A DNA stretch of 64,000 nucleotides from positions 1 to 64,000 of the IMG/VR virus record IMGVR_UViG_3300025030_000086, one strand, 5' to 3'. A model generated the notes under the pieces. The model searched no databases. It was not told the DNA's origin and saw only the letters and a program-made list of their open reading frames with translations. The first letter of the stretch is position 1, and each line of letters begins with the position of its first letter. Position numbers and translations under genes: made by a program. Source of the stretch: a virus. Below are positions 1-64,000 of the stretch, one piece after another.

Positions 1-682
1 CCTTAGTAAGAACCGAACAAGCCTCTTGATAAGTCATTTTGTTATCCTTAGCATACTGCTCTACTTCCTTATCACTCAAATATTTCTTATTAGGGTCAGT
101 ATTCTTCTCAATATGTGACTTCTCTTCAAGATTTACCCTAACCTCTGTAGGAATAGCCTCAAATATGTCTACAAGAACCTCCGTCATAGACATTTCCTTC
201 TCATCCAACTTAATTGAAGCAAACTTCCCAGCAGAATCCTCTAACATTACCTTCTTTGCCTTTTCAACAACCGCTGGCCAAAAACCCTTAGAAACAAGAT
301 CATCACAAATCTTAGTGACTTTCTCCTTCTTGAGGTCTACTTCCTTCTCAGACAACTTTTTCTCTGCATCTTCCAATTTCTTGTTAATAGCCTCCGTCTC
401 CTTAGCATGAGCATCGGTAAGTTTCTTCTCAACCTCAGCTATTGAAGCTTTATGAGAATCCTCCATAGTCTTCTTATCCTTTGTAAAAGAATCCGAAAGC
501 TCTTGGAGTCTCCTCTCCATATCTTCTAATTTCTTTTCATCTGCCATATCCCTATCACCCCCCTCTTTTTTTAGTTCACCTTCTTTTTTAGTGTCTTCCA
601 ATAAAGTTTCTGTGGAATTCTGTTTTAAAATAGAATCCAAAAAACTAAAAAATTTCTTTTTTTCCTCTTCCAAAATAGGCAT
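1..682 (-). CDS. Prohead scaffold-like coiled-coil protein (partial)
   Basis: This reading frame is open from an ATG at 682 to the left edge, so the C-terminus is missing. The start is supported by a GGGGGTGG ribosome site just upstream; a second ATG at 547 would give a shorter form. The visible roughly 227 residues are Lys/Glu-rich coiled coil (residues 45-110) followed by a globular part ending DKEVEQYAKDNKMTYQEACS. That ending resembles the C-terminal region of Mu gene I-type protease/scaffold proteins. It is transcribed in the same direction as the protease (4756-5670) but separated from it by fibre and lysis genes. Its role as an internal scaffold is inferred from composition and neighbourhood. 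The major capsid gene would be expected further left. Confidence 0.6.
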   Translation of the reverse strand, partial: MPILEEEKKKFFSFLDSILKQNSTETLLEDTKKEGELKKEGGDRDMADEKKLEDMERRLQELSDSFTKDKKTMEDSHKASIAEVEKKLTDAHAKETEAINKKLEDAEKKLSEKEVDLKKEKVTKICDDLVSKGFWPAVVEKAKKVMLEDSAGKFASIKLDEKEMSMTEVLVDIFEAIPTEVRVNLEEKSHIEKNTDPNKKYLSDKEVEQYAKDNKMTYQEACSVLTK

Positions 683-713
683 TATTCCACCCCCTTTTAT
701 AACCTATAAATAT

Positions 714-743
714 ATTTTACTACAAAAAATCAAAAAAAATAAA
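714..743 (-). promoter_or_regulatory. Late-type promoter motif (copy 1)
   Basis: Read on the minus strand this 30-mer starts TTTATTTTTTTT and ends in a TAAAAT -10-like hexamer. It lies 32 bp upstream of the scaffold gene start at 682. The same 30-nt layout occurs at 9392-9421, 10971-11000 and, on the plus strand, 11093-11122, always upstream of late genes. There is no TTGACA-like -35. Confidence 0.5.
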
Positions 744-778
744 GGATTTCTTTACAGAATCAAGTATTTATGGTATAT

Positions 779-1261
779 TTAATTTTCAAACCATGAAAAT
801 GTCACCCAAGGAAGATAGGAATTACCAGCAGATTCAGATTCATGGCCTACAAATAAACCATTCCCAGGCAATAATTCAAATTCTTGAATAAAATCAATAC
901 CATATGGGGGCATCCCATTAGAAAAATTAATTGTTCTTCTATCAACAATTTTATCTACTGTCAAAGAACCCCCTGCATAAATTTTAGCAATTGTATCTGG
1001 ACTATTTGGATTATATTTTACTATGTTAGTTGTCAAGTCTGTTGCACCGGAAACTCCTGTAAATAATGTTACATTGGAAATTACAGAAATAGAACCTGAA
1101 GCAGAAGCACCTGAATTAATTTGAAGGACTTTAAGGATTTTGCCACTCCCAATAGGGTTCCACAATGCCAAAATATTTGTAAATAAAGGCACATCCGAAC
1201 CCCATCGGTAACTGGCACTATATACATTCTCTTTCCAAAAAGTACGACGTAGGTTTAACAT
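779..1261 (-). CDS. Putative virion/fibre protein
   Basis: This 160-residue protein is rich in Gly, Ser, Thr and Val with predicted beta character, as in phage fibre or decoration proteins. No catalytic motif is visible. The N-terminus (MLNLRRTFW) resembles the starts of the two upstream neighbours (MPINLRR, MAIILQR), suggesting a shared attachment segment. It is the last of three consecutive small structural-looking genes. Function is inferred from context only. Confidence 0.55.
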   Translation of the reverse strand: MLNLRRTFWKENVYSASYRWGSDVPLFTNILALWNPIGSGKILKVLQINSGASASGSISVISNVTLFTGVSGATDLTTNIVKYNPNSPDTIAKIYAGGSLTVDKIVDRRTINFSNGMPPYGIDFIQEFELLPGNGLFVGHESESAGNSYLPWVTFSWFEN

Positions 1262-1264
1262 GAA

Positions 1265-1753
1265 TTAAGCACGACCATGTATTTCTACTAATTTGTTATA
1301 GGCTATACCAGCATCTAAATTTCTCAAGCTCATTGTTACAGAATGAACTCCATCGGAAAGATCCCCAATGTAAGCGGTGCCCTCCAATAAGGTGAACCCA
1401 GTCCCAACAGAAATAAGTTCAATTCTTGGTGTAGTTTCTGCATTAAAGAAAATACCAATATTTGATGTTCCGGCAGAAGCCATTGCTTCGGCTTTTACAA
1501 TAATCTCCCCACTTGGCAAATCTGAAACTTTCTTTATAAATCTCATCTCTTTCTGATTAGAATAAGCTGTTCCTGTATAAGAAACAGTTGTATCATCAGC
1601 TACGATAAATCCACTTTTCAAATTACCAGAAGCTTTTGCAGCCGTTACAGCTAAATTAGCTAATTTATTTGTAGTAACTGCTCCATCAACTAATTTGTCC
1701 ACTGTGACCGAGTTGTCTGCAATTTCCCCAACACGTCTAAGATTAATAGGCAT
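1265..1753 (-). CDS. Putative fibre protein, paralogue of the upstream gene
   Basis: The start at 1753 (MPINLRRVGE) is chosen because it follows an AAGGGGGTGA ribosome site. Residues 10-45 carry short repeats of the type NSVTVDKLVDGAVT/NKLANLAVT, a repeat style common in trimeric phage fibres. The C-terminal roughly 110 residues (FIVADDTTVS through KLVEIHGRA) are clearly paralogous to the 1775-2203 product, including shared motifs GTSNIGIFF and YIGDLSDGV. It is probably an adhesion or decoration domain. Identity is inferred. Confidence 0.6.
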   Translation of the reverse strand: MPINLRRVGEIADNSVTVDKLVDGAVTTNKLANLAVTAAKASGNLKSGFIVADDTTVSYTGTAYSNQKEMRFIKKVSDLPSGEIIVKAEAMASAGTSNIGIFFNAETTPRIELISVGTGFTLLEGTAYIGDLSDGVHSVTMSLRNLDAGIAYNKLVEIHGRA

Positions 1754-1774
1754 ATAAATCACCCCCTTTCATTA

Positions 1775-2203
1775 CTAAACTTTCTCCCAAAGCTCTACTA
1801 ATCTTTGATAAGAAGTTCCATTATCTAAATTTCTATGTCCTATTTTTATCAAATTAACTCCATCTAATAAGTCACCTATATAAGTTGTTCCTTGTAATAA
1901 TTCAAAACTTGTCCCGACAGAGGATAAAACTTTTCTTGGCAAAGATTCTAAATTAAAAAATATCCCTACATTTGATGTCCCTTGTAAAGACATTATTTCA
2001 GTTTTTATAAGCAATGTATTACTGTTAAAATCTTCCATATTTCTAACAAATCTTAACTCTTTCAAAATATCCCAAGAAGTCCCTGTGGAAGAAACTAAAT
2101 TATCATCAGCTACAATAAAACGTGTCGTCACACTTTTGGCTGTTGCAGATGTTAAAAATGAAGCATTTATTGCAGTAGAAATTCTTTGAAGAATTATTGC
2201 CAT
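1775..2203 (-). CDS. Putative fibre/decoration protein
   Basis: The start at 2203 (MAIILQRIST) is favoured because GGAG lies just upstream; a longer reading from 2221 lacks a ribosome site. The product is 142 residues. Its C-terminal domain is paralogous to that of the 1265-1753 gene (FIVADD..., GTSNVGIFF, YIGDLLDGV), so the two arose by tandem duplication and diverged. It begins at the stop of the frameshifted gene at 2203-2624. Virion role is inferred from composition and position. Confidence 0.6.
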   Translation of the reverse strand: MAIILQRISTAINASFLTSATAKSVTTRFIVADDNLVSSTGTSWDILKELRFVRNMEDFNSNTLLIKTEIMSLQGTSNVGIFFNLESLPRKVLSSVGTSFELLQGTTYIGDLLDGVNLIKIGHRNLDNGTSYQRLVELWEKV

Positions 2204-2624
2204 TAAATAATCTTTCTCCAAATCATCTTAATTCTGCAATCACATTCTTGCTCACCAACATTACCTAATCTTTTTATCCTCAAACCATCTAATGAAAACC
2301 CTGTCTCGTACAAATACAATAAATCAGCATCACGATTGTACAAATTCTCATCAACACGCCGGAAATCTGCAAATATATGACTTCCAATAAAGCGCATGGA
2401 TTCTATTGGTTTTTCTGGTATTGGAAATATGTCAAATAACTGAAGTGAAAAAGTTGTTTTAATATTTGAAAAAATCTGAATCCATCCTTGGTCTACATCC
2501 CAATCCGTATATATACCAAAAAGCTCATGCAGATTTATGTCTTTAGCTGTGTTATAACTAAATTTTGTATCAAAAAAAAATCAAAATAATAAAATCCAGA
2601 TCGCTCTTCAAATCTTGTAATCAT
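2203..2624 (-). pseudogene. Structural protein gene with a homopolymer frameshift
   Basis: An ATG at 2624, just beyond the lysozyme stop, opens a frame (MITRFEERSGFYYFDFF...) that ends after 29 codons. A second frame then continues without a start (FDTKFSYNTAKDINLHELF...) to the stop at 2203. The frames join at a run of nine A on the plus strand (2572-2580, T9 in the mRNA). Ten T would give one 140-residue protein. This is therefore a sequencing error, a phase-variable gene or a true frameshift. The joined protein has no motif I recognise. It sits between the endolysin and the fibre genes, so a tail or adsorption role is plausible. Confidence 0.6.
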
Positions 2625-2625
2625 T

Positions 2626-3141
2626 TTATGCCTTGTTTAATTCCTCTATCTTTTTTCTTAAATTATTAATCCTGTTATACCAACCCTTTTTGAACACACC
2701 CAGTTTTACATTTTTAGTAATAATTAAATCATAATATTCTTTTCTTCTATCAAGCATCCTATTACACATATCTAAATCTTTGTATAGTTTTAATCCATTT
2801 ACTGTTTGTTTACCAATCATACCATCTGCTTCTACTCCTATAGCTTTTTGTAATAAAATTTTTGAAGTTTTACACCCACAATTAATTCCAGTATCAAATA
2901 AAACTATTGATGTTAATGGGAAATTTAAAGTGATCAGTTCTTGGCAATAGGAAGATAACCAATAGTTTTTATAATATATTTCTTTTGCTCTATCTATTGT
3001 AAGATTTTTAATATCCTCTTTTGGGTAGTCTCGTTTGCAAATTCCAAACTTGGTCTCCCCCCCTGGATCTGAAACATTGTTTGAATATCCCCCCTCTGCT
3101 CCAATAGTAAAATTGAAAGCCTCAAACCAATAATTAATCAT
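2626..3141 (-). CDS. Endolysin, GH108-type muramidase
   Basis: The protein has 171 residues. Near the N-terminus IGAEGGYSNNVSDPGG matches the catalytic region of glycoside hydrolase family 108, with Glu about residue 16 as the expected acid and the following DPGG...T..GI motif intact. The C-terminal half (LLQKAIGVEADGMIGKQTV) matches the peptidoglycan-binding part usual in this family. It would cut the glycan strands of the cell wall at lysis or on entry. No signal peptide is seen, so export would need a holin or placement in the virion. Its position inside the structural genes allows either use. Confidence 0.85.
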   Translation of the reverse strand: MINYWFEAFNFTIGAEGGYSNNVSDPGGETKFGICKRDYPKEDIKNLTIDRAKEIYYKNYWLSSYCQELITLNFPLTSIVLFDTGINCGCKTSKILLQKAIGVEADGMIGKQTVNGLKLYKDLDMCNRMLDRRKEYYDLIITKNVKLGVFKKGWYNRINNLRKKIEELNKA

Positions 3142-3150
3142 ATATCTTCC

Positions 3151-3948
3151 TTATTCATTCGTTTCCAAACAACCACTATAAGATGCAGCAGCAAAACCAC
3201 CAACAGCATTAGACCAAGCTGTAACTTTTATAACAGCTAATTGCGGGATTTTCTTAGGCACGCTGAAATGTTTTGTATAAACAGAATTATTAAGATGTGC
3301 AGTATCATTAAATAAAAATACCCCATTAACTCTTGTTCCATGTGCTTCTGTAGCCCTTAATCTAAGTCTGGTAATTGTAGAAGTATTTGGTGCTATACAA
3401 CTTGCCGTCCATTCATGTAAATAAAATGTTTTATTGTAAGGAACCATACGTGATGTACTTAATGACATATTCCCACCTACAGAAATCATATTGTATACTG
3501 TAATAAGTGTACCATTAGCACATATTGATATATCACCACTTGCTACCGTACCGGAACCTACCAGTGTTGCATGAATAGCATTCACAAATCTAATATTGGT
3601 TCCAACTGTTCTAACAAAAGCCGTACCATTTAAATTAACAGTTTCATATTGTTCATTCCCAATAGCATCCAAATAATCAATTTCTACTTTTTGAATACCC
3701 GTACCATTTAATCTATCATCAAAATCAGATGATATAACCATCATCTGTTCTCCCCCGAATTGGTCAGGCCAAGGCTGTGCAACAGAAGTACCTCTCCAAA
3801 TATCTGACCCTACTACTACTATTTGTATATTATCTCTTTCACCAAATCCTAAAAATTCAGTCATCCCATCAATAACACCACGTGCAATCTCGGACTCCAT
3901 GCTATTTGATAAAACCCAATTTTCCGTTCTACGATGCAGATGGGGCAT
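3151..3948 (-). CDS. Phage virion structural protein
   Basis: The 265-residue protein has a layout I associate with a widespread class of virion proteins: an N-terminal SDIW...PWP segment, then SSDFDDRLNGTGIQKVEIDYL, VNLNGTAFVRT and a beta-rich C-terminal half. These are usually attached to the head, neck or fibre. It follows a canonical GGAG site (AAGGAGATGATTTA before the ATG). It is downstream of the HNH gene at 3978 and is probably cotranscribed with the protease. No enzymatic residues are visible. Confidence 0.6.
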   Translation of the reverse strand: MPHLHRRTENWVLSNSMESEIARGVIDGMTEFLGFGERDNIQIVVVGSDIWRGTSVAQPWPDQFGGEQMMVISSDFDDRLNGTGIQKVEIDYLDAIGNEQYETVNLNGTAFVRTVGTNIRFVNAIHATLVGSGTVASGDISICANGTLITVYNMISVGGNMSLSTSRMVPYNKTFYLHEWTASCIAPNTSTITRLRLRATEAHGTRVNGVFLFNDTAHLNNSVYTKHFSVPKKIPQLAVIKVTAWSNAVGGFAAASYSGCLETNE

Positions 3949-3977
3949 TAAATCATCTCCTTAATAATTAGATTTTG

Positions 3978-4769
3978 TTAAAGTAAACATTCTATAATCC
4001 TATTTATCATTATATTTTGATAAAATTCTGTAAAATAAAGTCTTTTTTTCTTACCATTTGTTTTCATATGACAAGAATCACAAAGAGTTATTAGGTTTTC
4101 TGAGTTACTATTCTTTTTGTTGTAATCAATATGATACACATGCAGTATATCATGTATTTCAGTGCATTCAGGATTTTGACACTCATAATTATCTCTTTCT
4201 AAAATAGATTGTTTTAAGGGTTTATTAAATTCTATTGGGTAGGGATTCTTTGAAATACCCTCCTGCCAATTAGGATTATTGCACCCTTTAGTTGTTCCAT
4301 TTTTTAACATTGTTTCGGATATTTTTTGTCTTTGTTCTTCTAAGATAACTCTACCTTTAAATGCTTTAGAATAATTTTCCTTTTGTTTTTCTGTTCTTTT
4401 TTTATCCGTGTTACCCAATTTTATTTTATTTTTAGTTTCCTCAGAAACAGTTCCCCCTTTATTCCACGAGATTAATCCAATGTGCCCTTTTGAAATATTT
4501 TGTCTGTGTTCTTCTGTTATTACTTTTCCTTTTTGAGATTCAGAATTTTTCTTATTAGATACTTCTGTATGCTTTTTACCATACATAGGGTGATTTTCCC
4601 CTTGATTATATTTAGGTCTACATTCTTTTTTTCCACAAGATTTTGCTACTAAACCACTGCCCAACTGTTTTTCAACTTCTTGTAAACAAACAGGGCATTC
4701 ATATAGAGAATGACTTGTATAATTACCATTTTTATTTTTTCTTGTTGGTAATTTTCTAATTAGTTTCAT
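3978..4769 (-). CDS. HNH homing endonuclease with NUMOD3 repeats
   Basis: The 263 residues comprise: an N-terminal zinc-ribbon-like module (residues 1-50, CPVC...KSCG) shared with other mobile genes in this window; two or three NUMOD3-type DNA-binding motifs (GENHPMYGKKHTE, SQKGKVITEEHRQNISKG); and a C-terminal HNH nuclease (about 190-245) with RDNYECQNPEC, HVYHIDYNK and NLITLCDSCH. The reaction expected is site-specific DNA cleavage that promotes copying of the gene. The start codon lies inside the 3' end of the protease gene, and the same bases encode that protein's last residues and stop. It separates the protease from the next structural gene. Confidence 0.88.
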   Translation of the reverse strand: MKLIRKLPTRKNKNGNYTSHSLYECPVCLQEVEKQLGSGLVAKSCGKKECRPKYNQGENHPMYGKKHTEVSNKKNSESQKGKVITEEHRQNISKGHIGLISWNKGGTVSEETKNKIKLGNTDKKRTEKQKENYSKAFKGRVILEEQRQKISETMLKNGTTKGCNNPNWQEGISKNPYPIEFNKPLKQSILERDNYECQNPECTEIHDILHVYHIDYNKKNSNSENLITLCDSCHMKTNGKKKRLYFTEFYQNIMINRIIECLL

Positions 4770-5670
4770 TAAAATACTCTTCCAATAAAGTTAGTATTTC
4801 TTTTTTAAATTCTTCACTCATTTGTAATTGGTCAAAATTTACTTTTTCTAAATGATTTAATGTAAAATCCTTCAACTCCGATTGAGAAATATATCCCCCG
4901 TAACAAAGTTGTCTAATAATATCAATAAAACTATTTGAAAAGTCCATATAATAAGAGTTATACGGTACAGATGTAGCTATAGCTTCTTGATGTAAAGAAA
5001 AAGAATCTAAACAATTTTCTGACAAAACAATGGGGGACAAATTTGTTAAAAAAGGGCGTAAAGTTAAGGCCCCACCTATTAAAACATTTTCAACAACAGC
5101 TCCGGTTTCTTTATTTGTATACTTAGAAGTATACTCTGGGGAAAAATAACGAAATCCAAAATTTTTAATTAAGTCAATTCCAAAATTAGTCAATTCCACT
5201 TTTGCTTTTAATTTATCACCATCAATAAAAAGGTCTTTTATTAAACCAGTTCCCCCATCTTCAGGTTTGTGATTTTTATCTATCATGATATCTCTTCCAA
5301 TTATGTTTTCTTTCCAATTTTTTATAAAATCATTAAACAATTTTTTCGTTCCTTGTATAATCCCGTGAGAAGGGTGATGCCATTTTCCTTCTCTAAACAT
5401 ATCTATTATAATTGTTGTTTTATCCTCTAATTCTTTTAATATAGAATCATCTATCTCTGTTAAATAATAAAAAGATTGTGAAGGGTCTTCTAAATTCTTT
5501 TTTACAACAGAGGAAGCTTGCCTAATAGCCGAAACTTCACATTCTTTAACATCTCCACCTTTATCCATACAACTTTTTAATGCTGAGTTGGCAACTTCCA
5601 CCCACATTTTTTTGTGTTTAGTATCAAGGCCACCATAATGTTTATCAACCGATTCCACAGTCCAGGGCAT
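4756..5670 (-). CDS. Prohead protease, Mu gpI-like
   Basis: The 304-residue protein begins MPWTVESVDKHYGGLD with a ChaB-like N-terminal segment (about 1-60, cation-rich, ending CEVSAIRQASSVV). A protease-like domain follows, with WHHPSHGIIQG, GRDIMIDKNHKP, GLIKDL, ELTNFGIDLIKNFGFRYFSPEY and LRPFLTNLSPI, matching the Mu I-type prohead protease family that matures the capsid. It lies downstream of portal, MuF and the Com-like gene, the usual Mu order. The extreme C-terminus (...FNETN) is specified by DNA that also encodes the start of the homing endonuclease at 4769, so the tail may have been altered by that insertion. Confidence 0.82.
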   Translation of the reverse strand: MPWTVESVDKHYGGLDTKHKKMWVEVANSALKSCMDKGGDVKECEVSAIRQASSVVKKNLEDPSQSFYYLTEIDDSILKELEDKTTIIIDMFREGKWHHPSHGIIQGTKKLFNDFIKNWKENIIGRDIMIDKNHKPEDGGTGLIKDLFIDGDKLKAKVELTNFGIDLIKNFGFRYFSPEYTSKYTNKETGAVVENVLIGGALTLRPFLTNLSPIVLSENCLDSFSLHQEAIATSVPYNSYYMDFSNSFIDIIRQLCYGGYISQSELKDFTLNHLEKVNFDQLQMSEEFKKEILTLLEEYFNETN

Positions 5671-5672
5671 TT

Positions 5673-5861
5673 TTACTCATCTCCTTTAAAGTAATTGTTA
5701 GTATCTTTGTTTAATCCTATATTAATAATTACACCTTTATCAAATACAGAAAAATTCTTACATTTCCTACACTTAACTTCTATCACAGAAGTAATATCCG
5801 TTTTACAAAACAAAGTATTACATTTTGGGCAACGATAGTCTATTATTTTAGTATCTTCCAT
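5673..5861 (-). CDS. Com-like zinc-ribbon protein
   Basis: These 62 residues have a CPKC...CRKC four-cysteine ribbon (YRCPKCNTLFCK, VIEVKCRKCKNF), the hallmark of Mu Com-like proteins. In Mu, Com binds the leader of the mom mRNA and allows its translation. In other phages such genes sit in the head module, as here between MuF and protease. Overlapping gene junctions suggest one transcript. Whether it regulates anything here is unknown. Confidence 0.75.
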   Translation of the reverse strand: MEDTKIIDYRCPKCNTLFCKTDITSVIEVKCRKCKNFSVFDKGVIINIGLNKDTNNYFKGDE

Positions 5862-5863
5862 AT

Positions 5864-6547
5864 TTATCTCTTCTTAATATTAAACATATTCTCTATTTGA
5901 TTTTCAACAAGGTCGTTGCTCTCACTTATTAAATAAGATATAGCTTCCTTCCTAATTTGGGCTTCCTCTCTATTAGTAAAATCAATTTCTGTGTCTTTTT
6001 CAGTTTCTTTCATTAAAATTGTTTGTCCCAATTTGTTTAAAAAGAATACTATATAGAATATTCTCATATTTTCTTTCTCCATAATAGACATTCTCTGTTT
6101 AGCATTTTCAATATTTCTTAACTCTGTTTCTCTAATATATTCTTCTATGCTTAGAACGTCTTTAATATTGAACACAAGTTCGGGTGCTTCGGGTGCGTAA
6201 GGAGATATTTCAATAGGCCCCCCTTTTTTACCTTTAAATGGGATAATAAAAAGAAAAGGTGCATATTTTTTTATCCATTCCTCTTTTGGTCTTTCCCAAT
6301 CTACTTTTGGGATTTTCTCTGCGTCAGAAGTTATAAATCCCCAAGTACATTTGCAATTCGGATGTAGGGGTTGTTGGTAAATAGAATAATCAGGGTCAGT
6401 TGCATCCATAACTTTACCATCTAATGAAGCACATAAAGGACATATATTAGGTTCATGTGTTTTCCATACAAATCTGGTGATTTTTGGGCTTAAAATATCA
6501 GCCAATTTTATATTTTGTAATCTTTCTAAAGATAAAATATTTTTCAT
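5864..6547 (-). CDS. MuF-type head morphogenesis protein
   Basis: The start is taken at 6547 (MKNILSLERL), because this ATG overlaps the TGA of the upstream endonuclease gene. The product is 227 residues. The segment TRFVWKTHEPNICPLCASLDGKVM...HPNCKCTWGF (about 27-75) is the conserved core of the SPP1 gp7/Mu gpF minor head family (CxxC then HPxCxC). These proteins sit on the inner portal side and help capsid assembly or DNA ejection. The second half is charged and helical. It directly follows the portal except for the inserted HNH gene. Confidence 0.82.
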   Translation of the reverse strand: MKNILSLERLQNIKLADILSPKITRFVWKTHEPNICPLCASLDGKVMDATDPDYSIYQQPLHPNCKCTWGFITSDAEKIPKVDWERPKEEWIKKYAPFLFIIPFKGKKGGPIEISPYAPEAPELVFNIKDVLSIEEYIRETELRNIENAKQRMSIMEKENMRIFYIVFFLNKLGQTILMKETEKDTEIDFTNREEAQIRKEAISYLISESNDLVENQIENMFNIKKR

Positions 6548-7335
6548 AGTAAGCACTCAACTATTTTGCTCATCAGGATGTTCTGGTAAAATTCTGTCCA
6601 ATATTGTCTATTTTTCTTCCCATTAGTTTTTGAATGACATGAATCACAAAGAGTTGTAAGATTATCTAAACTATTATTTTGTTTATCATAATCAATATGA
6701 TGAACATCCAATCCTTCGGATAAATGTTCACAGTTAGGATTTTGACAAGTATAATTATCACGTTCTAAAACTTGTGTTTTCTTTTCTTTGTTGAATTCAG
6801 GACTGTATGGTTCAAAACTTGAACCATTGTTCCAATTTGGTGATAATTCACCATATCTATGAACCCCATACATGGGATTATTTATTCCTCTTATTTTATC
6901 TCCATTACCATAATTAGGATTACTTTTTCCTGAAAGCAAAAAACCCTTCCCATACCAATAGTTATTTTCTCCCTTGCTTATCCCTTTTTCTATCCTTGTT
7001 TTAGACATTTTATCTAACGTCTCTTGTGAATAAACATTTATTTTTCCTTTATTCCAAGGTTCTTTGCCTAAGTGAAATTCTCTATTTTTTTGTTTAGATT
7101 CTTCTGTATGATTTTTATCATAAAAAGGGTTGTTTTCCCCTGAAAAATCCTTCCCCTTATTCAATTTGGAAATGAATTCTGACTTATTGCAACCACAAGA
7201 TTTTGCTTTCAACCCATTACTTAATTTTCTTTCTACTATTTTTCCACAATTAGAAATTTTACATAGAAATTCAGCCCAACTTCTTTTATATCCATTTTTA
7301 TCTGTCCTTGTTCCTAATTTTCTAAGTAATTTCAT
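6544..7335 (-). CDS. HNH homing endonuclease with NUMOD3 repeats
   Basis: A 263-residue paralogue of the 3978-4769 product, with the same zinc-ribbon N-terminus (MKLLRKLGTR...KAKSCGC), NUMOD3-like repeats (GENNPFYDKNHTEESKQKN, GKSNPNYGNG) and C-terminal HNH motif (RDNYTCQNPNC, DVHHIDYDK, NLTTLCDSCH). It is placed exactly between portal and MuF: its ATG overlaps the portal stop (TAATG) and its TGA overlaps the MuF start (ATGA). This is the arrangement of a homing gene inserted at an operon junction without breaking either neighbour. Expected activity is a double-strand cut at the empty junction in a related phage. Confidence 0.88.
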   Translation of the reverse strand: MKLLRKLGTRTDKNGYKRSWAEFLCKISNCGKIVERKLSNGLKAKSCGCNKSEFISKLNKGKDFSGENNPFYDKNHTEESKQKNREFHLGKEPWNKGKINVYSQETLDKMSKTRIEKGISKGENNYWYGKGFLLSGKSNPNYGNGDKIRGINNPMYGVHRYGELSPNWNNGSSFEPYSPEFNKEKKTQVLERDNYTCQNPNCEHLSEGLDVHHIDYDKQNNSLDNLTTLCDSCHSKTNGKKNRQYWTEFYQNILMSKIVECLL

Positions 7336-9383
7336 TATATATTTTCTTGGGCTATTTTAGCTCTACCTTTATTTAAGAATAGCATAGATTCTGAGCTTAC
7401 AATGTCTACTAAATTTTTATTCTTTATAGTCTCAAATTGAGATTTAATGTCATTTATAGTATCTTCAGAAGTTTTATTTTCATTAGTAAATGAGGTAAGG
7501 ACAAGTTCTACCCTATATTTTACATTATTAAAAAATTGATCCGTAAGAATTCTACTTCTGTCTTTTATTGAAGATTTGCCTTCTTTATCCACAACAGAAG
7601 CCTCCTCTATTTTAAGTTCCTCTAAAGCTGTCTCCTGTCCAAAAAGGTAACTTTCTTGCATTAATTTAGAAATAGTAGATAACACTTTTGACCTTAAAGG
7701 TTGCCACAAAAGAATATTTTCATTCTCTCCATCTGAAACTTTGGAATAAAATAAGTCTTCAATAGATAATTTATCCGATAATATTTTCTTAACTTTAGTT
7801 AAAATTTGTTCCCCCTGTTTATCAAAAATATTAACTAAATCAGCATAATAATTTTTTTCTAAACTATTCATTTTAGATTCAATTTCAGACAAGGAAGCAT
7901 TTTCCGTCAGATTTACGTCAGAAAATTTCTTTCCTTCGTCTTTTTTGACAACCTTATCCTTTTTATTGTCAATCTCATTATCCTTATTGTCAACCTTAAT
8001 TGAATTGTCAAGTTTTCCTTTACTGTTGTCTCTATTCCTTAATTGATCAGCTACAGTGGTTTCTTGCTCATCTGTGAGAGGTACGCCAACAACATCGGCG
8101 ATTTCTCTTGCAGCAGGAATAGCTGTTCCTTTTTTAATCATTTCCATAAATACATCTTTAAGAAATCCTTTTCTTGCCTCTGTGATACGCTCAATCTTTA
8201 TATAGCATTGTGGTGCTTTAGCACCAAAATTGTATTCAATTAAACGTCTAACAACATATTTATTTAATTGATTCTCAATATCTACTAATAGAGCTTCCTC
8301 ACCTAAAAGGAACATATCGGCGTGAGTTTGAGATAATGAATAAGAACCTGCCTTAGAAGAAGAGTCTTGCGTAATTGTCCTCTCAGGAACAAACATACCA
8401 CGCAACATCTTATTTTCAAAAAAAGTGAGAGCGGAAAGAAACATCTCCCCACGTTTATCATCTAATAAATAGTTTAAATCCCATTTGGGTGGGGTGTTTT
8501 CATATGTAGTAGAAGGTATTGCTATAACAGATTCACCAATAAGAGCTTTACCCATCTCCAATGCTATATCGGCGTGGTCAGTCCCATCCTTAGTTTGTCC
8601 AAGTGGGAATTTTACAATAACAGGTGGTGTCCCCTTGCGTTCAAAATACCTCATCATAAACTGAACTAATGAAATCCACCAATACCAACAATCGTAGGCA
8701 GGTTTTAATCTACTAACACCAAACAAATTACCAAAACTATCGCCTTTATCATGTGTAAAAATAAAGGATTTTTCAACAGGAATATGAATATCTTGCCCTA
8801 CCCACTTTTGAACAATCCCATCAAAGTTTTCCATCTCATCAAGTTTTATATTAACTGTATCTGGGTATAAGGATTTGAATTTTTTCCATACAACAGCTTT
8901 TTTGTCAAAGAAAGATTTTTTCTCATACTTGCGATTAAGAGTTGTATCTTGTACATCATAAACAATCTCATGTGCAGCAAATCCAAAGTCTACAGCAGTA
9001 AGTGTGGAAGTCAATAAGTTGTACCACATAGGTCTTAGTAATTGGTCAATAAATTCACCAATATCTTTATCATCACAAACAGTTGTCCATTGCTGACCAA
9101 TTATAGGTAGTTTTATAACCTTTAACCCAGCGGCTATTTGGGCGTTCATCCGTAGTTTATTATATGTATCTACCGAAATATCGTCTGGATTATATTGGCC
9201 CGCATAGGATTGAATAGCACCTGCTATTTGAGATAAAGGCCCACCATGCTTGGATAATTCACCTTTTTCTACTTTTTTAGAAATAGAATTGGTGAAATCC
9301 TCCAGCAACTTTGCATCTTTTTCAAAGATTTTCTGTACTTGCTTTAGATTTGGTGATTTTTTTAAAGACTTAGTTTTTGGCAT
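7335..9383 (-). CDS. Portal protein, Mu gp29/DUF935-like
   Basis: The 682-residue protein carries the DUF935 signature region (IAAGLKVIKLPIIGQQWTTV, LTAVDFGFAAHEIVYDV, FSFGNLFGVSRLKPAYDCWYWW-type segment, LRGMFVPERTITQDSSSKAGSYS). Such proteins form the dodecameric portal through which DNA is packed. The C-terminal roughly 220 residues add a charged linker (DNSIKVDNKDNEIDNKKDK) and a long helical part. This makes it longer than the usual portal of about 500 residues and could represent a fused MuF-like or internal segment. It is the first gene of the minus-strand head operon, behind the late promoter motif at 9392-9421. Confidence 0.87.
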   Translation of the reverse strand: MPKTKSLKKSPNLKQVQKIFEKDAKLLEDFTNSISKKVEKGELSKHGGPLSQIAGAIQSYAGQYNPDDISVDTYNKLRMNAQIAAGLKVIKLPIIGQQWTTVCDDKDIGEFIDQLLRPMWYNLLTSTLTAVDFGFAAHEIVYDVQDTTLNRKYEKKSFFDKKAVVWKKFKSLYPDTVNIKLDEMENFDGIVQKWVGQDIHIPVEKSFIFTHDKGDSFGNLFGVSRLKPAYDCWYWWISLVQFMMRYFERKGTPPVIVKFPLGQTKDGTDHADIALEMGKALIGESVIAIPSTTYENTPPKWDLNYLLDDKRGEMFLSALTFFENKMLRGMFVPERTITQDSSSKAGSYSLSQTHADMFLLGEEALLVDIENQLNKYVVRRLIEYNFGAKAPQCYIKIERITEARKGFLKDVFMEMIKKGTAIPAAREIADVVGVPLTDEQETTVADQLRNRDNSKGKLDNSIKVDNKDNEIDNKKDKVVKKDEGKKFSDVNLTENASLSEIESKMNSLEKNYYADLVNIFDKQGEQILTKVKKILSDKLSIEDLFYSKVSDGENENILLWQPLRSKVLSTISKLMQESYLFGQETALEELKIEEASVVDKEGKSSIKDRSRILTDQFFNNVKYRVELVLTSFTNENKTSEDTINDIKSQFETIKNKNLVDIVSSESMLFLNKGRAKIAQENI

Positions 9384-9391
9384 ATAAGAAT

Positions 9392-9421
9392 ATTATACAC
9401 CATAAAACCTAAAAAAATAAA
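9392..9421 (-). promoter_or_regulatory. Late-type promoter motif (copy 2)
   Basis: On the minus strand the motif runs from TTTATTTTTTTAGG to a perfect TATAAT, nine bases before the portal ATG at 9383. The transcript would therefore have almost no leader. The layout is identical to copies at 714-743, 10971-11000 and 11093-11122. Confidence 0.6.
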
Positions 9422-9986
9422 CGGATTTTAGACAGAGTTTGGCTAAAAGTATATTTTATATGAGGAAAACACCTATAATAGATAAATTTTTACATATGGA
9501 GTGTATTAATACAAATTTTTCATATTCTAAGAGTCCTTTCAGGACTGATGTTTAATATTTAAAATCCTTTCAGGATAATTCCTTCAGTGGTTTTGACTTT
9601 GAATTAAAAGTTTTTAGAAAGACGAACGAAACTGTAAGAAACAGCAAAGCTGTTTAGAAACAGTGTAGTTGAGTCAATAACAGAAAGTGTGTGAAACACA
9701 CTTGAAGGCGTTAGTCCGAATAAATTATATAAATAAAGTAAAGTATAGTAAACATAATACGACCTGTATAATACTGCTAAATGGTTTAAAAACCATCTCC
9801 ACTATTAGAAAGATATTTTGCTTGTTCGACTATTTTATATCCTAATAGTTTTCATACTCATTCCTATCAAATTAGACATAGGAATTTTAATGGTATGTCA
9901 TTTTTGCTATCGCACCTTAGCCTAAACAGTCTCTATTTGAAACTGCCCAATAGCTTCCTATCAAATGTAACATAGGAAGTTGCAAG
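9422..9986. ncRNA. Hairpin-rich non-coding block, candidate large structured RNA
   Basis: No supported ORF occupies these about 565 bases. They hold many short perfect inverted repeats: AGTCCT/AGGACT near 9530; ATCC/GGAT near 9575; AACAGC/GCTGTT near 9640; AAGTGTGT/ACACACTT at about 9685-9703; TGGTTT/AAACCA near 9782; ACTATTAG/CTAATAGT spanning about 9801-9849; and two related hairpins, TTCCTAT/ATAGGAA at about 9861-9884 and CTTCCTAT/ATAGGAAG at about 9954-9979, with near-identical loops. Local base composition is less AT-extreme than other intergenic DNA. The strand is uncertain. Loop purines favour plus, flanking gene direction favours minus. Large phage RNAs such as ROOL or GOLLD are similar in size and often near tRNA genes, but I cannot assign this to either. 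Confidence 0.45.
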
Positions 9987-10643
9987 TCATACAGGCACTT
10001 GATATTCAGTATATCTATGTGAATTTTTATAATGATTTTCTAATTTTTTAGCATTTGTACAATAAGCATGACAAAATTTACATTGAAATTTCCTATTTTT
10101 GAGAGCTTTTTCATTCTTACAAGGATTTATTCTATTTGTAATAACTTTTATTATTTCAAAGATATTCATTTCTACTTGCTCATTAGTAAATCTTAATATT
10201 TCAACATGGAAGGCTCTTTTTAATGTTTTTTCTCTCTGGTAATCCTTCTCCTTCTGTTCTGTGCTTCTGTGATAACCACCATCAATCTCTACAACTAAAT
10301 TTTGTTTTGGAAAATAAAAATCCGTGATATAAAAAAAATTGTGTTTTTTAAAGAAAAAACCTTTTTGAAAAATAAAAGAAGCTTTGCCAAAAGATTTAGT
10401 CAATTGAATGTTCATTAATTTTTCAGTATTAGTTGGATTTTTTCTTAATATTTGTATTCTTTCTTTCATCAAAGAAACATTTTCATCTATGTAGGCTTGC
10501 TTTTTTGGCTTATTTAATTTAATTTTTGTAATATCAATTTTTTCTTTCTTTTCCTCTTTCTTAATTAAAAAAGTAGCATAATTATCATACCATCTATTTA
10601 TTTGATACACTTTTGGCAGAGTCTTACTTATCATATTTCTCAC
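9987..10643 (-). CDS. DUF559 (Vsr-fold) endonuclease with C2H2 zinc finger
   Basis: The 218-residue protein has a central nuclease domain (about 70-165). Motifs are NPTNTEKLM (catalytic Glu), FYITDFYFP (Asp), VVEIDGGYH (Glu-x-Asp...His) and a further Asp in EKDYQREKTL, matching the DUF559/Vsr-like and EDxHD homing-nuclease arrangement. Residues about 184-210 form CKFC...HYKNSH, a classical C2H2 finger for DNA binding. The N-terminal 60 residues are Lys-rich. The combination suggests a free-standing homing endonuclease. It overlaps the stop/start with the 10640-10942 gene and borders the non-coding block. Confidence 0.75.
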   Translation of the reverse strand: MRNMISKTLPKVYQINRWYDNYATFLIKKEEKKEKIDITKIKLNKPKKQAYIDENVSLMKERIQILRKNPTNTEKLMNIQLTKSFGKASFIFQKGFFFKKHNFFYITDFYFPKQNLVVEIDGGYHRSTEQKEKDYQREKTLKRAFHVEILRFTNEQVEMNIFEIIKVITNRINPCKNEKALKNRKFQCKFCHAYCTNAKKLENHYKNSHRYTEYQVPV

Positions 10644-10942
10644 TTTTTCTTATTTTTCTGTAACCATTCTCTCCAATAAGCAATTGTTCTTGTTGGTTTA
10701 ACTTCTTGACCTTTTTCTTTCAAATATTTTATTTCTTCACTTGTTAAAAGTGGTATGTCATGCAAAGCTTCTACATATTTGCATTTATCACATCTATAAA
10801 ATGTATGGAGATGTGGCTGAGGTAAATCTTCTAAGACTTCCATAGGAATATCAGATATATCTATACCAGCTTTTAAAATATCAATATGTGGATAGATACT
10901 TATCTCCTCTATCTCTATATTGCATTTCTTACAATGTGTCAT
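10640..10942 (-). CDS. Zinc-ribbon protein of unknown function
   Basis: The 100 residues include two CxxC pairs (CKKC at residues 4-7 and CDKC near 52) that can bind one zinc, then an acidic segment and a basic C-terminus (WREWLQKNKKK). I do not recognise a named family. The gene is first after the late promoter motif 10971-11000 and is coupled to the DUF559 nuclease by a 4-base overlap. Confidence 0.6.
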   Translation of the reverse strand: MTHCKKCNIEIEEISIYPHIDILKAGIDISDIPMEVLEDLPQPHLHTFYRCDKCKYVEALHDIPLLTSEEIKYLKEKGQEVKPTRTIAYWREWLQKNKKK

Positions 10943-10970
10943 ACATTTCCTATTTTGAGATTACTTTTAT

Positions 10971-11000
10971 AGTATACTACAAAAATCTAAAAAAAATAAG
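10971..11000 (-). promoter_or_regulatory. Late-type promoter motif (copy 3)
   Basis: On the minus strand CTTATTTTTTTTAG is followed, at the same spacing as in the other copies, by TATACT as the -10. It lies 29 bp upstream of the 10942 start and just downstream of the tRNA gene. Confidence 0.55.
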
Positions 11001-11013
11001 CGTATTTATTTGG

Positions 11014-11085
11014 TTCACAGAATAGGGATCGAACCTATAACCTTTGATCCAAAGTCAAATATTTTACCAATTAAACTATCTGTGA
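11014..11085 (-). tRNA. tRNA-Gln (anticodon UUG)
   Basis: The minus strand folds into a full cloverleaf. It has a 7-bp acceptor stem (TCACAGA/TCTGTGA), T8-A9, a D-stem GTTT/AAAT with AATTGGTA loop, an anticodon stem TTTGA/TCAAA with loop CTTTGGA, and a T-arm ATAGG-TTCGATC-CCTAT, with discriminator A at 11014. The anticodon TTG reads CAA, a codon favoured in AT-rich genes. No CCA is encoded. It stands alone between two late-type promoter motifs. Confidence 0.93.
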
Positions 11086-11092
11086 TAAATCG

Positions 11093-11122
11093 TTTATTTT
11101 TTTAGGTTATATACTATATACT
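11093..11122 (+). promoter_or_regulatory. Late-type promoter motif (copy 4)
   Basis: TTTATTTTTTTAGG starts at 11093 and the motif ends with TATACT at 11117-11122, same layout as the three minus-strand copies. It drives the terminase cluster and is back-to-back with the tRNA gene. Its -10 belongs to the heptamer array that follows. Confidence 0.5.
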
Positions 11123-11158
11123 ATATACTATATACTATATACTATATACTATATACTA
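11110..11158 (+). repeat. Seven tandem TATACTA heptamers
   Basis: Seven perfect head-to-tail copies of TATACTA are followed by TATAGTATA. Each unit contains the -10-like hexamer TATACT, so the array iterates the promoter's -10 element. Copy number could vary by slippage. Confidence 0.9.
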
Positions 11159-11186
11159 TATAGTATAAATGTATCAAAGTCAAGTC

Positions 11187-11214
11187 TTTACTTATTTTAG
11201 GAATGTGATATAAT
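11187..11214 (+). promoter_or_regulatory. Sigma-A-like promoter
   Basis: TTTACT (11187-11192), a 16-bp spacer and TATAAT (11209-11214) with an upstream TG. The expected start site coincides with the ATG at 11221, so an mRNA made here would be leaderless, and no ribosome site is visible. Confidence 0.55.
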
Positions 11215-11220
11215 TAACTT

Positions 11221-11790
11221 ATGATATTAATTAAAAAATTAGGCACTCGGTTAGATAAAAATGGTAAAAAACAAAGTTGGGCTATATTTAAATGTCCTAA
11301 ATGTCTACAGGAAGTTGTGAGATTATTGGGGAGTGGGGATAGTCAAAAATCCTGTGGGTGTTATACAAATGTAAAGCATAAAGGAAGTTATACAAGATTA
11401 TATAATACTTGGGCTATGATGAAACAAAGATGTTTAAATCCAAATGTAAAACAATTTAAAAATTATGGTGGTAGAGGTATAACTATATGCAATGAATGGT
11501 CAAATTTCACCCCTTTCAGGGATTGGTCACTAAATAATGGATATGCAGATAATCTACAAATAAACAGAATAAATAATGATGGTAATTATGAACCAAGTAA
11601 TTGTGAGTGGATTTCTCATAAAGAAAATGCAAGACATAGAAGAGGACAGAAAATAAATATGGAAAAAGCTAATGAAATTAGGGCTTTGTGGAATACAGGA
11701 AATTACACACAGAAAGAATTAGCTGAAAAGTATAATGTAAATAGAATAACAATTTCTAAAATAATAAATAATAAAACATGGAAAAATTAA
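11221..11790 (+). CDS. Homing endonuclease-like protein (zinc ribbon, YGGRGI body, HTH)
   Basis: The 189 residues form three modules. A zinc ribbon (1-58; CPKC...KSCGC) is shared with the HNH/NUMOD3 genes. A catalytic-type body follows (about 62-142; YTRLYNTW, KNYGGRGITIC, INRINNDGNYEPSNCEW). Last is a C-terminal helix-turn-helix (about 145-189; ANEIRALWNTGNYTQKELA...). The body resembles a phage HNH-like group in which a D/N-R-I...NCxW segment stands where HNH proteins have HHID...N. It ends one base before the terminase ATG, so it is inserted immediately upstream of terL. Catalysis is inferred, not shown. Confidence 0.75.
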   Translation: MILIKKLGTRLDKNGKKQSWAIFKCPKCLQEVVRLLGSGDSQKSCGCYTNVKHKGSYTRLYNTWAMMKQRCLNPNVKQFKNYGGRGITICNEWSNFTPFRDWSLNNGYADNLQINRINNDGNYEPSNCEWISHKENARHRRGQKINMEKANEIRALWNTGNYTQKELAEKYNVNRITISKIINNKTWKN

Positions 11791-13371
11791 ATGCTTATTA
11801 AAAAGAAAAAAATACTTCCTCCTGAATTAAATGAAGATAATCTTAGACGTTACGTAAAGAACCGGATGGATTTTAGACGGGAGCAGTTTGTATTAGAACC
11901 ATCTCTTGATTTTCCAGAAGGGGGTTTATTTGGAGACTTGTGTCAGCAATGGCAGATAGACTATATATTTAAGCCAATTGATTTGAGAGATGAAAAAGGA
12001 TTTCCATCTTACAGATTGCTTTATATTGGTTTACCTAAGAAATTTGGGAAAACAGCTCTTTTGGGGGGTGAGTGTCTTGTTCAACTATTACTTTCACCCA
12101 GACCAACAGAGGAGAATTATATTTTATCAGGAGACAAGTTTCAAGCCGCTTATTTATTACAAAAAATTAAGGATTTTATAGCTCGTAATCCTAATTTTGT
12201 TGATTTATTCACAATATATAAAAATGAAATAATCGTACCAAGCACGGGTGCAATGATTCAAGTAATGAGTTCAGAAGCCTCATCCAAGCAGGGGCGTAAC
12301 CCAGACTTCTACATTTTTGATGAATTTTGGAATCAGCCAAATAGAGATTTATTTGATACTATGTTCTTGGGGCAAGCAGCCAAACCCTCGTCTCAAGGGA
12401 TTATAATTACAAATACGGGTTACGACAAAAAGTCAATTTGTTGGGAAACACATGAATTATGTCGAAGTGGCGATTTTAAAAACTTTTATTTCTTTGAACC
12501 AACTGGGGTGTTGCTTGAATCTTTAAAAACTCCTTGGATTTCAGAACAATGGTTTGAAATAGAACGTAAATCCATGCCCCCAAAAGTATTTAACCGATTT
12601 CGTAAAAACCTCTGGGTTGATGAGGGAGAACATCCTTTTATGCCAGATGAAGGATGGAAATGTTTTAAATCATATCTTTCAGAAAAATCCATATGTTATA
12701 AAGGCCCTCATTATGTAGGAATAGACCTTGGATTAAAAAAGGATGCAGCTTCTTTAACAGTTCTCCATAGAGCAGGAAGAAAATTGGAAGGGGACATGTT
12801 TAGGAGATGGTTAGGTAGTTCAGAAAATCCTGTAAAGATAAGTGAAATAGAAGATGAATTGATAATGATATTAAGAAATTTCCATGACTGTGTTTTAGTT
12901 TGTGATCCCTGGCAATTAATGGGAACTATACAAAGATTCAGGAGTGTTGGCATTGAGGTCATTGAATTTTATTTAACAGCAGAGAATATTGGAAAATTAA
13001 GTCGTAACTTATTTTACCTATTTAAAAATCAATCCTTAGATTTGCCAAAATATTCAAAACTTGAAGATGAATTGAAAGGACTACAAGTAGTTGAGAAAAG
13101 TTATGGATGGAGGATTGACCATAGTGAGGATACAAGTAGTGATATTACAATGGGTTTAGGTATGGCTGCGGTCGTTGCAATGGAACGTGGGATTGATACC
13201 TATAGCGGAAAAGATTTAGCGGATTTGGGTTTCTTGAATCAAAAATCTATTTTTAAATCAGGTGAAAAAAGAGATTTTATGGAAAAAATTGAAATTATAG
13301 AAAATAAAGTAGATGTGGATAAAACTAATGCAGGCCCAAAAGTGTTTAGCTTTTCTAAGAGGCAATTTTAA
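11791..13371 (+). CDS. terL: Terminase large subunit
   Basis: The 526-residue packaging motor has an N-terminal ATPase with Walker A GLPKKFGKTAL (about residues 80-90) and Walker B FYIFDEFW (about 170-178), then a coupling motif region (IIITNTGYD). The C-terminal RNase H-like nuclease starts YVGIDLGLKKDAASLTVL with its catalytic Asp, and further acids occur in VLVCDPW and near HSEDTSSD. It cuts concatemers and pumps DNA through the portal. The gene lies on the plus strand, opposite to the portal, and is bracketed on both sides by homing-type endonuclease genes with zero or one-base gaps, a typical sign of a homing hot spot. Confidence 0.93.
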   Translation: MLIKKKKILPPELNEDNLRRYVKNRMDFRREQFVLEPSLDFPEGGLFGDLCQQWQIDYIFKPIDLRDEKGFPSYRLLYIGLPKKFGKTALLGGECLVQLLLSPRPTEENYILSGDKFQAAYLLQKIKDFIARNPNFVDLFTIYKNEIIVPSTGAMIQVMSSEASSKQGRNPDFYIFDEFWNQPNRDLFDTMFLGQAAKPSSQGIIITNTGYDKKSICWETHELCRSGDFKNFYFFEPTGVLLESLKTPWISEQWFEIERKSMPPKVFNRFRKNLWVDEGEHPFMPDEGWKCFKSYLSEKSICYKGPHYVGIDLGLKKDAASLTVLHRAGRKLEGDMFRRWLGSSENPVKISEIEDELIMILRNFHDCVLVCDPWQLMGTIQRFRSVGIEVIEFYLTAENIGKLSRNLFYLFKNQSLDLPKYSKLEDELKGLQVVEKSYGWRIDHSEDTSSDITMGLGMAAVVAMERGIDTYSGKDLADLGFLNQKSIFKSGEKRDFMEKIEIIENKVDVDKTNAGPKVFSFSKRQF

Positions 13372-13829
13372 TGAAGTTAATGAAAGACTTAGGTATAAGG
13401 TTAATTAAAGGGCATTGGTTTAGGTATGCTATATTTAAATGCTCTGAATGTTTACAAGAAGTTGAAAGACAAACAAGTGCAGGAAAAATAACAAAATCTT
13501 GTGGTTGTGTTAGATACTCAGAAAATAAAAAGAATTATAAACATGGGTTTTCAAAAACAAAATTATATATGATTTGGAATAATATGAAACAAAGAGTTTT
13601 AAATCCTAAAAGAGATAATTATAAATATTACGGTGGAAGAGGAATAACAATATGTCCAGAATGGACAGATAAGTTAAATGGATTCATTACTTTTAGAGAT
13701 TGGGCACTAAGTAATGAGTATGCAGACAACTTAGTTATTGATAGAATAAATCCAGATGGTAATTATGAGCCATCTAATTGTAGATTTTTAACTATTGAGG
13801 AAAGCAATAGAAATAAGAGAAAGAATTAA
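13371..13829 (+). CDS. Homing endonuclease-like protein (zinc ribbon, YGGRGI body)
   Basis: 152 residues: the shared zinc ribbon (MKLMKDLGIR...CSECLQEVER...KSCGC) and the YGGRGI body (KYYGGRGITICPEW, VIDRINPDGNYEPSNCRF). The C-terminal HTH present in its paralogues is absent, so the protein stops about 40 residues earlier. Its ATG overlaps the terL stop codon (TAATG). The lost HTH may mean reduced target binding or a decaying copy. Confidence 0.72.
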   Translation: MKLMKDLGIRLIKGHWFRYAIFKCSECLQEVERQTSAGKITKSCGCVRYSENKKNYKHGFSKTKLYMIWNNMKQRVLNPKRDNYKYYGGRGITICPEWTDKLNGFITFRDWALSNEYADNLVIDRINPDGNYEPSNCRFLTIEESNRNKRKN

Positions 13830-13847
13830 AAAAGAAATTATTTTATT

Positions 13848-14246
13848 ATGGATAAACAAGAATTTTTATGGCTTAGAAAAACTGATGACCAAAAAATAGA
13901 AACTATTAGAGAATACTTTTTAAAACCAAAAATATTATTAATAGAGAATCTTATTAAATTAACAAAAAAGAACATAAAACAGTGTGGAGAAAAAATTGGA
14001 TACTTACAAGAAATCTGTGACCAAGAAGAAATTGTGGTTACAAAAACAAAGATTAAAGAAATTAAGGCGAAGATTGAAGAAATACAGAGAAAAATTAAGA
14101 ATGTTAAAGCTAAAAGGGGATATAAAGATAAGAAACTTAAAAGATTATTGGCGGCTGAATGGTCAGAGAAAGAAGAGTATTTAACAGATATGGAAGTCAT
14201 GAATTATATAAGATATGGTGGGAAGAGAAAAATAAATGAATTATAA
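13848..14246 (+). CDS. Coiled-coil protein, unknown, with rewritten C-terminus
   Basis: The 132 residues are Lys/Glu-rich and form a predicted coiled coil (about 60-110). I recognise no family. The last 20 codons (YLTDMEVMNYIRYGGKRK) are repeated in diverged form 130 bp downstream (14311-14370; YLTDEEVIRYIRYGRKRK), flanking a decayed homing-gene fragment. The present C-terminus therefore seems to be a copy brought in with the mobile element, and the original end lies beyond it. Its place between terL and the next genes suggests a packaging-related role, but nothing proves it. Confidence 0.6.
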   Translation: MDKQEFLWLRKTDDQKIETIREYFLKPKILLIENLIKLTKKNIKQCGEKIGYLQEICDQEEIVVTKTKIKEIKAKIEEIQRKIKNVKAKRGYKDKKLKRLLAAEWSEKEEYLTDMEVMNYIRYGGKRKINEL

Positions 14247-14313
14247 ACATGGAGGTAAAGGAACTAAATTATATAGAACTTGGGAAAATGGGAATTAAAA
14301 ATTGGAAAATTAC
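14236..14313 (+). pseudogene. Decayed homing endonuclease fragment
   Basis: ATG AAT TAT AAA CAT begins a 20-codon frame reading NYKHGGKGTKLYRTWENGN, almost the same as YKHGGKGTKLYNVW in the 44280-44894 gene. It stops at 14298. The next bases (AAAAATTGGAAAA) match the 3' end of the same gene family (NNKNWKN-stop). The middle of the gene has been deleted. The fragment is flanked by a diverged direct repeat of about 60 bp. Confidence 0.75.
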
Positions 14314-14347
14314 TTGACAGATGAGGAAGTCATAAGGTATATTAGAT

Positions 14348-15034
14348 ATGGGAGAAAAAGAAAAAATGGATGAAGAAGAGTTTATTAATAAATTTCCTGA
14401 AGAAGAACAAACTGAAATTAGAAAAGATTTAGAAAATCTTGCAGAGGAAAATGAAAAACTTATAGAAGAATTTACAGAAGACACTGATACTACAGATAAA
14501 AAGGTTGTTGGAAGACCCCCTGGTATTCCGGCTTCATCTGCACAGAAAGAAGCAGTAAGCAAAGCTGCAAAGAAATATCAACAAGACCTAAGAGATGGTT
14601 TAATTGAGAAACCTGCGTGGGAAACTCATGGTGCATATAGTTATATGAGTGGTGGTAGAGTTCCTAAAAAGAAAAGATATTTACTTGACTTTGTTCATAA
14701 GGAAAGAGAGAAATGGTTAGATGAATTAGGTGGGGAAGACAATCTTACCTCAATAGAAATAGCAATGCTTGATGAAGCAAGCCGTTTGTTGCTGTTTTCA
14801 ACAATGGTAAATGATTACCTTTTATCTGATAAAGATACAGATGTTGTATATAAAGATAGTGAAGGTGATATTAAAATGCACACTGGGTTATCTCGTCACT
14901 ATTTATCCTTCACCAAAACATATATACAAATTTTAAAAGAATTACAAAAAATTGCTACAACAAAAACAAAGAAAAAGGGTGGTTCAAAAAAAGACAGTGC
15001 AAGTATTTTGCAAAAGTTATATAAGGAAAATTAG
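14348..15034 (+). CDS. Possible terminase small subunit-like protein
   Basis: 228 residues in one frame from 14348. An acidic N-terminus (about 1-55) is followed by VVGRPPGIPASSAQKEAVSKA and a helical core (SIEIAMLDEASRLLLFSTMVNDYLLS...LSRHYLSFTKTYIQILKEL) and a Lys-rich tail. The core recalls P27-type small terminase subunits, and the gene is near terL, but it follows rather than precedes terL and no decisive motif is visible. Another ATG lies seven codons downstream. Confidence 0.4.
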   Translation: MGEKEKMDEEEFINKFPEEEQTEIRKDLENLAEENEKLIEEFTEDTDTTDKKVVGRPPGIPASSAQKEAVSKAAKKYQQDLRDGLIEKPAWETHGAYSYMSGGRVPKKKRYLLDFVHKEREKWLDELGGEDNLTSIEIAMLDEASRLLLFSTMVNDYLLSDKDTDVVYKDSEGDIKMHTGLSRHYLSFTKTYIQILKELQKIATTKTKKKGGSKKDSASILQKLYKEN

Positions 15035-15036
15035 AA

Positions 15037-15321
15037 ATGTTTGATAGAGAAAATTTTCAAACAATTACAAAATTACATTTGGAGAGGTACAAAATTTTGA
15101 AAGAAGCCAAACAGTATGAAGAATGTATCAAAGAGCTTGAGCAGATAATAACTCTTATGAGCGAAGCCATAGTAACAATTTTTGGAAAATCCAAGGTAAA
15201 TTACACAAAACCAAATCTCATTTTATCAGAAGGTATTAAAAATATTACATTAGATGATGTTTTAAATCCCCATAATACAATAACTATTGATGCTGAAGGC
15301 AATCTAAAAATAAGGAAATAA
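15037..15321 (+). CDS. Small helical protein, unknown
   Basis: 94 residues: helical N-terminal two thirds (RYKILKEAKQYEECIKELEQIITLMSEAIV) and a short beta C-terminus (TIDAEGNLKIRK). It starts two bases after the preceding stop, so it is coupled to the possible small terminase gene. No family recognised. Confidence 0.6.
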   Translation: MFDRENFQTITKLHLERYKILKEAKQYEECIKELEQIITLMSEAIVTIFGKSKVNYTKPNLILSEGIKNITLDDVLNPHNTITIDAEGNLKIRK

Positions 15322-15338
15322 GGAAATAAGGAAAATAT

Positions 15339-15956
15339 ATGAATATAGGATTTGATTTAGACGGGGTTTTGGCTAACTTTCATTATGGATTTTCTAAAAT
15401 AGCAAATGAATTATTTGGTTCTCCTATAGTTAAGGATATTAATGAAGTTAAAGCTTATAGGTGGGAGGACTGGGGTTATCCATTGGATAAGAAACAACAT
15501 AATAAAGTATGGAGAGAAATAGATTCAAATACTAATGATTTTTGGTTAGATTTACAACCATTGGTTGAAAATACTATTTTTGAAAGAATGAAAAAGATGG
15601 AAAAAGAAAACTGTAACTTTTTCTTTATTACTTCTCGTAAAAATACAGCAGGGAAAAGTGCATTATCACAGACAAAAGATTGGATAGAGAGTTGCACAGC
15701 TTTAAAGAATTTTTCCGTAATTCCTTCTCACAGGAAGGGTGGTATATTAGATAGAGCTGAAATAGATTATTTTATTGATGATTTACCAGAAAATGTAATT
15801 GAGGCTGCTATAGAAGCCCCGAAATGTAAATCTTTCCTTTTGGTTAGACCATACAATTCATATGCTCTTGAGTTTATTAAAAAATCTCATAAATTTAAAA
15901 ATATTGGGATAGTATATAGTGTAGGTGAGTTTTTAGACATCGTGGAACAACATTAA
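15339..15956 (+). CDS. HAD-family phosphatase, 5'(3')-deoxyribonucleotidase-like
   Basis: 205 residues. Motif I is FDLDGVLANF (nucleophile Asp 6 and Asp 8), motif II is FFITSRK, a Lys follows (SHRKGG), and motif IV is YFIDDLPE. All four HAD motifs are present. The size and DxDGVL start fit phage 5'-nucleotidases that trim the nucleotide pool. It is followed by other nucleotide genes (16075, 21248). Its 3' end runs into a methyltransferase remnant read in another frame. Confidence 0.8.
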   Translation: MNIGFDLDGVLANFHYGFSKIANELFGSPIVKDINEVKAYRWEDWGYPLDKKQHNKVWREIDSNTNDFWLDLQPLVENTIFERMKKMEKENCNFFFITSRKNTAGKSALSQTKDWIESCTALKNFSVIPSHRKGGILDRAEIDYFIDDLPENVIEAAIEAPKCKSFLLVRPYNSYALEFIKKSHKFKNIGIVYSVGEFLDIVEQH

Positions 15957-16072
15957 AAGTGGCTATTCAGAATAGGAGAAAAGCTATTGGTATTGATTTA
16001 GGTTATTCAGATATTCAGGATAGGAAATTACAAAATATACAAATAAAATTGCTTAAAATTGGAGGAGGATAG
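15944..16072 (+). pseudogene. C-terminal remnant of a DNA methyltransferase
   Basis: In the +1 frame relative to the HAD gene the DNA reads GTTLKVAIQNRRKAIGIDLGY...DIQDRKLQNIQ, then a stop. GTTLKVA and RRKAIGIDLGY match motif I and the following strand of DNA methyltransferases (GSGTTL.VA...AIGID). There is no start codon and the catalytic part is missing. It is a different lineage from the intact enzyme at 17520. The end of the remnant now supplies GGAGGAGG, the ribosome site of the next gene. Confidence 0.6.
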
Positions 16073-16074
16073 AA

Positions 16075-16779
16075 ATGACACATGATGGACATCATTACAG
16101 TCAGGATTGTAATTGTACTACTTGTTTTATGAATAGAGTAAAAACAACAAGAAAGTATGTTAATAAAGCTATGGCAGGAGAAAAAACAGATATAATTAAA
16201 ATGGAAACTATAGAAGGTACTAAACTTGAGGATGATGGGGAAGACGGGTGCTACATAGATTATGAAGATTTACATAAAAAGAGGTATAATAAATCAAATT
16301 CACCAGAAGAACCTGTATTAATTAAACATCCAACATATAATAATGGATTAGCATATGATAAACACTTAGAATTAAATTCACATATAAATGAGATAGACAA
16401 TAATTCAATTCCAATATATGTGAACAATGACCAAATTAGAAAGTTTGATAGTGGGGCAACACGAGACACTTCAGAAGGTAAAATAGATTTTGAAGGTTTT
16501 ATATCACCAATAGTTTTAGAAGAATTTGGAAAATATATGCTGAAGCATCAGAAACAATCAAATGGGGAATTGAGACCCTCCGACAATTGGCAGAAGGGGA
16601 TGCCGAGAGATGTTTATATGAAATCTGCTTGGAGACACTTTCATGACTGGTGGATGGAACATAGAGGATATGATTCAAGAGAGGGGATGAAGGATGCTTT
16701 AAACGGTCTACTATTCAATTTGATGGGCTACATGCATGAATTGCTTTTAGAAGAAAGGAAAAATAATGAATCTAAATAG
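16075..16779 (+). CDS. dATP/dGTP diphosphohydrolase N-domain-like protein (PF18909/DUF5664 type)
   Basis: 234 residues. The C-terminal 115 residues contain FDSGATRDTSEGKIDFEGFI, DNWQKGMPRDVYMKSAWRHFHDWW and ALNGLLFNLMGYMHELLLEE, the pattern of the phage domain once called DUF5664 and now linked to MazZ-like dATP/dGTP pyrophosphohydrolases. Arg/Asp/Glu and His residues expected near the metal are present. The N-terminal part has a CNCTTC motif and an acidic linker. A role in altering deoxynucleotide pools is inferred. A strong GGAGGAGG precedes the ATG. Confidence 0.65.
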   Translation: MTHDGHHYSQDCNCTTCFMNRVKTTRKYVNKAMAGEKTDIIKMETIEGTKLEDDGEDGCYIDYEDLHKKRYNKSNSPEEPVLIKHPTYNNGLAYDKHLELNSHINEIDNNSIPIYVNNDQIRKFDSGATRDTSEGKIDFEGFISPIVLEEFGKYMLKHQKQSNGELRPSDNWQKGMPRDVYMKSAWRHFHDWWMEHRGYDSREGMKDALNGLLFNLMGYMHELLLEERKNNESK

Positions 16780-17518
16780 ACAACGATTAGAAGTAAAAAA
16801 AGGAAAAGAATATGCTGAATTGGTTTTTATAGGAGATGTTCACTATGGGTCTAAACAATGCAATGTTGAAAAGTTTGAAAAAATATTACAATATTGTTTA
16901 GAAAATGAGTTATATATATTTTGTATGGGTGATATGATAGAATCAAATTCAAGGCACTCTGTTGGAGCTGGTGTATATGAACAAATATCTCCACAGAAGC
17001 AAATAGAGGATATTTCAGAATATCTCAGACCATTGGCAGAAAAGAATCTTATTGTAGGTTATCTTACAGGAAATCATGAGTCCAGGGTGAATAAAGAATT
17101 GGGTATAGATATATCCAAAATTATTTGTAAAGAGTTAAAAATACCTTACTTAGGTTATGCAGGTTGGTCATTGTTCTATGTTGGCAATCAAAGTTATTCA
17201 CTTTATTCCACGCATGGAGCTTCTTCAGCTACATTAAAGCATACGAAATTAAAAGCCATACTTGATATAGCTAAATCTTTTGAAGCAGATATAGTTACTT
17301 GTGGACATGTGCATGATATAATTATAGATAGTGCAGAATATCAAAAAGTAAATAAGAAAAGAAAAATCGTAGATACAAGAAAATCCTATGTAATTGTCAC
17401 AGGGCATTATTATAACTATGGTGGATATGCTCAGGAAAAAGGTTATTCTTTGACAAAGATGGGTAGTCCCAAAGTAAAGCTTTTTGGAGACAAATTTGAC
17501 ATCCACGTTAGCGTTTAA
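16766..17518 (+). CDS. Calcineurin-like metallophosphoesterase
   Basis: 250 residues with the complete dinuclear-metal set: GDVHYGS (about 23-29), GDMIESNS (about 54), GNHESR (about 97), STHG (about 142) and GHVH (about 179). The fold is that of MPP phosphatases and nucleases. It is distinct from the SbcD-like enzyme at 51281. The substrate is unknown; it lies between a nucleotide-pool gene and a methyltransferase, overlapping the former by 14 bases. Confidence 0.82.
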   Translation: MNLNRQRLEVKKGKEYAELVFIGDVHYGSKQCNVEKFEKILQYCLENELYIFCMGDMIESNSRHSVGAGVYEQISPQKQIEDISEYLRPLAEKNLIVGYLTGNHESRVNKELGIDISKIICKELKIPYLGYAGWSLFYVGNQSYSLYSTHGASSATLKHTKLKAILDIAKSFEADIVTCGHVHDIIIDSAEYQKVNKKRKIVDTRKSYVIVTGHYYNYGGYAQEKGYSLTKMGSPKVKLFGDKFDIHVSV

Positions 17519-17519
17519 A

Positions 17520-18935
17520 ATGAATTATTTCCAAGATAAATTTTCAACTCTATATTTAGGTGATTGTTTGGAAGAATTAAAAAATATTGAGGATAATAGC
17601 ATTGATTCTATTGTTACTGATCCTCCTTATGGTTATTCCTTCATGGGAAAAGATTGGGATAAAGCCGTGCCCTCAATTAGTATTTGGAAAGAATGTTTAA
17701 GAGTTTTAAAACCCGGTTCTTTTGCTTTTATAATGTCTTCTCCAAGACAGGATATTTTATCAAGAATGATTATAAATTTGCAAGATGCTGGGTTTAGAAC
17801 AGATTTTACAAGTATCTATTGGGCCTATGCTTCTGGATTTCCTAAAGCTACAAATATAAGTAAAATTATAGATAAAAGATTGGGATGCGAAAGAGAAGTT
17901 ATAGAAAATAGGAAAGTAACAGAGAATATGTCAAAAATGAGTAAGAATAGTCCAAATAAAGATGGATATCCAAAACGACCAAGACCGAAAGACAATTATT
18001 GGACAGGAGAAATTTTAGATACTAAAGCTATAAGTGAGCAAGCTAAAGAATTTGATGGTTCTTATTCAGGATTCCAACCAAAACCAGCAGTAGAAATTAT
18101 TATTGTATGCATGAAACCTTTATCTGAAAAAACTTTTGTTGAGCAAGCATTGAATAATGGTAAGGGGATTACTTGGTTAGATAATTGCAGGATTCCTTAT
18201 GAAAATAATTGTAGATTAAACAAAGGTGATAGTTATAAAGGAAATAGGAATGGTAGTAATAAAAAGTCTTTTTATCAAAAAGGTAATGGTAATATAGATT
18301 ATAAATATGAATTACCGAATGGTAGATTTCCAGCTAATCTTTTAGTTTCTGATGATATATTAAATGACGGTATTGATAGAAAAGGTGTTTCCGGTGGAGG
18401 CCCTAAAGAGTATGGCGGTGGTGGCGGCTTTGATAATAATTTGAATAGGCAACCTGTAAAAAATTATTATAATGATTCTGGTTCTTTTAGTAGATATTTT
18501 GATATTGATAAATGGTTTGAAACTAAAATAAAAGAATTACCAATTAGTATACAAAAAGTTTTTCCTTTTTTAATAGAATCTAAAGCATCTAAATCTGAAA
18601 AGGTAAAAGGTTTAGAATTTGAAAAATACAAAATTGGTGGCGGTATAAATGGTACAGAAGATATGTCATTGAGGACAGGAAGTGGGAATGAAAGAAATAA
18701 TTTAAATAAGAACAATCACCCAACAGTTAAACCAATAAAATTAATGAGTTACTTAATAACTTTAGGAAGTAGAGAAAATGATATTATTCTTGACCCATTT
18801 ATGGGCAGTGGTTCTACAGGTATTGCTTCTAAATTATTGAATAGGAAATTTATTGGTATTGAAAAAGAAGAAGAATACATTGAAATTGCTTCAAAAAGAA
18901 TAGAAATTGTAAATAATCAACAAAAATTAATTTGA
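17520..18935 (+). CDS. DNA methyltransferase, beta-class, DPPY type
   Basis: 472 residues from an ATG at 17520 that overlaps the preceding stop; an upstream in-frame ATG at 17484 would lie inside the previous gene. Motif IV TDPPYGYSFMG is near residue 35 and motif I (LDPFMGSGSTGIASKLL, then FIGIEKEEEY) is near the C-terminus, the order of beta-class enzymes. DPPY points to N6-adenine methylation. A long insert of about 230 residues with Gly-rich stretches (GGGPKEYGGGGGF) probably holds target recognition. No cognate restriction gene is nearby, so a solitary, protective or regulatory methylase is likely. Confidence 0.9.
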   Translation: MNYFQDKFSTLYLGDCLEELKNIEDNSIDSIVTDPPYGYSFMGKDWDKAVPSISIWKECLRVLKPGSFAFIMSSPRQDILSRMIINLQDAGFRTDFTSIYWAYASGFPKATNISKIIDKRLGCEREVIENRKVTENMSKMSKNSPNKDGYPKRPRPKDNYWTGEILDTKAISEQAKEFDGSYSGFQPKPAVEIIIVCMKPLSEKTFVEQALNNGKGITWLDNCRIPYENNCRLNKGDSYKGNRNGSNKKSFYQKGNGNIDYKYELPNGRFPANLLVSDDILNDGIDRKGVSGGGPKEYGGGGGFDNNLNRQPVKNYYNDSGSFSRYFDIDKWFETKIKELPISIQKVFPFLIESKASKSEKVKGLEFEKYKIGGGINGTEDMSLRTGSGNERNNLNKNNHPTVKPIKLMSYLITLGSRENDIILDPFMGSGSTGIASKLLNRKFIGIEKEEEYIEIASKRIEIVNNQQKLI

Positions 18936-18955
18936 CATACACGTGAGTATTTAAT

Positions 18956-19867
18956 ATGAAAGTAGGATTAATAGATGTGGATTCCAAAATTCCAAATATT
19001 GCTTTGATGAAGCTATCCACATTTCATAAAGAAAGAGGAGATGCAGTAGAATTTTGGAAAGGTTCATTTTTTAATGATGAATATGATAAAATGTATGCTT
19101 CTAAAGTTTTTGATTTTTCTTCATTACCAAATGGGATGGACAAAAAGACAATTATTGGTGGAACGGGTTATGATTTAACTATTAAATTACCTGATGATAT
19201 TGAATATTTATGTCCTGATTATTCATTGTATCCTAATTGTGATTATTCTATAGGATTTATTACAAGAGGTTGCAGCAGGAATTGTTCATTTTGCAAAGTT
19301 CCTAAAAAAGAGGGTAAAATTAGATTTAATCAATCATGGGAAAATTTTAAAAATCCAAATGGAAAATATTGGGTATTCTTAGATAATAATATCCTTGCCT
19401 ATGAAAATCATTTAGATATTTTAAAAGAGATTAATGAAAGAAAAATGGTTATAGATTTTAACCAAGCAACAGATATAAGATTAGTTACAGAAGAAAATGC
19501 AAAAATATTGGCAACAATTAAATGGCATTCTTTTTACAGATTTTCTTTCGATTGGATATTTTTAGATAAACAGATTATTGAAAAGGTTAAGTTACTAAAC
19601 AATTTTGGGTTATCCTCTTATAAAATGTTTTGTTTCATTTTGATTGGTTACAACACAACTGTTGAGGAAGATTTATATAGAGTAGAATTATGTAGAGAAT
19701 TAAAAATAAATCCTTTTGTTATGCCATATAATAAATTTGATAAATACCAAAAAGACTTTTCCAGATGGGTTAATCATAAAGCTATTTTTAAATTTGTTGC
19801 TTGGGAGGATTATAAGAAAAAGAATTGGGAAATGGTTGATATGAATGGACAACAAAAATTAATTTGA
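18956..19867 (+). CDS. Radical SAM protein
   Basis: 303 residues. An N-terminal Rossmann-like part (MKVGLIDVDSKIPNIAL) precedes the cluster motif CSRNCSFC (about 106-113, CxxxCxxC), which binds a 4Fe-4S cluster and S-adenosylmethionine. Downstream are a strand LDNNILA and IDFNQATDIRL typical of the barrel. The family cleaves SAM to start radical chemistry; the substrate cannot be told. It follows the methyltransferase with the same C-terminal end bases (CAACAAAAATTAATTTGACAT), a short repeat. The stop codon overlaps the promoter at 19864. Confidence 0.8.
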   Translation: MKVGLIDVDSKIPNIALMKLSTFHKERGDAVEFWKGSFFNDEYDKMYASKVFDFSSLPNGMDKKTIIGGTGYDLTIKLPDDIEYLCPDYSLYPNCDYSIGFITRGCSRNCSFCKVPKKEGKIRFNQSWENFKNPNGKYWVFLDNNILAYENHLDILKEINERKMVIDFNQATDIRLVTEENAKILATIKWHSFYRFSFDWIFLDKQIIEKVKLLNNFGLSSYKMFCFILIGYNTTVEEDLYRVELCRELKINPFVMPYNKFDKYQKDFSRWVNHKAIFKFVAWEDYKKKNWEMVDMNGQQKLI

Positions 19868-19891
19868 CATATTCATAGATTATGATAATAT
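19864..19891 (+). promoter_or_regulatory. Sigma-A-like promoter
   Basis: TTGACA (19864-19869), 16-bp spacer, TAATAT (19886-19891), inside the radical SAM stop region. Transcription would start about 19898, just before the GC-rich structured island. Confidence 0.6.
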
Positions 19892-19908
19892 TAAATTATA
19901 AGGAAAAA

Positions 19909-19986
19909 ATGCGGTCAAAGTTTCAAGAGAGAAACACTTTTACCCAAAGAGGGGAAGGGGCAGTACCTTCTGACCGCTTCAAATAA
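19909..19986 (+). CDS. 25-residue ORF in a GC-rich island
   Basis: AAGGA is followed by an ATG and 25 codons (MRSKFQERNTFTQRGEGAVP...), ending two bases before the next start. The bases are about 50% GC in a region near 28%. The same DNA folds as a cloverleaf-like element (19911-19977), so it may be a coding leader, a structured RNA or both. Confidence 0.4.
   Translation: MRSKFQERNTFTQRGEGAVPSDRFK
19911..19977 (+). ncRNA. Cloverleaf-like structured RNA element
   Basis: A 7-bp closing stem GCGGTCA/TGACCGC encloses GTTTC/GAAAC with loop AAGAGA, a CTTT/AAAG hairpin, and a 5-bp stem GAAGG/CCTTC with a 7-base loop that abuts the closing stem directly, as T-arm and acceptor do in tRNA. It lacks the D-loop GG and TTC T-loop signature, so it is not a normal tRNA. 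It lies about 13 nt downstream of a predicted transcription start. Confidence 0.4.
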
Positions 19987-19987
19987 T

Positions 19988-20143
19988 ATGATAACAATAA
20001 CAGTTTTTTATTCAATAGCAGATGGAAAAATTGTAACAGAAAAGGATTTAGATGTTATTGATGCAGACATGAATTCTTTAATGCGGGAATGTGTCAATAA
20101 AGGATTTAAGGTAAATAATTATCAAGATAGAATTTTTCATTAA
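19988..20143 (+). CDS. Small protein, unknown
   Basis: 51 residues (MITITVFYSIADGKIV...). The ATG has no ribosome site but follows the 25-codon ORF stop by one base, so translation is probably coupled. Mixed alpha/beta composition, no motif. Confidence 0.5.
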   Translation: MITITVFYSIADGKIVTEKDLDVIDADMNSLMRECVNKGFKVNNYQDRIFH

Positions 20144-20155
20144 GGGGGACTAAAA

Positions 20156-20260
20156 ATGTCAAGAATAAATAATGCATATGTAAAGGAAGTATTAACAATA
20201 ATTTTTGTTTTCTTTGTTTTCATCGTTGTTCCTATTTTTGTAATATTGACAGTAACTTAA
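20156..20260 (+). CDS. Single-span membrane microprotein
   Basis: 34 residues with one hydrophobic helix (LTIIFVFFVFIVVPIFVIL). GGGGGA lies nine bases before the ATG. Function unknown. Confidence 0.5.
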   Translation: MSRINNAYVKEVLTIIFVFFVFIVVPIFVILTVT

Positions 20261-20278
20261 AATATAGGAGAAATAAAG

Positions 20279-20488
20279 ATGTCAAAGGATAGTAATGTAA
20301 CTTATACAAGTTTTCCAATAGCTTCAGTATTAGCAATAGTTTTTGTTGTACTAAAATTAACAAATAATATCTCTTGGTCATGGTGGTGGGTGTTATCCCC
20401 ACTATGGATACCTTTAGGTCTTATAGCTGTACTATTTGTTATTATATTTATTTTTTTGTTTGTAAAAACTTTGTTGGGGAGAACATGA
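20279..20488 (+). CDS. Two-span membrane protein, W-x-LSPLWI family
   Basis: 69 residues with two membrane helices around SWWWVLSPLWIPLGL. The same motif occurs in the 54060-54281 and 58381-58590 products, so this phage has three paralogues. The pattern is seen in phage proteins labelled transmembrane Fragile-X-F-like. Role unknown. It overlaps the next gene by an ATGA. Confidence 0.65.
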   Translation: MSKDSNVTYTSFPIASVLAIVFVVLKLTNNISWSWWWVLSPLWIPLGLIAVLFVIIFIFLFVKTLLGRT

Positions 20489-20712
20489 GTAGGATGTATA
20501 CAAAATTATCTTGTGGATGTATGGTATCCTGTGAAGGTGCTGGTAGGCTTTTAGGTACATGTCATAGGGATAATTGTCAATTTGCTATTTGGGTTCAGAA
20601 ACACAGACAATGCCAGATATGTAATGAATGTTTGTTATGTAGTAATCATGATGGACATTCTGAAAAGTTGGATGGTTTAGATTATTTAAAATCTATTTTG
20701 GGGATAAAGTAA
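20485..20712 (+). CDS. Cysteine-rich small protein
   Basis: 75 residues from the ATG at 20485, which overlaps the previous stop (ATGA); a longer frame upstream is only the shadow of the membrane gene. Ten cysteines in CGCM, CHRDNC, CQICNECLLC suggest two zinc sites. No family recognised. Confidence 0.6.
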   Translation: MSRMYTKLSCGCMVSCEGAGRLLGTCHRDNCQFAIWVQKHRQCQICNECLLCSNHDGHSEKLDGLDYLKSILGIK

Positions 20713-20909
20713 TGAATTCGCCAAATATTGCTCATGTAGCACTTAATAGAAGAGGGGCTTTGGAATTAGGGCAATCACCTTGTAATGTATGTGGCTGTGG
20801 TTATGCTTCATATTCTATAAATAAATCTGAATCTTGTCAAGATATTTGTGAAGAATTTAAAGAATATGTAAGTATATTGATAGAAAGATCTAAGAATGAG
20901 CAAAATTAA
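20712..20909 (+). CDS. Small cysteine-containing protein
   Basis: 65 residues; the start overlaps the preceding stop (TAATG). CNVCGCGY and two further Cys near the middle may bind metal. Helical C-terminus. Unknown. Confidence 0.55.
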   Translation: MNSPNIAHVALNRRGALELGQSPCNVCGCGYASYSINKSESCQDICEEFKEYVSILIERSKNEQN

Positions 20910-21171
20910 ATGTCTCAATTGTGATATGATATTAGAATCTATTTATATGCATGATTTTCGTAGTTGTGATTGTGAAAATAGAACTTATATTGATGGTGGT
21001 GATAAATATATGAGATTTGGGTGTATGGATATAACTAAAGTATTGTTTTGGAATGAAAAAATGGGAAAGTTTTTGCCATATACTACAATAGTTAAAGAAG
21101 AAAGTATTGAGGAGCAAAAGGAGGGAGTAGTATGTTCAGAAAATTGTGGCAAACATTGTTCACAAAAGTAA
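20896..21171 (+). CDS. DUF7695-like zinc-ribbon protein
   Basis: 91 residues. KCLNCDMILESIYMHDFRSC followed by CDCEN...IDGGDKYMRFG matches a small phage/bacterial family with a four-cysteine ribbon and an IDGG loop. A Cys-rich tail (CSENCGKHC) is added. Overlaps the upstream gene by 14 bases. Confidence 0.65.
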   Translation: MSKIKCLNCDMILESIYMHDFRSCDCENRTYIDGGDKYMRFGCMDITKVLFWNEKMGKFLPYTTIVKEESIEEQKEGVVCSENCGKHCSQK

Positions 21172-21248
21172 AATATAATACTTTAAATTCTTTTCAATTT
21201 TCCTTAATATGTAATATCAAATCTGGTAATATTAGGAGGATTGTTTAA
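21132..21248 (+). CDS. 38-residue ORF upstream of thyX
   Basis: A good AAGGAGGGAG ribosome site precedes ATG 21132 inside the end of the previous gene, in another frame. The stop overlaps the thyX ATG (TAATG). Basic sequence (MFRKLWQTLFTKV...). Probably real because of the coupling at both ends. Confidence 0.45.
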   Translation: MFRKLWQTLFTKVKYNTLNSFQFSLICNIKSGNIRRIV

Positions 21249-21874
21249 TGAAATTAATTGACCAAACATTTGAAATACTTACACCTATTGATAGTGATAA
21301 AATTTTAAGGAATCTTGAAAAAATAGGAAGGATCAGTTATAAAAGTGAAAATTTAATAACTGAAGATAGTGCTAAAAAGTTTATTAAAAAGATAATAGAA
21401 AACAAACATGAAGCTGTTATAGAACATGAGAATATTTCTATCAAAGTTATAACAGATAGGGGGGTTAGTCATGAGATTGTCAGACATCGCATAGCGTCTT
21501 ATATACAAGAAAGTACAAGATTTTGTAATTACAGCAAAGAGAAATTTGGAAATGAAATAGTTTATATAAAACCAGTAGATTTTGAATTATTGAAAAAAGA
21601 TATAAAATTATTACAAACCATAGAACAACACTATTTAGAACGATTGAAAGATGGATTAACACCACAGCAAGCAAGATATTTTTTACCCAATGGACTTAAA
21701 ACAGAAATTGTCATTACAATGAATTTGAGAGAATGGAGACATTTTTTTAAACTTAGAACTGCCAAAGCAGCACATCCTCAAATGAGATATATGGCAAAAA
21801 ATATTTTATGCAAATTGAATGAATTAGTAATGGTGATTTTTGAGGATTTGGGGGATTTGCATGAAATATCTTAA
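21248..21874 (+). CDS. thyX: Flavin-dependent thymidylate synthase
   Basis: 208 residues with the ThyX signature RHRIASYIQESTR (RHRx7S type, about 78-90), EHENISIKV before it, QQARYFLPNGLKTEIVITMNLREW and the C-terminal FKLRTAKAAHPQMR. The tetrameric FAD enzyme makes dTMP from dUMP using methylene-THF and NAD(P)H. This supplies thymine for an AT-rich genome independent of host ThyA. All key Arg/Ser/His residues are present. It sits with other pool-modifying genes. A decayed homing-gene tail follows it directly. Confidence 0.95.
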   Translation: MKLIDQTFEILTPIDSDKILRNLEKIGRISYKSENLITEDSAKKFIKKIIENKHEAVIEHENISIKVITDRGVSHEIVRHRIASYIQESTRFCNYSKEKFGNEIVYIKPVDFELLKKDIKLLQTIEQHYLERLKDGLTPQQARYFLPNGLKTEIVITMNLREWRHFFKLRTAKAAHPQMRYMAKNILCKLNELVMVIFEDLGDLHEIS

Positions 21875-21876
21875 AT

Positions 21877-22005
21877 TTGATAAAAATTTTAGAACTGAAA
21901 GACAATGGAAATTACACACAACAACAATTAGCTGGAATATTTGAAATAAAGCAACAAATGATTTCTTTTATTATAAATAATAAAAGTTGGAAAGGGATTA
22001 AATAA
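21877..22005 (+). pseudogene. C-terminal HTH remnant of a homing endonuclease
   Basis: The frame LIKILELKDNGNYTQQQLAG...QQMISFIINNKSWKGIK-stop matches the C-terminal HTH of the YGGRGI family (IRDLYKTKNFTQQEIAD...LIINNKQW). There is no ribosome site and the zinc ribbon and catalytic body are gone. Its stop overlaps the next ATG by one base, the same junction style as intact copies. Confidence 0.75.
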
Positions 22006-23111
22006 TGTCAATTCTTAAAATAGAAATTTGTAGAATAGAAAAGGTAGAAAATCATCCCAACGCTGATAGACTTGAAATAATTCAAGTTAAGGGTTGGAAT
22101 TGTGTAGTTTCTAAAGGTTCATTTTTAGAAGGAGATTTATGTCTCTTTTTTCCAATAGACAGTATATTACCAGAAGAATTGGAAAAAAGAATATTTGGAG
22201 AAGACTCTAAAGTTAAATTGAATAAACATAGAGTTCGTACTATAAAATTGAGGGGAATAATATCTCAGGGGTTGGTTATTAAACCCGAAGTGGCTGATAT
22301 ATTTGGTGCAAAAGAAGGTCAGGATTTTATATCACAACTTGGGATAATAAAGTATGAACCCCCAGAAGAATTACCAAGTGTTTATGGGACTTGCAATAAG
22401 ATTAAAAAAAGATATATTAATAGTAATTTCCATAAATATACATGTATAGAAAATATAAAGAACCATCCAAAGGTATTTGAGGATGGGGAAAGTGTGTATA
22501 TAAGTGAAAAATTGCACGGGAGCAGTTTTAGATCGGGATGGGTAAAGAATGAAGCAAATACTATATGGAAAAAGATTAAGAAATTATTTGGTTTATTACC
22601 AACACATGAATTTATTGTAGGGTCACGCAATGTTCAATTATCTTATAGAAATAAGAATAAATACTTTTATGATAATAATGTATATGCGAGAATAGCAGAA
22701 AAGTATGATTTAAAAAATAAGTTAAAATTGGGCGAAGTAATTTATGGTGAAATCGTAGGAGATGGTATTCAACATGGATATGGTTATGGATGCAGACCAA
22801 ATGAAACAGACTTTTATGCCTATGACCTCATGGTAAATGATAAATGGTTAAATGTTGTGGATTTTATAGATAGTTGTAAAATAAAAAGAATATCAACAGT
22901 ACCTTTTCTGTACATAGGCCCATATAGTAAACAAATTGTGGATACATTTACAATAGGGGCATCTTTGCTATGCCCAACAGGACAGCCAATCAGAGAGGGC
23001 TGTGTGATTAAACCACTTGAGGAAAAGAATAATCCTTATGTTGGTAGAAAAGTTTTAAAATCTATAAATTCAGAGTATCTTTTGTTAAAAAATAACTCAG
23101 ATTTCCATTAA
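22005..23111 (+). CDS. RNA ligase, Rnl5/DraRnl-like, with N-terminal OB domain
   Basis: 368 residues. Residues 1-100 form an OB-like domain (EICRIEKVENHPNADRLEII resembles tRNA-binding-type folds; HRVRTIKLRGIISQGLVI). The ligase core has motif I YISEKLHGSSF with the adenylated Lys (about 165), VGSRN, motif IV IYGEIVGDG and motif V REGCVIKP. This domain order is that of Rnl5-type ATP-dependent RNA ligases. A likely role is repair of host-cleaved tRNA or other RNA. The single tRNA and the nucleotidyltransferase at 25514 fit an RNA-repair theme. Confidence 0.82.
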   Translation: MSILKIEICRIEKVENHPNADRLEIIQVKGWNCVVSKGSFLEGDLCLFFPIDSILPEELEKRIFGEDSKVKLNKHRVRTIKLRGIISQGLVIKPEVADIFGAKEGQDFISQLGIIKYEPPEELPSVYGTCNKIKKRYINSNFHKYTCIENIKNHPKVFEDGESVYISEKLHGSSFRSGWVKNEANTIWKKIKKLFGLLPTHEFIVGSRNVQLSYRNKNKYFYDNNVYARIAEKYDLKNKLKLGEVIYGEIVGDGIQHGYGYGCRPNETDFYAYDLMVNDKWLNVVDFIDSCKIKRISTVPFLYIGPYSKQIVDTFTIGASLLCPTGQPIREGCVIKPLEEKNNPYVGRKVLKSINSEYLLLKNNSDFH

Positions 23112-23124
23112 TTAGGAGGTTCTT

Positions 23125-23451
23125 ATGTCAGTACATATATGCCCTATCTGTCAAGGGAGAGGTAAAGTAATTAAAGGTTTTTATGATTATGAAAATGAGT
23201 TAATGACATCAACACCTTTATCAGAAACCGAAGAATGCAGGACATGCAAAGGATTGGGGATTGTTTGGAATAATGTTCCTACTTATTCATACTACTCATT
23301 ACCTAATTTACCTATGAGAGAAGATAATTTACCAATAAGAGATATTCCGTATAATCCATGTGATACTTGTCCTGTTAGGAGGAATACGAATTGGAATGGT
23401 GTTTGTCATTGTACATTACCTCATATATATAATAGTAATATAAGATATTAA
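23125..23451 (+). CDS. DnaJ-type zinc-finger protein
   Basis: 108 residues with CPICQGRGKV and CRTCKGLGIV, the CxxCxGxG repeat pair of DnaJ central domains, and a second Cys cluster near the C-terminus (CDTCPVRR...VCHC). There is no J domain. A strong AGGAGG precedes the ATG. May act as a zinc scaffold. Confidence 0.65.
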   Translation: MSVHICPICQGRGKVIKGFYDYENELMTSTPLSETEECRTCKGLGIVWNNVPTYSYYSLPNLPMREDNLPIRDIPYNPCDTCPVRRNTNWNGVCHCTLPHIYNSNIRY

Positions 23452-23452
23452 A

Positions 23453-23647
23453 ATGAAGAAATTAATTATATCACCAATGGAAATAGCAATAGCTACGCCA
23501 CCATTTCCTTATATATATTTTTGTGAAGAAGCATGGAACAAGTGGTTTACGAATAAGCTAATATTAGCTGGTTTTGATTTAACTAAAGAATTTAAACAAA
23601 TAGAATTTAAAGCTGTTGGTGGAGTTATTTTTACACAAGATGAATAA
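23453..23647 (+). CDS. Small protein, unknown
   Basis: 64 residues (MKKLIISPMEIAIATPPF...), starting one base after the previous stop and overlapping the next start. Aromatic-rich middle. No family recognised. Confidence 0.5.
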   Translation: MKKLIISPMEIAIATPPFPYIYFCEEAWNKWFTNKLILAGFDLTKEFKQIEFKAVGGVIFTQDE

Positions 23648-24407
23648 TAGAATCCTGCATGGGCTTGAATTTGAGCTTCAATTAATGGTTGAAACAGAAG
23701 AAGGTCTAAAAGTTGTTTCAGCAGAGAATTATTTAAATAGACATTATAATTTATTGCCTCAATGCACAACTTTTGATTATGGAAATTTGGAGATTTCTAC
23801 CCCACCAAGAGAGAGTTATAAAGAAGCTGTAGATATAGCAAACTATATTTTAACAGATAAATTAGTACCTGCACTTATTAATGATTTTAAACTTGAAAAG
23901 TTTGCCTTATTTTTACCAACTCCTATGTGTAGATTTTTTTATAATGAGGAGCCTGTTTATCATATACGAAATAAAAAAAGAATTTATACAGGTAAAAAGA
24001 TTCAAATAATTAGACCAAATGAGGAGGTTTGTTGTTTAAAACATTGGAATATATCTATTAATATTGACCCAGATGTATGTGAACGAGAGGGTGGCATGAA
24101 AGCTTTTTTGGAAATTCCTAATTACCATAATTTTAAAGATTATCTTGATAAATTTATGAAAAAATACTGGCCATATAATTATGAATTACTCTTGTCTAAA
24201 GGTTATCAAGTAGTAGTAAAAGATTTAGAAATACCTTATGATGGTAGAGTTCATATAAAAATACCGTATCATTATACACCAATTAATAGTAATCCTAACC
24301 TGTTGCCTAGATTTGAAGATATACTTTTACCACCGGATAGGGGATGGAAAAACTTAGTTTGTTACTATAAAGATAATAGTTTTACAAAAGTGAGGGATTT
24401 GATATGA
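23640..24407 (+). CDS. Possible amidoligase-like (ATP-grasp relative) protein
   Basis: 255 residues from ATG 23640, which overlaps the previous stop. HGLEFELQL near the start, FDYGNLEISTPP (about 46-57) and HWNISINIDP (about 133) recall the GxEhE...DxSxxxEhxSP...H pattern of amidoligase/GCS2-like enzymes that form amide bonds. The match is loose and the identification tentative. It could modify peptides or proteins. It follows the DnaJ-type zinc-finger gene and precedes two tiny membrane proteins. Confidence 0.35.
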   Translation: MNNRILHGLEFELQLMVETEEGLKVVSAENYLNRHYNLLPQCTTFDYGNLEISTPPRESYKEAVDIANYILTDKLVPALINDFKLEKFALFLPTPMCRFFYNEEPVYHIRNKKRIYTGKKIQIIRPNEEVCCLKHWNISINIDPDVCEREGGMKAFLEIPNYHNFKDYLDKFMKKYWPYNYELLLSKGYQVVVKDLEIPYDGRVHIKIPYHYTPINSNPNLLPRFEDILLPPDRGWKNLVCYYKDNSFTKVRDLI

Positions 24408-24496
24408 TAAATTGGCTTATACATACTCCACATATGATAATAAGTATGTTCATAATTATACTTTTAGTAAAGACTTTGCTTGATATTAGGAGATGA
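24404..24496 (+). CDS. 30-residue membrane microprotein (copy A)
   Basis: MINWLIHTPHMIISMFIIILL then VKTLLDIRR. One membrane helix and a basic end. Start overlaps the previous stop. It is a paralogue of the next ORF, sharing the ending K-x-LLD-x-R. Confidence 0.5.
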   Translation: MINWLIHTPHMIISMFIIILLVKTLLDIRR

Positions 24497-24497
24497 T

Positions 24498-24587
24498 ATG
24501 ACAACTTGGATTCTTAATAATCAAGACGTTATATTGGGTATATTCATAGGACTTTGCTTAGGAAAGATACTACTTGACAATAGGTAA
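24498..24587 (+). CDS. 29-residue membrane microprotein (copy B)
   Basis: MTTWILNNQDVILGIFIGLC then LGKILLDNR. Tandem paralogue of the preceding ORF, two bases downstream, with AGGAGA as the ribosome site. Confidence 0.5.
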   Translation: MTTWILNNQDVILGIFIGLCLGKILLDNR

Positions 24588-24879
24588 TATATTAGTTAAT
24601 ATTATATATGACACTGATTATGATGTTTATGTTGGACGGGGAAGCAAATGGGGTAATCCTTTCTATATAGAAAAAGATAGTTATGGATGTGAAATAGAAG
24701 GTAGTAGAGAAGGCATAATAAAATTATATGAACAATGGATAAGAAAACAAAAATATTTAATTGATTCTTTACATGAATTAAGAGATAAAAAGTTGGGTTG
24801 TTTTTGCTATCCATTGCCTTGTCATGGAGATGTATTAATAAAATTAATTGGAGAGATATATGAAAATAGTAATATGTGA
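24574..24879 (+). CDS. DUF4326 protein
   Basis: About 101 residues, with a TTG start at 24574 that overlaps the previous gene; no better start is visible, so the N-terminus is uncertain. VYVGRGSKWGNPFYIEKD, then LRDKKLGCFCYPLPCHGDVLIKLI matches the DUF4326 family (RGSKWGNPF...L.GKxLGCWCxPxxCHGDxL). The conserved Cys/His residues suggest metal or nucleic-acid binding. Function unknown. Confidence 0.75.
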   Translation: MTIGNILVNIIYDTDYDVYVGRGSKWGNPFYIEKDSYGCEIEGSREGIIKLYEQWIRKQKYLIDSLHELRDKKLGCFCYPLPCHGDVLIKLIGEIYENSNM

Positions 24880-25009
24880 TAATAAGCATGAAATTGACTG
24901 TTACGAAGTGCATTGTACAATATGTGCATTACTTCATGAAATTAAAAGATTAAAAAAAGAAGTAGAAAGAACAAAAGAGATTTATTCAACTTATGTAAAT
25001 AGATATTAA
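24860..25009 (+). CDS. Small CxxC-containing coiled-coil protein
   Basis: 49 residues (MKIVICDNKHEIDCYEVHC...). Two to four Cys, then a Lys/Glu coiled coil (IKRLKKEVERTKEI). Ribosome site GAGA before the ATG, inside the end of the DUF4326 gene. Confidence 0.5.
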   Translation: MKIVICDNKHEIDCYEVHCTICALLHEIKRLKKEVERTKEIYSTYVNRY

Positions 25010-25022
25010 TTTAGGAAATGAT

Positions 25023-25295
25023 ATTGGTTCTCTATTAAATACTACGAAAGAACCAAAAGAAAGAAAAATAGAGGATTGTGGTTTATGTGGCACTTGCAAA
25101 TTTTTTCATTTAACAAAAACAAAATTTGAAGTAATTAAATCTAAATGTACGTTACAGAATTTTAATATTTCAGTAAAAGACCCTATAATATTTTGTAATA
25201 CTTATCAAAAAATGGGTGAAATGTCATTATATGAGATGTCTCAAATAGCATTTTTTATTGAGATTGAGGAAGAAGAAGAGAAGGTGGGATTCTGA
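25023..25295 (+). CDS. Small cysteine-rich protein with unclear start
   Basis: A frame with good coding character (CGLCGTCKFFHLT...SKCTLQNFNISVKDPIIFCNTY) runs to a TGA overlapping the next ATG, but no ATG, GTG or TTG lies between it and the upstream stop at 24996. An ATT at 25023 follows AGGA at useful spacing and could serve. Alternatively a base is missing near 25020, where an out-of-frame ATG lies. The four-Cys layout suggests zinc. Confidence 0.45.
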   Translation: MGSLLNTTKEPKERKIEDCGLCGTCKFFHLTKTKFEVIKSKCTLQNFNISVKDPIIFCNTYQKMGEMSLYEMSQIAFFIEIEEEEEKVGF

Positions 25296-25498
25296 TGGCT
25301 GATTTTTGCAAACAATGTGCGGATGAATTAGGTTTACCAAATAAAGATTTAGTGGGGATTACTACAGAAAAGGATATGTTAGATAAAAAATCTCAATTAG
25401 TTATATGTGAAGGTTGTGGATATACACAAGTAGATACACAAGGTATTTGTTTAACTAAGTGTTTATTAAGGCATGGTACTTTTGGTGGTTGGAATTAA
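25295..25498 (+). CDS. Zinc-ribbon protein
   Basis: 67 residues: FCKQCADELG and VICEGCGYTQVD form a two-pair ribbon, as in small phage zinc proteins. C-terminus CLTKCLLRHGTFGGWN. Start overlaps the preceding stop. Role unknown. Confidence 0.65.
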   Translation: MADFCKQCADELGLPNKDLVGITTEKDMLDKKSQLVICEGCGYTQVDTQGICLTKCLLRHGTFGGWN

Positions 25499-25513
25499 TA
25501 AAAGGAGATAAAT

Positions 25514-26434
25514 ATGCAAATTAAGACAATTGAAAAAAATTTAAGAGGTAAGATGAATGAATGGTTATTGACTATAACTGATGAGGAACTTCGTGGAAAA
25601 GTGAAGAATAATTTATTAGTTAGTGGTGGTAGTATAGTTTCTTTGCTATTGAGAGAAGATGTGAATGATTATGATGTCTATATTAAAGATATGGATGTAT
25701 TAATAGAATTGGTAAAATATTATACCAATAATTATCAAAATATAACAATTTTAGATGGTAGAAAAAAAGCAGATTATGTCTCCTTTTTAAAGCTTGACCA
25801 AATAGGCATATATAAAATTACTGTAGAAAATTTGAAACCTGATCAAGTTAAACTATATTTTGAAAACAAAACAGGAGGACATAGGACTCTTGAGGAAGTT
25901 GGGAATCTAAAATATGTTCCGTTATTCTTTAGTCCGAATGCAATATCATTATCAAATAATGTGCAAATTGTTACACGTTTTCATGGAAATAATGAGGATA
26001 TACATAAAACTTTTGACTTTATACATGCAACTAATTATTTTACATTTAAAGAAGGTCTTGTTACAAATAAAGAAGCCTTGGAATCTATTATTTGCAAACA
26101 ACTAAAATATCAAGGTAGCTTATATCCATTAACTTCTATTATACGAATGAAGAAATTTATAAAAAGAGGTTGGAATATCAATGCAGGTGAAATACTAAAG
26201 ATTATGTTCCAGATATCGGAACTTAACTTGCATGACCTAAATGTTTTAGAGGAGCAACTGATTGGCATAGACGTGGCTTATTTTGCAGAACTTATTCAAA
26301 TATTAAGAACTGTGGATGCTTCTAAAATTACAAGCTCTTATATAAATGAGATTATTGATAGAGTATTTAATACCGCTGATGAAGATATTGAGACAAATAC
26401 TAAATTAATAAATGATGTAGGGGATGCTTTATGA
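25514..26434 (+). CDS. Nucleotidyltransferase-fold protein
   Basis: 306 residues. VSGGSIVSLLLREDVNDYDVYIKD (about 34-57) is the GGS...DxD core of polymerase-beta-type nucleotidyltransferases, of the tRNA-nucleotidyltransferase or poly(A)-polymerase kind. A helical C-terminal half (STRIIRMKKFIKRGW-type segment) resembles the substrate-binding part. It may add nucleotides to RNA 3' ends or be a toxin-like transferase; the target cannot be read from sequence. It lies two kb downstream of the RNA ligase in the same direction, suggesting RNA repair. Confidence 0.65.
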   Translation: MQIKTIEKNLRGKMNEWLLTITDEELRGKVKNNLLVSGGSIVSLLLREDVNDYDVYIKDMDVLIELVKYYTNNYQNITILDGRKKADYVSFLKLDQIGIYKITVENLKPDQVKLYFENKTGGHRTLEEVGNLKYVPLFFSPNAISLSNNVQIVTRFHGNNEDIHKTFDFIHATNYFTFKEGLVTNKEALESIICKQLKYQGSLYPLTSIIRMKKFIKRGWNINAGEILKIMFQISELNLHDLNVLEEQLIGIDVAYFAELIQILRTVDASKITSSYINEIIDRVFNTADEDIETNTKLINDVGDAL

Positions 26435-26670
26435 AAAAAGATTATTCATCTGAATATGATAAGAATTATCTAAGTTTTGAAAAGATAAGTGGTAAAAAAA
26501 TAAAAGATATTATTGGTTATACCTGTGAAGGATTTGATGGAGACCATTGTTTTAAAATTCATGCTATTATTTTTGAGGATAAAACTAAATTTTTTGTAGA
26601 AGGGGAACATGATCTTCCTTATATAACAGTTGATGAGAAAACTGATGCAACTATAAAGAGTGTTTCATAA
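26431..26670 (+). CDS. Small protein, unknown
   Basis: 79 residues with an alternating beta pattern (YTCEGFDGDHCFKIHAIIFED). Start overlaps the nucleotidyltransferase stop by four bases; end overlaps the next start. No family recognised. Confidence 0.55.
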   Translation: MKKDYSSEYDKNYLSFEKISGKKIKDIIGYTCEGFDGDHCFKIHAIIFEDKTKFFVEGEHDLPYITVDEKTDATIKSVS

Positions 26671-26915
26671 TGATTGATGGATTATTGGGCAAAATAGATA
26701 GTATAAGAATTTTACAAAATCTGTTAATCCCTAATTATACAAATAAACAAACTTTTATTCCAAAAAGTAAAAAGAAAAGAATTATTAATAAGTGCAGGAA
26801 AAAATATACTATATCAGTTTCAAATAATTTCACATTTTGGTTAGATAATACAAGTGTTGTTTGTTCAAATTTAATGTATAATACATTTCTTAAATTGAAG
26901 ATTTGGGGGAAATAA
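26670..26915 (+). CDS. Small basic protein, unknown
   Basis: 81 residues with a Lys/Arg cluster in the middle (SKKKRIINKCRKKYT). Overlaps at both ends (TAATG type). Could contact nucleic acid. Unknown. Confidence 0.5.
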   Translation: MIDGLLGKIDSIRILQNLLIPNYTNKQTFIPKSKKKRIINKCRKKYTISVSNNFTFWLDNTSVVCSNLMYNTFLKLKIWGK

Positions 26916-27160
26916 TGAAAAGATTTAGCTTGTTATTTAGTGATGGTAAGGATTTCGTCTTTATTCCAAATAAAGAAATATGCAAGAAATTATTTGGTAA
27001 TAAGAAAAATGCTGTAATATATATTAAAAAATCTAAAAATGTGTATGCAACAGAAGGCAGGTCTATTAGTTTGTATGATTTAGAACAATGTGGGTTCAAG
27101 AAAATTAAAGCAAATGAGGAACCACAAGAAGTTCTTACTTTGTTAGATGAATTTATATGA
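26915..27160 (+). CDS. Small protein, unknown
   Basis: 81 residues from ATG 26915 (MKRFSLLFSDGKDF...), which overlaps the previous stop; the alternative TTG upstream is less likely. The frame ends in an ATGA overlap with the nuclease gene, suggesting a functional pair. No family recognised. Confidence 0.55.
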   Translation: MKRFSLLFSDGKDFVFIPNKEICKKLFGNKKNAVIYIKKSKNVYATEGRSISLYDLEQCGFKKIKANEEPQEVLTLLDEFI

Positions 27161-27807
27161 AAAAATTAACCGAAGTAGACCTTGCAAAACCTGTAATCTC
27201 CTATCTTGAAGAAAGAGGGTGGGATGTTTACCAAGAAGTATTAATATATGGTAAAATAGCTGATATTGTAGCTACTTTTGGTAAATTAACATGGATTCTT
27301 GAGTGTAAGACCTCATTATCTTTAAAATTATTGGAACAAATCTATGCTTGGAGAGGCAGGGCAAATTATTTATCTATAGTTATTCCAATTGCAGTAAGTA
27401 ATGGTTTTACAAAGGATTTATTAATAAAGAATAAAATAGGAGTTTTAACTATTAGAAATTCAGAGGTATTTGAAAATATTCACCCACAATTGAATAGGAA
27501 AGTAATAAATATACAAAAATTCATTAAACCGGAACATAAAACTTGGGCTGAAGCTGGTTCTCAACACGGTTATTATACACCTTTTCAACAAACAAAAACA
27601 AATATAGAATATAGGATTAAAAATTACCCAAATGGTATACTATTTAAAGATTTTATGAAATTGACTGAACATCACTATGCTTCTGAAGCAACGGCTAGGT
27701 CTTGTTTACAAAAATGGATAGAATCTGGTATTATAAAAGGTGCTAAAATTGTTAATCAAGACAATAAATTATTCATCTACCCAGTAATTATTGACAAGTC
27801 TAAATAA
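27157..27807 (+). CDS. PD-(D/E)xK nuclease with C-terminal winged helix
   Basis: 216 residues. The N-terminal 110 residues hold a restriction-endonuclease-like core: Glu near residue 5, GKIADIVATFG (Asp) and WILECKTS (Glu-x-Lys), the order of VRR-NUC/Holliday-resolvase-like enzymes. Residues about 145-210 (GILFKDFMKLTEHHYASEATARSCLQKWI) look like a winged helix. A structure-specific DNA nuclease in recombination, or an attack on host DNA, would fit. Ends just before a promoter. Confidence 0.7.
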   Translation: MKKLTEVDLAKPVISYLEERGWDVYQEVLIYGKIADIVATFGKLTWILECKTSLSLKLLEQIYAWRGRANYLSIVIPIAVSNGFTKDLLIKNKIGVLTIRNSEVFENIHPQLNRKVINIQKFIKPEHKTWAEAGSQHGYYTPFQQTKTNIEYRIKNYPNGILFKDFMKLTEHHYASEATARSCLQKWIESGIIKGAKIVNQDNKLFIYPVIIDKSK

Positions 27808-27818
27808 TATGGTATATT
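27791..27818 (+). promoter_or_regulatory. Sigma-A-like promoter
   Basis: TTGACA (27791-27796), 16-bp spacer, TATATT (27813-27818), within the last codons of the nuclease gene. The start site would coincide with the ATG at 27825. Confidence 0.55.
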
Positions 27819-27824
27819 AAAGAT

Positions 27825-28010
27825 ATGAAAACAATAGCAAATATATTAATAAGTTGTACAATATCGGTATGGGTATATATTTTATTTTTTGAGTCTTTGG
27901 TAAATACTTTTTTATATCAACCATTATTGGCATTAGGTCTTATATTCATAATTTATTATATTATATTTTATTTATTGGAGACATATGACAAAATACAAAA
28001 AGGGTTATAA
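27825..28010 (+). CDS. Two-span membrane protein
   Basis: 61 residues with two hydrophobic helices (NILISCTISVWVYILFF; LLALGLIFIIYYIIFYLL). Possible leaderless mRNA from the promoter at 27791. Unknown role. Confidence 0.55.
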   Translation: MKTIANILISCTISVWVYILFFESLVNTFLYQPLLALGLIFIIYYIIFYLLETYDKIQKGL

Positions 28011-28263
28011 AGTTGTTCAAAAAAGCACTTTAATTTCTTGTTCTATTCTGAATAAAGGTATTAAATACAAAGTAAATGATTGGGTTAAACCTAGGAAAGA
28101 TTGTGGGCCTTTGTGTGTATTTGATTCTTTATCATGTATTAAAAAATATTAATCCCATAACACAGATACTATTTATGAATGTTTATATGAACCAGATTTA
28201 GAAGAAAATTTTGTATATTTACAAACTTCATCAGTATTTTTGAATTTGCCATATTTAACATGA
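27985..28263 (+). pseudogene. Phage hypothetical gene interrupted by an in-frame TAA
   Basis: ATG 27985 opens 55 codons (MTKYKKGYKVVQKSTLISCS...CGPLCVFDSL) to TAA 28150-28152. The same frame continues for 36 sense codons (SHNTDTIYECLYEPDLEENFV...) to TGA 28261-28263, which overlaps the next ATG. The whole resembles a known phage family (YKVV...CGPL.VF...FECEYEP). The stop therefore seems to be a recent nonsense change or a read-through site. Confidence 0.6.
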
Positions 28264-28499
28264 GGTACGGTATTGGCAAAAAAGGTAAAACTTATAAAAA
28301 GGATCCGCTAAAAAGGAGATTCATGGATTGGGAAGAGGCTTGTAAAATATCAGATTCTTCTATAGCTGTAAGAATAGATGAAAATGGTACAAAAATTCAT
28401 AGAAATTCCTTTGGAGTATGGTATTTCAATTCTGAATTTACTGGAATATATCTTGAAGAGAAAACAGCAGAAGGTTTTCTTGATTGGAAACCATTCTAA
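28260..28499 (+). CDS. Small W-EACK domain protein
   Basis: 79 residues. MDWEEACKISDSSIAVRIDENG...GFLDWKPF matches the 29668-29868 product (MHWTEACKKSPIGIAERRD...GYLDWTPC), so these are paralogues. The start overlaps the previous frame's stop. Function unknown. Confidence 0.6.
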   Translation: MRYGIGKKGKTYKKDPLKRRFMDWEEACKISDSSIAVRIDENGTKIHRNSFGVWYFNSEFTGIYLEEKTAEGFLDWKPF

Positions 28500-28526
28500 A
28501 TATATGAAATGATTGAGGAATATTAG

Positions 28527-28679
28527 ATGAATTGTTCTCTATGTAATACAGAATGTATTAGGGATGTTGTTGATAATGGTGTTGGTGAAGAATATTCTCC
28601 TTGGTCTTGTCCCAATTGTGGGTGGTATCAAGGAGATGAAGTAGATGAATTATTTAAGGAGGAATACAAGATATGTTAA
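28527..28679 (+). CDS. Zinc-ribbon microprotein
   Basis: 50 residues: MNCSLCNTECIRD and WSCPNCGWYQGDE form a CxxC/CxxC ribbon with an acidic tail. Stop overlaps the following start. Confidence 0.6.
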   Translation: MNCSLCNTECIRDVVDNGVGEEYSPWSCPNCGWYQGDEVDELFKEEYKIC

Positions 28680-28879
28680 CAAAATTAGCGGTTAGATACT
28701 TAACATATAAGTTGAGAAAAGATAAGGGTTTTTGGATAAGTTATCAATCCAATATAGCAATGACTTTTTTTGATAATTATTATAAATTTTTTCCTAAAAC
28801 AAGGCATTCAAGATTATCTATATCTAAATTTTGTAATACAAGTGCTGAAGATTTTTTAAATCTATGGACAAGGAGATAG
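28673..28879 (+). CDS. Small basic protein, unknown
   Basis: 68 residues, basic and aromatic (RYLTYKLRKDKGFWISY). AAGGAGG lies ten bases before the ATG. No family recognised. Confidence 0.5.
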   Translation: MLTKLAVRYLTYKLRKDKGFWISYQSNIAMTFFDNYYKFFPKTRHSRLSISKFCNTSAEDFLNLWTRR

Positions 28880-28881
28880 AA

Positions 28882-29145
28882 ATGATACGAAAAAATCCTT
28901 ACCAAATGCTTTTGGATAAAATTGTTACTTTTTGTAATAATGATATTATTTATAGACATCAAAAATTAATGTTTATATATCCGATAGATAAATTAACTAA
29001 TACTTGGACTATGAATCAATTATATGAAAGAGTGGTGGCAGCGGATCAATTAAGATATGATGTAGTATTGAAATCTACAAATAATGGCTTAGAAGTTCAT
29101 TATATTAAACAGATAGAAATACCTATTGAATGGAGAAATTATTAA
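28882..29145 (+). CDS. Small protein, unknown
   Basis: 87 residues from ATG 28882, preceded by AAGGAGATAG; an in-frame ATG at 28864 lacks a ribosome site. Mixed helical sequence with a short beta C-terminus. Unknown. Confidence 0.55.
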   Translation: MIRKNPYQMLLDKIVTFCNNDIIYRHQKLMFIYPIDKLTNTWTMNQLYERVVAADQLRYDVVLKSTNNGLEVHYIKQIEIPIEWRNY

Positions 29146-29339
29146 TGGCTGATTATTATTTAGATACGATGGATTATGGAGATGAAGAGAACTACCCCTA
29201 TCCTTATAAAATGGATAGGGGGCCTGGGAAATGTCCCATATGTGGTGATTTTACATTTAAAAGAAAGGGGAAATTTGGTTCTTTTTATGGCTGTAGTAAA
29301 TATCCTATATGCAAAGGGAGTAGATGTTTTGATGAATAA
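29145..29339 (+). CDS. Topoisomerase-type zinc-ribbon protein
   Basis: 64 residues from ATG 29145 (TAATG overlap); a start at 29130 is possible. CPICGDFTFKRKGKFGSFYG followed by CSKYPICKGSR is the four-Cys zinc finger of bacterial topoisomerase I C-terminal domains, which bind single-stranded DNA. Here it is a stand-alone unit. Confidence 0.7.
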   Translation: MADYYLDTMDYGDEENYPYPYKMDRGPGKCPICGDFTFKRKGKFGSFYGCSKYPICKGSRCFDE

Positions 29340-29538
29340 AATGGTAAAAAAGAAGTGTGTTTGGTATTGTTATGTATGTGGAAAAGCGTTAGGTAAGATT
29401 TTCTCACTGGCTTCGATGAGGAATAGTACGGATAGAGTATTTTTAGCACATATAAAATGTTCGGTTCAAATAGGTGATTCTTTTATAATGGATGTAGAAA
29501 AGAAAAGCATTAAATATTCAGAAGAAGAAAGGATATAA
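29332..29538 (+). CDS. Small zinc-binding protein
   Basis: 68 residues from ATG 29332 overlapping the previous stop; the frame is open further upstream only as a shadow. CYVCGKALG plus a later HIKC gives one ribbon. Unknown. Confidence 0.5.
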   Translation: MNKMVKKKCVWYCYVCGKALGKIFSLASMRNSTDRVFLAHIKCSVQIGDSFIMDVEKKSIKYSEEERI

Positions 29539-29546
29539 TTTATGCT

Positions 29547-29666
29547 ATGTTAGGTAAATTCTTACTTTATCTATTAAATGAAATAATATTTTTTATCTGT
29601 ATGTTTATAGGATTTAGATATAGGAACACTAAGCTATATAATAAAGTTTCTAAATTGGTTATATAA
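29547..29666 (+). CDS. Membrane microprotein
   Basis: 39 residues with a hydrophobic helix (FLLYLLNEIIFFICMFIG) and a basic C-terminus. The ribosome site (AAGGATAT) is weak. Unknown. Confidence 0.4.
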   Translation: MLGKFLLYLLNEIIFFICMFIGFRYRNTKLYNKVSKLVI

Positions 29667-29667
29667 A

Positions 29668-29868
29668 ATGCATTGGACAGAGGCTTGTAAAAAATCCCCA
29701 ATAGGAATAGCGGAAAGAAGAGATTTAGATACAGAAGTAGAATCAATCTATTATAAATATAAAGAAGGACATGTAGTAGGTAAGAAAAATGGTATATACT
29801 ATTATAATAATATTCCTATGTTTAAAATAGAGGGTTATTTAGATTGGACACCTTGTTATAAAATATAA
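29668..29868 (+). CDS. Small W-EACK domain protein
   Basis: 66 residues, paralogue of 28260-28499: MHWTEACKKSPIGIAERRDL, a GIYYYNN turn and C-terminal GYLDWTPC. Last gene before the large non-coding block. Unknown. Confidence 0.6.
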   Translation: MHWTEACKKSPIGIAERRDLDTEVESIYYKYKEGHVVGKKNGIYYYNNIPMFKIEGYLDWTPCYKI

Positions 29869-29892
29869 TTTTTCCCAATTTTTTCAATAGTT

Positions 29893-30613
29893 TAGACATA
29901 CCCCCTAACATAAATAATTTATATCTATTGGCAATCCTGAAAAATATGGTCGGTATTTTTATACCCCATCCGGCTTATTTCTCGCTTGCAATTAAAAATA
30001 ATCACTAAAGTATTGATTTTATTGATATTTTTGGTGATGGTCTGTTAATAACTTTTGTGAATAATAAGACATTCTTTTACATATTAGTTGCATAAAAGCG
30101 TAAACTATTGATTTTATTAATGTTTATTTATGGTTTACACTTCTGATATACTGTAAACCTCATATAGGAATGTTTCACTTTGAAACATTATAGACAATAA
30201 ACTGAACATCATAATTAGTGAATAAATGTCTATTAGTTGATATACTATACCTCATATACACTATATATTGTATAATAAGTAATAAAATACTATAGATTAT
30301 CAGATATATGAGTAATGATATGTTATATCTATAAGACTAAAGAAATAGAATAAAGCATTATACTATAGATTGCTATACATGATAGATGTTATTAAAATAA
30401 TAATAGAAGCTGATCATATACATGTTAATCATAAATCCGGTTAATGGTAGTAAATATATAAAATAGACATTAATAACTATATATGCTATAGATATATAAT
30501 TTAACACTTAATAGGGGGTTATATATGCAGTCTGTTTAATAGCAGACTTACATACATAAATAATCATTAATCTTTTAATAGGATATTGCTTATATAGGAT
30601 ATCCTATTTTTTT
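29893..30613 (+). ncRNA. Large structured non-coding block, candidate RNA gene
   Basis: About 720 bases without a supported ORF. A promoter-like TAGACA-N16-TAATTT sits at the left end and a terminator (30577-30613) at the right. Between them are strong inverted repeats: GGTTTACA/TGTAAACC (30132-30139/30152-30159), AATGTTTCA/TGAAACATT (30169-30177/30181-30189), TAGACA/TGTCTA near 30190-30230, AGTCTG/CAGACT near 30530. Repeats include ATTGATTTTATT twice and ATACTATAGATT twice. The pattern suggests a long structured transcript. An AT-rich replication-origin segment is the main alternative. Confidence 0.45.
30577..30613 (+). terminator. Intrinsic terminator
   Basis: AATAGGATAT (30577-30586) pairs perfectly with ATATCCTATT (30599-30608), loop of 12, and the stem runs into seven T. 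It ends any transcript from the left. Confidence 0.8.
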
Positions 30614-30795
30614 ATCTCTACACTGCCATATCCTTGTTTTAATCCACTTTTTATTACTCCACTTATATCTTAGTATTGTTTATCTGTATAACCTGCTATA
30701 CAGGCGGATAAGCGTTATAATTAGTATTTATTAATTATTGACAAAAACAAAAAAAGTATTATTATAATAATAGAACATCATTTCAGGGGATTAAA
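30614..30795 (+). promoter_or_regulatory. Promoter region of the small-gene cluster
   Basis: No gene. It contains CCTG/CAGG hairpin bases near 30700 and a promoter TTGACA (30738-30743), 16-bp spacer, TATTAT (30760-30765; TATAAT three bases further). An AGGGG site precedes the ATG at 30796. Confidence 0.5.
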
Positions 30796-31059
30796 ATGAG
30801 TATATTATTAAAAATGGATAGCAAAAAAAGAGTAAATAGTCTCAAGGGTAAAATAGTAATAATTGAGACTAATAAAATAGATTTATTAAATTCTACATTC
30901 CAGACTACTGTATATGTAACAGAAATAAGAAAATTTATATCTGAAAAAGCCTCTTTAGAATTTGTTAAATCATTAAATTGTAAGGATGTAAAAAATGTCT
31001 TTATATCAGATAATAGAAATATAATAAAAACAAACGTAACGCATTTGACAAAAAAATAG
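30796..31059 (+). CDS. Small protein, unknown
   Basis: 87 residues, first gene of the cluster. Lys-rich, alternating beta/helix (GKIVIIETNKIDLLN...). SD AGGGG. No family recognised. Confidence 0.55.
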   Translation: MSILLKMDSKKRVNSLKGKIVIIETNKIDLLNSTFQTTVYVTEIRKFISEKASLEFVKSLNCKDVKNVFISDNRNIIKTNVTHLTKK

Positions 31060-31068
31060 GGGGTTGAA

Positions 31069-31182
31069 ATGAAAACTTTATCTTTTAAAATAGCAGTAAA
31101 GGGGGTAATCTACACGGTCTCTTTACTGGAGTTGCAAACATTACAGATAAAACATATTACTTTTAGATATGTTATAGGATAG
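31069..31182 (+). CDS. 37-residue ORF
   Basis: MKTLSFKIAVKGVIYTVSLL...; preceded by AGGGGGTTGA at ideal spacing, which is the reason to accept it. The peptide VKGVIYTVSLLELQ recalls the 31295 ORF. Unknown. Confidence 0.45.
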   Translation: MKTLSFKIAVKGVIYTVSLLELQTLQIKHITFRYVIG

Positions 31183-31230
31183 GGGGTTGAAATGGATATA
31201 TCTGAAATATGAGATAGAAAATATTTTAAA

Positions 31231-31289
31231 TAATAATTAATGTATAGGAATATATATCCGATAAAGTATATGGAACATAAATAGGGGGT
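31231..31289 (+). repeat. Leader repeat copy 1
   Basis: About 60 bp containing the inverted repeat GGAATATATATCC followed by GATAAAGTATATGGAACATAA and the SD AGGGGGT. Near-identical copies lie at 32206-32266 and 33292-33349, each directly before a gene. Confidence 0.8.
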
Positions 31290-31294
31290 GTAAA

Positions 31295-31417
31295 ATGGAA
31301 AAGAAAATCATATACAAAGTCAAGATAGAAAACAGGTTTTTCACCTTAACAGAAGTTGAATACAAGGCTTTAGTTGCGAAAGGTAAAATAATTAATGTGC
31401 TTTACAAGGGGGTATAA
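31295..31417 (+). CDS. 40-residue ORF
   Basis: MEKKIIYKVKIENRFFTLTE...; SD AGGGGGT eight bases upstream. The end overlaps the region of the next SD. Unknown. Confidence 0.5.
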   Translation: MEKKIIYKVKIENRFFTLTEVEYKALVAKGKIINVLYKGV

Positions 31418-31418
31418 A

Positions 31419-31637
31419 ATGACTAAAAAAGATTATATAAAGATAGCAGATACATTAATTGACAGTTTTAAGGATTGTTGCGGATTGGAGTCGAATGACA
31501 TACGTTATATCCATAGATTATATCTCAATAAGTTTTGTGACATGTTAACAGTAGATAATAGTAAGTTTGATGTTAATAAATTTAAAGAGTATATTGAGAA
31601 AAGAATAAGGATTGATTCTACAATGGAGTTAAAATAA
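31419..31637 (+). CDS. Small helical protein, unknown
   Basis: 72 residues from ATG 31419 (MTKKDYIKIADTLIDSFKDC...), supported by AAGGGGGT. The longer frame from 31395 lacks a site. Helical throughout. Unknown. Confidence 0.55.
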   Translation: MTKKDYIKIADTLIDSFKDCCGLESNDIRYIHRLYLNKFCDMLTVDNSKFDVNKFKEYIEKRIRIDSTMELK

Positions 31638-31732
31638 TGGAACTAATAACAGGTATAATATTATTGATCAATTTGGTTGCCGTTGTTTTGGTTGCAGTAA
31701 TATCAATAATAATGTATTTATTGAAAGGATAA
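31637..31732 (+). CDS. Membrane microprotein
   Basis: 31 residues, almost all one membrane helix (GIILLINLVAVVLVAVIS). TAATG overlap with the previous gene. Unknown. Confidence 0.5.
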   Translation: MELITGIILLINLVAVVLVAVISIIMYLLKG

Positions 31733-31738
31733 TAAAAA

Positions 31739-31873
31739 ATGATAATAGTAGGAGTATTGAACATTAAAACTAATATAATAGAAAATAAGTTTTTGAGTAG
31801 AAATGAAATAAAAGATTTACTGTCTAAAGGGGTATCAGTTTACTATCGTTTGAATGATTTTTGGATATTATAA
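31739..31873 (+). CDS. 44-residue ORF
   Basis: MIIVGVLNIKTNIIENKFLS...; resembles the 31295 ORF in layout (short beta strand, then FLSRNEIKDLLSKG). SD is weak (GGATAATAAA). Unknown. Confidence 0.45.
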   Translation: MIIVGVLNIKTNIIENKFLSRNEIKDLLSKGVSVYYRLNDFWIL

Positions 31874-31883
31874 AGGGGGTAAT

Positions 31884-32054
31884 ATGGAAAATATTATGCA
31901 AGAAATTAAAAAGGACTATGATAATGCTGAAAATTTCTTTTTTTCATATGATAGAAGTATCGTAACATTTACTTGTATAAAGGACGGGGTGTTACATAGA
32001 ATGATGTATAACAGAAGATTAAAATTATATACTATTACAGAAATAGGGGGGTAA
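31884..32054 (+). CDS. Small protein, unknown
   Basis: 56 residues from ATG 31884 (MENIMQEIKKDYDNAENF...) with AGGGGGT six bases upstream. The segment SIVTFTCIKDGVLHRMMY is beta-like. Unknown. Confidence 0.5.
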   Translation: MENIMQEIKKDYDNAENFFFSYDRSIVTFTCIKDGVLHRMMYNRRLKLYTITEIGG

Positions 32055-32055
32055 T

Positions 32056-32208
32056 ATGGAAAGCGTAGTTATAAAAGAGGAAAATATGAAAAATGGATCT
32101 TTAACTCTATTCAATCCTGTTAATAAATTAATAAATAATAGGATTATAGTAAATGGGATTGCTATGACTATACAGGAGTTTAGGGTAATGAAAGAGGGGG
32201 TTAAATAA
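32056..32208 (+). CDS. Small protein, unknown
   Basis: 50 residues. NNRIIVNGIAMTIQEFRVMKEG resembles the 48020-48229 product (VKINGKTMTVDEFKKGK), indicating a small shared domain. SD AGGGGGGT. Unknown. Confidence 0.5.
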   Translation: MESVVIKEENMKNGSLTLFNPVNKLINNRIIVNGIAMTIQEFRVMKEGVK

Positions 32209-32266
32209 TAATTAATGTATAGGAATATATATCCGATAAAGTATGTAGACATAAATCAGGGGGGTT
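32206..32266 (+). repeat. Leader repeat copy 2
   Basis: Same element as at 31231, with GGAATATATATCCGATAAAGTATG, ending in AGGGGGGT before the gene at 32270. Confidence 0.8.
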
Positions 32267-32269
32267 AAA

Positions 32270-32458
32270 ATGATTATAACAATTACGAATAAAGAACATA
32301 AAGAGTACATAAAGGGTAAATATGTTAGTGCTCATAATTTTGTAACTTGTATAGAAAATAATATATTATTTATTGATTTTACTTATTTTACTAACACTTT
32401 GACAAGAAAATACTGTCGGTATTATCCATCAACAAAACTCTTTATATTAGTAAAATAA
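32270..32458 (+). CDS. Small protein, unknown
   Basis: 62 residues (MIITITNKEHKEYIKGKYVS...), beta-rich, aromatic C-terminus. Directly behind leader repeat 2. Unknown. Confidence 0.5.
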   Translation: MIITITNKEHKEYIKGKYVSAHNFVTCIENNILFIDFTYFTNTLTRKYCRYYPSTKLFILVK

Positions 32459-32480
32459 CAATTATATATAGGGGGTTGAA

Positions 32481-32699
32481 ATGACAAAAATAATTAGAAT
32501 AGAAAGAATGGCAGCAAAAAAAGGATATATCATTAATATTGCTCCTGCTAATAGCTGGATAGGAAGCAAGGGTAAGGGAAAATGGGCATACAGCCTTTAT
32601 ATTAAGGGGCAGGGCATATATGAGCCTATTAAAGCTTATGGATCATTGATAAAATTGGAAGAGTCATTAAAACAAATTTTTTTATCTTTATCTTATTAA
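32481..32699 (+). CDS. Small basic protein, unknown
   Basis: 72 residues with GSKGKGKWAYSLYIKG in the middle; SD AGGGGGTTGA. Unknown. Confidence 0.5.
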   Translation: MTKIIRIERMAAKKGYIINIAPANSWIGSKGKGKWAYSLYIKGQGIYEPIKAYGSLIKLEESLKQIFLSLSY

Positions 32700-32712
32700 A
32701 GGGGGTTAAATA

Positions 32713-32841
32713 ATGGAAAATATGGAAAGGGCATTAAATCCGGTTGCGTTAAAAATATTGATAGAAAATAAGCAAAAATATGTATCGGATACACTTAGTA
32801 TATTAGCAGAATTGTTAAAAAAATTAAAGGGGGTAAAATGA
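32713..32841 (+). CDS. 42-residue ORF
   Basis: MENMERALNPVALKILIENK...; helical. SD AGGGGGT; stop overlaps the next start (ATGA). Unknown. Confidence 0.5.
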   Translation: MENMERALNPVALKILIENKQKYVSDTLSILAELLKKLKGVK

Positions 32842-33308
32842 TAAATATACAAGTATATCAAGAAATTGCACGGGTTTTGAATGCTATGGAAAATTGCAGG
32901 AAAATAAAAAAAGATAGTAATGAAACACTATATAATGAAACATACTGGTATGATAGACATGCTGAAAAGGTAGATTATATTATTAAAAACTATTTACCCC
33001 ACGGATCAGGGATTGACAGCAAAACTGAAATAGACTTTGCAAAAAGTAATGATGATAAGATAGTAATTAATAGTGGATATCATTGTATGAATTCAAATGG
33101 TTATTATGATGGATGGGTCAATTTTAGAATATTAATAATTCCTTGTTTACTTTTTGGTTTTAAACTAAAGATAATAGGTAATTTTGGGAAGTATAAACAT
33201 GTAAAGGATTATTTATATGATTTATATCATTATAATCTTGATCAAAATTTTGATACTGAAAAGTATAATAGATTTTATGATGATAACAATAAAATTAATG
33301 TATCCTGA
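32838..33308 (+). CDS. Conserved phage hypothetical protein
   Basis: 156 residues. NYLPHGSGIDSKTEIDFAKS, YHCMNSNGYYDGWVNFRILI and KDYLYDLYHYNL follow a pattern I have met in uncharacterised phage and plasmid proteins (PHGSGxD...YDGW...). No catalytic motif is obvious. The gene is the largest in this small-gene cluster. Confidence 0.55.
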   Translation: MINIQVYQEIARVLNAMENCRKIKKDSNETLYNETYWYDRHAEKVDYIIKNYLPHGSGIDSKTEIDFAKSNDDKIVINSGYHCMNSNGYYDGWVNFRILIIPCLLFGFKLKIIGNFGKYKHVKDYLYDLYHYNLDQNFDTEKYNRFYDDNNKINVS

Positions 33309-33349
33309 AATATATCCGATAAAGTATATAGAACATAAATGAGGGGGTT
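33292..33349 (+). repeat. Leader repeat copy 3
   Basis: Diverged copy of the 31231 element (AATATATCCGATAAAGTATA), ending GAGGGGGTTG before the gene at 33353. Confidence 0.75.
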
Positions 33350-33352
33350 GAA

Positions 33353-33634
33353 ATGAAAATTATTACAAAAATAATGGAAGTTTATGAATTTTCGGAACTG
33401 AATGAGGATGCAAAAAAGAAGGTAATAAATAATTATATTAATTTTTTATTGGAAGCTTTACCATATGAGGATATGTCGGAAAATATGAAAAAAGCTTGTG
33501 ATAAAGCTGAACATATGAGAACCCCTTGGTTTACGGGTAGTTACATTTTTGATTATTGTATAGATGAGTTGCAGGAGACATTACAAAACTGTTATGAATT
33601 TTTGGCCGATGGTAGCATTTATAGTGATAATTAA
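33353..33634 (+). CDS. Conserved phage hypothetical protein
   Basis: 93 residues. VYEFSELNEDAKKKVINNYI is the start of a small family found in phages and mobile DNA (Y.F.EL...AK.KA...), followed by an acidic helix and FTGSYIFDYCIDE. Function unknown. SD GAGGGGGTTG. Confidence 0.55.
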   Translation: MKIITKIMEVYEFSELNEDAKKKVINNYINFLLEALPYEDMSENMKKACDKAEHMRTPWFTGSYIFDYCIDELQETLQNCYEFLADGSIYSDN

Positions 33635-33646
33635 GGGGGTGGAGTA

Positions 33647-33916
33647 ATGAAAATTCCTAAAAAATATACTGGATACAAGTTTAAGAGAAAATTATTAAAT
33701 AAAATACTTAAATATGCATATCCGCCAACATATAATGCACGCAATGCAATTGGTTATTCATTCTCCATTACCCTGGAAAATGATATATATAATTGGGTGG
33801 GTGGGTGGGATTTTGATACGCATGATATAAAAGAGGATTTTTTCCTGGATTTTAAAGATTTTGTAGTATATTATATAGAGTCTGGGGAAGCAGTTGCAAG
33901 AGGGGGGTTGAAATGA
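33647..33916 (+). CDS. Small protein, unknown
   Basis: 89 residues. Basic N-terminus, Trp-rich middle (DIYNWVGGWDFDTHD). SD AAGGGGGTGG. Overlaps the next gene by four bases. Unknown. Confidence 0.5.
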   Translation: MKIPKKYTGYKFKRKLLNKILKYAYPPTYNARNAIGYSFSITLENDIYNWVGGWDFDTHDIKEDFFLDFKDFVVYYIESGEAVARGGLK

Positions 33917-34116
33917 AAAATGAGAATGAAAAGTTAGGGTTACGTTTATCAAGTTACATTTGTAATGAAATGTTGCTAATTTGTGGGATGACATATCAAG
34001 AGTGTTTAGAATTTACAAAAAAACTTGAAATTATGGTTAAACAGTCAGATTTTTTAGAATTATACGATGGAACTACTTATTATAAAACATTTACACCGAT
34101 AGAAAAGAGGGGGTAA
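33913..34116 (+). CDS. Small protein, unknown
   Basis: 67 residues, helical with two Cys (ICNEMLLICGM). ATGA overlap with the previous gene. Unknown. Confidence 0.5.
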   Translation: MKNENEKLGLRLSSYICNEMLLICGMTYQECLEFTKKLEIMVKQSDFLELYDGTTYYKTFTPIEKRG

Positions 34117-34120
34117 AATT

Positions 34121-34300
34121 ATGCTTTATAAAGTAATTACTGTAAAAAATAAAAAAGAGAAAATTTTTACTGATAATACTTGCAATGGAGTTATTTTCAA
34201 TTTTTGTGATAATTTTTTAAAGTTTTGGAATGTATCATATGAGATATATGAGTATAGCAATAAAAAATGGGTGTTAATTGGATATAGTAATAATCCGTAA
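34121..34300 (+). CDS. Small protein, unknown
   Basis: 59 residues (MLYKVITVKNKKEKIFTDN...), beta-rich. SD GAGGGGGT. Unknown. Confidence 0.5.
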   Translation: MLYKVITVKNKKEKIFTDNTCNGVIFNFCDNFLKFWNVSYEIYEYSNKKWVLIGYSNNP

Positions 34301-34312
34301 AGGGGGTTATAA

Positions 34313-34678
34313 ATGAAAAATTTTAGATATAAGATTATGCAAAAAGGTGACAATTATGTAGAAGCGAATGAGGTCAATTTTTTTGGCATTTTTGGCACAA
34401 AATATCATATTGAAAGCATTTTATTAAGCCTTGACTGTTATGATACAAACTTTTATAAAAATACAATAATTAATTTACAAGAGAATGAGCATCTTTTCAG
34501 ATATACAAATGATAGATGCAAAACTGGGAAAGTAACCCCTTTAGTAAAGATCAATATTGATAAAGGATTAATCTATTTTTTGGCAGATAATGAGTATAAT
34601 AAAAGCTTTGATAATTTTCCAATTTTTGATAGCAGGGGCGAACAATTAACATTTTTAGTGTTAAAAAATAAGCTATAA
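34313..34678 (+). CDS. Small protein, unknown
   Basis: 121 residues, last gene of the cluster before the terminator. Mixed alpha/beta with FFGIFGTKYHIESILLSLDC. SD AAGGGGGT. No family recognised. Confidence 0.55.
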   Translation: MKNFRYKIMQKGDNYVEANEVNFFGIFGTKYHIESILLSLDCYDTNFYKNTIINLQENEHLFRYTNDRCKTGKVTPLVKINIDKGLIYFLADNEYNKSFDNFPIFDSRGEQLTFLVLKNKL

Positions 34679-34684
34679 TTTTAT

Positions 34685-34729
34685 AAAAAATAAGGGGTTG
34701 ATCCTATAGGGTTAATCCCTTATTTTTTT
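34685..34729 (+). terminator. Strong intrinsic terminator
   Basis: A long stem, AAAAAATAAGGG (34685-34696) with CCCTTATTTTTT (34717-34728), extended inward by TTGATCC/GGGTTAA, ends in T7. The A-tract makes it potentially bidirectional. Confidence 0.9.
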
Positions 34730-34734
34730 ATATT

Positions 34735-34828
34735 AATACAGTGGTATGATTTACAAATTTTTTTTGATACAGTGGATTGATTTACAAATTTTTTTTGATA
34801 CAGTGGTATGATTTACAAATTTTTTTTG
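34735..34828 (+). repeat. Three 31-bp tandem repeats
   Basis: Three copies of a unit beginning GATACAGTGG(T)ATGATTTAC and ending in a T8 tract. The middle copy has one changed position. The repeats abut the 42-bp array. Confidence 0.9.
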
Positions 34829-34970
34829 ATATGGCGGTAAAGGTCTTCAGGATTGCCATTATATGGCAGGATATGGCGGTAAAGGTCTTCAGGATTGCCA
34901 TTATATGGCAGGATATGGCGGTAAAGGTCTTCAGGATTGCCATTATATGGCAGGATATGGCGGTAAAGGT
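34829..34970 (+). repeat. Three and a half 42-bp tandem repeats
   Basis: The unit starts GATATGGCGGTAAAGGTCTT and ends TTGCCATTATATGGCAG. TGCCAT-TAT-ATGGCA is a perfect hairpin, and ATGGC/GCCAT can also pair across the unit. Because 42 is divisible by three the array gives a spurious repetitive frame. Iteron-like; no spacers of CRISPR type. Confidence 0.92.
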
Positions 34971-35280
34971 ATAAAAAATGTTACAAATTGAAACAAAAAC
35001 AATATATTGTGTTGCAAAAATGATACATACAAGATATAGTCATACCATATATAGTATGTTACGAAAAAGTAACACAACATATAGTCATACCATATATAGT
35101 GTTGTAAAAATGATACACCACAAATGGATATATGAGGAAGTCTCAAAACTGCAAAAATGAGCTACCTACTTCAGATACCAAAATTGAGATACCAATTTAG
35201 GATGAGCTACCTACTTCAGATACCAATTTTAATAAAAATATTTGACAATTAATAAAATTAAGATATACTGATAATTAGAA
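34971..35280. other. Repeat-rich intergenic region, candidate replication origin
   Basis: Non-coding apart from short chance frames. It holds a duplicated segment (ATAGTCATACCATATATAGT at about 35037 and 35080), a TGTTAC/GTAACA hairpin, and two GAGCTACCTACTTCAGATAC blocks (35159, 35204) with AGATACCAATTT. Together with the upstream arrays this makes about 540 bp of direct and inverted repeats between a terminator and a promoter. Confidence 0.45.
35242..35269 (+). promoter_or_regulatory. TTGACA-N16-TATACT promoter
   Basis: TTGACA 35242-35247, TATACT 35264-35269, followed by GATAATTAG. First member of the uniform promoter family of the 35-46 kb region. Confidence 0.75.
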
Positions 35281-35305
35281 TATAATAATAATAGGAGATA
35301 TCAGC

Positions 35306-35632
35306 ATGAAAAATCTTACAAAGAAAACCACAAAAGAACATTATGAAAAGTTTAGAGATATGGCAATTGGAGCAGAGATAACATTAAAAAGATTGCCAAA
35401 ACCTTTGGGTTATTCTGTAGAAGAGTTGAGAAAACTATATATAGAAGATAATAATCTAAACAATATACCATTAATTGAATTGGACAGTTTTTACTTGTGT
35501 TTACCATCATATACAAGGAAAATTATAACTAATATGGCAGATAATTGTTGCGTATACAAACATTTATTAATTTATGAAGTTTTAGGAGCTACACCTATTT
35601 TTACAGATATCCCCCTTAATTTGAGGGATTAA
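35306..35632 (+). CDS. Protein of unknown function
   Basis: 108 residues, first gene after the repeat region and its promoter; AGGAGATATC precedes the ATG. Basic N-terminus (KNLTKKTTKEHYEKF) and helical body. A gene in this place might act on the origin or be an early regulator, but no DNA-binding motif is visible. Confidence 0.5.
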   Translation: MKNLTKKTTKEHYEKFRDMAIGAEITLKRLPKPLGYSVEELRKLYIEDNNLNNIPLIELDSFYLCLPSYTRKIITNMADNCCVYKHLLIYEVLGATPIFTDIPLNLRD

Positions 35633-35637
35633 AATAT

Positions 35638-35665
35638 TTGACAATTAATAAAATTCATATATACT
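35638..35665 (+). promoter_or_regulatory. TTGACA-N16-TATACT promoter
   Basis: TTGACA 35638-35643, TATACT 35660-35665, then AATAATAAAGGAG, which includes the SD for the next gene. Confidence 0.75.
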
Positions 35666-35686
35666 AATAATAAAGGAGAACATAAA

Positions 35687-36253
35687 ATGGAAACAATAAG
35701 AGAAGAGATTTATAAAAATTATACTATAAAGATTGTAGTAGATGATAGGCCCCTTGATCCTATAGAAGAGTTTGATAGTTTTGGAAAGATGGTATGTTTC
35801 CATAAGTGGTATAGTTTAGGTCATAAGCATAATCTTAGAAGTGGTGATTTTGATTCTTTGGAAGATGTTAAAAATTATTTAATAAAAGAGGAGAAAGCCT
35901 ATATTATCCTTCCCCTTTATTTATACGATCATTCAGGAATTACAATAAGCACAACCCCCTTTAATTGTATGTTTGACAGTGGACAGATAGGTTTTATTTA
36001 TGCCACAAAAGAACAGATATTAAAGGAATATGGGGTTAAAAGGATAACCCCTAAAATCAGAAAGAAAGTGGAAAAACTTCTCATAGCTGAAGTTGACACT
36101 TATGACAAATATTTAACAGGGGAAGTCTACGGTTTCCAGATATTGAAGGATGGGGATATTGAAGATAGTTGTTACGGATATTATGACACCCCTAAAAATA
36201 TTATGTCTGAATGTAAGTTGAGAATAGATGAATATGAGGAACAATTTATTTAA
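35687..36253 (+). CDS. Conserved hypothetical protein of phages and plasmids
   Basis: 188 residues. DDRPLDPIEEFDSFGKMVCFHKWYSLG, YIILPLYLYDHSGITISTTPF, DSGQIGFIYATKEQILKEYG and YDKYLTGEVYGF form a conserved pattern seen in many mobile-element proteins of unknown function. Conserved acidic and aromatic residues suggest an enzyme or binding protein. Good SD (AAAGGAGAACA). Confidence 0.6.
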   Translation: METIREEIYKNYTIKIVVDDRPLDPIEEFDSFGKMVCFHKWYSLGHKHNLRSGDFDSLEDVKNYLIKEEKAYIILPLYLYDHSGITISTTPFNCMFDSGQIGFIYATKEQILKEYGVKRITPKIRKKVEKLLIAEVDTYDKYLTGEVYGFQILKDGDIEDSCYGYYDTPKNIMSECKLRIDEYEEQFI

Positions 36254-36269
36254 AAAAGGAGAACTATAA

Positions 36270-36452
36270 ATGAAAACATTTTCTATCGAAAAGCAAAATG
36301 AGTTAGGTAAAGAGATTGCTTTAATTCTCTGCTTGAAGAAAAATAAAAATGAAAAATATGTCACAATGTGGGGAGAGAAAACGGCAATTGGTTTATTAAA
36401 TTTAGTTTGCAGAATTGTTAAAAGTATAGAAATTATGGGGGGAGAACTATAA
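36270..36452 (+). CDS. Small conserved hypothetical protein
   Basis: 60 residues with KYVTMWGEKTAIGLLNLVCRIV, a pattern (Y.T.WG.KT..GL) found in small phage proteins. SD AAAAGGAGAAC. It directly precedes the ComM-like gene, and its last codons carry that gene's SD, so they may function together. Confidence 0.55.
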   Translation: MKTFSIEKQNELGKEIALILCLKKNKNEKYVTMWGEKTAIGLLNLVCRIVKSIEIMGGEL

Positions 36453-37076
36453 ATGAAAACAAGTCTATATGAAAGGAAAATTGCATATAATAATATAAAA
36501 GGCAATGAACTTTTAAAAAGGGCCATAGAAGTATCTTTAACTGGACAGCATACCATAACTGTTATTGGCAATGTTGATAATGGAAAAGAATATTTAGATA
36601 TTGTATTTAAGTCAAGAACAGAATATTGTGGAGAAGACCCCATATTTAATGAAAATTTATTTACTTTTGTACAACCTTGTTTTTGCGGTAATTTTGGTGA
36701 TGAGGGTTGTGGTTGTTCAGTAGAAGAGATTATATTACATAAAAGATCAAAGGAATATATAAATGCTATGAAAAGTCAAATAATTGTTAAATTAGAAAGA
36801 CCCCTATTTAATGAGATTGTTAGTGTATTAACAGGAGAATCTTTCCAAAACGTTGTGGACAGGATATATACATTTAATAGGTTAAAAACAATTGAAGGAA
36901 CTGATCAAGACGCAATGGAATTTTTAAAAACTGCATATAATAAATTGTTGTTTACAGGTAATCAAATAAATAGAGTTTTGGCAGTTTCAAGAACAATTGC
37001 AATAATGGATAATTCTGGTAGAGTTAAAGCTCATCATATAGCAGAAGCTATACAATATCAAGCATTAGATTATTAA
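36453..37076 (+). CDS. Miniature ComM/YifB-like (Mg-chelatase family) protein with altered Walker A
   Basis: 207 residues against about 500 in ComM/YifB. The N-terminus IKGNELLKRAIEVSLTGQHT is the family's VKGQ..AKRA.EIAA.G.H segment, but the P-loop reads GNVDNGKEY rather than GPPGxGKT. The region carrying Walker B is deleted. It rejoins at CFCGNFGDEGCGCSVEEI (the family's CPCG..GD....C.C) and ends with the C-terminal domain (NRVLAVSRTIAIMDNSGRVK, then HHIAEAIQYQALDY). ComM is a branch-migration helicase in transformation. This form likely cannot hydrolyse ATP and could bind or poison a host homologue. Recombination role is inferred. Confidence 0.75.
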   Translation: MKTSLYERKIAYNNIKGNELLKRAIEVSLTGQHTITVIGNVDNGKEYLDIVFKSRTEYCGEDPIFNENLFTFVQPCFCGNFGDEGCGCSVEEIILHKRSKEYINAMKSQIIVKLERPLFNEIVSVLTGESFQNVVDRIYTFNRLKTIEGTDQDAMEFLKTAYNKLLFTGNQINRVLAVSRTIAIMDNSGRVKAHHIAEAIQYQALDY

Positions 37077-37093
37077 GAGGAGGTTAACTAAAA

Positions 37094-37258
37094 ATGAATA
37101 TTTGTACAAATAATAAACATGGTGAAATAGTTTACGATAGTGGTTATAGGTATTGCCCCGCTTGTGAAAGAATAGAAAAATTGTTAAGTGATATAAAGGA
37201 TGCAGAAATGGAACTAAAAAATTTAATAGAAAAAGAGGGGGGGTTTGAAAATGAATAA
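37094..37258 (+). CDS. Small zinc-hook-like protein
   Basis: 54 residues: CTNNKHGE...YCPACERIEKLLSDIKDAEM. A CxxC pair followed by a coiled coil. The end overlaps the next start. SD GAGGAGG. Unknown. Confidence 0.5.
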   Translation: MNICTNNKHGEIVYDSGYRYCPACERIEKLLSDIKDAEMELKNLIEKEGGFENE

Positions 37259-37784
37259 GAAATTAAGTGATGCAGTAATAACAGAATTGTCATTTTTAAC
37301 AAGTAAAGAAATGAGAAATATTTTACAGAAGTTTGCTGATAATTTTGACAATTCTCATTTTGAAATGTTACGACACATTGCAAAGACCTACACTGATGAA
37401 CAAATAACCCCCTTGCTACCTACACCCCAAAAAGTTAAATCAAAGGATAAACGGACAAGGGAAGAAAAATTGGAAGAGTTAAAGGGGTATTATGTCAAAG
37501 AAAATATAGATGAAACAAGAGTAACTACAAATGATATACCTATTTTAAAAAGAGGTAGATCAAAAAGCAAGGATGGTACTTTGAAAGATAGAGTATTTGA
37601 ATTATTGGATATGAATTTGAGAACGGAGGAGCATGCTGATAATGTAGATACTAATTTAACTTATGATAATATTCTAAAGTCCGGTATACTGAATATTGCA
37701 GAAAATACTTATAAGGTAATTTTATCAGCATGGAGGAAAGAAAAAGGGATTAAGGTAAGAAGAGGAAGACCTTCTAAAAATTAA
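37251..37784 (+). CDS. DNA-binding-like protein with AT-hook
   Basis: 177 residues from ATG 37251, supported by GAGGGGGGG. A helical N-terminus, a basic linker (KSKDKRTREEKLEEL), a helical domain (LTYDNILKSGILNIAENTYKV) that could be HTH-like, and a C-terminal VRRGRPSKN, an AT-hook-type RGRP motif. Suits minor-groove binding in AT-rich DNA. Possibly a regulator; a promoter follows it. Confidence 0.5.
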   Translation: MNKKLSDAVITELSFLTSKEMRNILQKFADNFDNSHFEMLRHIAKTYTDEQITPLLPTPQKVKSKDKRTREEKLEELKGYYVKENIDETRVTTNDIPILKRGRSKSKDGTLKDRVFELLDMNLRTEEHADNVDTNLTYDNILKSGILNIAENTYKVILSAWRKEKGIKVRRGRPSKN

Positions 37785-37797
37785 TATACTTTAATTA

Positions 37798-37825
37798 TTG
37801 ACATTACTCAAAATAGTAGTATACT
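37798..37825 (+). promoter_or_regulatory. TTGACA-N16-TATACT promoter
   Basis: TTGACA 37798-37803, TATACT 37820-37825, then AATAATTAAAGGGGG. Spacer AATAGTAG immediately before the -10 is shared with the 42537 and 45831 promoters. Confidence 0.8.
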
Positions 37826-37848
37826 AATAATTAAAGGGGGATTATAAA

Positions 37849-38010
37849 ATGGAAAGATACTTAGAAAATGGAGATATGGTATTTGCAACAGGTGTTTTTT
37901 TGAGATACTTTAATGGAAAATTTGAAGTGTCAAGTTTTAAAGATGATACTTATTTTGACGGTAACATTGTTGAAGATATTGAAAATAAACCTTATACAGA
38001 AGAGGAATAA
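37849..38010 (+). CDS. Small acidic protein, unknown
   Basis: 53 residues (MERYLENGDMVFATGVFLRY...), beta-rich with an acidic tail. First gene behind the 37798 promoter. Unknown. Confidence 0.5.
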   Translation: MERYLENGDMVFATGVFLRYFNGKFEVSSFKDDTYFDGNIVEDIENKPYTEEE

Positions 38011-38021
38011 AGGGGGATTAT

Positions 38022-38171
38022 ATGCTTTATTATGGTATTATAATTGGTTCATTTATCATTTTTTATGCAGTTTTTATTTATAGTTTATGCAAAATTTCAA
38101 AAGATTGTGATATGAGGGCAGATAAATTATTTAAAGAAATGAGGATGAATGAAAACAAAAGTGATTTATAG
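38022..38171 (+). CDS. Membrane microprotein
   Basis: 49 residues with one N-terminal membrane helix (YYGIIIGSFIIFYAVFIY) and a charged tail. SD AGGGGGA. Overlaps the next gene. Confidence 0.5.
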   Translation: MLYYGIIIGSFIIFYAVFIYSLCKISKDCDMRADKLFKEMRMNENKSDL

Positions 38172-38427
38172 GAAATTTAAAACAACTGAAAGTATTGTTG
38201 CAATTTTTCCAGAATTGGGATACCCTGGATTTACTTCTAAAAAAGGTCTTATAATGGATTATATGTATTTTGGCCAACACGGAGAATGTATTTATGACAC
38301 CATTATAAAAATGACTATAAAAGCGTCTCCTAAAAATTATGAGGTATTGGAAGCACAATTGAGAGATTTAGGATATGATTTAGAAATTACTACACATAAG
38401 GGGTATCAAAAATTATTGACAAAGTAA
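38149..38427 (+). CDS. Conserved phage/plasmid hypothetical protein
   Basis: 92 residues. VIYRKFKTTESIVAIFPELG, MDYMYFGQHGECIYD and YEVLEAQLRDLGYDLEI match a widespread small family of mobile elements (RKFK..I.A.FPE...HVGQHG). Function unknown. Confidence 0.65.
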   Translation: MKTKVIYRKFKTTESIVAIFPELGYPGFTSKKGLIMDYMYFGQHGECIYDTIIKMTIKASPKNYEVLEAQLRDLGYDLEITTHKGYQKLLTK

Positions 38428-38447
38428 TAATCATAGGAGATTATGAA

Positions 38448-38591
38448 ATGTTTTATAAAAGTATAGGATTGTCAAAAGTCTTATTAAGACATAATGAAAA
38501 CTATATTACCCCATTTCAGTCCATTGCAGAAGAGGAGATACTTGATAGATATTGGTTCAATAGGTTTAGTTATGAAAGTTTCAAGGCATGA
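38448..38591 (+). CDS. 47-residue ORF
   Basis: MFYKSIGLSKVLLRHNENYI...; SD TAGGAGA; stop overlaps the next ATG. Unknown. Confidence 0.45.
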   Translation: MFYKSIGLSKVLLRHNENYITPFQSIAEEEILDRYWFNRFSYESFKA

Positions 38592-38740
38592 AAACATGGT
38601 TTGGTGTAGAGTTTAAAGGTTTTTATGTTGGTAAAGTCTATTGTAATAAGCAAGACCTTATTAATGAATTCAATAAACAATTCATGTATGAGATACAAGG
38701 GAATTTGTTTAAGGTTTTTGGAAAAATTGGAAAAAGATGA
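38588..38740 (+). CDS. 50-residue ORF
   Basis: MKTWFGVEFKGFYVGKVYCN...; basic, beta-like. Coupled to both neighbours by ATGA overlaps, including the helicase gene. Unknown. Confidence 0.5.
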   Translation: MKTWFGVEFKGFYVGKVYCNKQDLINEFNKQFMYEIQGNLFKVFGKIGKR

Positions 38741-40425
38741 AAACAATCCATATTAAAGATAATGTATTAATAATAAAGATACCGTATGATATTAATCTTG
38801 TATCATTAATCAAGACTTTCTTTTCCGGTAGGTCATGGGATAGCAATTTAAAAGTCTGGAAGTGCCCTGTAAATGAAAAGAATTTAATAGCTACCTACTC
38901 CATGATAGAAAATCATGACTTTACTGTATTTCCTGAAATGATGATTGAACTCGAAAAATATAAAGGACAATTTGAAATACAGAAGGTTGAAAATGAAAAG
39001 AAGATAGCAGCCTCAAAAGCTATAGATGCAAATATTGAGATACCTAATTTGAAGGGAGAACTCTTCCCGTTTCAAAAAGCAGGAGTGCAATTCATAGAAA
39101 ATACCAATGGTAAAACCTTAATAGCTGATGAAATGGGGTTAGGGAAGACCTTGCAATCAATAGCTTATTGCCAATTACATGCAGAAAAAAGACCTATTTT
39201 AGTTATTTGTCCAGCAACATTAAAGTTGAATTGGCAAAGAGAATTTAGAAAATGGACAAATATAAAAAGCTATGTTATAAATTCGCAAGATCTCAAATAT
39301 CAGCTACCTATCTATGAAGCATACATTATTAATTATGATATAGTGGGGAAAATGGAAACATTGCTGAATAAGATGAAATTTCAAGTAATGATATTGGATG
39401 AAGCACATTATTTGAAAAACCCAAAAGCATTACGGTCAAAAGCAATAAATGGATTAAATAAGAATATACCCCATATTTTGGCATTAACTGGTACACCAAT
39501 ACTTAATAGACCTGTTGAAATATTTAATATTTTAAAGATGTTAAGTCCTCAAAATTTTGGCAATTATTTTGATTTTGTGAAAAGATATTGTGGAGCTACC
39601 TATGGAAAATGGGGTCTGGATGTATCAGGAGCTACCAATATTCAAGAATTAAGTGATAAATTACGAGCAACAGTAATGATCAGAAGGGAAAAAAAGGATG
39701 TATTGGCAGAATTACCAGACAAGACAAGGGTAGTAGTCCCTCAAATATGTGATTTAAAAGCATACAAAAAAGTAGAGGATGATTTAATAAATTACTTAAT
39801 TGAATCAAAGAATAAGTCAAAACTTGCAGCGGAAAAAATTAGTCAAGTAGAACAATTGGCAAAAGTTGAATATGCAAAACAGGAAGCGGTTAAAGCAAAA
39901 CTCCCCCTATTTATTGAATGGAGTAAAGATTTTATTGAGGAAAATGGTAAATTAGTAATTTTTGCTCATCATAAAGAATTTGTTGAAAAGTTAATGTTTG
40001 AACTGAAGGACTATAATCCGGTTAAAATAGTGGGTGGTATGGAAATTGAGGATAAACAATCCTCAATAGATGCTTTCCAAAATAATAAAGAATGTAAAGT
40101 AATTATTTGTAGTCTAAAAGCCGCTGGTGTTGGGATAACTTTAGTTGCAAGTAGTTATGTAGCATTTTTAGAGTTAGGATGGACACCCGGTGAACATGAT
40201 CAGGCTGAAGATAGACTACACCGGATAGGGCAGAAAGATAATGTTACTTGTTATTATTTTTTGGCAGAAAATACTATTGAGGAAACAATTTACGATCTAC
40301 TTCAGAAAAAAAGAGATATTTTTCAAAAACTAATGCAAGATCAACATACAATTATAGGAACTCTTGATAATAATATTCTGAATGATTTAACAAATAAAAT
40401 AGTAAATAAAAATGAAGTTAATTAG
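38737..40425 (+). CDS. SNF2-family DNA helicase/translocase
   Basis: 562 residues. A small N-terminal domain (1-100) with FFSGRSWDSNLKVWKCPV precedes the helicase core: motif I ADEMGLGKTLQS (about 129), II ILDEAHYLKN (about 220), III LALTGTPILN, and in the second lobe VIICSLKAAGVGITL and motif VI QAEDRLHRIGQ. The N-terminal wrap resembles HARP/SMARCAL1-like proteins. It should translocate on duplex or forked DNA, aiding replication restart. The C-terminal residues (KNEVN) overlap the start of a homing endonuclease gene. Confidence 0.92.
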   Translation: MKTIHIKDNVLIIKIPYDINLVSLIKTFFSGRSWDSNLKVWKCPVNEKNLIATYSMIENHDFTVFPEMMIELEKYKGQFEIQKVENEKKIAASKAIDANIEIPNLKGELFPFQKAGVQFIENTNGKTLIADEMGLGKTLQSIAYCQLHAEKRPILVICPATLKLNWQREFRKWTNIKSYVINSQDLKYQLPIYEAYIINYDIVGKMETLLNKMKFQVMILDEAHYLKNPKALRSKAINGLNKNIPHILALTGTPILNRPVEIFNILKMLSPQNFGNYFDFVKRYCGATYGKWGLDVSGATNIQELSDKLRATVMIRREKKDVLAELPDKTRVVVPQICDLKAYKKVEDDLINYLIESKNKSKLAAEKISQVEQLAKVEYAKQEAVKAKLPLFIEWSKDFIEENGKLVIFAHHKEFVEKLMFELKDYNPVKIVGGMEIEDKQSSIDAFQNNKECKVIICSLKAAGVGITLVASSYVAFLELGWTPGEHDQAEDRLHRIGQKDNVTCYYFLAENTIEETIYDLLQKKRDIFQKLMQDQHTIIGTLDNNILNDLTNKIVNKNEVN

Positions 40426-40981
40426 AAAATTGGGGACAAGAATAAGTAAAAGTGGTCGGTTAGTAAGTTATGGTATATATCTTTGTCCATTTCCAGAATG
40501 TTTAGCAGAAGTTGAAAGACCTTTGGGTAATGGGGAAAGAAAAAAGTCTTGTGGGTGTAGAAGAAAAAAGGGGAATAGCTATACAAGATTATATAAAATT
40601 TGGACAGGTGTTAAAAATAGATGTTTTAATTCCAACAATCAAGCATATTTAGACTATGGTGGAAGAGGAATAACAATATGTCCAGAATGGACAAATGATT
40701 ATACTACTTTCAGAGATTGGGCATTAAATAATGGTTATCAAGAAAACTTAGTTATTGATAGGATTAATCCTGATGGTAATTATGAACCCTCTAATTGTAG
40801 ATGGTTAACAATATTAGAAAGTTTGAGAAATAAGACAAATACAATAACTATGGAAATAGCTAATGAAATTAGAGATTTGTATAAAACAAAAAATTTTACT
40901 CAACAAGAAATAGCTGATAAATTTAATGTAAGTCAAGAAACAGTGTCTTTAATTATAAATAATAAGCAATGGATAAAATAA
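40412..40981 (+). CDS. Homing endonuclease-like protein (zinc ribbon, YGGRGI body, HTH)
   Basis: 189 residues with all three modules: zinc ribbon (CPFPECLAEVER...KKSCGC), YGGRGITICPEW...VIDRINPDGNYEPSNCRW body, and HTH (NEIRDLYKTKNFTQQEIAD). The ATG lies 14 bases inside the SNF2 gene, and the shared bases AATGAAGTTAATTAG end that protein. It is followed directly by ATG of the next gene (TAAATG). Best-preserved member of the family. Confidence 0.77.
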   Translation: MKLIRKLGTRISKSGRLVSYGIYLCPFPECLAEVERPLGNGERKKSCGCRRKKGNSYTRLYKIWTGVKNRCFNSNNQAYLDYGGRGITICPEWTNDYTTFRDWALNNGYQENLVIDRINPDGNYEPSNCRWLTILESLRNKTNTITMEIANEIRDLYKTKNFTQQEIADKFNVSQETVSLIINNKQWIK

Positions 40982-41476
40982 ATGACAATTAATAAATTAA
41001 TAAATAATATATTCAGGGATAGGAAAAGGGTAGCAAAGAAGATTAAAAATCACAAAAGTGAGCTACCTATTTTTGAAAAAAATGTGAAGAGGATGTTCAA
41101 AACTATAAAATACACAAAGTCAATTGATACTATGATAAAAAACTTCGATAATATTAAGCAAGAATTTCAAAACGTGATGAGCTACCTACCCCCTGATATA
41201 GAATTGGAATTGAATGGGCAGGTAATAAAAGATATTAATAGTATTGATACTATTAGAGATACCTATATTAAAGATTTTATAAATGAAAGAATAGACATGG
41301 AGTTAGAAAAGGAAAAAATAGTAACTTCCATATTTTTAAAAGAAAATTTAATAAAACGTGCTTTAAATAGAGCATTGATAGCATTTACATATTTTCCAAA
41401 TGATGCAGAATTTGTTTGTAAAATTGCGGAGTTAGAGGAAATGTTATTAAATTGTTATAATAAGGAGAACAAATAA
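40982..41476 (+). CDS. Helical protein, unknown
   Basis: 164 residues, Lys/Ile/Glu-rich and mostly helical. Two GAGCTACCTA motifs lie inside the gene in different reading frames (SELPIF at 41060; MSYLPP at 41179), so they are not conserved for their protein meaning. Sits directly downstream of an inserted endonuclease gene and presumably belonged to the SNF2 operon. Confidence 0.5.
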   Translation: MTINKLINNIFRDRKRVAKKIKNHKSELPIFEKNVKRMFKTIKYTKSIDTMIKNFDNIKQEFQNVMSYLPPDIELELNGQVIKDINSIDTIRDTYIKDFINERIDMELEKEKIVTSIFLKENLIKRALNRALIAFTYFPNDAEFVCKIAELEEMLLNCYNKENK

Positions 41477-41697
41477 TGAAGAAAAAAGGAAAAATATTTT
41501 TAAAGATATTTGATACAACAATTGATTTGTACAAAGAAATTGAGTTAGATGCAGATTATATAAGATTTTATACACATGAAAATGATTATATAGATATTAA
41601 ATTTAAAGGTTTTGATTTATCTCTTAGAGGAATAGGGCAATTAAAAGTATTCCCCAATTCCTCAAATTCTATCATCATAGAACAGGAAGAACCATAA
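41476..41697 (+). CDS. Small beta-rich protein, unknown
   Basis: 73 residues; TAATG overlaps at both ends. Regular strand pattern (IFLKIFDTTIDLYKEIELD, FKGFDLSLRGIGQ). Unknown. Confidence 0.5.
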   Translation: MKKKGKIFLKIFDTTIDLYKEIELDADYIRFYTHENDYIDIKFKGFDLSLRGIGQLKVFPNSSNSIIIEQEEP

Positions 41698-41861
41698 TGA
41701 GTAAAGAATTAGAACAAGCCATTGAATTACATACAAAACTGGATAAAAATTGGGGATTAGAATCACCCAATAATTCCTGGCCCCTTGATTTAATTATTTA
41801 TTATAATAATAGAAAGGAGAAAGAAAATGAAAATTCATGTGGATCTGAAAAAGGGGATTGA
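41697..41861 (+). CDS. Small protein, paralogue of the 47455 ORF
   Basis: 54 residues. ELEQAIELHTKLDKNWG...SWPLDLIIYY matches ELKQAIEFHLKMDKQSG...AWPPWLLGIY at 47455, both followed by a GAAAGGAGA-type site for the next gene. Unknown domain. Confidence 0.55.
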   Translation: MSKELEQAIELHTKLDKNWGLESPNNSWPLDLIIYYNNRKEKENENSCGSEKGD

Positions 41862-42081
41862 GAATATTTCAATAATTATAATGATACTTGATACAGAGGA
41901 TAAAACATTAGCAAATAAATTATTTAGATCCCCTTTAGATTATCCCTCAAATAAAGATTATGTCTATGTAGAAAATGTGGGTAATTGTGATTATATAGAA
42001 AACATTTTTAGAACTGAAGAAGGGGCTAAGAGTTGGGCAGAATTTGAAATAAAATGTTTAAAAAATAAATTATGCATATAA
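41827..42081 (+). CDS. Small protein, unknown
   Basis: 84 residues; SD AAAGGAGAAAGA. Contains DYVYVENVGNCDYIENIFRT. Unknown. Confidence 0.5.
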   Translation: MKIHVDLKKGIENISIIIMILDTEDKTLANKLFRSPLDYPSNKDYVYVENVGNCDYIENIFRTEEGAKSWAEFEIKCLKNKLCI

Positions 42082-42105
42082 CAATTAATTAAAGGGGTTT
42101 CAATA

Positions 42106-42540
42106 ATGAACAAAAGAAATTACAAACATGGGGAATCCTATGTAAGGTTACATAATATATGGGGATTAATGAAACAAAGAATTTTAAATCCTAATAGTAA
42201 AAATTATAAATATTATGGTGGTAGAGGAATAACAATATGTCCAGAATGGACAAATGATTATATTGTTTTCAGAGATTGGGCACTAAATAATGGTTATAAA
42301 GAAGGATTACAAATACACAGAGAAAATGATGGGAATTACGAACCAGATAGTTGTAGATGGGTAACAAGAACTGAAAATTTAAGACACACAAGAAAAACTA
42401 TAACTATGGAAATTGCTGATGAAATTAGAGATTTGTACAAAACAGGGAATTTTTCCATGCAAGAGTTAGGAAATAAATATAGCATAAGTAAACAAATGGT
42501 ATCTTACATTTTGAATAATAAAAATTGGAAAAATGTTTGA
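42106..42540 (+). CDS. Homing endonuclease-like protein lacking the zinc ribbon
   Basis: 144 residues. It starts directly at the body (MNKRNYKHGESYVRLHNIW, KYYGGRGITICPEW, IHRENDGNYEPDSCRWVT) and keeps the C-terminal HTH (DEIRDLYKTGNFSMQELG). The N-terminal ribbon of its paralogues is missing and an AGGGG site has been acquired instead. The D-R-I core reads H-R-E, so activity may be changed. The promoter at 42537 overlaps its stop. Confidence 0.7.
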   Translation: MNKRNYKHGESYVRLHNIWGLMKQRILNPNSKNYKYYGGRGITICPEWTNDYIVFRDWALNNGYKEGLQIHRENDGNYEPDSCRWVTRTENLRHTRKTITMEIADEIRDLYKTGNFSMQELGNKYSISKQMVSYILNNKNWKNV

Positions 42541-42564
42541 CATTACCAAAAATAGTAGTATACT
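42537..42564 (+). promoter_or_regulatory. TTGACA-N16-TATACT promoter
   Basis: TTGACA 42537-42542 overlaps the stop of the preceding gene; TATACT 42559-42564 is followed by AATAATTAAAGGAG. Nearly identical to those at 37798 and 45831. Confidence 0.8.
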
Positions 42565-42582
42565 AATAATTAAAGGAGATAT

Positions 42583-42714
42583 ATGACTAAGGAAAGTATA
42601 AAGGTTCAATGCCAAGAATGTGAAAAGGTTTTTAGAACAAAAAAATTAGTTCCTGAATGCCCGGAATGTAATGGATTAGATATTGATTTATATTATGGAA
42701 AGGAGAACAAGTAA
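42583..42714 (+). CDS. Zinc-ribbon microprotein
   Basis: 43 residues: VQCQECEKVFRT and PECPECNGLD form a ribbon. Strong SD and promoter directly upstream; TAATG overlap with the DUF932 gene. Confidence 0.6.
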   Translation: MTKESIKVQCQECEKVFRTKKLVPECPECNGLDIDLYYGKENK

Positions 42715-43685
42715 TGTCACATAATCTTAACATGAATGAAGAAGGCAAGGCAGATATGATGTATACAGGGGAGACCCCTTGGCACAAATTAGGTACATAT
42801 TTGGGGGAAAATGCGGTAACGGCAGAAGAAGCAATTAAGGCTGCAAATATGGAATGGGAAGTATCTCTTCATCCAATTTATTCCGGCTTTGCAGAAATGA
42901 AGGAAGTTGATGATTTTAAAGCAGTTATTAGACAAGATACAGGAGAAGTTTTGGGTATAAGGAAGCAAAAATATACACCGTATCAGAATAAAGATGCTTT
43001 CAAGGTATTAGATCCATTTATAGGAGAAGGAAAAGCGGTTTGGCATACAGCAGGAGTTTTAGGAAAAGGTGAAAGAATATGGATATTGGCAAAACTACCC
43101 GGACAATTAGAAGTAACAAAAAATGATATAATAGACAAGTATTTTCTATTAACAAATTCCCATGATGGTTCAACAGGAATAAAGTTAATGTTTACCCCTA
43201 TAAGGGTTGTTTGTCAAAATACGTTACAAATGGCATTAATAAGTGGACAATCTTCAATTATGAATATAAAGCATACCAAAAACCATGAAATAAAGATAAA
43301 ACAAGCATTGAAGGTTTTAGGTCTTGTTGAGCAAATAGCTACAGATTTTGAAATTGATGCTAAGAAAATGTATGAATTTAAGATGACTGATGCAGATATT
43401 GATAATTATTTAGCAGAAATTATTAATATAACAGGAGAAGCAAAGGAAAAGACTAAACTATATGCAGATAAATCTTATATTAGATACAGAGATTATTTGG
43501 AAGGTGGGATAGGGACAGACATAGCAGGTGTAAAAGGCAGTCTATGGGGGGCTTATAATGCGGTAACAGAAGCTATTGATCATACTGATAGAAAGATTAA
43601 AAATCATTTGCAGTATAGTCAATTTGGTGCTGGTGCTGTTATCAAGGACAAGGCTTGGAAGAGTGCAAAAAAATTGATAAGATAG
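42714..43685 (+). CDS. DUF932 phage/plasmid-like protein
   Basis: 323 residues, full length for the family. Diagnostic start (AHN/SHNL...MYTGETPWHKLGTYL), then FKAVIRQDTGEVLGIRKQKY, LLTNSHDGSTGIKLMFTPIRVVCQNTL and a helical C-terminus. DUF932 proteins are common in plasmids and phages, often near replication genes; the biochemical role is not established. It is transcribed from the 42537 promoter together with a zinc-ribbon microprotein. Confidence 0.88.
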   Translation: MSHNLNMNEEGKADMMYTGETPWHKLGTYLGENAVTAEEAIKAANMEWEVSLHPIYSGFAEMKEVDDFKAVIRQDTGEVLGIRKQKYTPYQNKDAFKVLDPFIGEGKAVWHTAGVLGKGERIWILAKLPGQLEVTKNDIIDKYFLLTNSHDGSTGIKLMFTPIRVVCQNTLQMALISGQSSIMNIKHTKNHEIKIKQALKVLGLVEQIATDFEIDAKKMYEFKMTDADIDNYLAEIINITGEAKEKTKLYADKSYIRYRDYLEGGIGTDIAGVKGSLWGAYNAVTEAIDHTDRKIKNHLQYSQFGAGAVIKDKAWKSAKKLIR

Positions 43686-43693
43686 GGGGTTTA

Positions 43694-44062
43694 ATGAAAA
43701 AGATAACACTTAAAAGATCGCTTGAATTATGTGCAGAATTATGGTCATGGCTTAGAGATAATCCTGATGAAACATACAAGAATAATTGGCCTAAATGGAA
43801 TAGATACAAGAATGTAGATAATAATTGTTTTGCATGTCATTATGATGAGTTAGAAGGCAGGAAACGAGGAGGAGTTAAGATTTGTTCTTTTTGTCCATTA
43901 AAAGAATTATGGAGTTTGCAGGGATATTGCATGGAAAAAAGTAGCCCTTTCAATAAATGGTTGATAGCCAAAACAAATAAAAGTAGACAGAAATATGCAG
44001 GAATTATAGTAAATTTTTGTGAAAAAGAATTAGAAAAATTAAAAAACAAAAAGGGAGTTTAA
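43694..44062 (+). CDS. Cysteine-rich protein, unknown
   Basis: 122 residues from ATG 43694, supported by AGGGGGTTTA. Central CFACHYDELEGRKRGGVKIC followed by SFCPLKELW and a later Cys suggest a zinc or iron-sulfur site. Rich in Trp. No family recognised. Confidence 0.55.
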   Translation: MKKITLKRSLELCAELWSWLRDNPDETYKNNWPKWNRYKNVDNNCFACHYDELEGRKRGGVKICSFCPLKELWSLQGYCMEKSSPFNKWLIAKTNKSRQKYAGIIVNFCEKELEKLKNKKGV

Positions 44063-44063
44063 A

Positions 44064-44276
44064 ATGACTATTCTATGTGGCAAAAGAAGTGGTAAAGATT
44101 TAAAAATTTATGCAATTGCAAGAACAGAGAAGTCTCCAAAGAAGTATCTATATGGTATTGTTTGTCTTGACAAAGAAGGAGGAGATCCAAAAGTAGTAAC
44201 TGATATTAAATATGATAGATTGTCAACTATAAGAAGGAAGTTTAGAAATATACCAGCAGAGTTTAAAAAGGGATAA
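44064..44276 (+). CDS. Small basic protein, unknown
   Basis: 70 residues (MTILCGKRSGKDLKIYAIAR...), basic C-terminus (STIRRKFRNI). One base after the previous stop. Unknown. Confidence 0.5.
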   Translation: MTILCGKRSGKDLKIYAIARTEKSPKKYLYGIVCLDKEGGDPKVVTDIKYDRLSTIRRKFRNIPAEFKKG

Positions 44277-44279
44277 AAA

Positions 44280-44894
44280 ATGCGATTAATTAGAAAATTA
44301 GGAACAAGGAAAAATAAAACAGGTAATAATTATACGAGTTGGGGTGTATTTTGGTGTAACTTTTGTAAACAAGAGGTAGAAAAAGAATTATCTGTTGGTA
44401 GAAGGTATAAATCTTGTGGTTGTGTAAGATATTCAGAAAATAAGGGTGATTATAAACATGGTGGAAAAGGGACAAAATTATATAATGTATGGCAATCTAT
44501 AAAACAAAGAATTTTAAATCCAAATAATGAAGCATATAAAGATTATGGTGGTAGAGGAATAACAATATGTCCAGAATGGACAAATAAAGAAAATGGATTT
44601 ATAAATTTCAGAGATTGGTCACTAAGTAATGGTTACAAAGAAGGATTACAAATAAATAGAATAAATAATGATGGTAATTATGAACCATCTAATTGTAATT
44701 TTATCCCAGCTAAAGAAAATAATAAAAATCAAAGATTGAGAAAAGATAGTAAAATAAAAAATATTGAAATAGCTAATGAAATTAGAGCTTTATATGCTAT
44801 AGGAAATTATATACAAAAAGAGTTAGCAAGTAGATTTAATATAAGTCAAGCAACAATTTCTTTAATTATTAATAACAAACAATGGGTGAAATAA
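44280..44894 (+). CDS. Homing endonuclease-like protein (zinc ribbon, YGGRGI body, HTH)
   Basis: 204 residues, longest of this subtype. Ribbon (CNFCKQEVEKELSVGRRYKSCGC), linker with YKHGGKGTKLYNVW, body (YGGRGITICPEW, INRINNDGNYEPSNCNF) and HTH (NEIRALYAIGNYIQKELAS). The YKHGGKGTKLY segment is the closest match to the fragment at 14236. Placed between two small unknown genes with three-base and zero-base gaps. Confidence 0.76.
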   Translation: MRLIRKLGTRKNKTGNNYTSWGVFWCNFCKQEVEKELSVGRRYKSCGCVRYSENKGDYKHGGKGTKLYNVWQSIKQRILNPNNEAYKDYGGRGITICPEWTNKENGFINFRDWSLSNGYKEGLQINRINNDGNYEPSNCNFIPAKENNKNQRLRKDSKIKNIEIANEIRALYAIGNYIQKELASRFNISQATISLIINNKQWVK

Positions 44895-45107
44895 ATGTTA
44901 ACTATAAAACAAAATATACAATTAATAAATGAGTTACTTAATACTTCTTATGGTAATTTACAGAAATTAGCCTATGAAGAAGAAATTGAGCGATATGTGA
45001 GAGTTAGATTATTAGATATTACACAAATAGCAAAGGATATTTTAGAGTTTACTCATAATCAGGAAGTTAAGCAACACAAGAATAAGAATAGAGTAAAGAA
45101 AGGATAG
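44895..45107 (+). CDS. Small helical protein, unknown
   Basis: 70 residues, helical with a basic tail (KQHKNKNRVKKG). Adjoins the endonuclease stop. Unknown. Confidence 0.5.
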   Translation: MLTIKQNIQLINELLNTSYGNLQKLAYEEEIERYVRVRLLDITQIAKDILEFTHNQEVKQHKNKNRVKKG

Positions 45108-45111
45108 ATAT

Positions 45112-45231
45112 ATGATACAGTTTAACCCAGGTGATGGAGAATTGTTTGGACATATATTTACAACTGGAATACTGATATTTCTTATTGTATGTATTATTGT
45201 TGTTTGTTACTCTTCAAAAGGGAGACGGTAG
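45112..45231 (+). CDS. Membrane microprotein
   Basis: 39 residues with one helix (TTGILIFLIVCIIVVCY) and basic end SSKGRR. SD AAAGGATAG. Unknown, could be holin-like in size only. Confidence 0.45.
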   Translation: MIQFNPGDGELFGHIFTTGILIFLIVCIIVVCYSSKGRR

Positions 45232-45459
45232 ATGGGGCACGCAAAAATTTGGGCTTTATTCTCTACATTTGATGATTTAGAAGGTAATATTGAGAATACT
45301 CTTTTGTTAAGGGGGTGGTGGTATGAAAAACCTGCTATTTCAGAATTGAGAAAATATTGTGGATGGGGTGGTGCAATTGTTCTTAGAAAACACGGAAAAA
45401 CTTTGCATCGTCCATATACTTACTATCTAAAAAGATTATCAGAGGGGGTTCAGGTATGA
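45232..45459 (+). CDS. Small protein, unknown
   Basis: 75 residues, aromatic and basic (LLLRGWWYEKPAISELRKYC). SD GGGAGACGGTAG, no gap to previous stop; ATGA overlap with the next gene. Unknown. Confidence 0.5.
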   Translation: MGHAKIWALFSTFDDLEGNIENTLLLRGWWYEKPAISELRKYCGWGGAIVLRKHGKTLHRPYTYYLKRLSEGVQV

Positions 45460-45830
45460 AATTAACTATTAGAAGTTTCATATTTTTAGCATACCTTATA
45501 TTATTATTTCCTTACCAAACTTCGAGTGCTTCAATAACTTTGAATTATGAAAAGGAGATGTCAAAAATAAAGATTATTGCTAATAAGGTTATCCAATGTG
45601 AATCGGAAGGAAAACATAACGTGTGGGGCGATTTAACTCTACAATATCCGGTGTATGGCATAGCACAGTTTCAAAAAGGGACTTTTTATTGGCTGTCCAA
45701 TATATCAGGAAATAAGAATTTTAGATGGAAAAATAAAGAACACCAAATAAAACTGTTACATTGGGCTTTGTTGAATGGACATGGTAGATTGTGGACATGC
45801 TATAGATGGTATAAAAAGGGTATAATTTAG
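45456..45830 (+). CDS. Exported lytic transglycosylase-like protein
   Basis: 124 residues. The N-terminus is a signal peptide or signal anchor (MKLTIRSFIFLAYLILLF, then SSA). The mature part has VIQCESEGKHNVWGDLTLQYPVYGIAQFQKGTF, in which Glu follows Cys as in soluble-lytic-transglycosylase-like folds (E-S-G...YGIAQF), and ends with HQIKLLHWALLNGHGRLWTC. It should act on peptidoglycan outside the membrane. It differs from the GH108 endolysin in fold and in carrying its own export signal. Confidence 0.7.
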   Translation: MKLTIRSFIFLAYLILLFPYQTSSASITLNYEKEMSKIKIIANKVIQCESEGKHNVWGDLTLQYPVYGIAQFQKGTFYWLSNISGNKNFRWKNKEHQIKLLHWALLNGHGRLWTCYRWYKKGII

Positions 45831-45858
45831 TTGACATATCCAAAAATAGTAGTATACT
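45831..45858 (+). promoter_or_regulatory. TTGACA-N16-TATACT promoter
   Basis: TTGACA 45831-45836, TATACT 45853-45858, followed by AATAATTAAATG. The 100 bases before the next gene hold no good ORF; a start-less frame (FCGSPGSGSELVFNLKG...) may be a gene remnant. Confidence 0.75.
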
Positions 45859-45964
45859 AATAATTAAATGAATTTTTCAAATTTTGTGGTTCCCCAGGTT
45901 CAGGTAGTGAGCTTGTTTTTAATTTAAAAGGTAAATTTTTAAGTCAATCATTTTATGAATAATT

Positions 45965-46414
45965 ATGAAAACAATAACTTATCATAATTTATCTCAAAAC
46001 ACTAACGGTAGATTGGTTTATTTCAGGTCAACAGATATTGAACAAATGAATTGGCATAGACTATTATGGTCTATTCCTGATGAAATGTTATATCATTTAT
46101 CTCAGGGAAAACAGATAAGAATTATTGATAAAACGTCTTCTAAAAAGGGGGGTAAAATTAAAAGGATTTTTATTCCTATAATGAATGATTTATTAAATAA
46201 TTTATATTTTGATATACCTGCTAAGAATAAAAATTTAGTAAATCATTATCTATATGCTTTGGAGACTATGAAGAAGGATAAAAGTTTATTAACAAAATTT
46301 TTGTATTGGAGAGGGATAATATTTAATCTTGTTAATATAATAGGAGAAGATATTATTGTTGATAAAGAACCTAATCCGTTAAGGCCAAAGAAGTATTTGA
46401 AACTTCTGGAGTAA
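45965..46414 (+). CDS. Protein of unknown function
   Basis: 149 residues (MKTITYHNLSQNTNGRLVYF...). Basic middle (SSKKGGKIKRIFIPIM) and helical C-terminal half. No SD is evident. First gene after the 45831 promoter. Not recognised. Confidence 0.5.
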   Translation: MKTITYHNLSQNTNGRLVYFRSTDIEQMNWHRLLWSIPDEMLYHLSQGKQIRIIDKTSSKKGGKIKRIFIPIMNDLLNNLYFDIPAKNKNLVNHYLYALETMKKDKSLLTKFLYWRGIIFNLVNIIGEDIIVDKEPNPLRPKKYLKLLE

Positions 46415-46424
46415 GGAGAAATAG

Positions 46425-46685
46425 ATGTCATTTGAAATGGAAAAAATTAGAGGCTTAAAAGTTATAGCTTTGAAAGGTGGGGGATACAGGGATAAAAGGT
46501 TTAAAGATATTGAAGTTAAATATATTTTGTTTTCAGATAAAAGAACTTATATTGAATTAGAAGAACAGGATTATTATACATTTCATGATTTTTCATCTTA
46601 TGCAAGATATGTTAATATTCATAGTAATGAAGAGGAATGGAAAAGAATTTTTAAACTTGATGATGCTAATGAGGATATTTGTTAG
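46425..46685 (+). CDS. Small protein, unknown
   Basis: 86 residues; SD AAGGAGAAATAG. Strand-rich N-terminal half with GGGYRDKRFKDIEVKYILF. Unknown. Confidence 0.5.
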   Translation: MSFEMEKIRGLKVIALKGGGYRDKRFKDIEVKYILFSDKRTYIELEEQDYYTFHDFSSYARYVNIHSNEEEWKRIFKLDDANEDIC

Positions 46686-46697
46686 GGGGTTACTTAA

Positions 46698-46892
46698 ATG
46701 AAAAATGTAAATCTTGTATTAAGTGTTATTTTAAATTATGAAACTAAAAAAGGTAATAAAGAAGTATGCCATGAGATAGAGGTCTATCTTGGTAATGTAC
46801 CTGAAACATACATAGATGTGGAAGAAGTGGTAAAACTTATTAAACAAAATATAAAAATAAATGTAAAGGAAGTTGAAATTTATGGAGATTAA
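46698..46892 (+). CDS. Small protein, unknown
   Basis: 64 residues; SD AGGGGGTTAC. Beta/alpha pattern ending VEEVVKLIKQNIKINVKEVE. Unknown. Confidence 0.5.
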   Translation: MKNVNLVLSVILNYETKKGNKEVCHEIEVYLGNVPETYIDVEEVVKLIKQNIKINVKEVEIYGD

Positions 46893-46894
46893 AG

Positions 46895-47458
46895 ATGTCA
46901 AAGAATGAGCGGGACAAATATTTATTGAAAGAGGAGTATAAGAAATTTATTGAAAATACTCCTGAACAATATAAACTATTTTGGAAAATTGTGTTTCATT
47001 CTGGTCTTAGGATATCTGAAGGATTGAATCTAACAGTTAATGACATATTATGGAATGAGAATAAATTATTAATTGCTACATTGAAGCGTAAAGGTCATCC
47101 CATCATTCCTATAATAATTTCAAAAGACTTAATAGATGAATTGAAAATATATATAAAAGAATCTGGAAGAATGTGGAAGAATCCGGCAATTAATGGAAGA
47201 ATCTGGAAGTATAGTAGACAATATGCATGGAGAATATTCAAGTCTATTTGCATAAAAGCGGAATTAAACCCAAAGTATAGCCCTCATGCTCTACGTCATT
47301 CTCATGGTGTTATGATAGCAGATATAACAAACGGTAATATGGTTGAGATTAAAAATAGATTAAGACATTCATCTATAAAATCAACTGAATTCTATGTTCA
47401 TTGTTCTGAAGCCAAACAAAAGGAATTATCCAATAAAATAGAGGAGTATATGAAATGA
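46895..47458 (+). CDS. Minimal tyrosine recombinase
   Basis: 187 residues, essentially only the catalytic domain. HSGLRISEGLNL carries Arg I, LKRKGHPI the beta-hairpin Lys, HALRHSHGV the His-x-x-Arg box, RLRHSSIKST the second His region, and EFYVH the nucleophilic Tyr. The N-terminal core-binding domain of typical integrases is largely absent. It may resolve genome multimers, invert DNA or be a relic integrase. No attachment site or repressor is seen beside it. Confidence 0.83.
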   Translation: MSKNERDKYLLKEEYKKFIENTPEQYKLFWKIVFHSGLRISEGLNLTVNDILWNENKLLIATLKRKGHPIIPIIISKDLIDELKIYIKESGRMWKNPAINGRIWKYSRQYAWRIFKSICIKAELNPKYSPHALRHSHGVMIADITNGNMVEIKNRLRHSSIKSTEFYVHCSEAKQKELSNKIEEYMK

Positions 47459-47625
47459 AAAATCAATATAAAGCTGAATTAAAACAAGCTATAGAATTTC
47501 ACTTAAAAATGGATAAACAATCGGGAAGAGCAGATAAAAAAGCATGGCCCCCTTGGTTATTAGGAATTTATGAAGAAGGGAATTATAATGAAGATAATAT
47601 AAATAATAAAAAGGAGATATTATAA
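47455..47625 (+). CDS. Small protein, paralogue of the 41697 ORF
   Basis: 56 residues: ELKQAIEFHLKMDKQSGRAD followed by WPPWLLGIYEEG. ATGA overlap with the recombinase gene; its end contains AAAGGAGATA for the next gene. Unknown. Confidence 0.55.
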   Translation: MKNQYKAELKQAIEFHLKMDKQSGRADKKAWPPWLLGIYEEGNYNEDNINNKKEIL

Positions 47626-48023
47626 TGTGTTTGTATAATGTGGATAATTCAATAAAGGACAAAGATTTTGGTTACAAAATAATAAGCAAAGATGGTAGAG
47701 CAAGGTTTTTAAAGAGTAAAAAGTTAACTGAAGGAAAATGGTTAAATGAATATAATTATAGACAAGATTATTATAAAAAAGAAAACTACTTGTTTTTAGA
47801 ATCAGAGTCATATTATGATAAATTAGCATATTTGATGGGGTGGCATGTTTTTTACACCAAAAAAGAGGCAATGAGTTATAATAAATATATATTACGTGAC
47901 CCTACTATTAAAATTGTAAAAGTTGGGATTAAAAATATAGTGGCAAAGGGTTATCAATGTACGCAACATTCATATAGGACAATTGTTTGTAAATACATAA
48001 AAATAGAAAAGGAGATGAAATGA
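47625..48023 (+). CDS. Conserved phage hypothetical protein
   Basis: 132 residues. MCLYNVDNSIKDKDFGYKII, KWLNEYNYRQDYY, GWHVFYTKKEAMSY and a VKVGIKNIVAKGYQ strand match a small phage family (CLYNV...GYKV...GFHIF.TK.DA...V.VRYR.VVA.G.Q). Its role is unknown; it sits at the end of the plus-strand block. Confidence 0.6.
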   Translation: MCLYNVDNSIKDKDFGYKIISKDGRARFLKSKKLTEGKWLNEYNYRQDYYKKENYLFLESESYYDKLAYLMGWHVFYTKKEAMSYNKYILRDPTIKIVKVGIKNIVAKGYQCTQHSYRTIVCKYIKIEKEMK

Positions 48024-48229
48024 TAATAAGAACAGATGAAGGTGACAGGATAATATTAAATGAGGAAGTAAATCTTTACAGTTTAGATGAACGTATTAAA
48101 ACGACAAACAGTGTAAAAATTAATGGTAAAACCATGACCGTTGATGAGTTTAAGAAAGGAAAAATAGATCCAAAAAAAGGTCATTGGGGTCGAAAAGCTA
48201 TGAATGAGATGGATAATGATTTAATCTAA
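48020..48229 (+). CDS. Small protein, unknown
   Basis: 69 residues; VKINGKTMTVDEFKKGKI shares a motif with the 32056 ORF. SD AAAGGAGATG. Last plus-strand gene; converges on the minus-strand block with an 9-base overlap. Confidence 0.5.
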   Translation: MIIRTDEGDRIILNEEVNLYSLDERIKTTNSVKINGKTMTVDEFKKGKIDPKKGHWGRKAMNEMDNDLI

Positions 48230-48418
48230 ATCAGCATCTATCACAAGATTTGCCCATAAGCAAAGGTCTTTTATTAATCTATTTCTTTTATCATATGGTA
48301 TTTCGTAGTCATTAAATATCAATATTAATTCTTCCTGAAGTACATCATTTATTTTAGATTTTATGGCTTGTTTAATTTCATTTCTTTTTATATTATCCAT
48401 TTTATCTCCATTTACCAC
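48221..48418 (-). CDS. Small helical protein, unknown
   Basis: 65 residues, helical (IKRNEIKQAIKSKINDVLQE). Ribosome site GGAGATAAA. It is the last minus-strand gene and overlaps the plus-strand gene end to end. Confidence 0.5.
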   Translation of the reverse strand: MVNGDKMDNIKRNEIKQAIKSKINDVLQEELILIFNDYEIPYDKRNRLIKDLCLWANLVIDADLD

Positions 48419-48558
48419 AATATATGGTATGTTACAATATGAAACACAAGATGTTGTGTACTTTACTATTTATATGATTATAAGTAAATATTTTAAAACC
48501 ACAAAAGTGAGCTACCTATTTCAATATAAAAATCCAGATACCAATTTAATGATGGAAT
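48419..48558. promoter_or_regulatory. Intergenic region with GAGCTACCTA motif
   Basis: No gene. It has an ACACAA/TTGTGT hairpin near 48443-48460 and the block CACAAAAGTGAGCTACCTAT (48500-48519), of which 20 bases are also found inside the coding sequence at 41051. AGATACCAATTT follows, as in the 35.2 kb repeats. Confidence 0.5.
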
Positions 48559-48933
48559 TTAACCCTTACTCTTATTAACTGGAAAATTTAACCATCCATT
48601 TTTACTAAATATATTAAATAATGCCAATGCTAATATATTGATTGATTTCTCCTCATCATCACCCATAGATGAGAAAAGCCCCATTTCCAATTCACCATCA
48701 ACAGCATGTAAAATTTCATGGAGTAATGTAATAAAAACATCCTCCAATGGCTTATTTTTATAATATATTCTTATAGTCCTGTCCCAAGGATCGTGTTGAC
48801 CAACCAAACTTGCCCTTTTCTCCGCATCTACATCATTTGGTAGTTCATGATATGCAATTGTGTAAGGAATACCAAGAAGCTCAAAATTTGTTGGCAGTTC
48901 AGAAACTTTGTAATTTTTTCCACTTTTAAACAT
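48559..48933 (-). CDS. HExxH zinc metallopeptidase
   Basis: 124 residues. ITLLHEILHAVDGELE carries the HEILH zinc site with a downstream Glu; LPTNFELLGIPYTIAYHELP and DRTIRIYYK precede it, the layout of small phage/ICE metallopeptidases related to the ImmA/WLM group. A host or phage repressor is a conceivable substrate, but this is inference. No signal peptide, so cytoplasmic. Confidence 0.75.
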   Translation of the reverse strand: MFKSGKNYKVSELPTNFELLGIPYTIAYHELPNDVDAEKRASLVGQHDPWDRTIRIYYKNKPLEDVFITLLHEILHAVDGELEMGLFSSMGDDEEKSINILALALFNIFSKNGWLNFPVNKSKG

Positions 48934-49161
48934 TTAGATACCCCCCTTATTTTTTAAATTAGAGAATATTCCCCATAGAGAAAAAATAAAAAATATGAAG
49001 AAGAGAAAACTTTGTTGAATTTCCCCTATTTTATAATTATATATCATAAGAAATAAATCGGTAAATGACCATAGATAAAATCCCCATAATAATTTATTTT
49101 TAATAATACATATTTTACCAATTAAGGAAAGAACGATTATACCCCATAAGAAATATCCCAT
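48934..49161 (-). CDS. Small membrane protein, PnuC-like repeat
   Basis: 75 residues with three hydrophobic helices. The pattern LSLIGKICIIKNKLLWGFYLW...IYNYKIGEIQQSFLFFIFFIFSLWGIF resembles half-size PnuC-like proteins in phages. PnuC carries nicotinamide riboside; transport here is only a possibility. Confidence 0.45.
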   Translation of the reverse strand: MGYFLWGIIVLSLIGKICIIKNKLLWGFYLWSFTDLFLMIYNYKIGEIQQSFLFFIFFIFSLWGIFSNLKNKGGI

Positions 49162-49314
49162 TTAAATATCCCAATAAAAAGTTATATCAAAAAATAACCA
49201 TCCTAAATTATATACTCTGGAACAATCATGGTAAAAGGGAATTAAATACCATTTATGTAGTGGGAAAAATCCTATATTTAAAACAGGTCTGTAATATATT
49301 ACATTTTTTTTCAT
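49162..49314 (-). CDS. 50-residue ORF, unknown
   Basis: MKKNVIYYRPVLNIGFFPLH..., aromatic-rich (YNLGWLFFDITFYWDI). Start overlaps the SbcC C-terminal gene's stop (TAATG). Coupling supports it as real. Confidence 0.5.
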   Translation of the reverse strand: MKKNVIYYRPVLNIGFFPLHKWYLIPFYHDCSRVYNLGWLFFDITFYWDI

Positions 49315-49925
49315 TATGCTATCTCCTTTGTTTCTGAAAACTTCCCATTATGGGTAACAAAAAACACCTTATCAGCTTGTTCTGCTATTTCTGGTATTTG
49401 AGAAACTATTATAAATTGTATATTTAATTTTTTACTTAAATCTTTAATCATTTTCATAGCATTTTCTGTTTTACCATGCAAAAACCGCATGGGTTCATCC
49501 AAAATCAATGTGTTTGTTGATTTAGGATTTTCTATGCTCCAAAGGACTACTCGTAATGCAAAGGAGGCAACATCCAGTATACCACCCCCACAACTATCTT
49601 TTGGATCGGCTTCTTCCCCCCTTAATTTAAGACTAATTTTAGCTTCGGGTTTGTTACGTTTAATGTCAAAATCTATAATAAATTGGTAGTCCTCCTCAAA
49701 AACTGCTTGTAATGCAGTAGTAACCATAGATTCTATGTAATCTTTTAAATAGGATTGGGTATGCTTTCCAGCTTCGGCTACTATAGCTCTTGCTTTTTGC
49801 AAATTTTCATTATATTCTTTTAATGAAACTTGCTCTTTTTCTTTTATTTCTAAAGAAGCAAGAGTTAGTTGACATTCAGTTTTGAAAGCAATAAACTTTG
49901 TTTTAAGTTGCTCTACTTTTTCCAT
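49314..49925 (-). CDS. SbcC/Rad50-like ATPase, C-terminal half
   Basis: 203 residues. A coiled coil (1-65) leads into the C-terminal ATPase lobe: signature DSCGGGILDVASFALRVVLW (about 110-129), Walker B with D-loop TLILDEPMRFLHG and the switch region FIIVSQIPEIAEQADKVFFVTH. There is no Walker A, which lies in the separate gene 52413-53471. The two halves plus the coiled-coil ORF at 50476 would make one gp46-like subunit. It is separated from the rest by an inserted HNH-repeat gene and small ORFs. Confidence 0.82.
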   Translation of the reverse strand: MEKVEQLKTKFIAFKTECQLTLASLEIKEKEQVSLKEYNENLQKARAIVAEAGKHTQSYLKDYIESMVTTALQAVFEEDYQFIIDFDIKRNKPEAKISLKLRGEEADPKDSCGGGILDVASFALRVVLWSIENPKSTNTLILDEPMRFLHGKTENAMKMIKDLSKKLNIQFIIVSQIPEIAEQADKVFFVTHNGKFSETKEIA

Positions 49926-50294
49926 TCACCAACTCCAATCATCTTCTTGATTTTTAAGATTTTTACATTTCTTACATATTCTGTTGATTTTTGGATCTAT
50001 GCTTTCAAATTTTTTTAAACAACATAAACATATAACAACTGTTAATAATATCTTATCTTTTGATTTTCTTCCCTGTGTTATTGGAAAAGATACTTTTTTC
50101 TTTATATTTAATCCAGCTTGCTCCAAGCAAGCATTCCAACTTAAATTAAAATTTTTGTTTATATGACTATAACTACAAACTTTATTACAATTATAGTCAA
50201 ATTCATTTCTTGTCAAAAAGCAAGTTCCTGCAATATCTCTCAAATTTTCTATAAAATCTGAAAATTTGATTACTGATGTACCATGCAGTTTCAT
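49926..50294 (-). CDS. Homing-endonuclease-associated repeat protein
   Basis: 122 residues from ATG 50294 (MKLHGTSVIKF). A longer frame to 50339 overlaps the previous gene without a site. FIENLRDIAGTCFLTRNEFD, then SHINKNFNLSWNACLEQAGL matches the homing-endonuclease-associated (HNH) repeat, a DNA-binding unit. The C-terminus CLCCLKKFES...NRICKKCKN is a zinc finger. No nuclease motif is clear, so this may be a DNA-binding relic or a compact enzyme. It splits the SbcC region. Confidence 0.68.
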   Translation of the reverse strand: MKLHGTSVIKFSDFIENLRDIAGTCFLTRNEFDYNCNKVCSYSHINKNFNLSWNACLEQAGLNIKKKVSFPITQGRKSKDKILLTVVICLCCLKKFESIDPKINRICKKCKNLKNQEDDWSW

Positions 50295-50296
50295 AT

Positions 50297-50467
50297 TTAT
50301 TTTGATACTTCCCAATAAACTAAATAACAATTTTGGCACATATGAACTTCTACCAAATCAGAGCTATACCAAGTATCTGTGATAGTGATGAGTGGTCTTT
50401 TGTATAATGCTTCCAATAACAAAGGCTTGTGTCTATTAAATAGAATACATAATAATTTTTTAAACAT
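50297..50467 (-). CDS. Small CxxC protein, unknown
   Basis: 56 residues: basic N-terminus (MFKKLLCILFNRHKPLLLEA) and C-terminal VHMCQNCYLVYWE. SD GGAGG before the ATG. Stop lies three bases before the next gene's start. Confidence 0.5.
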   Translation of the reverse strand: MFKKLLCILFNRHKPLLLEALYKRPLITITDTWYSSDLVEVHMCQNCYLVYWEVSK

Positions 50468-50475
50468 AAAACCTC

Positions 50476-50730
50476 CTATATAAATCCAAATTTTTCTTTT
50501 AATTCTGTGTATTTACTTTCTATTGCAATTCCCAATGTTTCAACTTCCTTAGTTAATTTTTGAACCGTCTGTTCAGCTTCTATAAAATTATCTAAATTAT
50601 AATCTTTTTTTAGCGTGGATAATAAAGCCTTTTTTTGCCCCTTACTTTCAGCCAAATCTTCTCGTGCCTTCTCAATCTTTAATTTAATCGCTTTAAGAGT
50701 TTTTTCCACTTCTTTTGTGTCTATAGGCAT
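50476..50730 (-). CDS. Coiled-coil protein, probable SbcC middle segment
   Basis: 84 residues, an uninterrupted coiled coil (EVEKTLKAIKLKIEKAREDL...). Its place between the N- and C-terminal SbcC halves suggests it is a detached coiled-coil arm, or an independent partner. SD GAAAGGATATGTAAC. Confidence 0.55.
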   Translation of the reverse strand: MPIDTKEVEKTLKAIKLKIEKAREDLAESKGQKKALLSTLKKDYNLDNFIEAEQTVQKLTKEVETLGIAIESKYTELKEKFGFI

Positions 50731-50731
50731 G

Positions 50732-50827
50732 TTACATATCCTTTCTGAAGAAAAATAATGTTGTAAATATTATCAAAAATATAAAGACGTATGTGATTAT
50801 AATAGCAATTAATTCATTATCTGTCAT
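50732..50827 (-). CDS. Membrane microprotein
   Basis: 31 residues with one helix (LIAIIITYVFIFLIIFTTLFF) and a basic end. Overlaps the upstream gene. Unknown. Confidence 0.5.
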   Translation of the reverse strand: MTDNELIAIIITYVFIFLIIFTTLFFFRKDM

Positions 50828-51281
50828 CATCTCTATTCCTTTCCATATATTCTTGTGGGATAATAATCATAGATTTTTTATTTATTATTTTTACAGATTC
50901 TCTATGACCCAAAAAACAACTAAGGAATAAACCTATTTTTAATTTTGTATCTTCAATATCTATATTCAAGCAATACTTTGTATTCAATTCTTCTAAAAAA
51001 TGTTCAATTTTTCTTGCAGTATTTGTCACTGTGTCAAGCAACTGTGGGTTATAATATATAGAAAAACCAAACATTTTTTCATCCATATGGTAAGTTTCCA
51101 TAAATGTTGGATTTTGCACAGAATGAATAAAAATATGAGGCATTACTATATAATATTTAATAAGAATAGGAAATACTACTTTATTGGGATTAAATTCTTC
51201 TTCTTGTGAATAATCATTTTCTATAGTTATTTTTTCTTTATAATCTACAAGATATGGTTGATTGGTTATTGATGAATTCAT
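50817..51281 (-). CDS. Protein of unknown function between SbcD and SbcC parts
   Basis: 154 residues: acidic N-terminus, beta-like middle (VVFPILIKYYIVMPHIFIHS) and helix/strand C-terminal part. Start overlaps the SbcD-like stop by one base. No family recognised. Confidence 0.5.
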   Translation of the reverse strand: MNSSITNQPYLVDYKEKITIENDYSQEEEFNPNKVVFPILIKYYIVMPHIFIHSVQNPTFMETYHMDEKMFGFSIYYNPQLLDTVTNTARKIEHFLEELNTKYCLNIDIEDTKLKIGLFLSCFLGHRESVKIINKKSMIIIPQEYMERNRDDDR

Positions 51282-52210
51282 TATTTTTCAATCTCCTCAA
51301 ATGCCTTAATTATAATATTTTTAATATCATTTTCAGTTGATTTCATCATTAATTCAAGATTTTTTCTAAAATTTAAACTCTGTCCTATCTCATTGTTTTT
51401 TATACTATTTATAAATTCTTGCAATTTTTGATTCTCTTTTTTATCCACTCTTTCCAATGCCTCCGGCTTAAATACCTCATCAGCGGGTTTATGAATTATT
51501 GGTAAATTAATTAATTCATATGTTAAATCTTCATCATTTATTTCTAACATATATATATGAGGAATTAAATCAGATTCATTTAAGGTTTTTCTAACCAAAC
51601 AACCACAATTCACAATTGTTTGGTTTTTATATTTATAAAATACTGGATGATGCCAATCTCCACTTATAATTATATCATATGGATACTTTTTAGCAAGTTT
51701 ATCTGATTGCAGAAAGTCCTCCATTCCTTTCCATACAGGCTTATCCAATATAGTTTTATGAATTAATAATATATTGAAATTGTCTACATCTTCTATTATA
51801 GGAATTTCATCTCCATAATCACATCCATAAAGATCAATATTTCTACCAAAAGTTATACGTTTGAAGGTCTGCATATAGCCTAAAGATTCCATTAATTTCA
51901 AGGCTGTTCTATCTTTAGTCCTAAATCTTTGATCATGCTGTCCCCAAACGGTTAAGAATTGAATCTCATTATTATTGCCATTATTAATACTATATTTATT
52001 AAATAATTTTATATAATATTCCAATACGTCAAAAGACGGGCGGGGGTTATCGAAAACGTCCCCTGGGCACAGGATATATTCACATCTATTTTTTGAAGCT
52101 ATTTGAAATATCTGCTCAACCTTATTCAACTGAGTTTCAAAGAAATTATCTATCCTGTTTTCTGGATTAGAAGCTCTCAAATGTAAATCTCCGGTAATTA
52201 AAAATTTCAT
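51281..52210 (-). CDS. SbcD/Mre11-like nuclease (gp47-like)
   Basis: 309 residues. Metallophosphoesterase motifs in order: GDLHLRAS (about 7), PGDVFDNPRP (about 49), WGQHDQR (about 89), LLIHKT (about 148), SGDWHHP (about 184) and NCGCLVR. This is the nuclease subunit that, with the SbcC/Rad50-like ATPase encoded by 52413-53471 and 49314-49925, processes DNA ends for recombination-dependent replication. All metal ligands are present. Confidence 0.9.
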   Translation of the reverse strand: MKFLITGDLHLRASNPENRIDNFFETQLNKVEQIFQIASKNRCEYILCPGDVFDNPRPSFDVLEYYIKLFNKYSINNGNNNEIQFLTVWGQHDQRFRTKDRTALKLMESLGYMQTFKRITFGRNIDLYGCDYGDEIPIIEDVDNFNILLIHKTILDKPVWKGMEDFLQSDKLAKKYPYDIIISGDWHHPVFYKYKNQTIVNCGCLVRKTLNESDLIPHIYMLEINDEDLTYELINLPIIHKPADEVFKPEALERVDKKENQKLQEFINSIKNNEIGQSLNFRKNLELMMKSTENDIKNIIIKAFEEIEK

Positions 52211-52408
52211 TTATCTCATCCCCACATCAAAAGCTTGTATGGCCTTTTCCCAATCTAACTCACATTTTATTTCAGTCCATCCATTTGCTATTTTATAATC
52301 TTCAGCTATTTTGTTAGCCTCTTCTTTATTTTGAGCTATAATTTTAATAGTATTAATAAAATAAGTATTAATATAACCATCTGCTTTATAATATTTATAC
52401 TTCTCCAT
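52211..52408 (-). CDS. Small protein, unknown
   Basis: 65 residues from ATG 52408 with GAGGGGGGT upstream; the alternative GTG at 52429 lies in the preceding gene. YKYYKADGYINTYFINTIKIIAQNKEEA is a strand-helix pattern. Unknown. Confidence 0.5.
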   Translation of the reverse strand: MEKYKYYKADGYINTYFINTIKIIAQNKEEANKIAEDYKIANGWTEIKCELDWEKAIQAFDVGMR

Positions 52409-52412
52409 ATTG

Positions 52413-53471
52413 TTATACCCCCCTCTCACACAAAGGACATATACCTGCTTCTTCTAAGGTCTTCTTAAACTCTTTTTCCTCTTTTTCAATAAGTTTTTCC
52501 ATCTTTTTTATAGTTTCAAAATATACATCCCAACTCTGTTTTAAATTATTTATTTTATTTAGCACATCAGAAGTGGCTAAGTATTTTATAACATTACTCT
52601 CAAGCTCTGGCAAGCCCTCCCCCTGTTTTAAAATAGCCTCAGTTGCTTCAATATCAACATCCAATATGGATAAACTTATTAATATTTTTTCTAAATCTCT
52701 TATTAAAGCTAAATTCGTGTTATAATCCAACCATAAATACTCCAATACTTTAATTTCATCTTCAAGACCAACATATTTATTTTCTATGCTCTTTATAATA
52801 TTTTCTGTCCTAATTCCTTCCGATACTATGTAGGTTAATAATTTAACTTTATTTTCTAATATTTTAACTTTAGTATCATATTCTACTATTTTATTTACTA
52901 AATTCTCAATTAAATCATAATCTTTGAACTTTTCAAGGCTTGTATTCAATTTATCTAAATCTTGTTTTTTTATCTCAAGTTCTTTATTTGTAGATGTTAT
53001 TTTTGAAGATATGTTAGAAATCAAAGCGTCTATATCATCCAGCTTGACTATTTTATTAATTGTTCTGCCAACTTCTCCTGCACTATCCATCAAAAGGAAG
53101 TGTCTTTCAAACTGTGAGGCACAATTTATATCAGATATATTAATTGCAGAACTGATCTCTGAAGGAACATCATTGCCTATGGTATTAAATAATGAGCTAC
53201 CTATTTGATATGAATTTATAGAATTGTTTCTTTCTCTTACAATTTCAGTATCATTAATAATCAATGATACCTTGCAAGTTTCCTTTTTGTCACTAAAAGT
53301 GGATTTGAAAGCTAACCCTTGTGGTCTGTTAGTAATAATCCAATTCAAAGCTCTGAGAATAGCAGTTTTCCCATTATTGCTTTGACCAGATATTATATTT
53401 ATTCCAGAGGAAAATTTTAAATAGGAATCTTTATGGCTCTGAAAATTTTGGAGTTTAATGGATTGTATCAT
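52413..53471 (-). CDS. SbcC/Rad50-like ATPase, N-terminal half
   Basis: 352 residues. Starts MIQSIKLQNFQSHKDSYLKF, Walker A ISGQSNNGKTAILRALNW (about 28-45), then a Q-loop region and a long coiled coil (150-340). It ends with EEAGICPLCERGV, a CPLC half zinc hook exactly at the C-terminus. Walker B and the signature are encoded separately at 49314. The protein is therefore split at the hook, where the two arms of a normal SbcC meet. Confidence 0.87.
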   Translation of the reverse strand: MIQSIKLQNFQSHKDSYLKFSSGINIISGQSNNGKTAILRALNWIITNRPQGLAFKSTFSDKKETCKVSLIINDTEIVRERNNSINSYQIGSSLFNTIGNDVPSEISSAINISDINCASQFERHFLLMDSAGEVGRTINKIVKLDDIDALISNISSKITSTNKELEIKKQDLDKLNTSLEKFKDYDLIENLVNKIVEYDTKVKILENKVKLLTYIVSEGIRTENIIKSIENKYVGLEDEIKVLEYLWLDYNTNLALIRDLEKILISLSILDVDIEATEAILKQGEGLPELESNVIKYLATSDVLNKINNLKQSWDVYFETIKKMEKLIEKEEKEFKKTLEEAGICPLCERGV

Positions 53472-53475
53472 TTAT

Positions 53476-54063
53476 TTACCAATTATGTTCAGTATTATAA
53501 AAATTTTCTTCATAAAATAATCCATTTTTGAAATAAGCAGGATTGACATAATCAAAAAAATCTGTTAATAACATAATTACAACTTCAGTTTCATTAATGT
53601 ATCCGCTTGTATATCTCTTATTGCCAATACTACCAAAATAGCTTTGGAACGTATTATATAAATTATCCTCAAAAATAATTATTTCCTTTTTATTGTTCTT
53701 TTTGATTATTAATAATGGAGTTTTATCATCTCTTTCAGCATCCCCAACACATTGCTCCCACCAATCATGGATTAAACTTTTGTTTTTGTATACTAAAAAA
53801 TCAAGAGAAAAATCTTTGTAACTTTTTAATTCAATACTAAATTTATTAATAAATTTTATACCTTCTAAATCTGTTGAAGTGGTATCCCCTTGTTGACCAG
53901 AAGTTTTTTTACCTTTTTTAAATCTTTGTGTAGCCATTGCCCCACTTGAAGCAGATCTAAAAAATACATCATCTCTTTCATTTTCTGTATACCAAAGAGA
54001 CAGCAATTTACAAATTTTCCGTTCAAACTCCCCACCTTTTAATTTTCCACCACCAGGTCTCAT
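53476..54063 (-). CDS. PD-(D/E)xK nuclease, Holliday-junction-resolvase-like
   Basis: 195 residues. GGEFERKICKLLSLWYTENERDDVFFRS (Glu), QQGDTTSTDLEGI (Asp) and FSIELKSYKD (Glu-x-Lys) form the restriction-like core of a phage family with FERx...RSxxSGA...GD...ExK. Such genes cluster with recombination enzymes, as here beside SbcCD. A resolvase or end-processing role is inferred. Confidence 0.72.
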   Translation of the reverse strand: MRPGGGKLKGGEFERKICKLLSLWYTENERDDVFFRSASSGAMATQRFKKGKKTSGQQGDTTSTDLEGIKFINKFSIELKSYKDFSLDFLVYKNKSLIHDWWEQCVGDAERDDKTPLLIIKKNNKKEIIIFEDNLYNTFQSYFGSIGNKRYTSGYINETEVVIMLLTDFFDYVNPAYFKNGLFYEENFYNTEHNW

Positions 54064-54281
54064 TTTTTCTCCTCAAAAAATTCGGATAATACACCGCCGA
54101 GTAAAAACTGGAATGCTCCTCCTAACCATATCCATAGTGGGCTTAATAACCAAAACCAAGGTAAATTTATCCACTTAGTAAGTTGAAGCCATTCTAAAAA
54201 TATAGTCAATATTACAGGAATAAATATAGCATATTTGAAAAAGGATTTCATCTCTTCACTATCTGTTTTATTTATTGACAT
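54060..54281 (-). CDS. Membrane protein, W-x-LSPLWI family
   Basis: 73 residues with two helices around LPWFWLLSPLWIWLGGAF, paralogous to 20279-20488 and 58381-58590. Overlaps both neighbours by ATGA/one base. Role unknown. Confidence 0.65.
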   Translation of the reverse strand: MSINKTDSEEMKSFFKYAIFIPVILTIFLEWLQLTKWINLPWFWLLSPLWIWLGGAFQFLLGGVLSEFFEEKK

Positions 54282-54529
54282 TAAAACTTCTCCTTAAATG
54301 GGAAACTCACAAAAACAGTTGCAATATATCCAAGAGACATTTTACCCGTTTCAATAGCTTTAACTTCTTCATCATAAATACCTGAGTTTGATTGCAGAAA
54401 TCCACCCACATCAAAAATATTAATATAACCTCTTTTTTCATTAATTTCAGACTTTTTACTTGAACAACCCTTACAATCATTTCCACAACATAAATTATTA
54501 TATTCTTCACCATATCTACGTGTATCCAT
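54281..54529 (-). CDS. Small Cys-rich protein, unknown
   Basis: 82 residues with LCCGNDCKGCSSKK near the N-terminus, a possible metal site, then GFLQSNSGIYDEEVKAIETG. SD GGAGG. Unknown. Confidence 0.5.
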   Translation of the reverse strand: MDTRRYGEEYNNLCCGNDCKGCSSKKSEINEKRGYINIFDVGGFLQSNSGIYDEEVKAIETGKMSLGYIATVFVSFPFKEKF

Positions 54530-54537
54530 AAAACCTC

Positions 54538-54837
54538 CTATTTTCTTTTAATTATTGTAGCTACACCATCAGCAGAATCTATTGAAAAGGATATAACATT
54601 TCTTATCTCAATAATCTCTTCTTCATGTTCTTTCACAATTTCCCAATCATTAGCAACTATATCTAAAATAGTCAATGTGAGATAAATTTCAGCATTATTA
54701 ATGGAATATGAAATACCCTCATGGTTAAACCAAATCGGTTTTGTATGCTCAGGCCAACACCTTCTTCTAAATAATAATTTAATTTTAGAATTAGATAAAC
54801 AATTACTCCATATTCTATATACTTCAGTAATATACAT
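54538..54837 (-). CDS. DUF2829/Tad2-like protein, candidate anti-Thoeris
   Basis: 99 residues. SKIKLLFRRRCWPEHTKPIWFN, then ISYSINNAEIYLTLTILDIVANDWEIV follows the DUF2829 pattern (basic-R-x-x-W...F, then LT..D..A.DWE.V). Members of this fold include Tad2, a sponge for the gcADPR signal of the Thoeris defence system. The match is at pattern level, with a C-terminal extension of about 30 residues. Ligand-binding residues cannot be verified. SD GGAGG. Confidence 0.5.
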   Translation of the reverse strand: MYITEVYRIWSNCLSNSKIKLLFRRRCWPEHTKPIWFNHEGISYSINNAEIYLTLTILDIVANDWEIVKEHEEEIIEIRNVISFSIDSADGVATIIKRK

Positions 54838-54848
54838 AAAAACCTCCT

Positions 54849-55160
54849 TTAATAACCATCATTATCTTCCATACATTCATAATCACCATCATTATGCCAA
54901 TCCCCCAATGGAATCATATTATCTGATTCTGTTCTATAATTATTAATATCTTCATAATCATTTATATCTATAAGTGAAGAACCCTTTAAAATATATTTTG
55001 GATATAAATAATCATTAGAAATATCTTCAAGTTCTTTTATAATCGCAAGCACCCTTTCTTTAGGAATATCTTCTCCGTAAACTTCTCTTAAAACTTTTGA
55101 AGCAGATGATATAGCTAAAAATTTACCCAATGTTCTAAATGTATGGTCTAATTTAGTCAC
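54849..55160 (-). CDS. Protein of unknown function
   Basis: 103 residues: helical N-terminal half (FRTLGKFLAISSASKVLREV, IPKERVLAIIKELEDI) and a very acidic tail (DWHNDGDYECMEDNDGY). Unknown. Confidence 0.5.
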   Translation of the reverse strand: MTKLDHTFRTLGKFLAISSASKVLREVYGEDIPKERVLAIIKELEDISNDYLYPKYILKGSSLIDINDYEDINNYRTESDNMIPLGDWHNDGDYECMEDNDGY

Positions 55161-55438
55161 TGATTCTCCTCTACTTCATATAATAATTTTAATGCTTCAT
55201 TTAGTATTATATTAAATTGTTCCTCTGTTGCTTGATTTAAACATGTTTCATTCCCACATAAATGTTTGGTAGCTTTCTCATACTTTTCTCTACACAATAA
55301 TTTATTATTGTTCATATATTCATTAGTCACTATTTTATGAGCAATAATGAATAGCTTATCTGTGTCTTCTTTACAAGAAATCAAAGATCTTTCGGTTAAA
55401 GAATTTAAACTATCTAATTCTGGTTGTATGTATAACAT
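55157..55438 (-). CDS. Protein of unknown function
   Basis: 93 residues from ATG 55438, which follows GAGGGA; an upstream frame overlaps another gene. Helical, with CREKYEKATKHLCGNETC in the middle. Unknown. Confidence 0.5.
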   Translation of the reverse strand: MLYIQPELDSLNSLTERSLISCKEDTDKLFIIAHKIVTNEYMNNNKLLCREKYEKATKHLCGNETCLNQATEEQFNIILNEALKLLYEVEENQ

Positions 55439-55439
55439 T

Positions 55440-55589
55440 TTATCCCTCATCGTCACAATCATGATCACCTATACAAGATTCACATAAATTATCTATAGAA
55501 CAAATATCACAATATGCACCATCATTAATTATTTCTGCACTGCACATACTACATTCTTTTATTACAAAAGCTGGTTCATTCTTTTCCAT
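55440..55589 (-). CDS. Acidic zinc-finger microprotein
   Basis: 49 residues: KECSMCSAEI, CDICSIDNLCESC and an acidic end DHDCDDEG, two metal sites likely. Start overlaps the UvsX stop. Confidence 0.55.
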   Translation of the reverse strand: MEKNEPAFVIKECSMCSAEIINDGAYCDICSIDNLCESCIGDHDCDDEG

Positions 55590-56631
55590 TCTCTTCCTCT
55601 AAATATTTAGGCTTCCTAATAATTTTTGCCTTTTCCTCAATTGTGTCCCATACTTGTTTTACAGCATCCTTAACTTCTTGTTCCTTATTATTACTACTTA
55701 TAAATTGTATAAAATCCTCTCTTGCATAAGCATTTTCACCATAAGCTATCCTACCATTACCGGATTTAAGATAAAATTTATTATCTACAAGATAGTCTAC
55801 CATACTACCTAAATCGTCTATCCCATATTCAAATAATATATTAAAATTACACTCTCTAAAAGGTTTCCATACTCTATTCTTTTTAGCCTTTGCTTTTATT
55901 TCTATACCAGTTGTTATATCACCATTTTTCATCAATCCTTTATTATATAACCACACTATTTGATAAGCATAGAAATCTAATGCTTTACCACCGGAACGTC
56001 TTTTAGTTTCTCCAAAAATTACACCGATAGCATCTCTTATTTGAGATACAACTATCAAAAGCATGTTCTTTTTATTAATCTTCTGTGTCAATCTTCTAAA
56101 CAATTCACCCAATTTCTTTTGTTTAATCATATTATAACTTTTTTGATTAAAATCTTGTTCCAATTCCTCTTCTGTAGAAATAGCATCTAAACTATCCAAT
56201 ACATATATTACTAAATCATAATTATCTGAAGACTTTATTTCTTTATTTACATCTTCATACCAGTGTTCTATAGTAGATGATTGTCTCCATTCAATATTAT
56301 CTGTTGGAACACCTATTTGTTTAGCATTCTCCAAATTTATAGCTGATTCTGTATCATTATATATCATTTTGACATCATACTTCTTCCGTAATACATGAAA
56401 GACATATGACATTGCTTCTAAACAAAGCAATGATTTTCCTATTTGCTTATCCCCGACAAGATTTATAATTTTACCCACTGGGTAGCCATTTTCTGTACTA
56501 TTGGTTAATACCAAATTTAGATTTGTGCTACCAGAGGAAACATACTTTAATTCTCTGGTAACTATTCCATTATCTTCCACAGTATCTTCAACTTCATCAT
56601 CTACTATTTTTTTCTTTCTACCTCTACCCAT
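55576..56631 (-). CDS. UvsX/RecA-like recombinase
   Basis: 351 residues. Walker A LVGDKQIGKSLLCLE (about 56-70), a conserved acidic region (IYNDTESAIN), Walker B DLVIYVLDSLDAIS (about 141) and the L1/L2 region with ITQ-like LLIVVSQIRDAIGVIFGE and RRSGGKALDFYA. The basic N-terminus (GRGRKKKI) and Gly-Ser rich loop fit UvsX-type proteins. It forms the strand-exchange filament for recombination-dependent replication, with SSB (57170) and SbcCD in the same gene block. Confidence 0.92.
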   Translation of the reverse strand: MGRGRKKKIVDDEVEDTVEDNGIVTRELKYVSSGSTNLNLVLTNSTENGYPVGKIINLVGDKQIGKSLLCLEAMSYVFHVLRKKYDVKMIYNDTESAINLENAKQIGVPTDNIEWRQSSTIEHWYEDVNKEIKSSDNYDLVIYVLDSLDAISTEEELEQDFNQKSYNMIKQKKLGELFRRLTQKINKKNMLLIVVSQIRDAIGVIFGETKRRSGGKALDFYAYQIVWLYNKGLMKNGDITTGIEIKAKAKKNRVWKPFRECNFNILFEYGIDDLGSMVDYLVDNKFYLKSGNGRIAYGENAYAREDFIQFISSNNKEQEVKDAVKQVWDTIEEKAKIIRKPKYLEEENGKE

Positions 56632-56815
56632 TGTCTTTCTCCCATCTCTTCAATACTGTTACTGCCCTAACTGAAGTTACATTTGTATGATTATAATCAC
56701 CAGAAGTACCACAATCTATTAATCTTATAGTTGCATAGTATACCAACTTTTTAGGTAATCTCCAAGCTAACCAGTTATAAAAATCTTCTTTTAAGTATTC
56801 TATTTTATAAATCAT
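56624..56815 (-). CDS. Small conserved phage protein
   Basis: 63 residues. LAWRLPKKLVYYATIRLIDC...TSVRAVTVLKRWE follows a pattern common in phage proteins of unknown role (LP..LVY.A.IR...L.RWE). Overlaps the recombinase start by eight bases. Confidence 0.6.
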   Translation of the reverse strand: MIYKIEYLKEDFYNWLAWRLPKKLVYYATIRLIDCGTSGDYNHTNVTSVRAVTVLKRWEKDNG

Positions 56816-56823
56816 AATATCTC

Positions 56824-57027
56824 CTATATTATTTTGTAAAAAAGATCTAACTTATCAAACAAAGATTCATCAAATATTTCGTGATGACTTACTAAACTAT
56901 TCAATTTTCGTATATTATTAACTTTTCCACTAATTCTAACCATAGAGTAAGACACCCTTTTGGTGGGCCTATCTAAAGAATAATCAGACCCACCATTAAG
57001 TTTATAAGCTATTAATACTTCTTTCAT
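56824..57027 (-). CDS. Small protein, unknown
   Basis: 67 residues (MKEVLIAYKLNGGSDYSLDR...), basic. Start overlaps the upstream ORF stop (TAATG). Unknown. Confidence 0.5.
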   Translation of the reverse strand: MKEVLIAYKLNGGSDYSLDRPTKRVSYSMVRISGKVNNIRKLNSLVSHHEIFDESLFDKLDLFYKII

Positions 57028-57170
57028 TAATCCTCACCCAATATAAAATGTCTCCAACCTTCTGTTCCAAAAAAATCTTCTTCATCAAGTTTATCTAAAG
57101 CTATTATTAAATCTATTAAATAATCTTTTACAAATTCAGCAGACATTCCTTTTATATTTCCAATTTTCAT
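57027..57170 (-). CDS. 47-residue ORF
   Basis: MKIGNIKGMSAEFVKDYLID..., helical then EDFFGTEGWRHFILGED. TAATG overlaps at both ends with the SSB gene and the next gene, which supports it. Confidence 0.5.
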   Translation of the reverse strand: MKIGNIKGMSAEFVKDYLIDLIIALDKLDEEDFFGTEGWRHFILGED

Positions 57171-58204
57171 TAACTATTAACCCTCTCACGTAACTTCCTC
57201 TTTAAGGCTTCCTTTGGGTCTTCTGGTTGAGCTTCCTCTTCAATAATTGCCTTTGTTACATTTTTTCCCACCGCCTCTTTAACAAGCCTCTTCAGCTTCT
57301 TAGTTCCCATTTCTTCAATCTCAGATTCTTCAAAATCATCACTAAGGGCTGTAATTGCCAAAGCCTCAAGTTGATCTCTATCCATATCATCAATTGATGT
57401 TGTTTTTGTTTCAGTAATAGAAGATGCCTCTTCTACAGCCCTTACTACAGTTTCACTCCTTGTAGCAGTTTCATCAATTGGTGAAACATCCTTTTTGGGT
57501 GAAACTTCCCCACCAAGACCTAAAAAGGTATCCTTTACTTCTTCATAACTTGCATATTCTATTACTTCAGTAAATGGTAGAATTCCTTCAAGCCATTCAT
57601 CTTTTGCCACTGTAGGACTATCATCCAATTGAAAATTCTTGTATACTGAAAAAGTAGTATTTGGCTTCTTCTCTCTATCAAAATAAATAGCAATACCATC
57701 ATCTATATTGGCAAGATTCAATATTTCATCCGTAGCCTTCTTATAACTAACACCCAATATATCATCCATTGCTGTACGAGGACATGACCAAACTTGAGCA
57801 ACTTGCTTATCCACAGAAAGACTTAAATCTACTACCCATACAAGATATCTTGTCTGTGGATATAGATCTTTAGCCATTTCCGGCTCTGTATCCCACAACT
57901 CAGCTTGTTGTTCACATATAGGACATAGGCTACTTTTCATCCGTTTAAGACATAGATATTGATCATTATTAACACCAACATTCTGATGAATATGGACAGT
58001 AAGACCATAAAAGTTAAGATTATCATCAGGATGTGCTGGTAAAAGTCTTACCTTATGTGCCTTATCAGTTACCTTCCAAAAAGCTCCATCTCCTGTTGCA
58101 GAAAAAATAGTTTTACTATTATTCTTATCAGGGTACTTTCCACGAGAATCATAAGCAGCTTTTAATGATTCCTTTGACGGGGACTTCCAATTCTTTTTAT
58201 CCAT
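57170..58204 (-). CDS. Single-stranded DNA-binding protein, T4 gp32-like
   Basis: 344 residues. Basic N-terminus (WKSPSKESLKAAYDSRGKYP), an OB-type core starting VRLLPAHPDDNLNFYGLTVH and a zinc site of the gp32 type (CLKRMKSSLCPICEQQ), then YLVWVVDLS, SCPRTAMDDIL and an acidic C-terminal region (LSDDFEESEIEEMG). The C-terminal tail is basic rather than acidic (EALKRKLRERVNS). It coats single-stranded DNA for replication and loads UvsX. Co-encoded with the clamp loader and recombinase. Confidence 0.85.
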   Translation of the reverse strand: MDKKNWKSPSKESLKAAYDSRGKYPDKNNSKTIFSATGDGAFWKVTDKAHKVRLLPAHPDDNLNFYGLTVHIHQNVGVNNDQYLCLKRMKSSLCPICEQQAELWDTEPEMAKDLYPQTRYLVWVVDLSLSVDKQVAQVWSCPRTAMDDILGVSYKKATDEILNLANIDDGIAIYFDREKKPNTTFSVYKNFQLDDSPTVAKDEWLEGILPFTEVIEYASYEEVKDTFLGLGGEVSPKKDVSPIDETATRSETVVRAVEEASSITETKTTSIDDMDRDQLEALAITALSDDFEESEIEEMGTKKLKRLVKEAVGKNVTKAIIEEEAQPEDPKEALKRKLRERVNS

Positions 58205-58221
58205 TGTTTGCTTCCTCCTTG

Positions 58222-58371
58222 TTATTTATAATATTGACAAATTATTCCTAAAATTACAAATGGTGAAACTATTAAAAATGAGCCTACTATATGTACTACA
58301 AGGAATTTTAAATCCGCATCTTTTTCTGTATCCTCTTTTTGATAATTAAACCAATCCCAATTTTTATGCAT
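58222..58371 (-). CDS. Membrane microprotein
   Basis: 49 residues: charged N-terminus (HKNWDWFNYQKEDTEKD) and one helix (VVHIVGSFLIVSPFVILGII). Unknown. Confidence 0.5.
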   Translation of the reverse strand: MHKNWDWFNYQKEDTEKDADLKFLVVHIVGSFLIVSPFVILGIICQYYK

Positions 58372-58380
58372 AAAAATCTC

Positions 58381-58590
58381 TCAAAATATTATTACTAATA
58401 ATAACATTGCTATAGCTATTAAAATAGCTAAAATTGGTAATATCCATAGTGGACTCAATAACCAAAACCATGACACATTTAATATATCAAAGAAATTTAA
58501 AGAAAGCAAGAATAAATATATCATCCATATTAATAAAGCAACTGCATTTATTAATGCTTTATCATATTTCAATTGTTTAATTATTCTCAT
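58381..58590 (-). CDS. Membrane protein, W-x-LSPLWI family
   Basis: 69 residues, third paralogue with VSWFWLLSPLWILPILAIL between two helices. Overlaps the next gene upstream by 14 bases. Confidence 0.65.
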   Translation of the reverse strand: MRIIKQLKYDKALINAVALLIWMIYLFLLSLNFFDILNVSWFWLLSPLWILPILAILIAIAMLLLVIIF

Positions 58591-58816
58591 TGCTGTTCCC
58601 TATTATAGCAGGATTTACTTTTTCATATAGATGCATGAATTGGGCTTGTTCCCCAACTCTTTCAGTATCTTTTCTAAATCGTCTTTGCCAATAAGATGAT
58701 AAATGAATACCTTTACTAACATTTATATCATATCCCCAATCTATGCCACCGTGCCCTGGTAAATCAGAAACATAAAGTATCTTATTAAAACTTGATTTAT
58801 AACCAATAGTTTTCAT
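58577..58816 (-). CDS. Conserved phage hypothetical protein
   Basis: 79 residues. DWGYDINVSKGIHLSSYWQRRFRKDTERVGEQAQF follows a pattern (WGY....KAI.L..YWQRRF..D..RVG..A.F) that I have met in phage proteins of unknown role. Located between SSB and the 58819 gene. Confidence 0.6.
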   Translation of the reverse strand: MKTIGYKSSFNKILYVSDLPGHGGIDWGYDINVSKGIHLSSYWQRRFRKDTERVGEQAQFMHLYEKVNPAIIGNSNENN

Positions 58817-58818
58817 CT

Positions 58819-59286
58819 CTATTCCTTATCTTCAGCCATCTTCTTTTGCAATCTTTCCTTTATACTCTCAGTTCCTTGCCTCTTAACTATTTTTGTTTCC
58901 ACACTGGCCCAATATCCTGATATGTAAAGCTCTACAAGAAGCTTCAACATATCACGTCTTTGCTGAAATGCATCTCTTATTACTTCCGCTTCTTTAGCAT
59001 CGGAACAACTATTTATATATTTCTGTTGCAAGTCAGCGTATTGTAAATTTCTTGTAATTTCATTTTGTACCATAGCTTCTGTCAATTTCTTACCCTCAGC
59101 ACTTGCAGCTTCTCTTATAATACCATCTAAACGTGCTGACATTTGCTCAACTGCTAATTTAATCTCATCCCTTTTCTTATATAATGAGGCTAAATTTTGT
59201 GTATAATTATCAAATAGAACTGGTTGCCTTAGACAGCATTCATCTAGTTCACTCTGATCAATTTTTAAATCTTCTCTATATCCCAT
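58819..59286 (-). CDS. Helical protein, possible UvsY-like mediator
   Basis: 155 residues, helical. DQSELDECCLRQPVLFDNYT, EIKLAVEQMSARLDGIIREAASAEGKKLTEAMVQ and RRDMLKLLVELYISGYW follow a layout seen in phage proteins encoded beside SSB and RecA genes and sometimes called recombination mediators. A role in loading UvsX on SSB-coated DNA is inferred from context. First gene of the transcript starting at 59366. Confidence 0.45.
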   Translation of the reverse strand: MGYREDLKIDQSELDECCLRQPVLFDNYTQNLASLYKKRDEIKLAVEQMSARLDGIIREAASAEGKKLTEAMVQNEITRNLQYADLQQKYINSCSDAKEAEVIRDAFQQRRDMLKLLVELYISGYWASVETKIVKRQGTESIKERLQKKMAEDKE

Positions 59287-59394
59287 TTATTTCTCCTTTA
59301 TAGGGGATTTTTGCGGGTGAGTTCATCCCCAAACTCTTGATGCTTATGAACAATCCATCAATATTAATATATCATAACTTTTTCAAAATGTAAA
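59287..59394 (-). promoter_or_regulatory. Promoter and structured leader of the SSB-recombination operon
   Basis: Minus-strand TTTACA (59389-59394), 17-bp spacer, TATATT (59366-59371). The roughly 70-nt leader can form GGGGAT/ATCCCC around ACTCACCCGC and, alternatively, GTTCAT/ATGAAC, ending with SD AAAGGAGAAA. The two stems share GGGGATGAAC bases, so they are mutually exclusive, as in an attenuator or riboswitch-like leader. Confidence 0.5.
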
Positions 59395-59403
59395 GATTAA
59401 TTT

Positions 59404-60318
59404 TTATAAAACCCAAGCCTTATATATTAGAAGCAAAAGTTCTGATTTTTGACTTCCAAAAGTAAGTGGGCTAAGAAATAATTCCAATTTTTCTGCATAA
59501 ATACTTGGACTATCAGCCTTTTTTAAACATGCTGCTAAGTATCCAGCAATAACTATCCTCATCTGCTCCGACTCAATATTTATATTCTCATATGTTTTTA
59601 CTACATTTTTCCAATCAGTTCTTGGTCTTTTAATTATTAATCTACATAATTCAATAATGTCTTGTTCCTGTTCCAATTCATCTGCCAATAAGGTACATAT
59701 TTTATCAAAATCTTTAATATCCTTTACTTGATTCAGCATTACTAATGCTTTGCGTGGACATCCCGATGACTTATATACTAAAAGATTCAAAACATCTTCT
59801 GATATTACTAATTTTTCTAACGTGGTAACATATACTAAAATTGACTCAATATCTTTATTAGATAAAGCTTTTAAGGTATAGGACAAACATCTATTTTTAA
59901 TAGTTGGTAATAGCTTCTGTTGGTCTGTTGTACATAATATAAAATATGAATATTTAGGAGAATCCTCCAACAATTTTAAGAGGCAATTCTGACCCTCTTT
60001 GGTTAATTGTTGAACCTCATCTAATATAAATACTTTATTATTGCCCAATAGTGGAGATCTCCTTGCAACTTCATTTAATTCTCTTATGAAGTCTACCCCA
60101 TTCGTATTTGCAATATTAATTTCAATTATGTCACTACTGGCATTTAGCATGTTTGCCATAATTCTTGCAAATGTGGTTTTTCCTGTTCCTGAAGGGCCTG
60201 AGAATAGAAAAGCATGTGGGAAAGCCTTTTCTTTAAACAAAGATTTTAGGCTTTCTTTAATCTCCTTATGTCCAAAGACTTCTTCTAATGTTTTTGGCCT
60301 GTAATCATTATATAGCAT
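59404..60318 (-). CDS. Clamp loader ATPase, DnaX/gp44-like
   Basis: 304 residues from ATG 60318, preceded by GGGGGGTTTA; upstream in-frame ATGs at 60339 and 60330 overlap the previous gene. MLYNDYRPKTLEEVFGH is the classic start, with Walker A LFSGPSGTGKTTFAR (about 44), Walker B KVFILDEVQQLTKEG and sensor region FILCTTDQQKL, RCLSYTLKAL. SRC-type Arg finger region is CPRKAL/NRCLS. It loads the sliding clamp (63056). No separate small clamp-loader subunit is seen in the window. Confidence 0.9.
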   Translation of the reverse strand: MLYNDYRPKTLEEVFGHKEIKESLKSLFKEKAFPHAFLFSGPSGTGKTTFARIMANMLNASSDIIEINIANTNGVDFIRELNEVARRSPLLGNNKVFILDEVQQLTKEGQNCLLKLLEDSPKYSYFILCTTDQQKLLPTIKNRCLSYTLKALSNKDIESILVYVTTLEKLVISEDVLNLLVYKSSGCPRKALVMLNQVKDIKDFDKICTLLADELEQEQDIIELCRLIIKRPRTDWKNVVKTYENINIESEQMRIVIAGYLAACLKKADSPSIYAEKLELFLSPLTFGSQKSELLLLIYKAWVL

Positions 60319-60575
60319 TAAACCCCCCATTTGTAGCATTTAGCATATACTTCAATAAGGTCTTCATTCTCATTATTTTCATTAAATTCAATAAAGGCTC
60401 CTTGACAATGAGGATGTATTCCTTTTATATTCTCAATCCATTTCTCAATTATAAATTGTCTAACAAAGGGTTCTGGATTTTCTTTAAGAAAATTTAAAGA
60501 AACCACACTGATAAGCTCCCAACCAACTCCGTTAAGAAACATTAATAATATTAAAGATGTTATAATATTTTTCAT
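60318..60575 (-). CDS. Small protein with N-terminal hydrophobic helix
   Basis: 85 residues: MKNIITSLILLMFLNGVGWE looks like a signal anchor, then a polar region with two His/Cys (IHPHCQGAF, YAKCYKW). One-base overlap with the clamp-loader start. Membrane or export role possible, unknown. Confidence 0.5.
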   Translation of the reverse strand: MKNIITSLILLMFLNGVGWELISVVSLNFLKENPEPFVRQFIIEKWIENIKGIHPHCQGAFIEFNENNENEDLIEVYAKCYKWGV

Positions 60576-60583
60576 TATACTTA

Positions 60584-60612
60584 AATATATACTTATTATT
60601 TTAAATTGTCAA
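60584..60612 (-). promoter_or_regulatory. Sigma-A-like promoter
   Basis: Minus-strand TTGACA (60607-60612), 17-bp spacer, TATATT (60584-60589), squeezed between the polymerase stop and the 60575 start. It can drive the clamp-loader gene apart from the polymerase. Confidence 0.7.
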
Positions 60613-60618
60613 TATGAA

Positions 60619-63054
60619 TCAAATATCAAAAATTTCCTTTATTGAAAAAATGTCAAACCAATTATTCCCAATACTTCCTTCTACTACTAAAGGCACATCA
60701 ATCATAAAATCATATTGTTTCATTTCCATTATTCCTTGAATTTCCTCAATAGCATCTTTGGCATCTTGCTCTTTTACACACATGATCAATTCATCATGGC
60801 AGTTTAAATAGATCCAATAACCTCTTCTTGATATTTTATTCATTACTTTACTTACAATAGAAGAGGCTCCTCCCTGAACAGGTGTATTTAGAATTTCATT
60901 AGTTGTTAATGGGGCATATCTTCTACGCCCAGGGGGGATCTCAACATATCTCTTTTTTTCATAAATTTTAAGTATTCCTTGTTGCCACTCCAAAATCTCT
61001 GGAAAATCAAACCAAAGTTTCTCAAGCAACATCTCTGCTTTTGATTCTGAAATACCTAATCTTTTAGCCGTAGATTTTGGTTTAGACCCATAAAATGAGG
61101 GAAACACAAATTCGTTTTTAGCTCTGTATCTCATCATTTTAACAGATTTTTGTGTAGCATTTTTAATAACTTCTTCACCCCAAATCTCTACAGCCTTAGC
61201 CATATGAATATCATATCCTGAAATGATGGCGTCTATTAATTTTCTACAATTACTTAGAGCAGCTAAAACCCTTGCTTCTAATTGAGCATAATCAAATATA
61301 ATTAATACATATCCGTCAGGAGCCACAATTATTTGTCTAATTTCGGGATGTTTCCTCTTATCCAAATTTTGTAAATTTATATCTGAACTTCCTAAGCGTC
61401 CAGTTTCTATTGGATAAAAATTTGTATGATATTTCCCATCTGGGAATATACAATCCTTATACCCCTTTAATATCTTACCTTCTATACCTGAGTATTCCCT
61501 AAATTTTAATAATAATTCACAAAATCTGCTCTGTCCTACATAAGTTGCCAAAACTTCTTTATCAACCGCTGGTTTACCAGCTTTTTTGGTCTTTTTGAAA
61601 GATTCTAAATTTTCTATTTGAAATAATATTATAGGAATATCTTTACTATTAGATTTCAAAGCTGGCATTTTGCCATATTTGCTTTTAAATGTTGTTATAC
61701 TATCTAAATTAAATAATTCTTTTTCTATATTCTCTCTTTCAATCACATAATCTTTTAATAATTTATCTCTACTCTCCTCATTTGTACAAGCACCATCGTA
61801 TTGAATCTGTGCTATAGTTATTGCAGTTTCTAATTGCTCTCTATAACAATTATTTAATTTTTCATCCTTATCTAATAATTTTTCCTGCTTTTTAAAAATT
61901 CTGTATTCCCAAATAGAATCTTTAGCATTATAATCAAGTAACTCTTCAATTGGTAATTGTGTCAAATCCTCCATTATAGAATTTGGATAAGTTTTCCAAC
62001 TAACACCATAATTCACAAATGCTAAAAAATCTAAACTGCGTGTTCCATTACGACAATCCAATATATATTTCTGTAGCATTGAATCTTCAATATTAGTTAT
62101 ATCAATATTTAAAATAGCTTTGACCCATTCCATTTCAAATACAGAATTATGTATACCTTTTCTACTTCTTGGATTTGTTAATAGGTCTGAAAATCTACTC
62201 TTTATCTGTTTTTCCTGTTCATCTGTCCAATATTTTTTCTTATCTATAAATGTATGATAACTTATAGGAAAGGCATAAACTGTTTCACCATCAAAGGTAA
62301 TGGCACTTGTTAATATTTTAGATTTTTCAAAATATGGTTTTAATCCAAGAGTTTCTATATCAAATACAAAAAAATCCTTATTATCAGCCATATCAAAAAA
62401 GCTTGTAACTGCTTGATATGTAAGCAATTTGATAATTTTAAAAGGTTTTGGTTGTGGAAGAGGGACAGTAATTAAATCTTTAACAATTGATAAATCTTCT
62501 CTTAATACTTTTAAAGAATCGGTGTAATTTGTACCTTTAGTCCATTGTATTTTGTTATCTGAAACTCCATCTTTCAAGATTTTAGACATTGGAAATACTG
62601 GAACTACCCAGCAATTCAAATCATGTAATGGTACAATATTGCCTCTCCATCCATGAATCCCAGGCTCAGATCTATTAAGTAAAGATTTAATAGCAGCATT
62701 GCCCATTGCTATTATTACTTTAGGTTTTGCTTTTTTAATATCGGCAAATACTTTTGGTCTACAAGCATTTATCTGAATATCCGTTGCTCCATCTTTATCC
62801 GCTTTGCAAGAAACCGCATTATTATATCTTACTTTTTCAGGATTGATTTTTAAATGTTCTAAAATTGTATTAAGGACTTCACCGGATTCCCCCTTAAAAG
62901 GTTTCCCCATTAAATCATCTCTTTCAGAAGGCCATTCACCAAGTATATATATATCAACATTCTCAGGCCCAATGGGGGTCATTTCGGGGGATTTGCACTT
63001 TTTGGACAAGTCACAATTGGAGCAAAAAGGAGATTTTAATTCGTCAAATGCCAT
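60619..63054 (-). CDS. UDG-DNA polymerase I fusion (family A)
   Basis: 811 residues in three parts. Residues 1-165 are a family-4-like uracil-DNA glycosylase with four Fe-S cysteines (CSNC...C and CKADKDGATDIQINAC), ILGEWPSERDDLMGKPFKGESG and AMGNAAIKSLL. Residues about 215-400 are a DEDDy 3'-5' exonuclease (FVFDIETLGLK, HNSVFEMEW, YNAKDSIWEY). The polymerase follows: motif A IFDYAQLEARVLAAL, motif B RYRAKNEFVFPSFYG, motif C LNCHDELIM. It replicates the phage genome; the glycosylase part may sense uracil. N-terminal UDG-like domains are known in some phage polymerases such as that of SPO1. The GE-P-ED motif is altered (SERDD), so activity is open. Confidence 0.92.
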   Translation of the reverse strand: MAFDELKSPFCSNCDLSKKCKSPEMTPIGPENVDIYILGEWPSERDDLMGKPFKGESGEVLNTILEHLKINPEKVRYNNAVSCKADKDGATDIQINACRPKVFADIKKAKPKVIIAMGNAAIKSLLNRSEPGIHGWRGNIVPLHDLNCWVVPVFPMSKILKDGVSDNKIQWTKGTNYTDSLKVLREDLSIVKDLITVPLPQPKPFKIIKLLTYQAVTSFFDMADNKDFFVFDIETLGLKPYFEKSKILTSAITFDGETVYAFPISYHTFIDKKKYWTDEQEKQIKSRFSDLLTNPRSRKGIHNSVFEMEWVKAILNIDITNIEDSMLQKYILDCRNGTRSLDFLAFVNYGVSWKTYPNSIMEDLTQLPIEELLDYNAKDSIWEYRIFKKQEKLLDKDEKLNNCYREQLETAITIAQIQYDGACTNEESRDKLLKDYVIERENIEKELFNLDSITTFKSKYGKMPALKSNSKDIPIILFQIENLESFKKTKKAGKPAVDKEVLATYVGQSRFCELLLKFREYSGIEGKILKGYKDCIFPDGKYHTNFYPIETGRLGSSDINLQNLDKRKHPEIRQIIVAPDGYVLIIFDYAQLEARVLAALSNCRKLIDAIISGYDIHMAKAVEIWGEEVIKNATQKSVKMMRYRAKNEFVFPSFYGSKPKSTAKRLGISESKAEMLLEKLWFDFPEILEWQQGILKIYEKKRYVEIPPGRRRYAPLTTNEILNTPVQGGASSIVSKVMNKISRRGYWIYLNCHDELIMCVKEQDAKDAIEEIQGIMEMKQYDFMIDVPLVVEGSIGNNWFDIFSIKEIFDI

Positions 63055-63055
63055 A

Positions 63056-64000
63056 TTAGTCTATTAAAGTTGAAAGGATTGTTATTGTTTCTGACCGTCC
63101 CTGGATTGCTTTAATTTCATTCTCCTTATTCAATACTGAAAAAGTATCTAATGTAAGAATTTTCTTTAAATAATCAGTTGTGATTCTGAAATTTATTTCT
63201 TCTGCTTTATTAGGAATCTCTATATCAAAGGTTTCACTAATATTTGGTGTGTGCATGGTTATAGCATTATCTTTTATAGTAACATTCATTACTTCATCAA
63301 AAAGACTAATTCTATCAACTACTTGTCTGATTTCTTCTGTTGGATTAATTTCAAAAGCAGGACTGTACTTTTTCATCAAATTCTCAAAATCTGGACATTC
63401 TTGTTGCTCATAGTTTGCAACATATAGTATTGTATTATCTCCTATAGCCTTAAATCCACAGGAGTAAACTTCCAATGTTTTGAATATACCTTTAAATTTT
63501 AATAATAGTTTTACAAAATTAGATGGTATAAATATAGAATTTTCATAATCTATACCTGTTTCATCTACAAAAACTATTTCTCTATTACTACTATATATTT
63601 TCTTATTTTTTAAGTATACGCCACAAAAAGCTGTATCATTTTTGGATGAAAATTGTAATGCCTCATTTAATGCATTCATAAAATTCAAAGATACATTTAT
63701 TCTACATAAAAAGTCTTTCGCAGAATATTTCAAAGATGGTGAATCTGGAAAATCATTTAAAGATTCTGTTGGAATAACAAATTTATTCTTTTTACCATAA
63801 TTTATAGTAAGTGTATTTTCATTTGTTGTAAATGTTAAATCTGTTTCCTTATTCATAGATGATAAAAATTTTGACATCTTTTCCGTCAATACACATCCAT
63901 TAAAAGGTAGTTTATTATCCAGACACATCTCTAAGTAAACTTCCATATTTGTCGCTTTTATTATATTATCTTTTACATAAGTGTACTCTGTTATTGGAGA
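63056..64000 (-). CDS. Sliding clamp, DnaN-like (partial)
   Basis: The frame is open beyond the right edge: upstream of MEVYLEMCLD (ATG 63946) the codons SPITEYTYVKDNIIKATN continue without stop and look like the first strand of the beta-clamp fold (a site where ...IKATN precedes MEVYL). The true start is therefore outside the window. Later segments fit the clamp repeats: CGVYLKNKKIYSSNREIVFV, SIFIPSNFVKLLLKF, FRITTDYLKKILTL. The clamp tethers the polymerase encoded two bases away and is loaded by the 59404 product. Confidence 0.8.
   Translation of the reverse strand, partial: SPITEYTYVKDNIIKATNMEVYLEMCLDNKLPFNGCVLTEKMSKFLSSMNKETDLTFTTNENTLTINYGKKNKFVIPTESLNDFPDSPSLKYSAKDFLCRINVSLNFMNALNEALQFSSKNDTAFCGVYLKNKKIYSSNREIVFVDETGIDYENSIFIPSNFVKLLLKFKGIFKTLEVYSCGFKAIGDNTILYVANYEQQECPDFENLMKKYSPAFEINPTEEIRQVVDRISLFDEVMNVTIKDNAITMHTPNISETFDIEIPNKAEEINFRITTDYLKKILTLDTFSVLNKENEIKAIQGRSETITILSTLID

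Follow-up and report, generated by a model that had tools for sequence, protein, structure and literature searches.

Phages carry a so far undescribed family of small proteins, here called mini-ComMs, that descend from ComM, a branch-migration helicase conserved in bacteria and known chiefly for its part in natural transformation. Sequence, profile-profile comparison and predicted fold show that the part inherited is the AAA+ and Mg-chelatase-C part of ComM. Because the residues and segments essential for the ATPase are missing, and the proteins are nonetheless predicted to fold and are kept across very diverse phages, I infer that mini-ComM is an ATPase-dead, phage-borne ComM offshoot that acts by binding and not by ATP hydrolysis. 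The phages seem to keep it to bind something, possibly host ComM itself.

The mini-ComM gene and its ComM ancestry

The stretch of DNA analysed (the window) is 64 kb out of a 73,157-base IMG/VR virus record. A strong Shine-Dalgarno sequence, GGGGGGAG, precedes the mini-ComM ORF, and translational coupling with the 60-residue ORF directly upstream is probable (Table 1). An earlier, sequence-only reading had described a 207-residue protein with the start and end of the ComM family, and this is borne out by Pfam, where both matches lie above their cut-offs: Mg_chelatase (PF01078) at residues 13–48, with 23 bits over only the first 36 positions of the model (cut-off 20.3), and Mg_chelatase_C (PF13335) at residues 143–203, with 41.2 bits (cut-off 26). 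The YifB/ComM equivalog TIGR00368 gives 53 bits, against a full-length cut-off of 362 bits.

In a phmmer search against PDB sequences, Legionella ComM (8RXD) is the sole real match, in three co-linear pieces, with residues 9–48, 69–93 and 154–203 of the window protein corresponding to ComM 188–227, 341–367 and 447–496. The first piece closes with a degenerate Walker A motif, G39-NVDN-G44-K45-E46 (GNVDNGKEY), in which Glu46 takes the place of Thr225 of L. pneumophila ComM. The linker that follows stands for the ComM helix-2 insert, Walker B, sensor 3 and pre-sensor-1 hairpin, and the spacing from RA to PCxCG is 52 residues, compared with 146 in ComM. The loop PCFCGNFGDEGCGC is retained and has the CxCG...CxC pattern of a four-Cys zinc loop; at this loop the sensor-1 Asn is a Gln, and N170 occupies the Arg-finger position R463. 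GNVDNGKEY in place of GPPGxGKT, the absence of Walker B and the retention of the four-Cys loop, all noticed earlier, are thus confirmed in the window protein.

Table 1. The mini-ComM gene, its parts and neighbours in the window, and relatives in IMG/VR contigs.
Feature	Position	Strand	Basis or remark
60-aa ORF, no known family	36270..36452	+	directly upstream; stop codon abuts the mini-ComM ATG
Mini-ComM gene	36453..37076	+	207 aa, ATG start; ComM/YifB-derived, predicted ATPase-dead
N-terminal helix (KRAIEV) and beta1, residues 9–48	36477..36596	+	phmmer alignment to 8RXD
Short linker	36597..36656	+	replaces about 90 ComM residues (alignments, distances)
Four-Cys (zinc) loop LFTFVQPCFCGNFGDEGCGC	36657..36722	+	alignment to 8RXD, residue table
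Mg_chelatase_C domain, residues 143–203	36879..37061	+	PF13335 41.2 bits; ends AHHIAEAIQY
SNF2-family helicase	38737..40425	+	PF00176 133.6 bits
Mini-ComM relatives (IMG/VR)			L002/L023/L057, L036/L050, L038/L058, L040/L052, L042/L051, L043/L055
Mini-ComM relatives (IMG/VR)			L044/L054, L045/L049, L098, L103, L121, L134
Mini-ComM near-identical group (IMG/VR)			L088/L090/L124/L128/L132

The earlier reading had made its case hinge on structural similarity to ComM, and the predicted fold does match that of ComM. An AlphaFold (AF2) model of the window protein (pLDDT 81, pTM 0.79) has ComM 8RXT as its best Foldseek match (E 3.3e-5, TM 0.63–0.67 on the query). Since the alignment used for this protein held four ComM rows, the divergent member L052 was modelled with a minis-only alignment; its model reaches pLDDT 87.7 and pTM 0.84, and the top Foldseek matches are MCM and ComM AAA+ domains. 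Profile-profile comparison of the minis alone with ComM gave a probability of 99.8% and E 1.5e-28 across 126 aligned columns. Of the 14 minis, 13 stand apart from 15 ComM sequences in a tree (support 90/96), and the remaining one, L055, floats on a long branch; a single clade for all minis was not rejected (p-AU 0.258). From the tree and the shared deletions described below, a single origin is simplest, and two origins are possible.

Members of the family and the parts they have lost

Searching IMG/VR with conserved stretches of mini-ComM yielded 13 further distinct phage relatives of 150–226 aa, and one 105-aa form (L041/L059) that is the C-terminal domain alone. The aligned set therefore holds 14 distinct proteins of 150–226 aa, the window protein among them. 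PF13335 matches all 14 and PF01078 nine, and every contig checked has a single PF13335 gene. The search for other phage homologues with a broken P-loop, suggested in the earlier reading, thus gave 13 distinct proteins, none of which has a canonical Walker A. Because the same architecture is found in 14/14 distinct phage relatives, all with PF13335, that of the window protein is beyond chance. I define the family by an RAxE helix together with PF13335, two shared deletions, the lack of a motor and carriage by a phage, and the window protein has all of these. By these membership tests, and at the level of sequence, mini-ComM is no ComM helicase and is a new phage-borne degenerate ComM derivative.

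Every nucleotide-handling motif examined is missing in 14/14 mini-ComMs, in agreement with the ATPase loss proposed at the outset. Neither Walker A (GxxxxGK[ST]) nor Walker B ([FYL]LDE, its segment deleted) occurs in any of the 14; the sensor-1 Asn is Q, K, T, D or missing; the sensor-3 Arg is gone in all, and likewise the Arg of LLDR. The trans-acting Arg finger (R463 of L. pneumophila ComM, SAR motif) is replaced by N, M, E, K, S, Y, G, T or P, and is R in 0/14. The Lon-like ChlI domain (PF13541) is also absent from the whole set. Two internal deletions are common to all members. The first, of about 90 residues with Walker B and the DNA hairpins, lies between the P-loop and PCxCG, the distance from the RAxE helix to PCxCG being 32–52 residues in the mini-ComMs that keep PCxCG, versus 146 in ComM. 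The second, of roughly 20–45 residues, precedes the Mg-chelatase-C domain (95–126 versus 143–144 residues in ComM). P-loop remnants are seen in a few members (GNVDNGKE in the window protein, GEARIGKN in L054, GPRGSSKT in L055) and are erased in the others, as expected for decay once function is lost.

All 14 proteins have the RAxE N-terminal helix and the C-terminal domain, and seven, the window protein among them, have all four cysteines; the conservation of HIAEA is partly ascertainment, since this motif was search bait. The proposal that the parts for subunit contact are retained therefore stands for the N-terminal helix and strand, the Mg-chelatase-C domain and, in half of the members, the zinc loop, and fails for the Lon hexamerisation module, which is absent, and for the Arg finger, lost throughout.

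The family appears to be phage-borne and, as a prophage, rare or absent in sequenced hosts. A signature pattern that 5/14 mini-ComMs have and typical ComM does not was matched three times in 84,980 prokaryotic genomes, never in a ComM-like gene, and an earlier prokaryotic-genome scan with another part of the protein found none; resting on partial signatures, these scans do not prove that the family is absent from the genomes. Plasmid records gave no mini-ComM and full-length YifB only, on large replicons; isolate-phage records gave no mini-ComM and full-length bacterial comM only. Among family models and PHROG, none covers the group beyond PF13335, PF01078 and marginal single matches.

Several kinds of match were set aside. 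Tblastn matches in the phage record collection proved to be either full-length ComM genes surrounded by bacterial genes on unverified faecal contigs or the host's comM where it borders a prophage, and the IMG/VR matches to the bacterial-type C-terminal pattern came from contigs whose ends lie in host comM. The 'Bacteriophage sp.' records MT835528, MT835672, MT835691, MT835546 and MT838869 carry full-length bacterial comM, beside dprA-like and topA-like genes in MT835528, and in MT837251 comM is truncated at the record end; such comM-bearing records are probably bacterial contamination. Two giant phage proteins (L039 2215–9363, 2382 aa; L079 2394–7481, over 1690 aa) contain a stretch resembling the Mg-chelatase-C end, with the motif IA...HIAEA[IV]QY, which scores 25 bits to PF13335 over the last 24 positions in L079 and gives no match in L039; they were left out of the confirmed members. 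The 73.7-kb viral contig L106 encodes, at 6237–7709, a full-length ComM homologue with Walker A GAPGSGRT (Lys to Arg), adjoining RadC and an SSB-like gene, a further case of ComM with an altered motor on a phage or other element.

A separate group of viral contigs ends in host comM (L010, L014, L021, L022, L016, L018, L019/L020, L024, L026, L028/L099, L031/L084, L122, L034, L035 and L037). The junctions cluster at the codons of the P-loop (aa about 215), MNPCxCG (~345) and LLDRID (~382), and beside six of them lie genes for proteins whose N-termini, on visual inspection, look like those of large serine recombinases, which suggests preferred integration sites within comM. In L019/L020, an apparent serine recombinase and the C-terminal portion of comM are fused in frame into one 713-aa ORF (4033–6174). 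It may be coincidental that two of the junction motifs, the P-loop and MNPCxCG, also delimit the segment that mini-ComM lacks.

Gene neighbourhood and possible functions

Mini-ComM genes sit within runs of small ORFs. A recurrent partner gene was sought around them and no constant one was found, many of the contigs being fragments. The SNF2 helicase is the only neighbour common to three mini-ComM phages (the window phage, L057 and L058; 3/10 tested). RadC was rejected as an obligate partner (2/22 contigs, the window not among them), as was a MoxR/VWA partner of the kind found in Mg chelatase (1/20). RecA is encoded in 4–5 of 20 contigs, the larger ones. Integrase genes are mostly absent from these often fragmentary contigs, and were found in the window and, broken, in G006. 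The window phage itself encodes RecA, a gp32-like SSB, SbcCD-like genes, a clamp loader and a family A polymerase. In L103 (6249–8920), mini-ComM is followed by RadC and a RadA-like ATPase, so that three recombination-linked genes lie together.

Other features of the window phage are recorded here. Seven related ORFs spread across it (3978–4769, 6544–7335, 11221–11790, 13371–13829, 40412–40981, 42106–42540 and 44280–44894) resemble HNH homing endonucleases (SCGC zinc knuckle, GGRGITICPEW). A stretch without a long ORF, upstream of the mini-ComM region, contains two adjacent tandem arrays (34736–34970) of a 31-bp unit (x3.1) and a 42-bp unit (x3.4), with 100% identical copies. The family A DNA polymerase (60619–63054) has a 3'-5' exonuclease domain and, at its N-terminus, a uracil-DNA-glycosylase-like domain. 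A conserved protein of unknown family is shared with a second mini-ComM phage (window 25514–26434, L050 4466–5344), and its motif GGAIVSLVLNEKVNDFDVYF is nucleotidyltransferase-like in appearance.

The leading mechanism, which I favour tentatively, is that mini-ComM is a decoy or poison of host ComM. L. pneumophila ComM is monomeric in solution and needs ATP and DNA to assemble; the Arg finger R463 at the ATP site of a subunit comes from the C-terminal domain of its neighbour, and the Lon domain has been named the common hexamerisation module (PMC11612176). The Mg-chelatase-C domain of mini-ComM, with the zinc loop where present, would dock onto a host ComM subunit and, offering no ATP site, Arg finger or Lon contact, would cap or poison the hexamer. 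Assembly would be blocked because a finger-less, motor-less copy occupies the subunit face, and ComM so poisoned would no longer carry out branch migration on recombination intermediates during infection. The small phage protein 77ORF104 blocks the self-assembly of DnaI (PMC4887207), and mobile elements repeatedly disrupt comM (PMC11472951). The lack of a constant neighbour and the runs of small ORFs would be expected of a gene whose product has a host protein as its partner.

Against such a decoy, half of the members are without the zinc loop, and co-assembly with ComM is not obvious for proteins that have neither the Lon module, the main one for hexamerisation, nor an Arg finger. The version in which DNA uptake is stopped is weakened, since most mini-ComM phages show no prophage signs; protection from transformation-mediated curing is likewise a weak motive for phages that look mostly non-integrating, and nothing was found tying the mini-ComM phages to competent hosts. 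The general statement that uncultivated phages of many kinds use a captured, shrunken, motorless ComM to disable host ComM-driven branch migration in infection is put forward as doubtful.

A phage-internal role is also a serious, if uncertain, possibility, and the window phage's own RecA, gp32-like SSB and SbcCD-like genes fit it equally well. Mini-ComM would then be a structural or DNA-binding accessory of the phage replication or recombination machinery, with its C-terminal helical domain now serving for protein-protein contacts. The SNF2 helicase near the gene in three phages, the RecA of four or five larger contigs, the full recombination set of the window phage, the RadC and RadA-like neighbours in L103 and the retained zinc loop and fold all favour such an adaptor; the low partner counts given above (SNF2 3/10, RadC 2/22, RecA 4–5/20, MoxR/VWA 1/20) speak against it, weakly, as the contigs are fragments.

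It is rather improbable that mini-ComM is a counter-defence or takeover protein directed at another host AAA+ machine, with its ComM-like C-terminal domain as the decoy. Its place among small accessory ORFs would suit such a protein, and phage proteins that disable AAA+ ATPases are known (77ORF104/DnaI, PMC4887207), but PADLOC and the other searches gave no link beyond marginal single matches, and the nearest relative by both sequence and fold is ComM, not a defence ATPase. It is very hard to sustain that mini-ComM is a relic without function, left from a piece of host comM that a phage picked up, for example when a comM-resident prophage excised imprecisely. Prophages are indeed inserted in comM at the codons of the P-loop and of PCxCG, the two motifs between which the missing segment lies, but a relic would be expected to show frameshifts and no sharing between phages, whereas in fourteen deeply diverged members from unrelated phages the ORF is uninterrupted, the core foldable and the architecture shared. 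That mini-ComM is a working ATPase whose Walker B and Lon parts are supplied in trans by another gene is scarcely credible, since, although the window protein still has the P-loop residue K45, the P-loop is lost altogether in most members, the other PF01078 matches in the window are the clamp loader, and a gene for the Lon-like ChlI domain was found in 0/19 mini-ComM contigs, being present in L106 only, in the different, full-length protein.

Why mobile elements target ComM is an explicit open question (PMC11472951). Phage-borne motorless relatives point to ComM, or to the recombination step it serves, mattering in infection, and mini-ComM offers a small, predicted-foldable protein for a direct test of the role of ComM there. 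If the decoy mechanism is true, mini-ComM would be a soluble counterpart of the comM disruptions caused by prophages and resistance islands.

Comparison with known systems

The closest known system is ComM/YifB itself (TIGR00368; 8RXD/8RXT, Legionella pneumophila), with which mini-ComM shares the N-terminal helix, beta1 of the AAA+ core, the four-Cys loop, the C-terminal Mg-chelatase-C domain and the overall fold. ComM is ~510 aa long, whereas the mini-ComMs are 150–226 aa, are carried by phages, and are without the Lon domain, Walker B, the sensor 1 and 3 residues, the Arg finger and the DNA hairpins. The MCM and other superfamily 6 AAA+ helicases have the same fold in the reduced AAA+ core and lid, according to Foldseek; unlike them, mini-ComM has no motor and no N-terminal domain and is far smaller, and its kinship by sequence is to ComM. 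BchD/ChlD of Mg chelatase are AAA+ relatives that have lost their ATPase and may sit with an active partner; in contrast, mini-ComM is without a VWA domain and without an identified active partner gene. The phage 77 ORF104 protein, an inhibitor of the helicase loader DnaI, is a hypothetical functional likeness, in that both would block AAA+ self-assembly; the two are not homologous as far as known, and ORF104, unlike mini-ComM, is not derived from its target.
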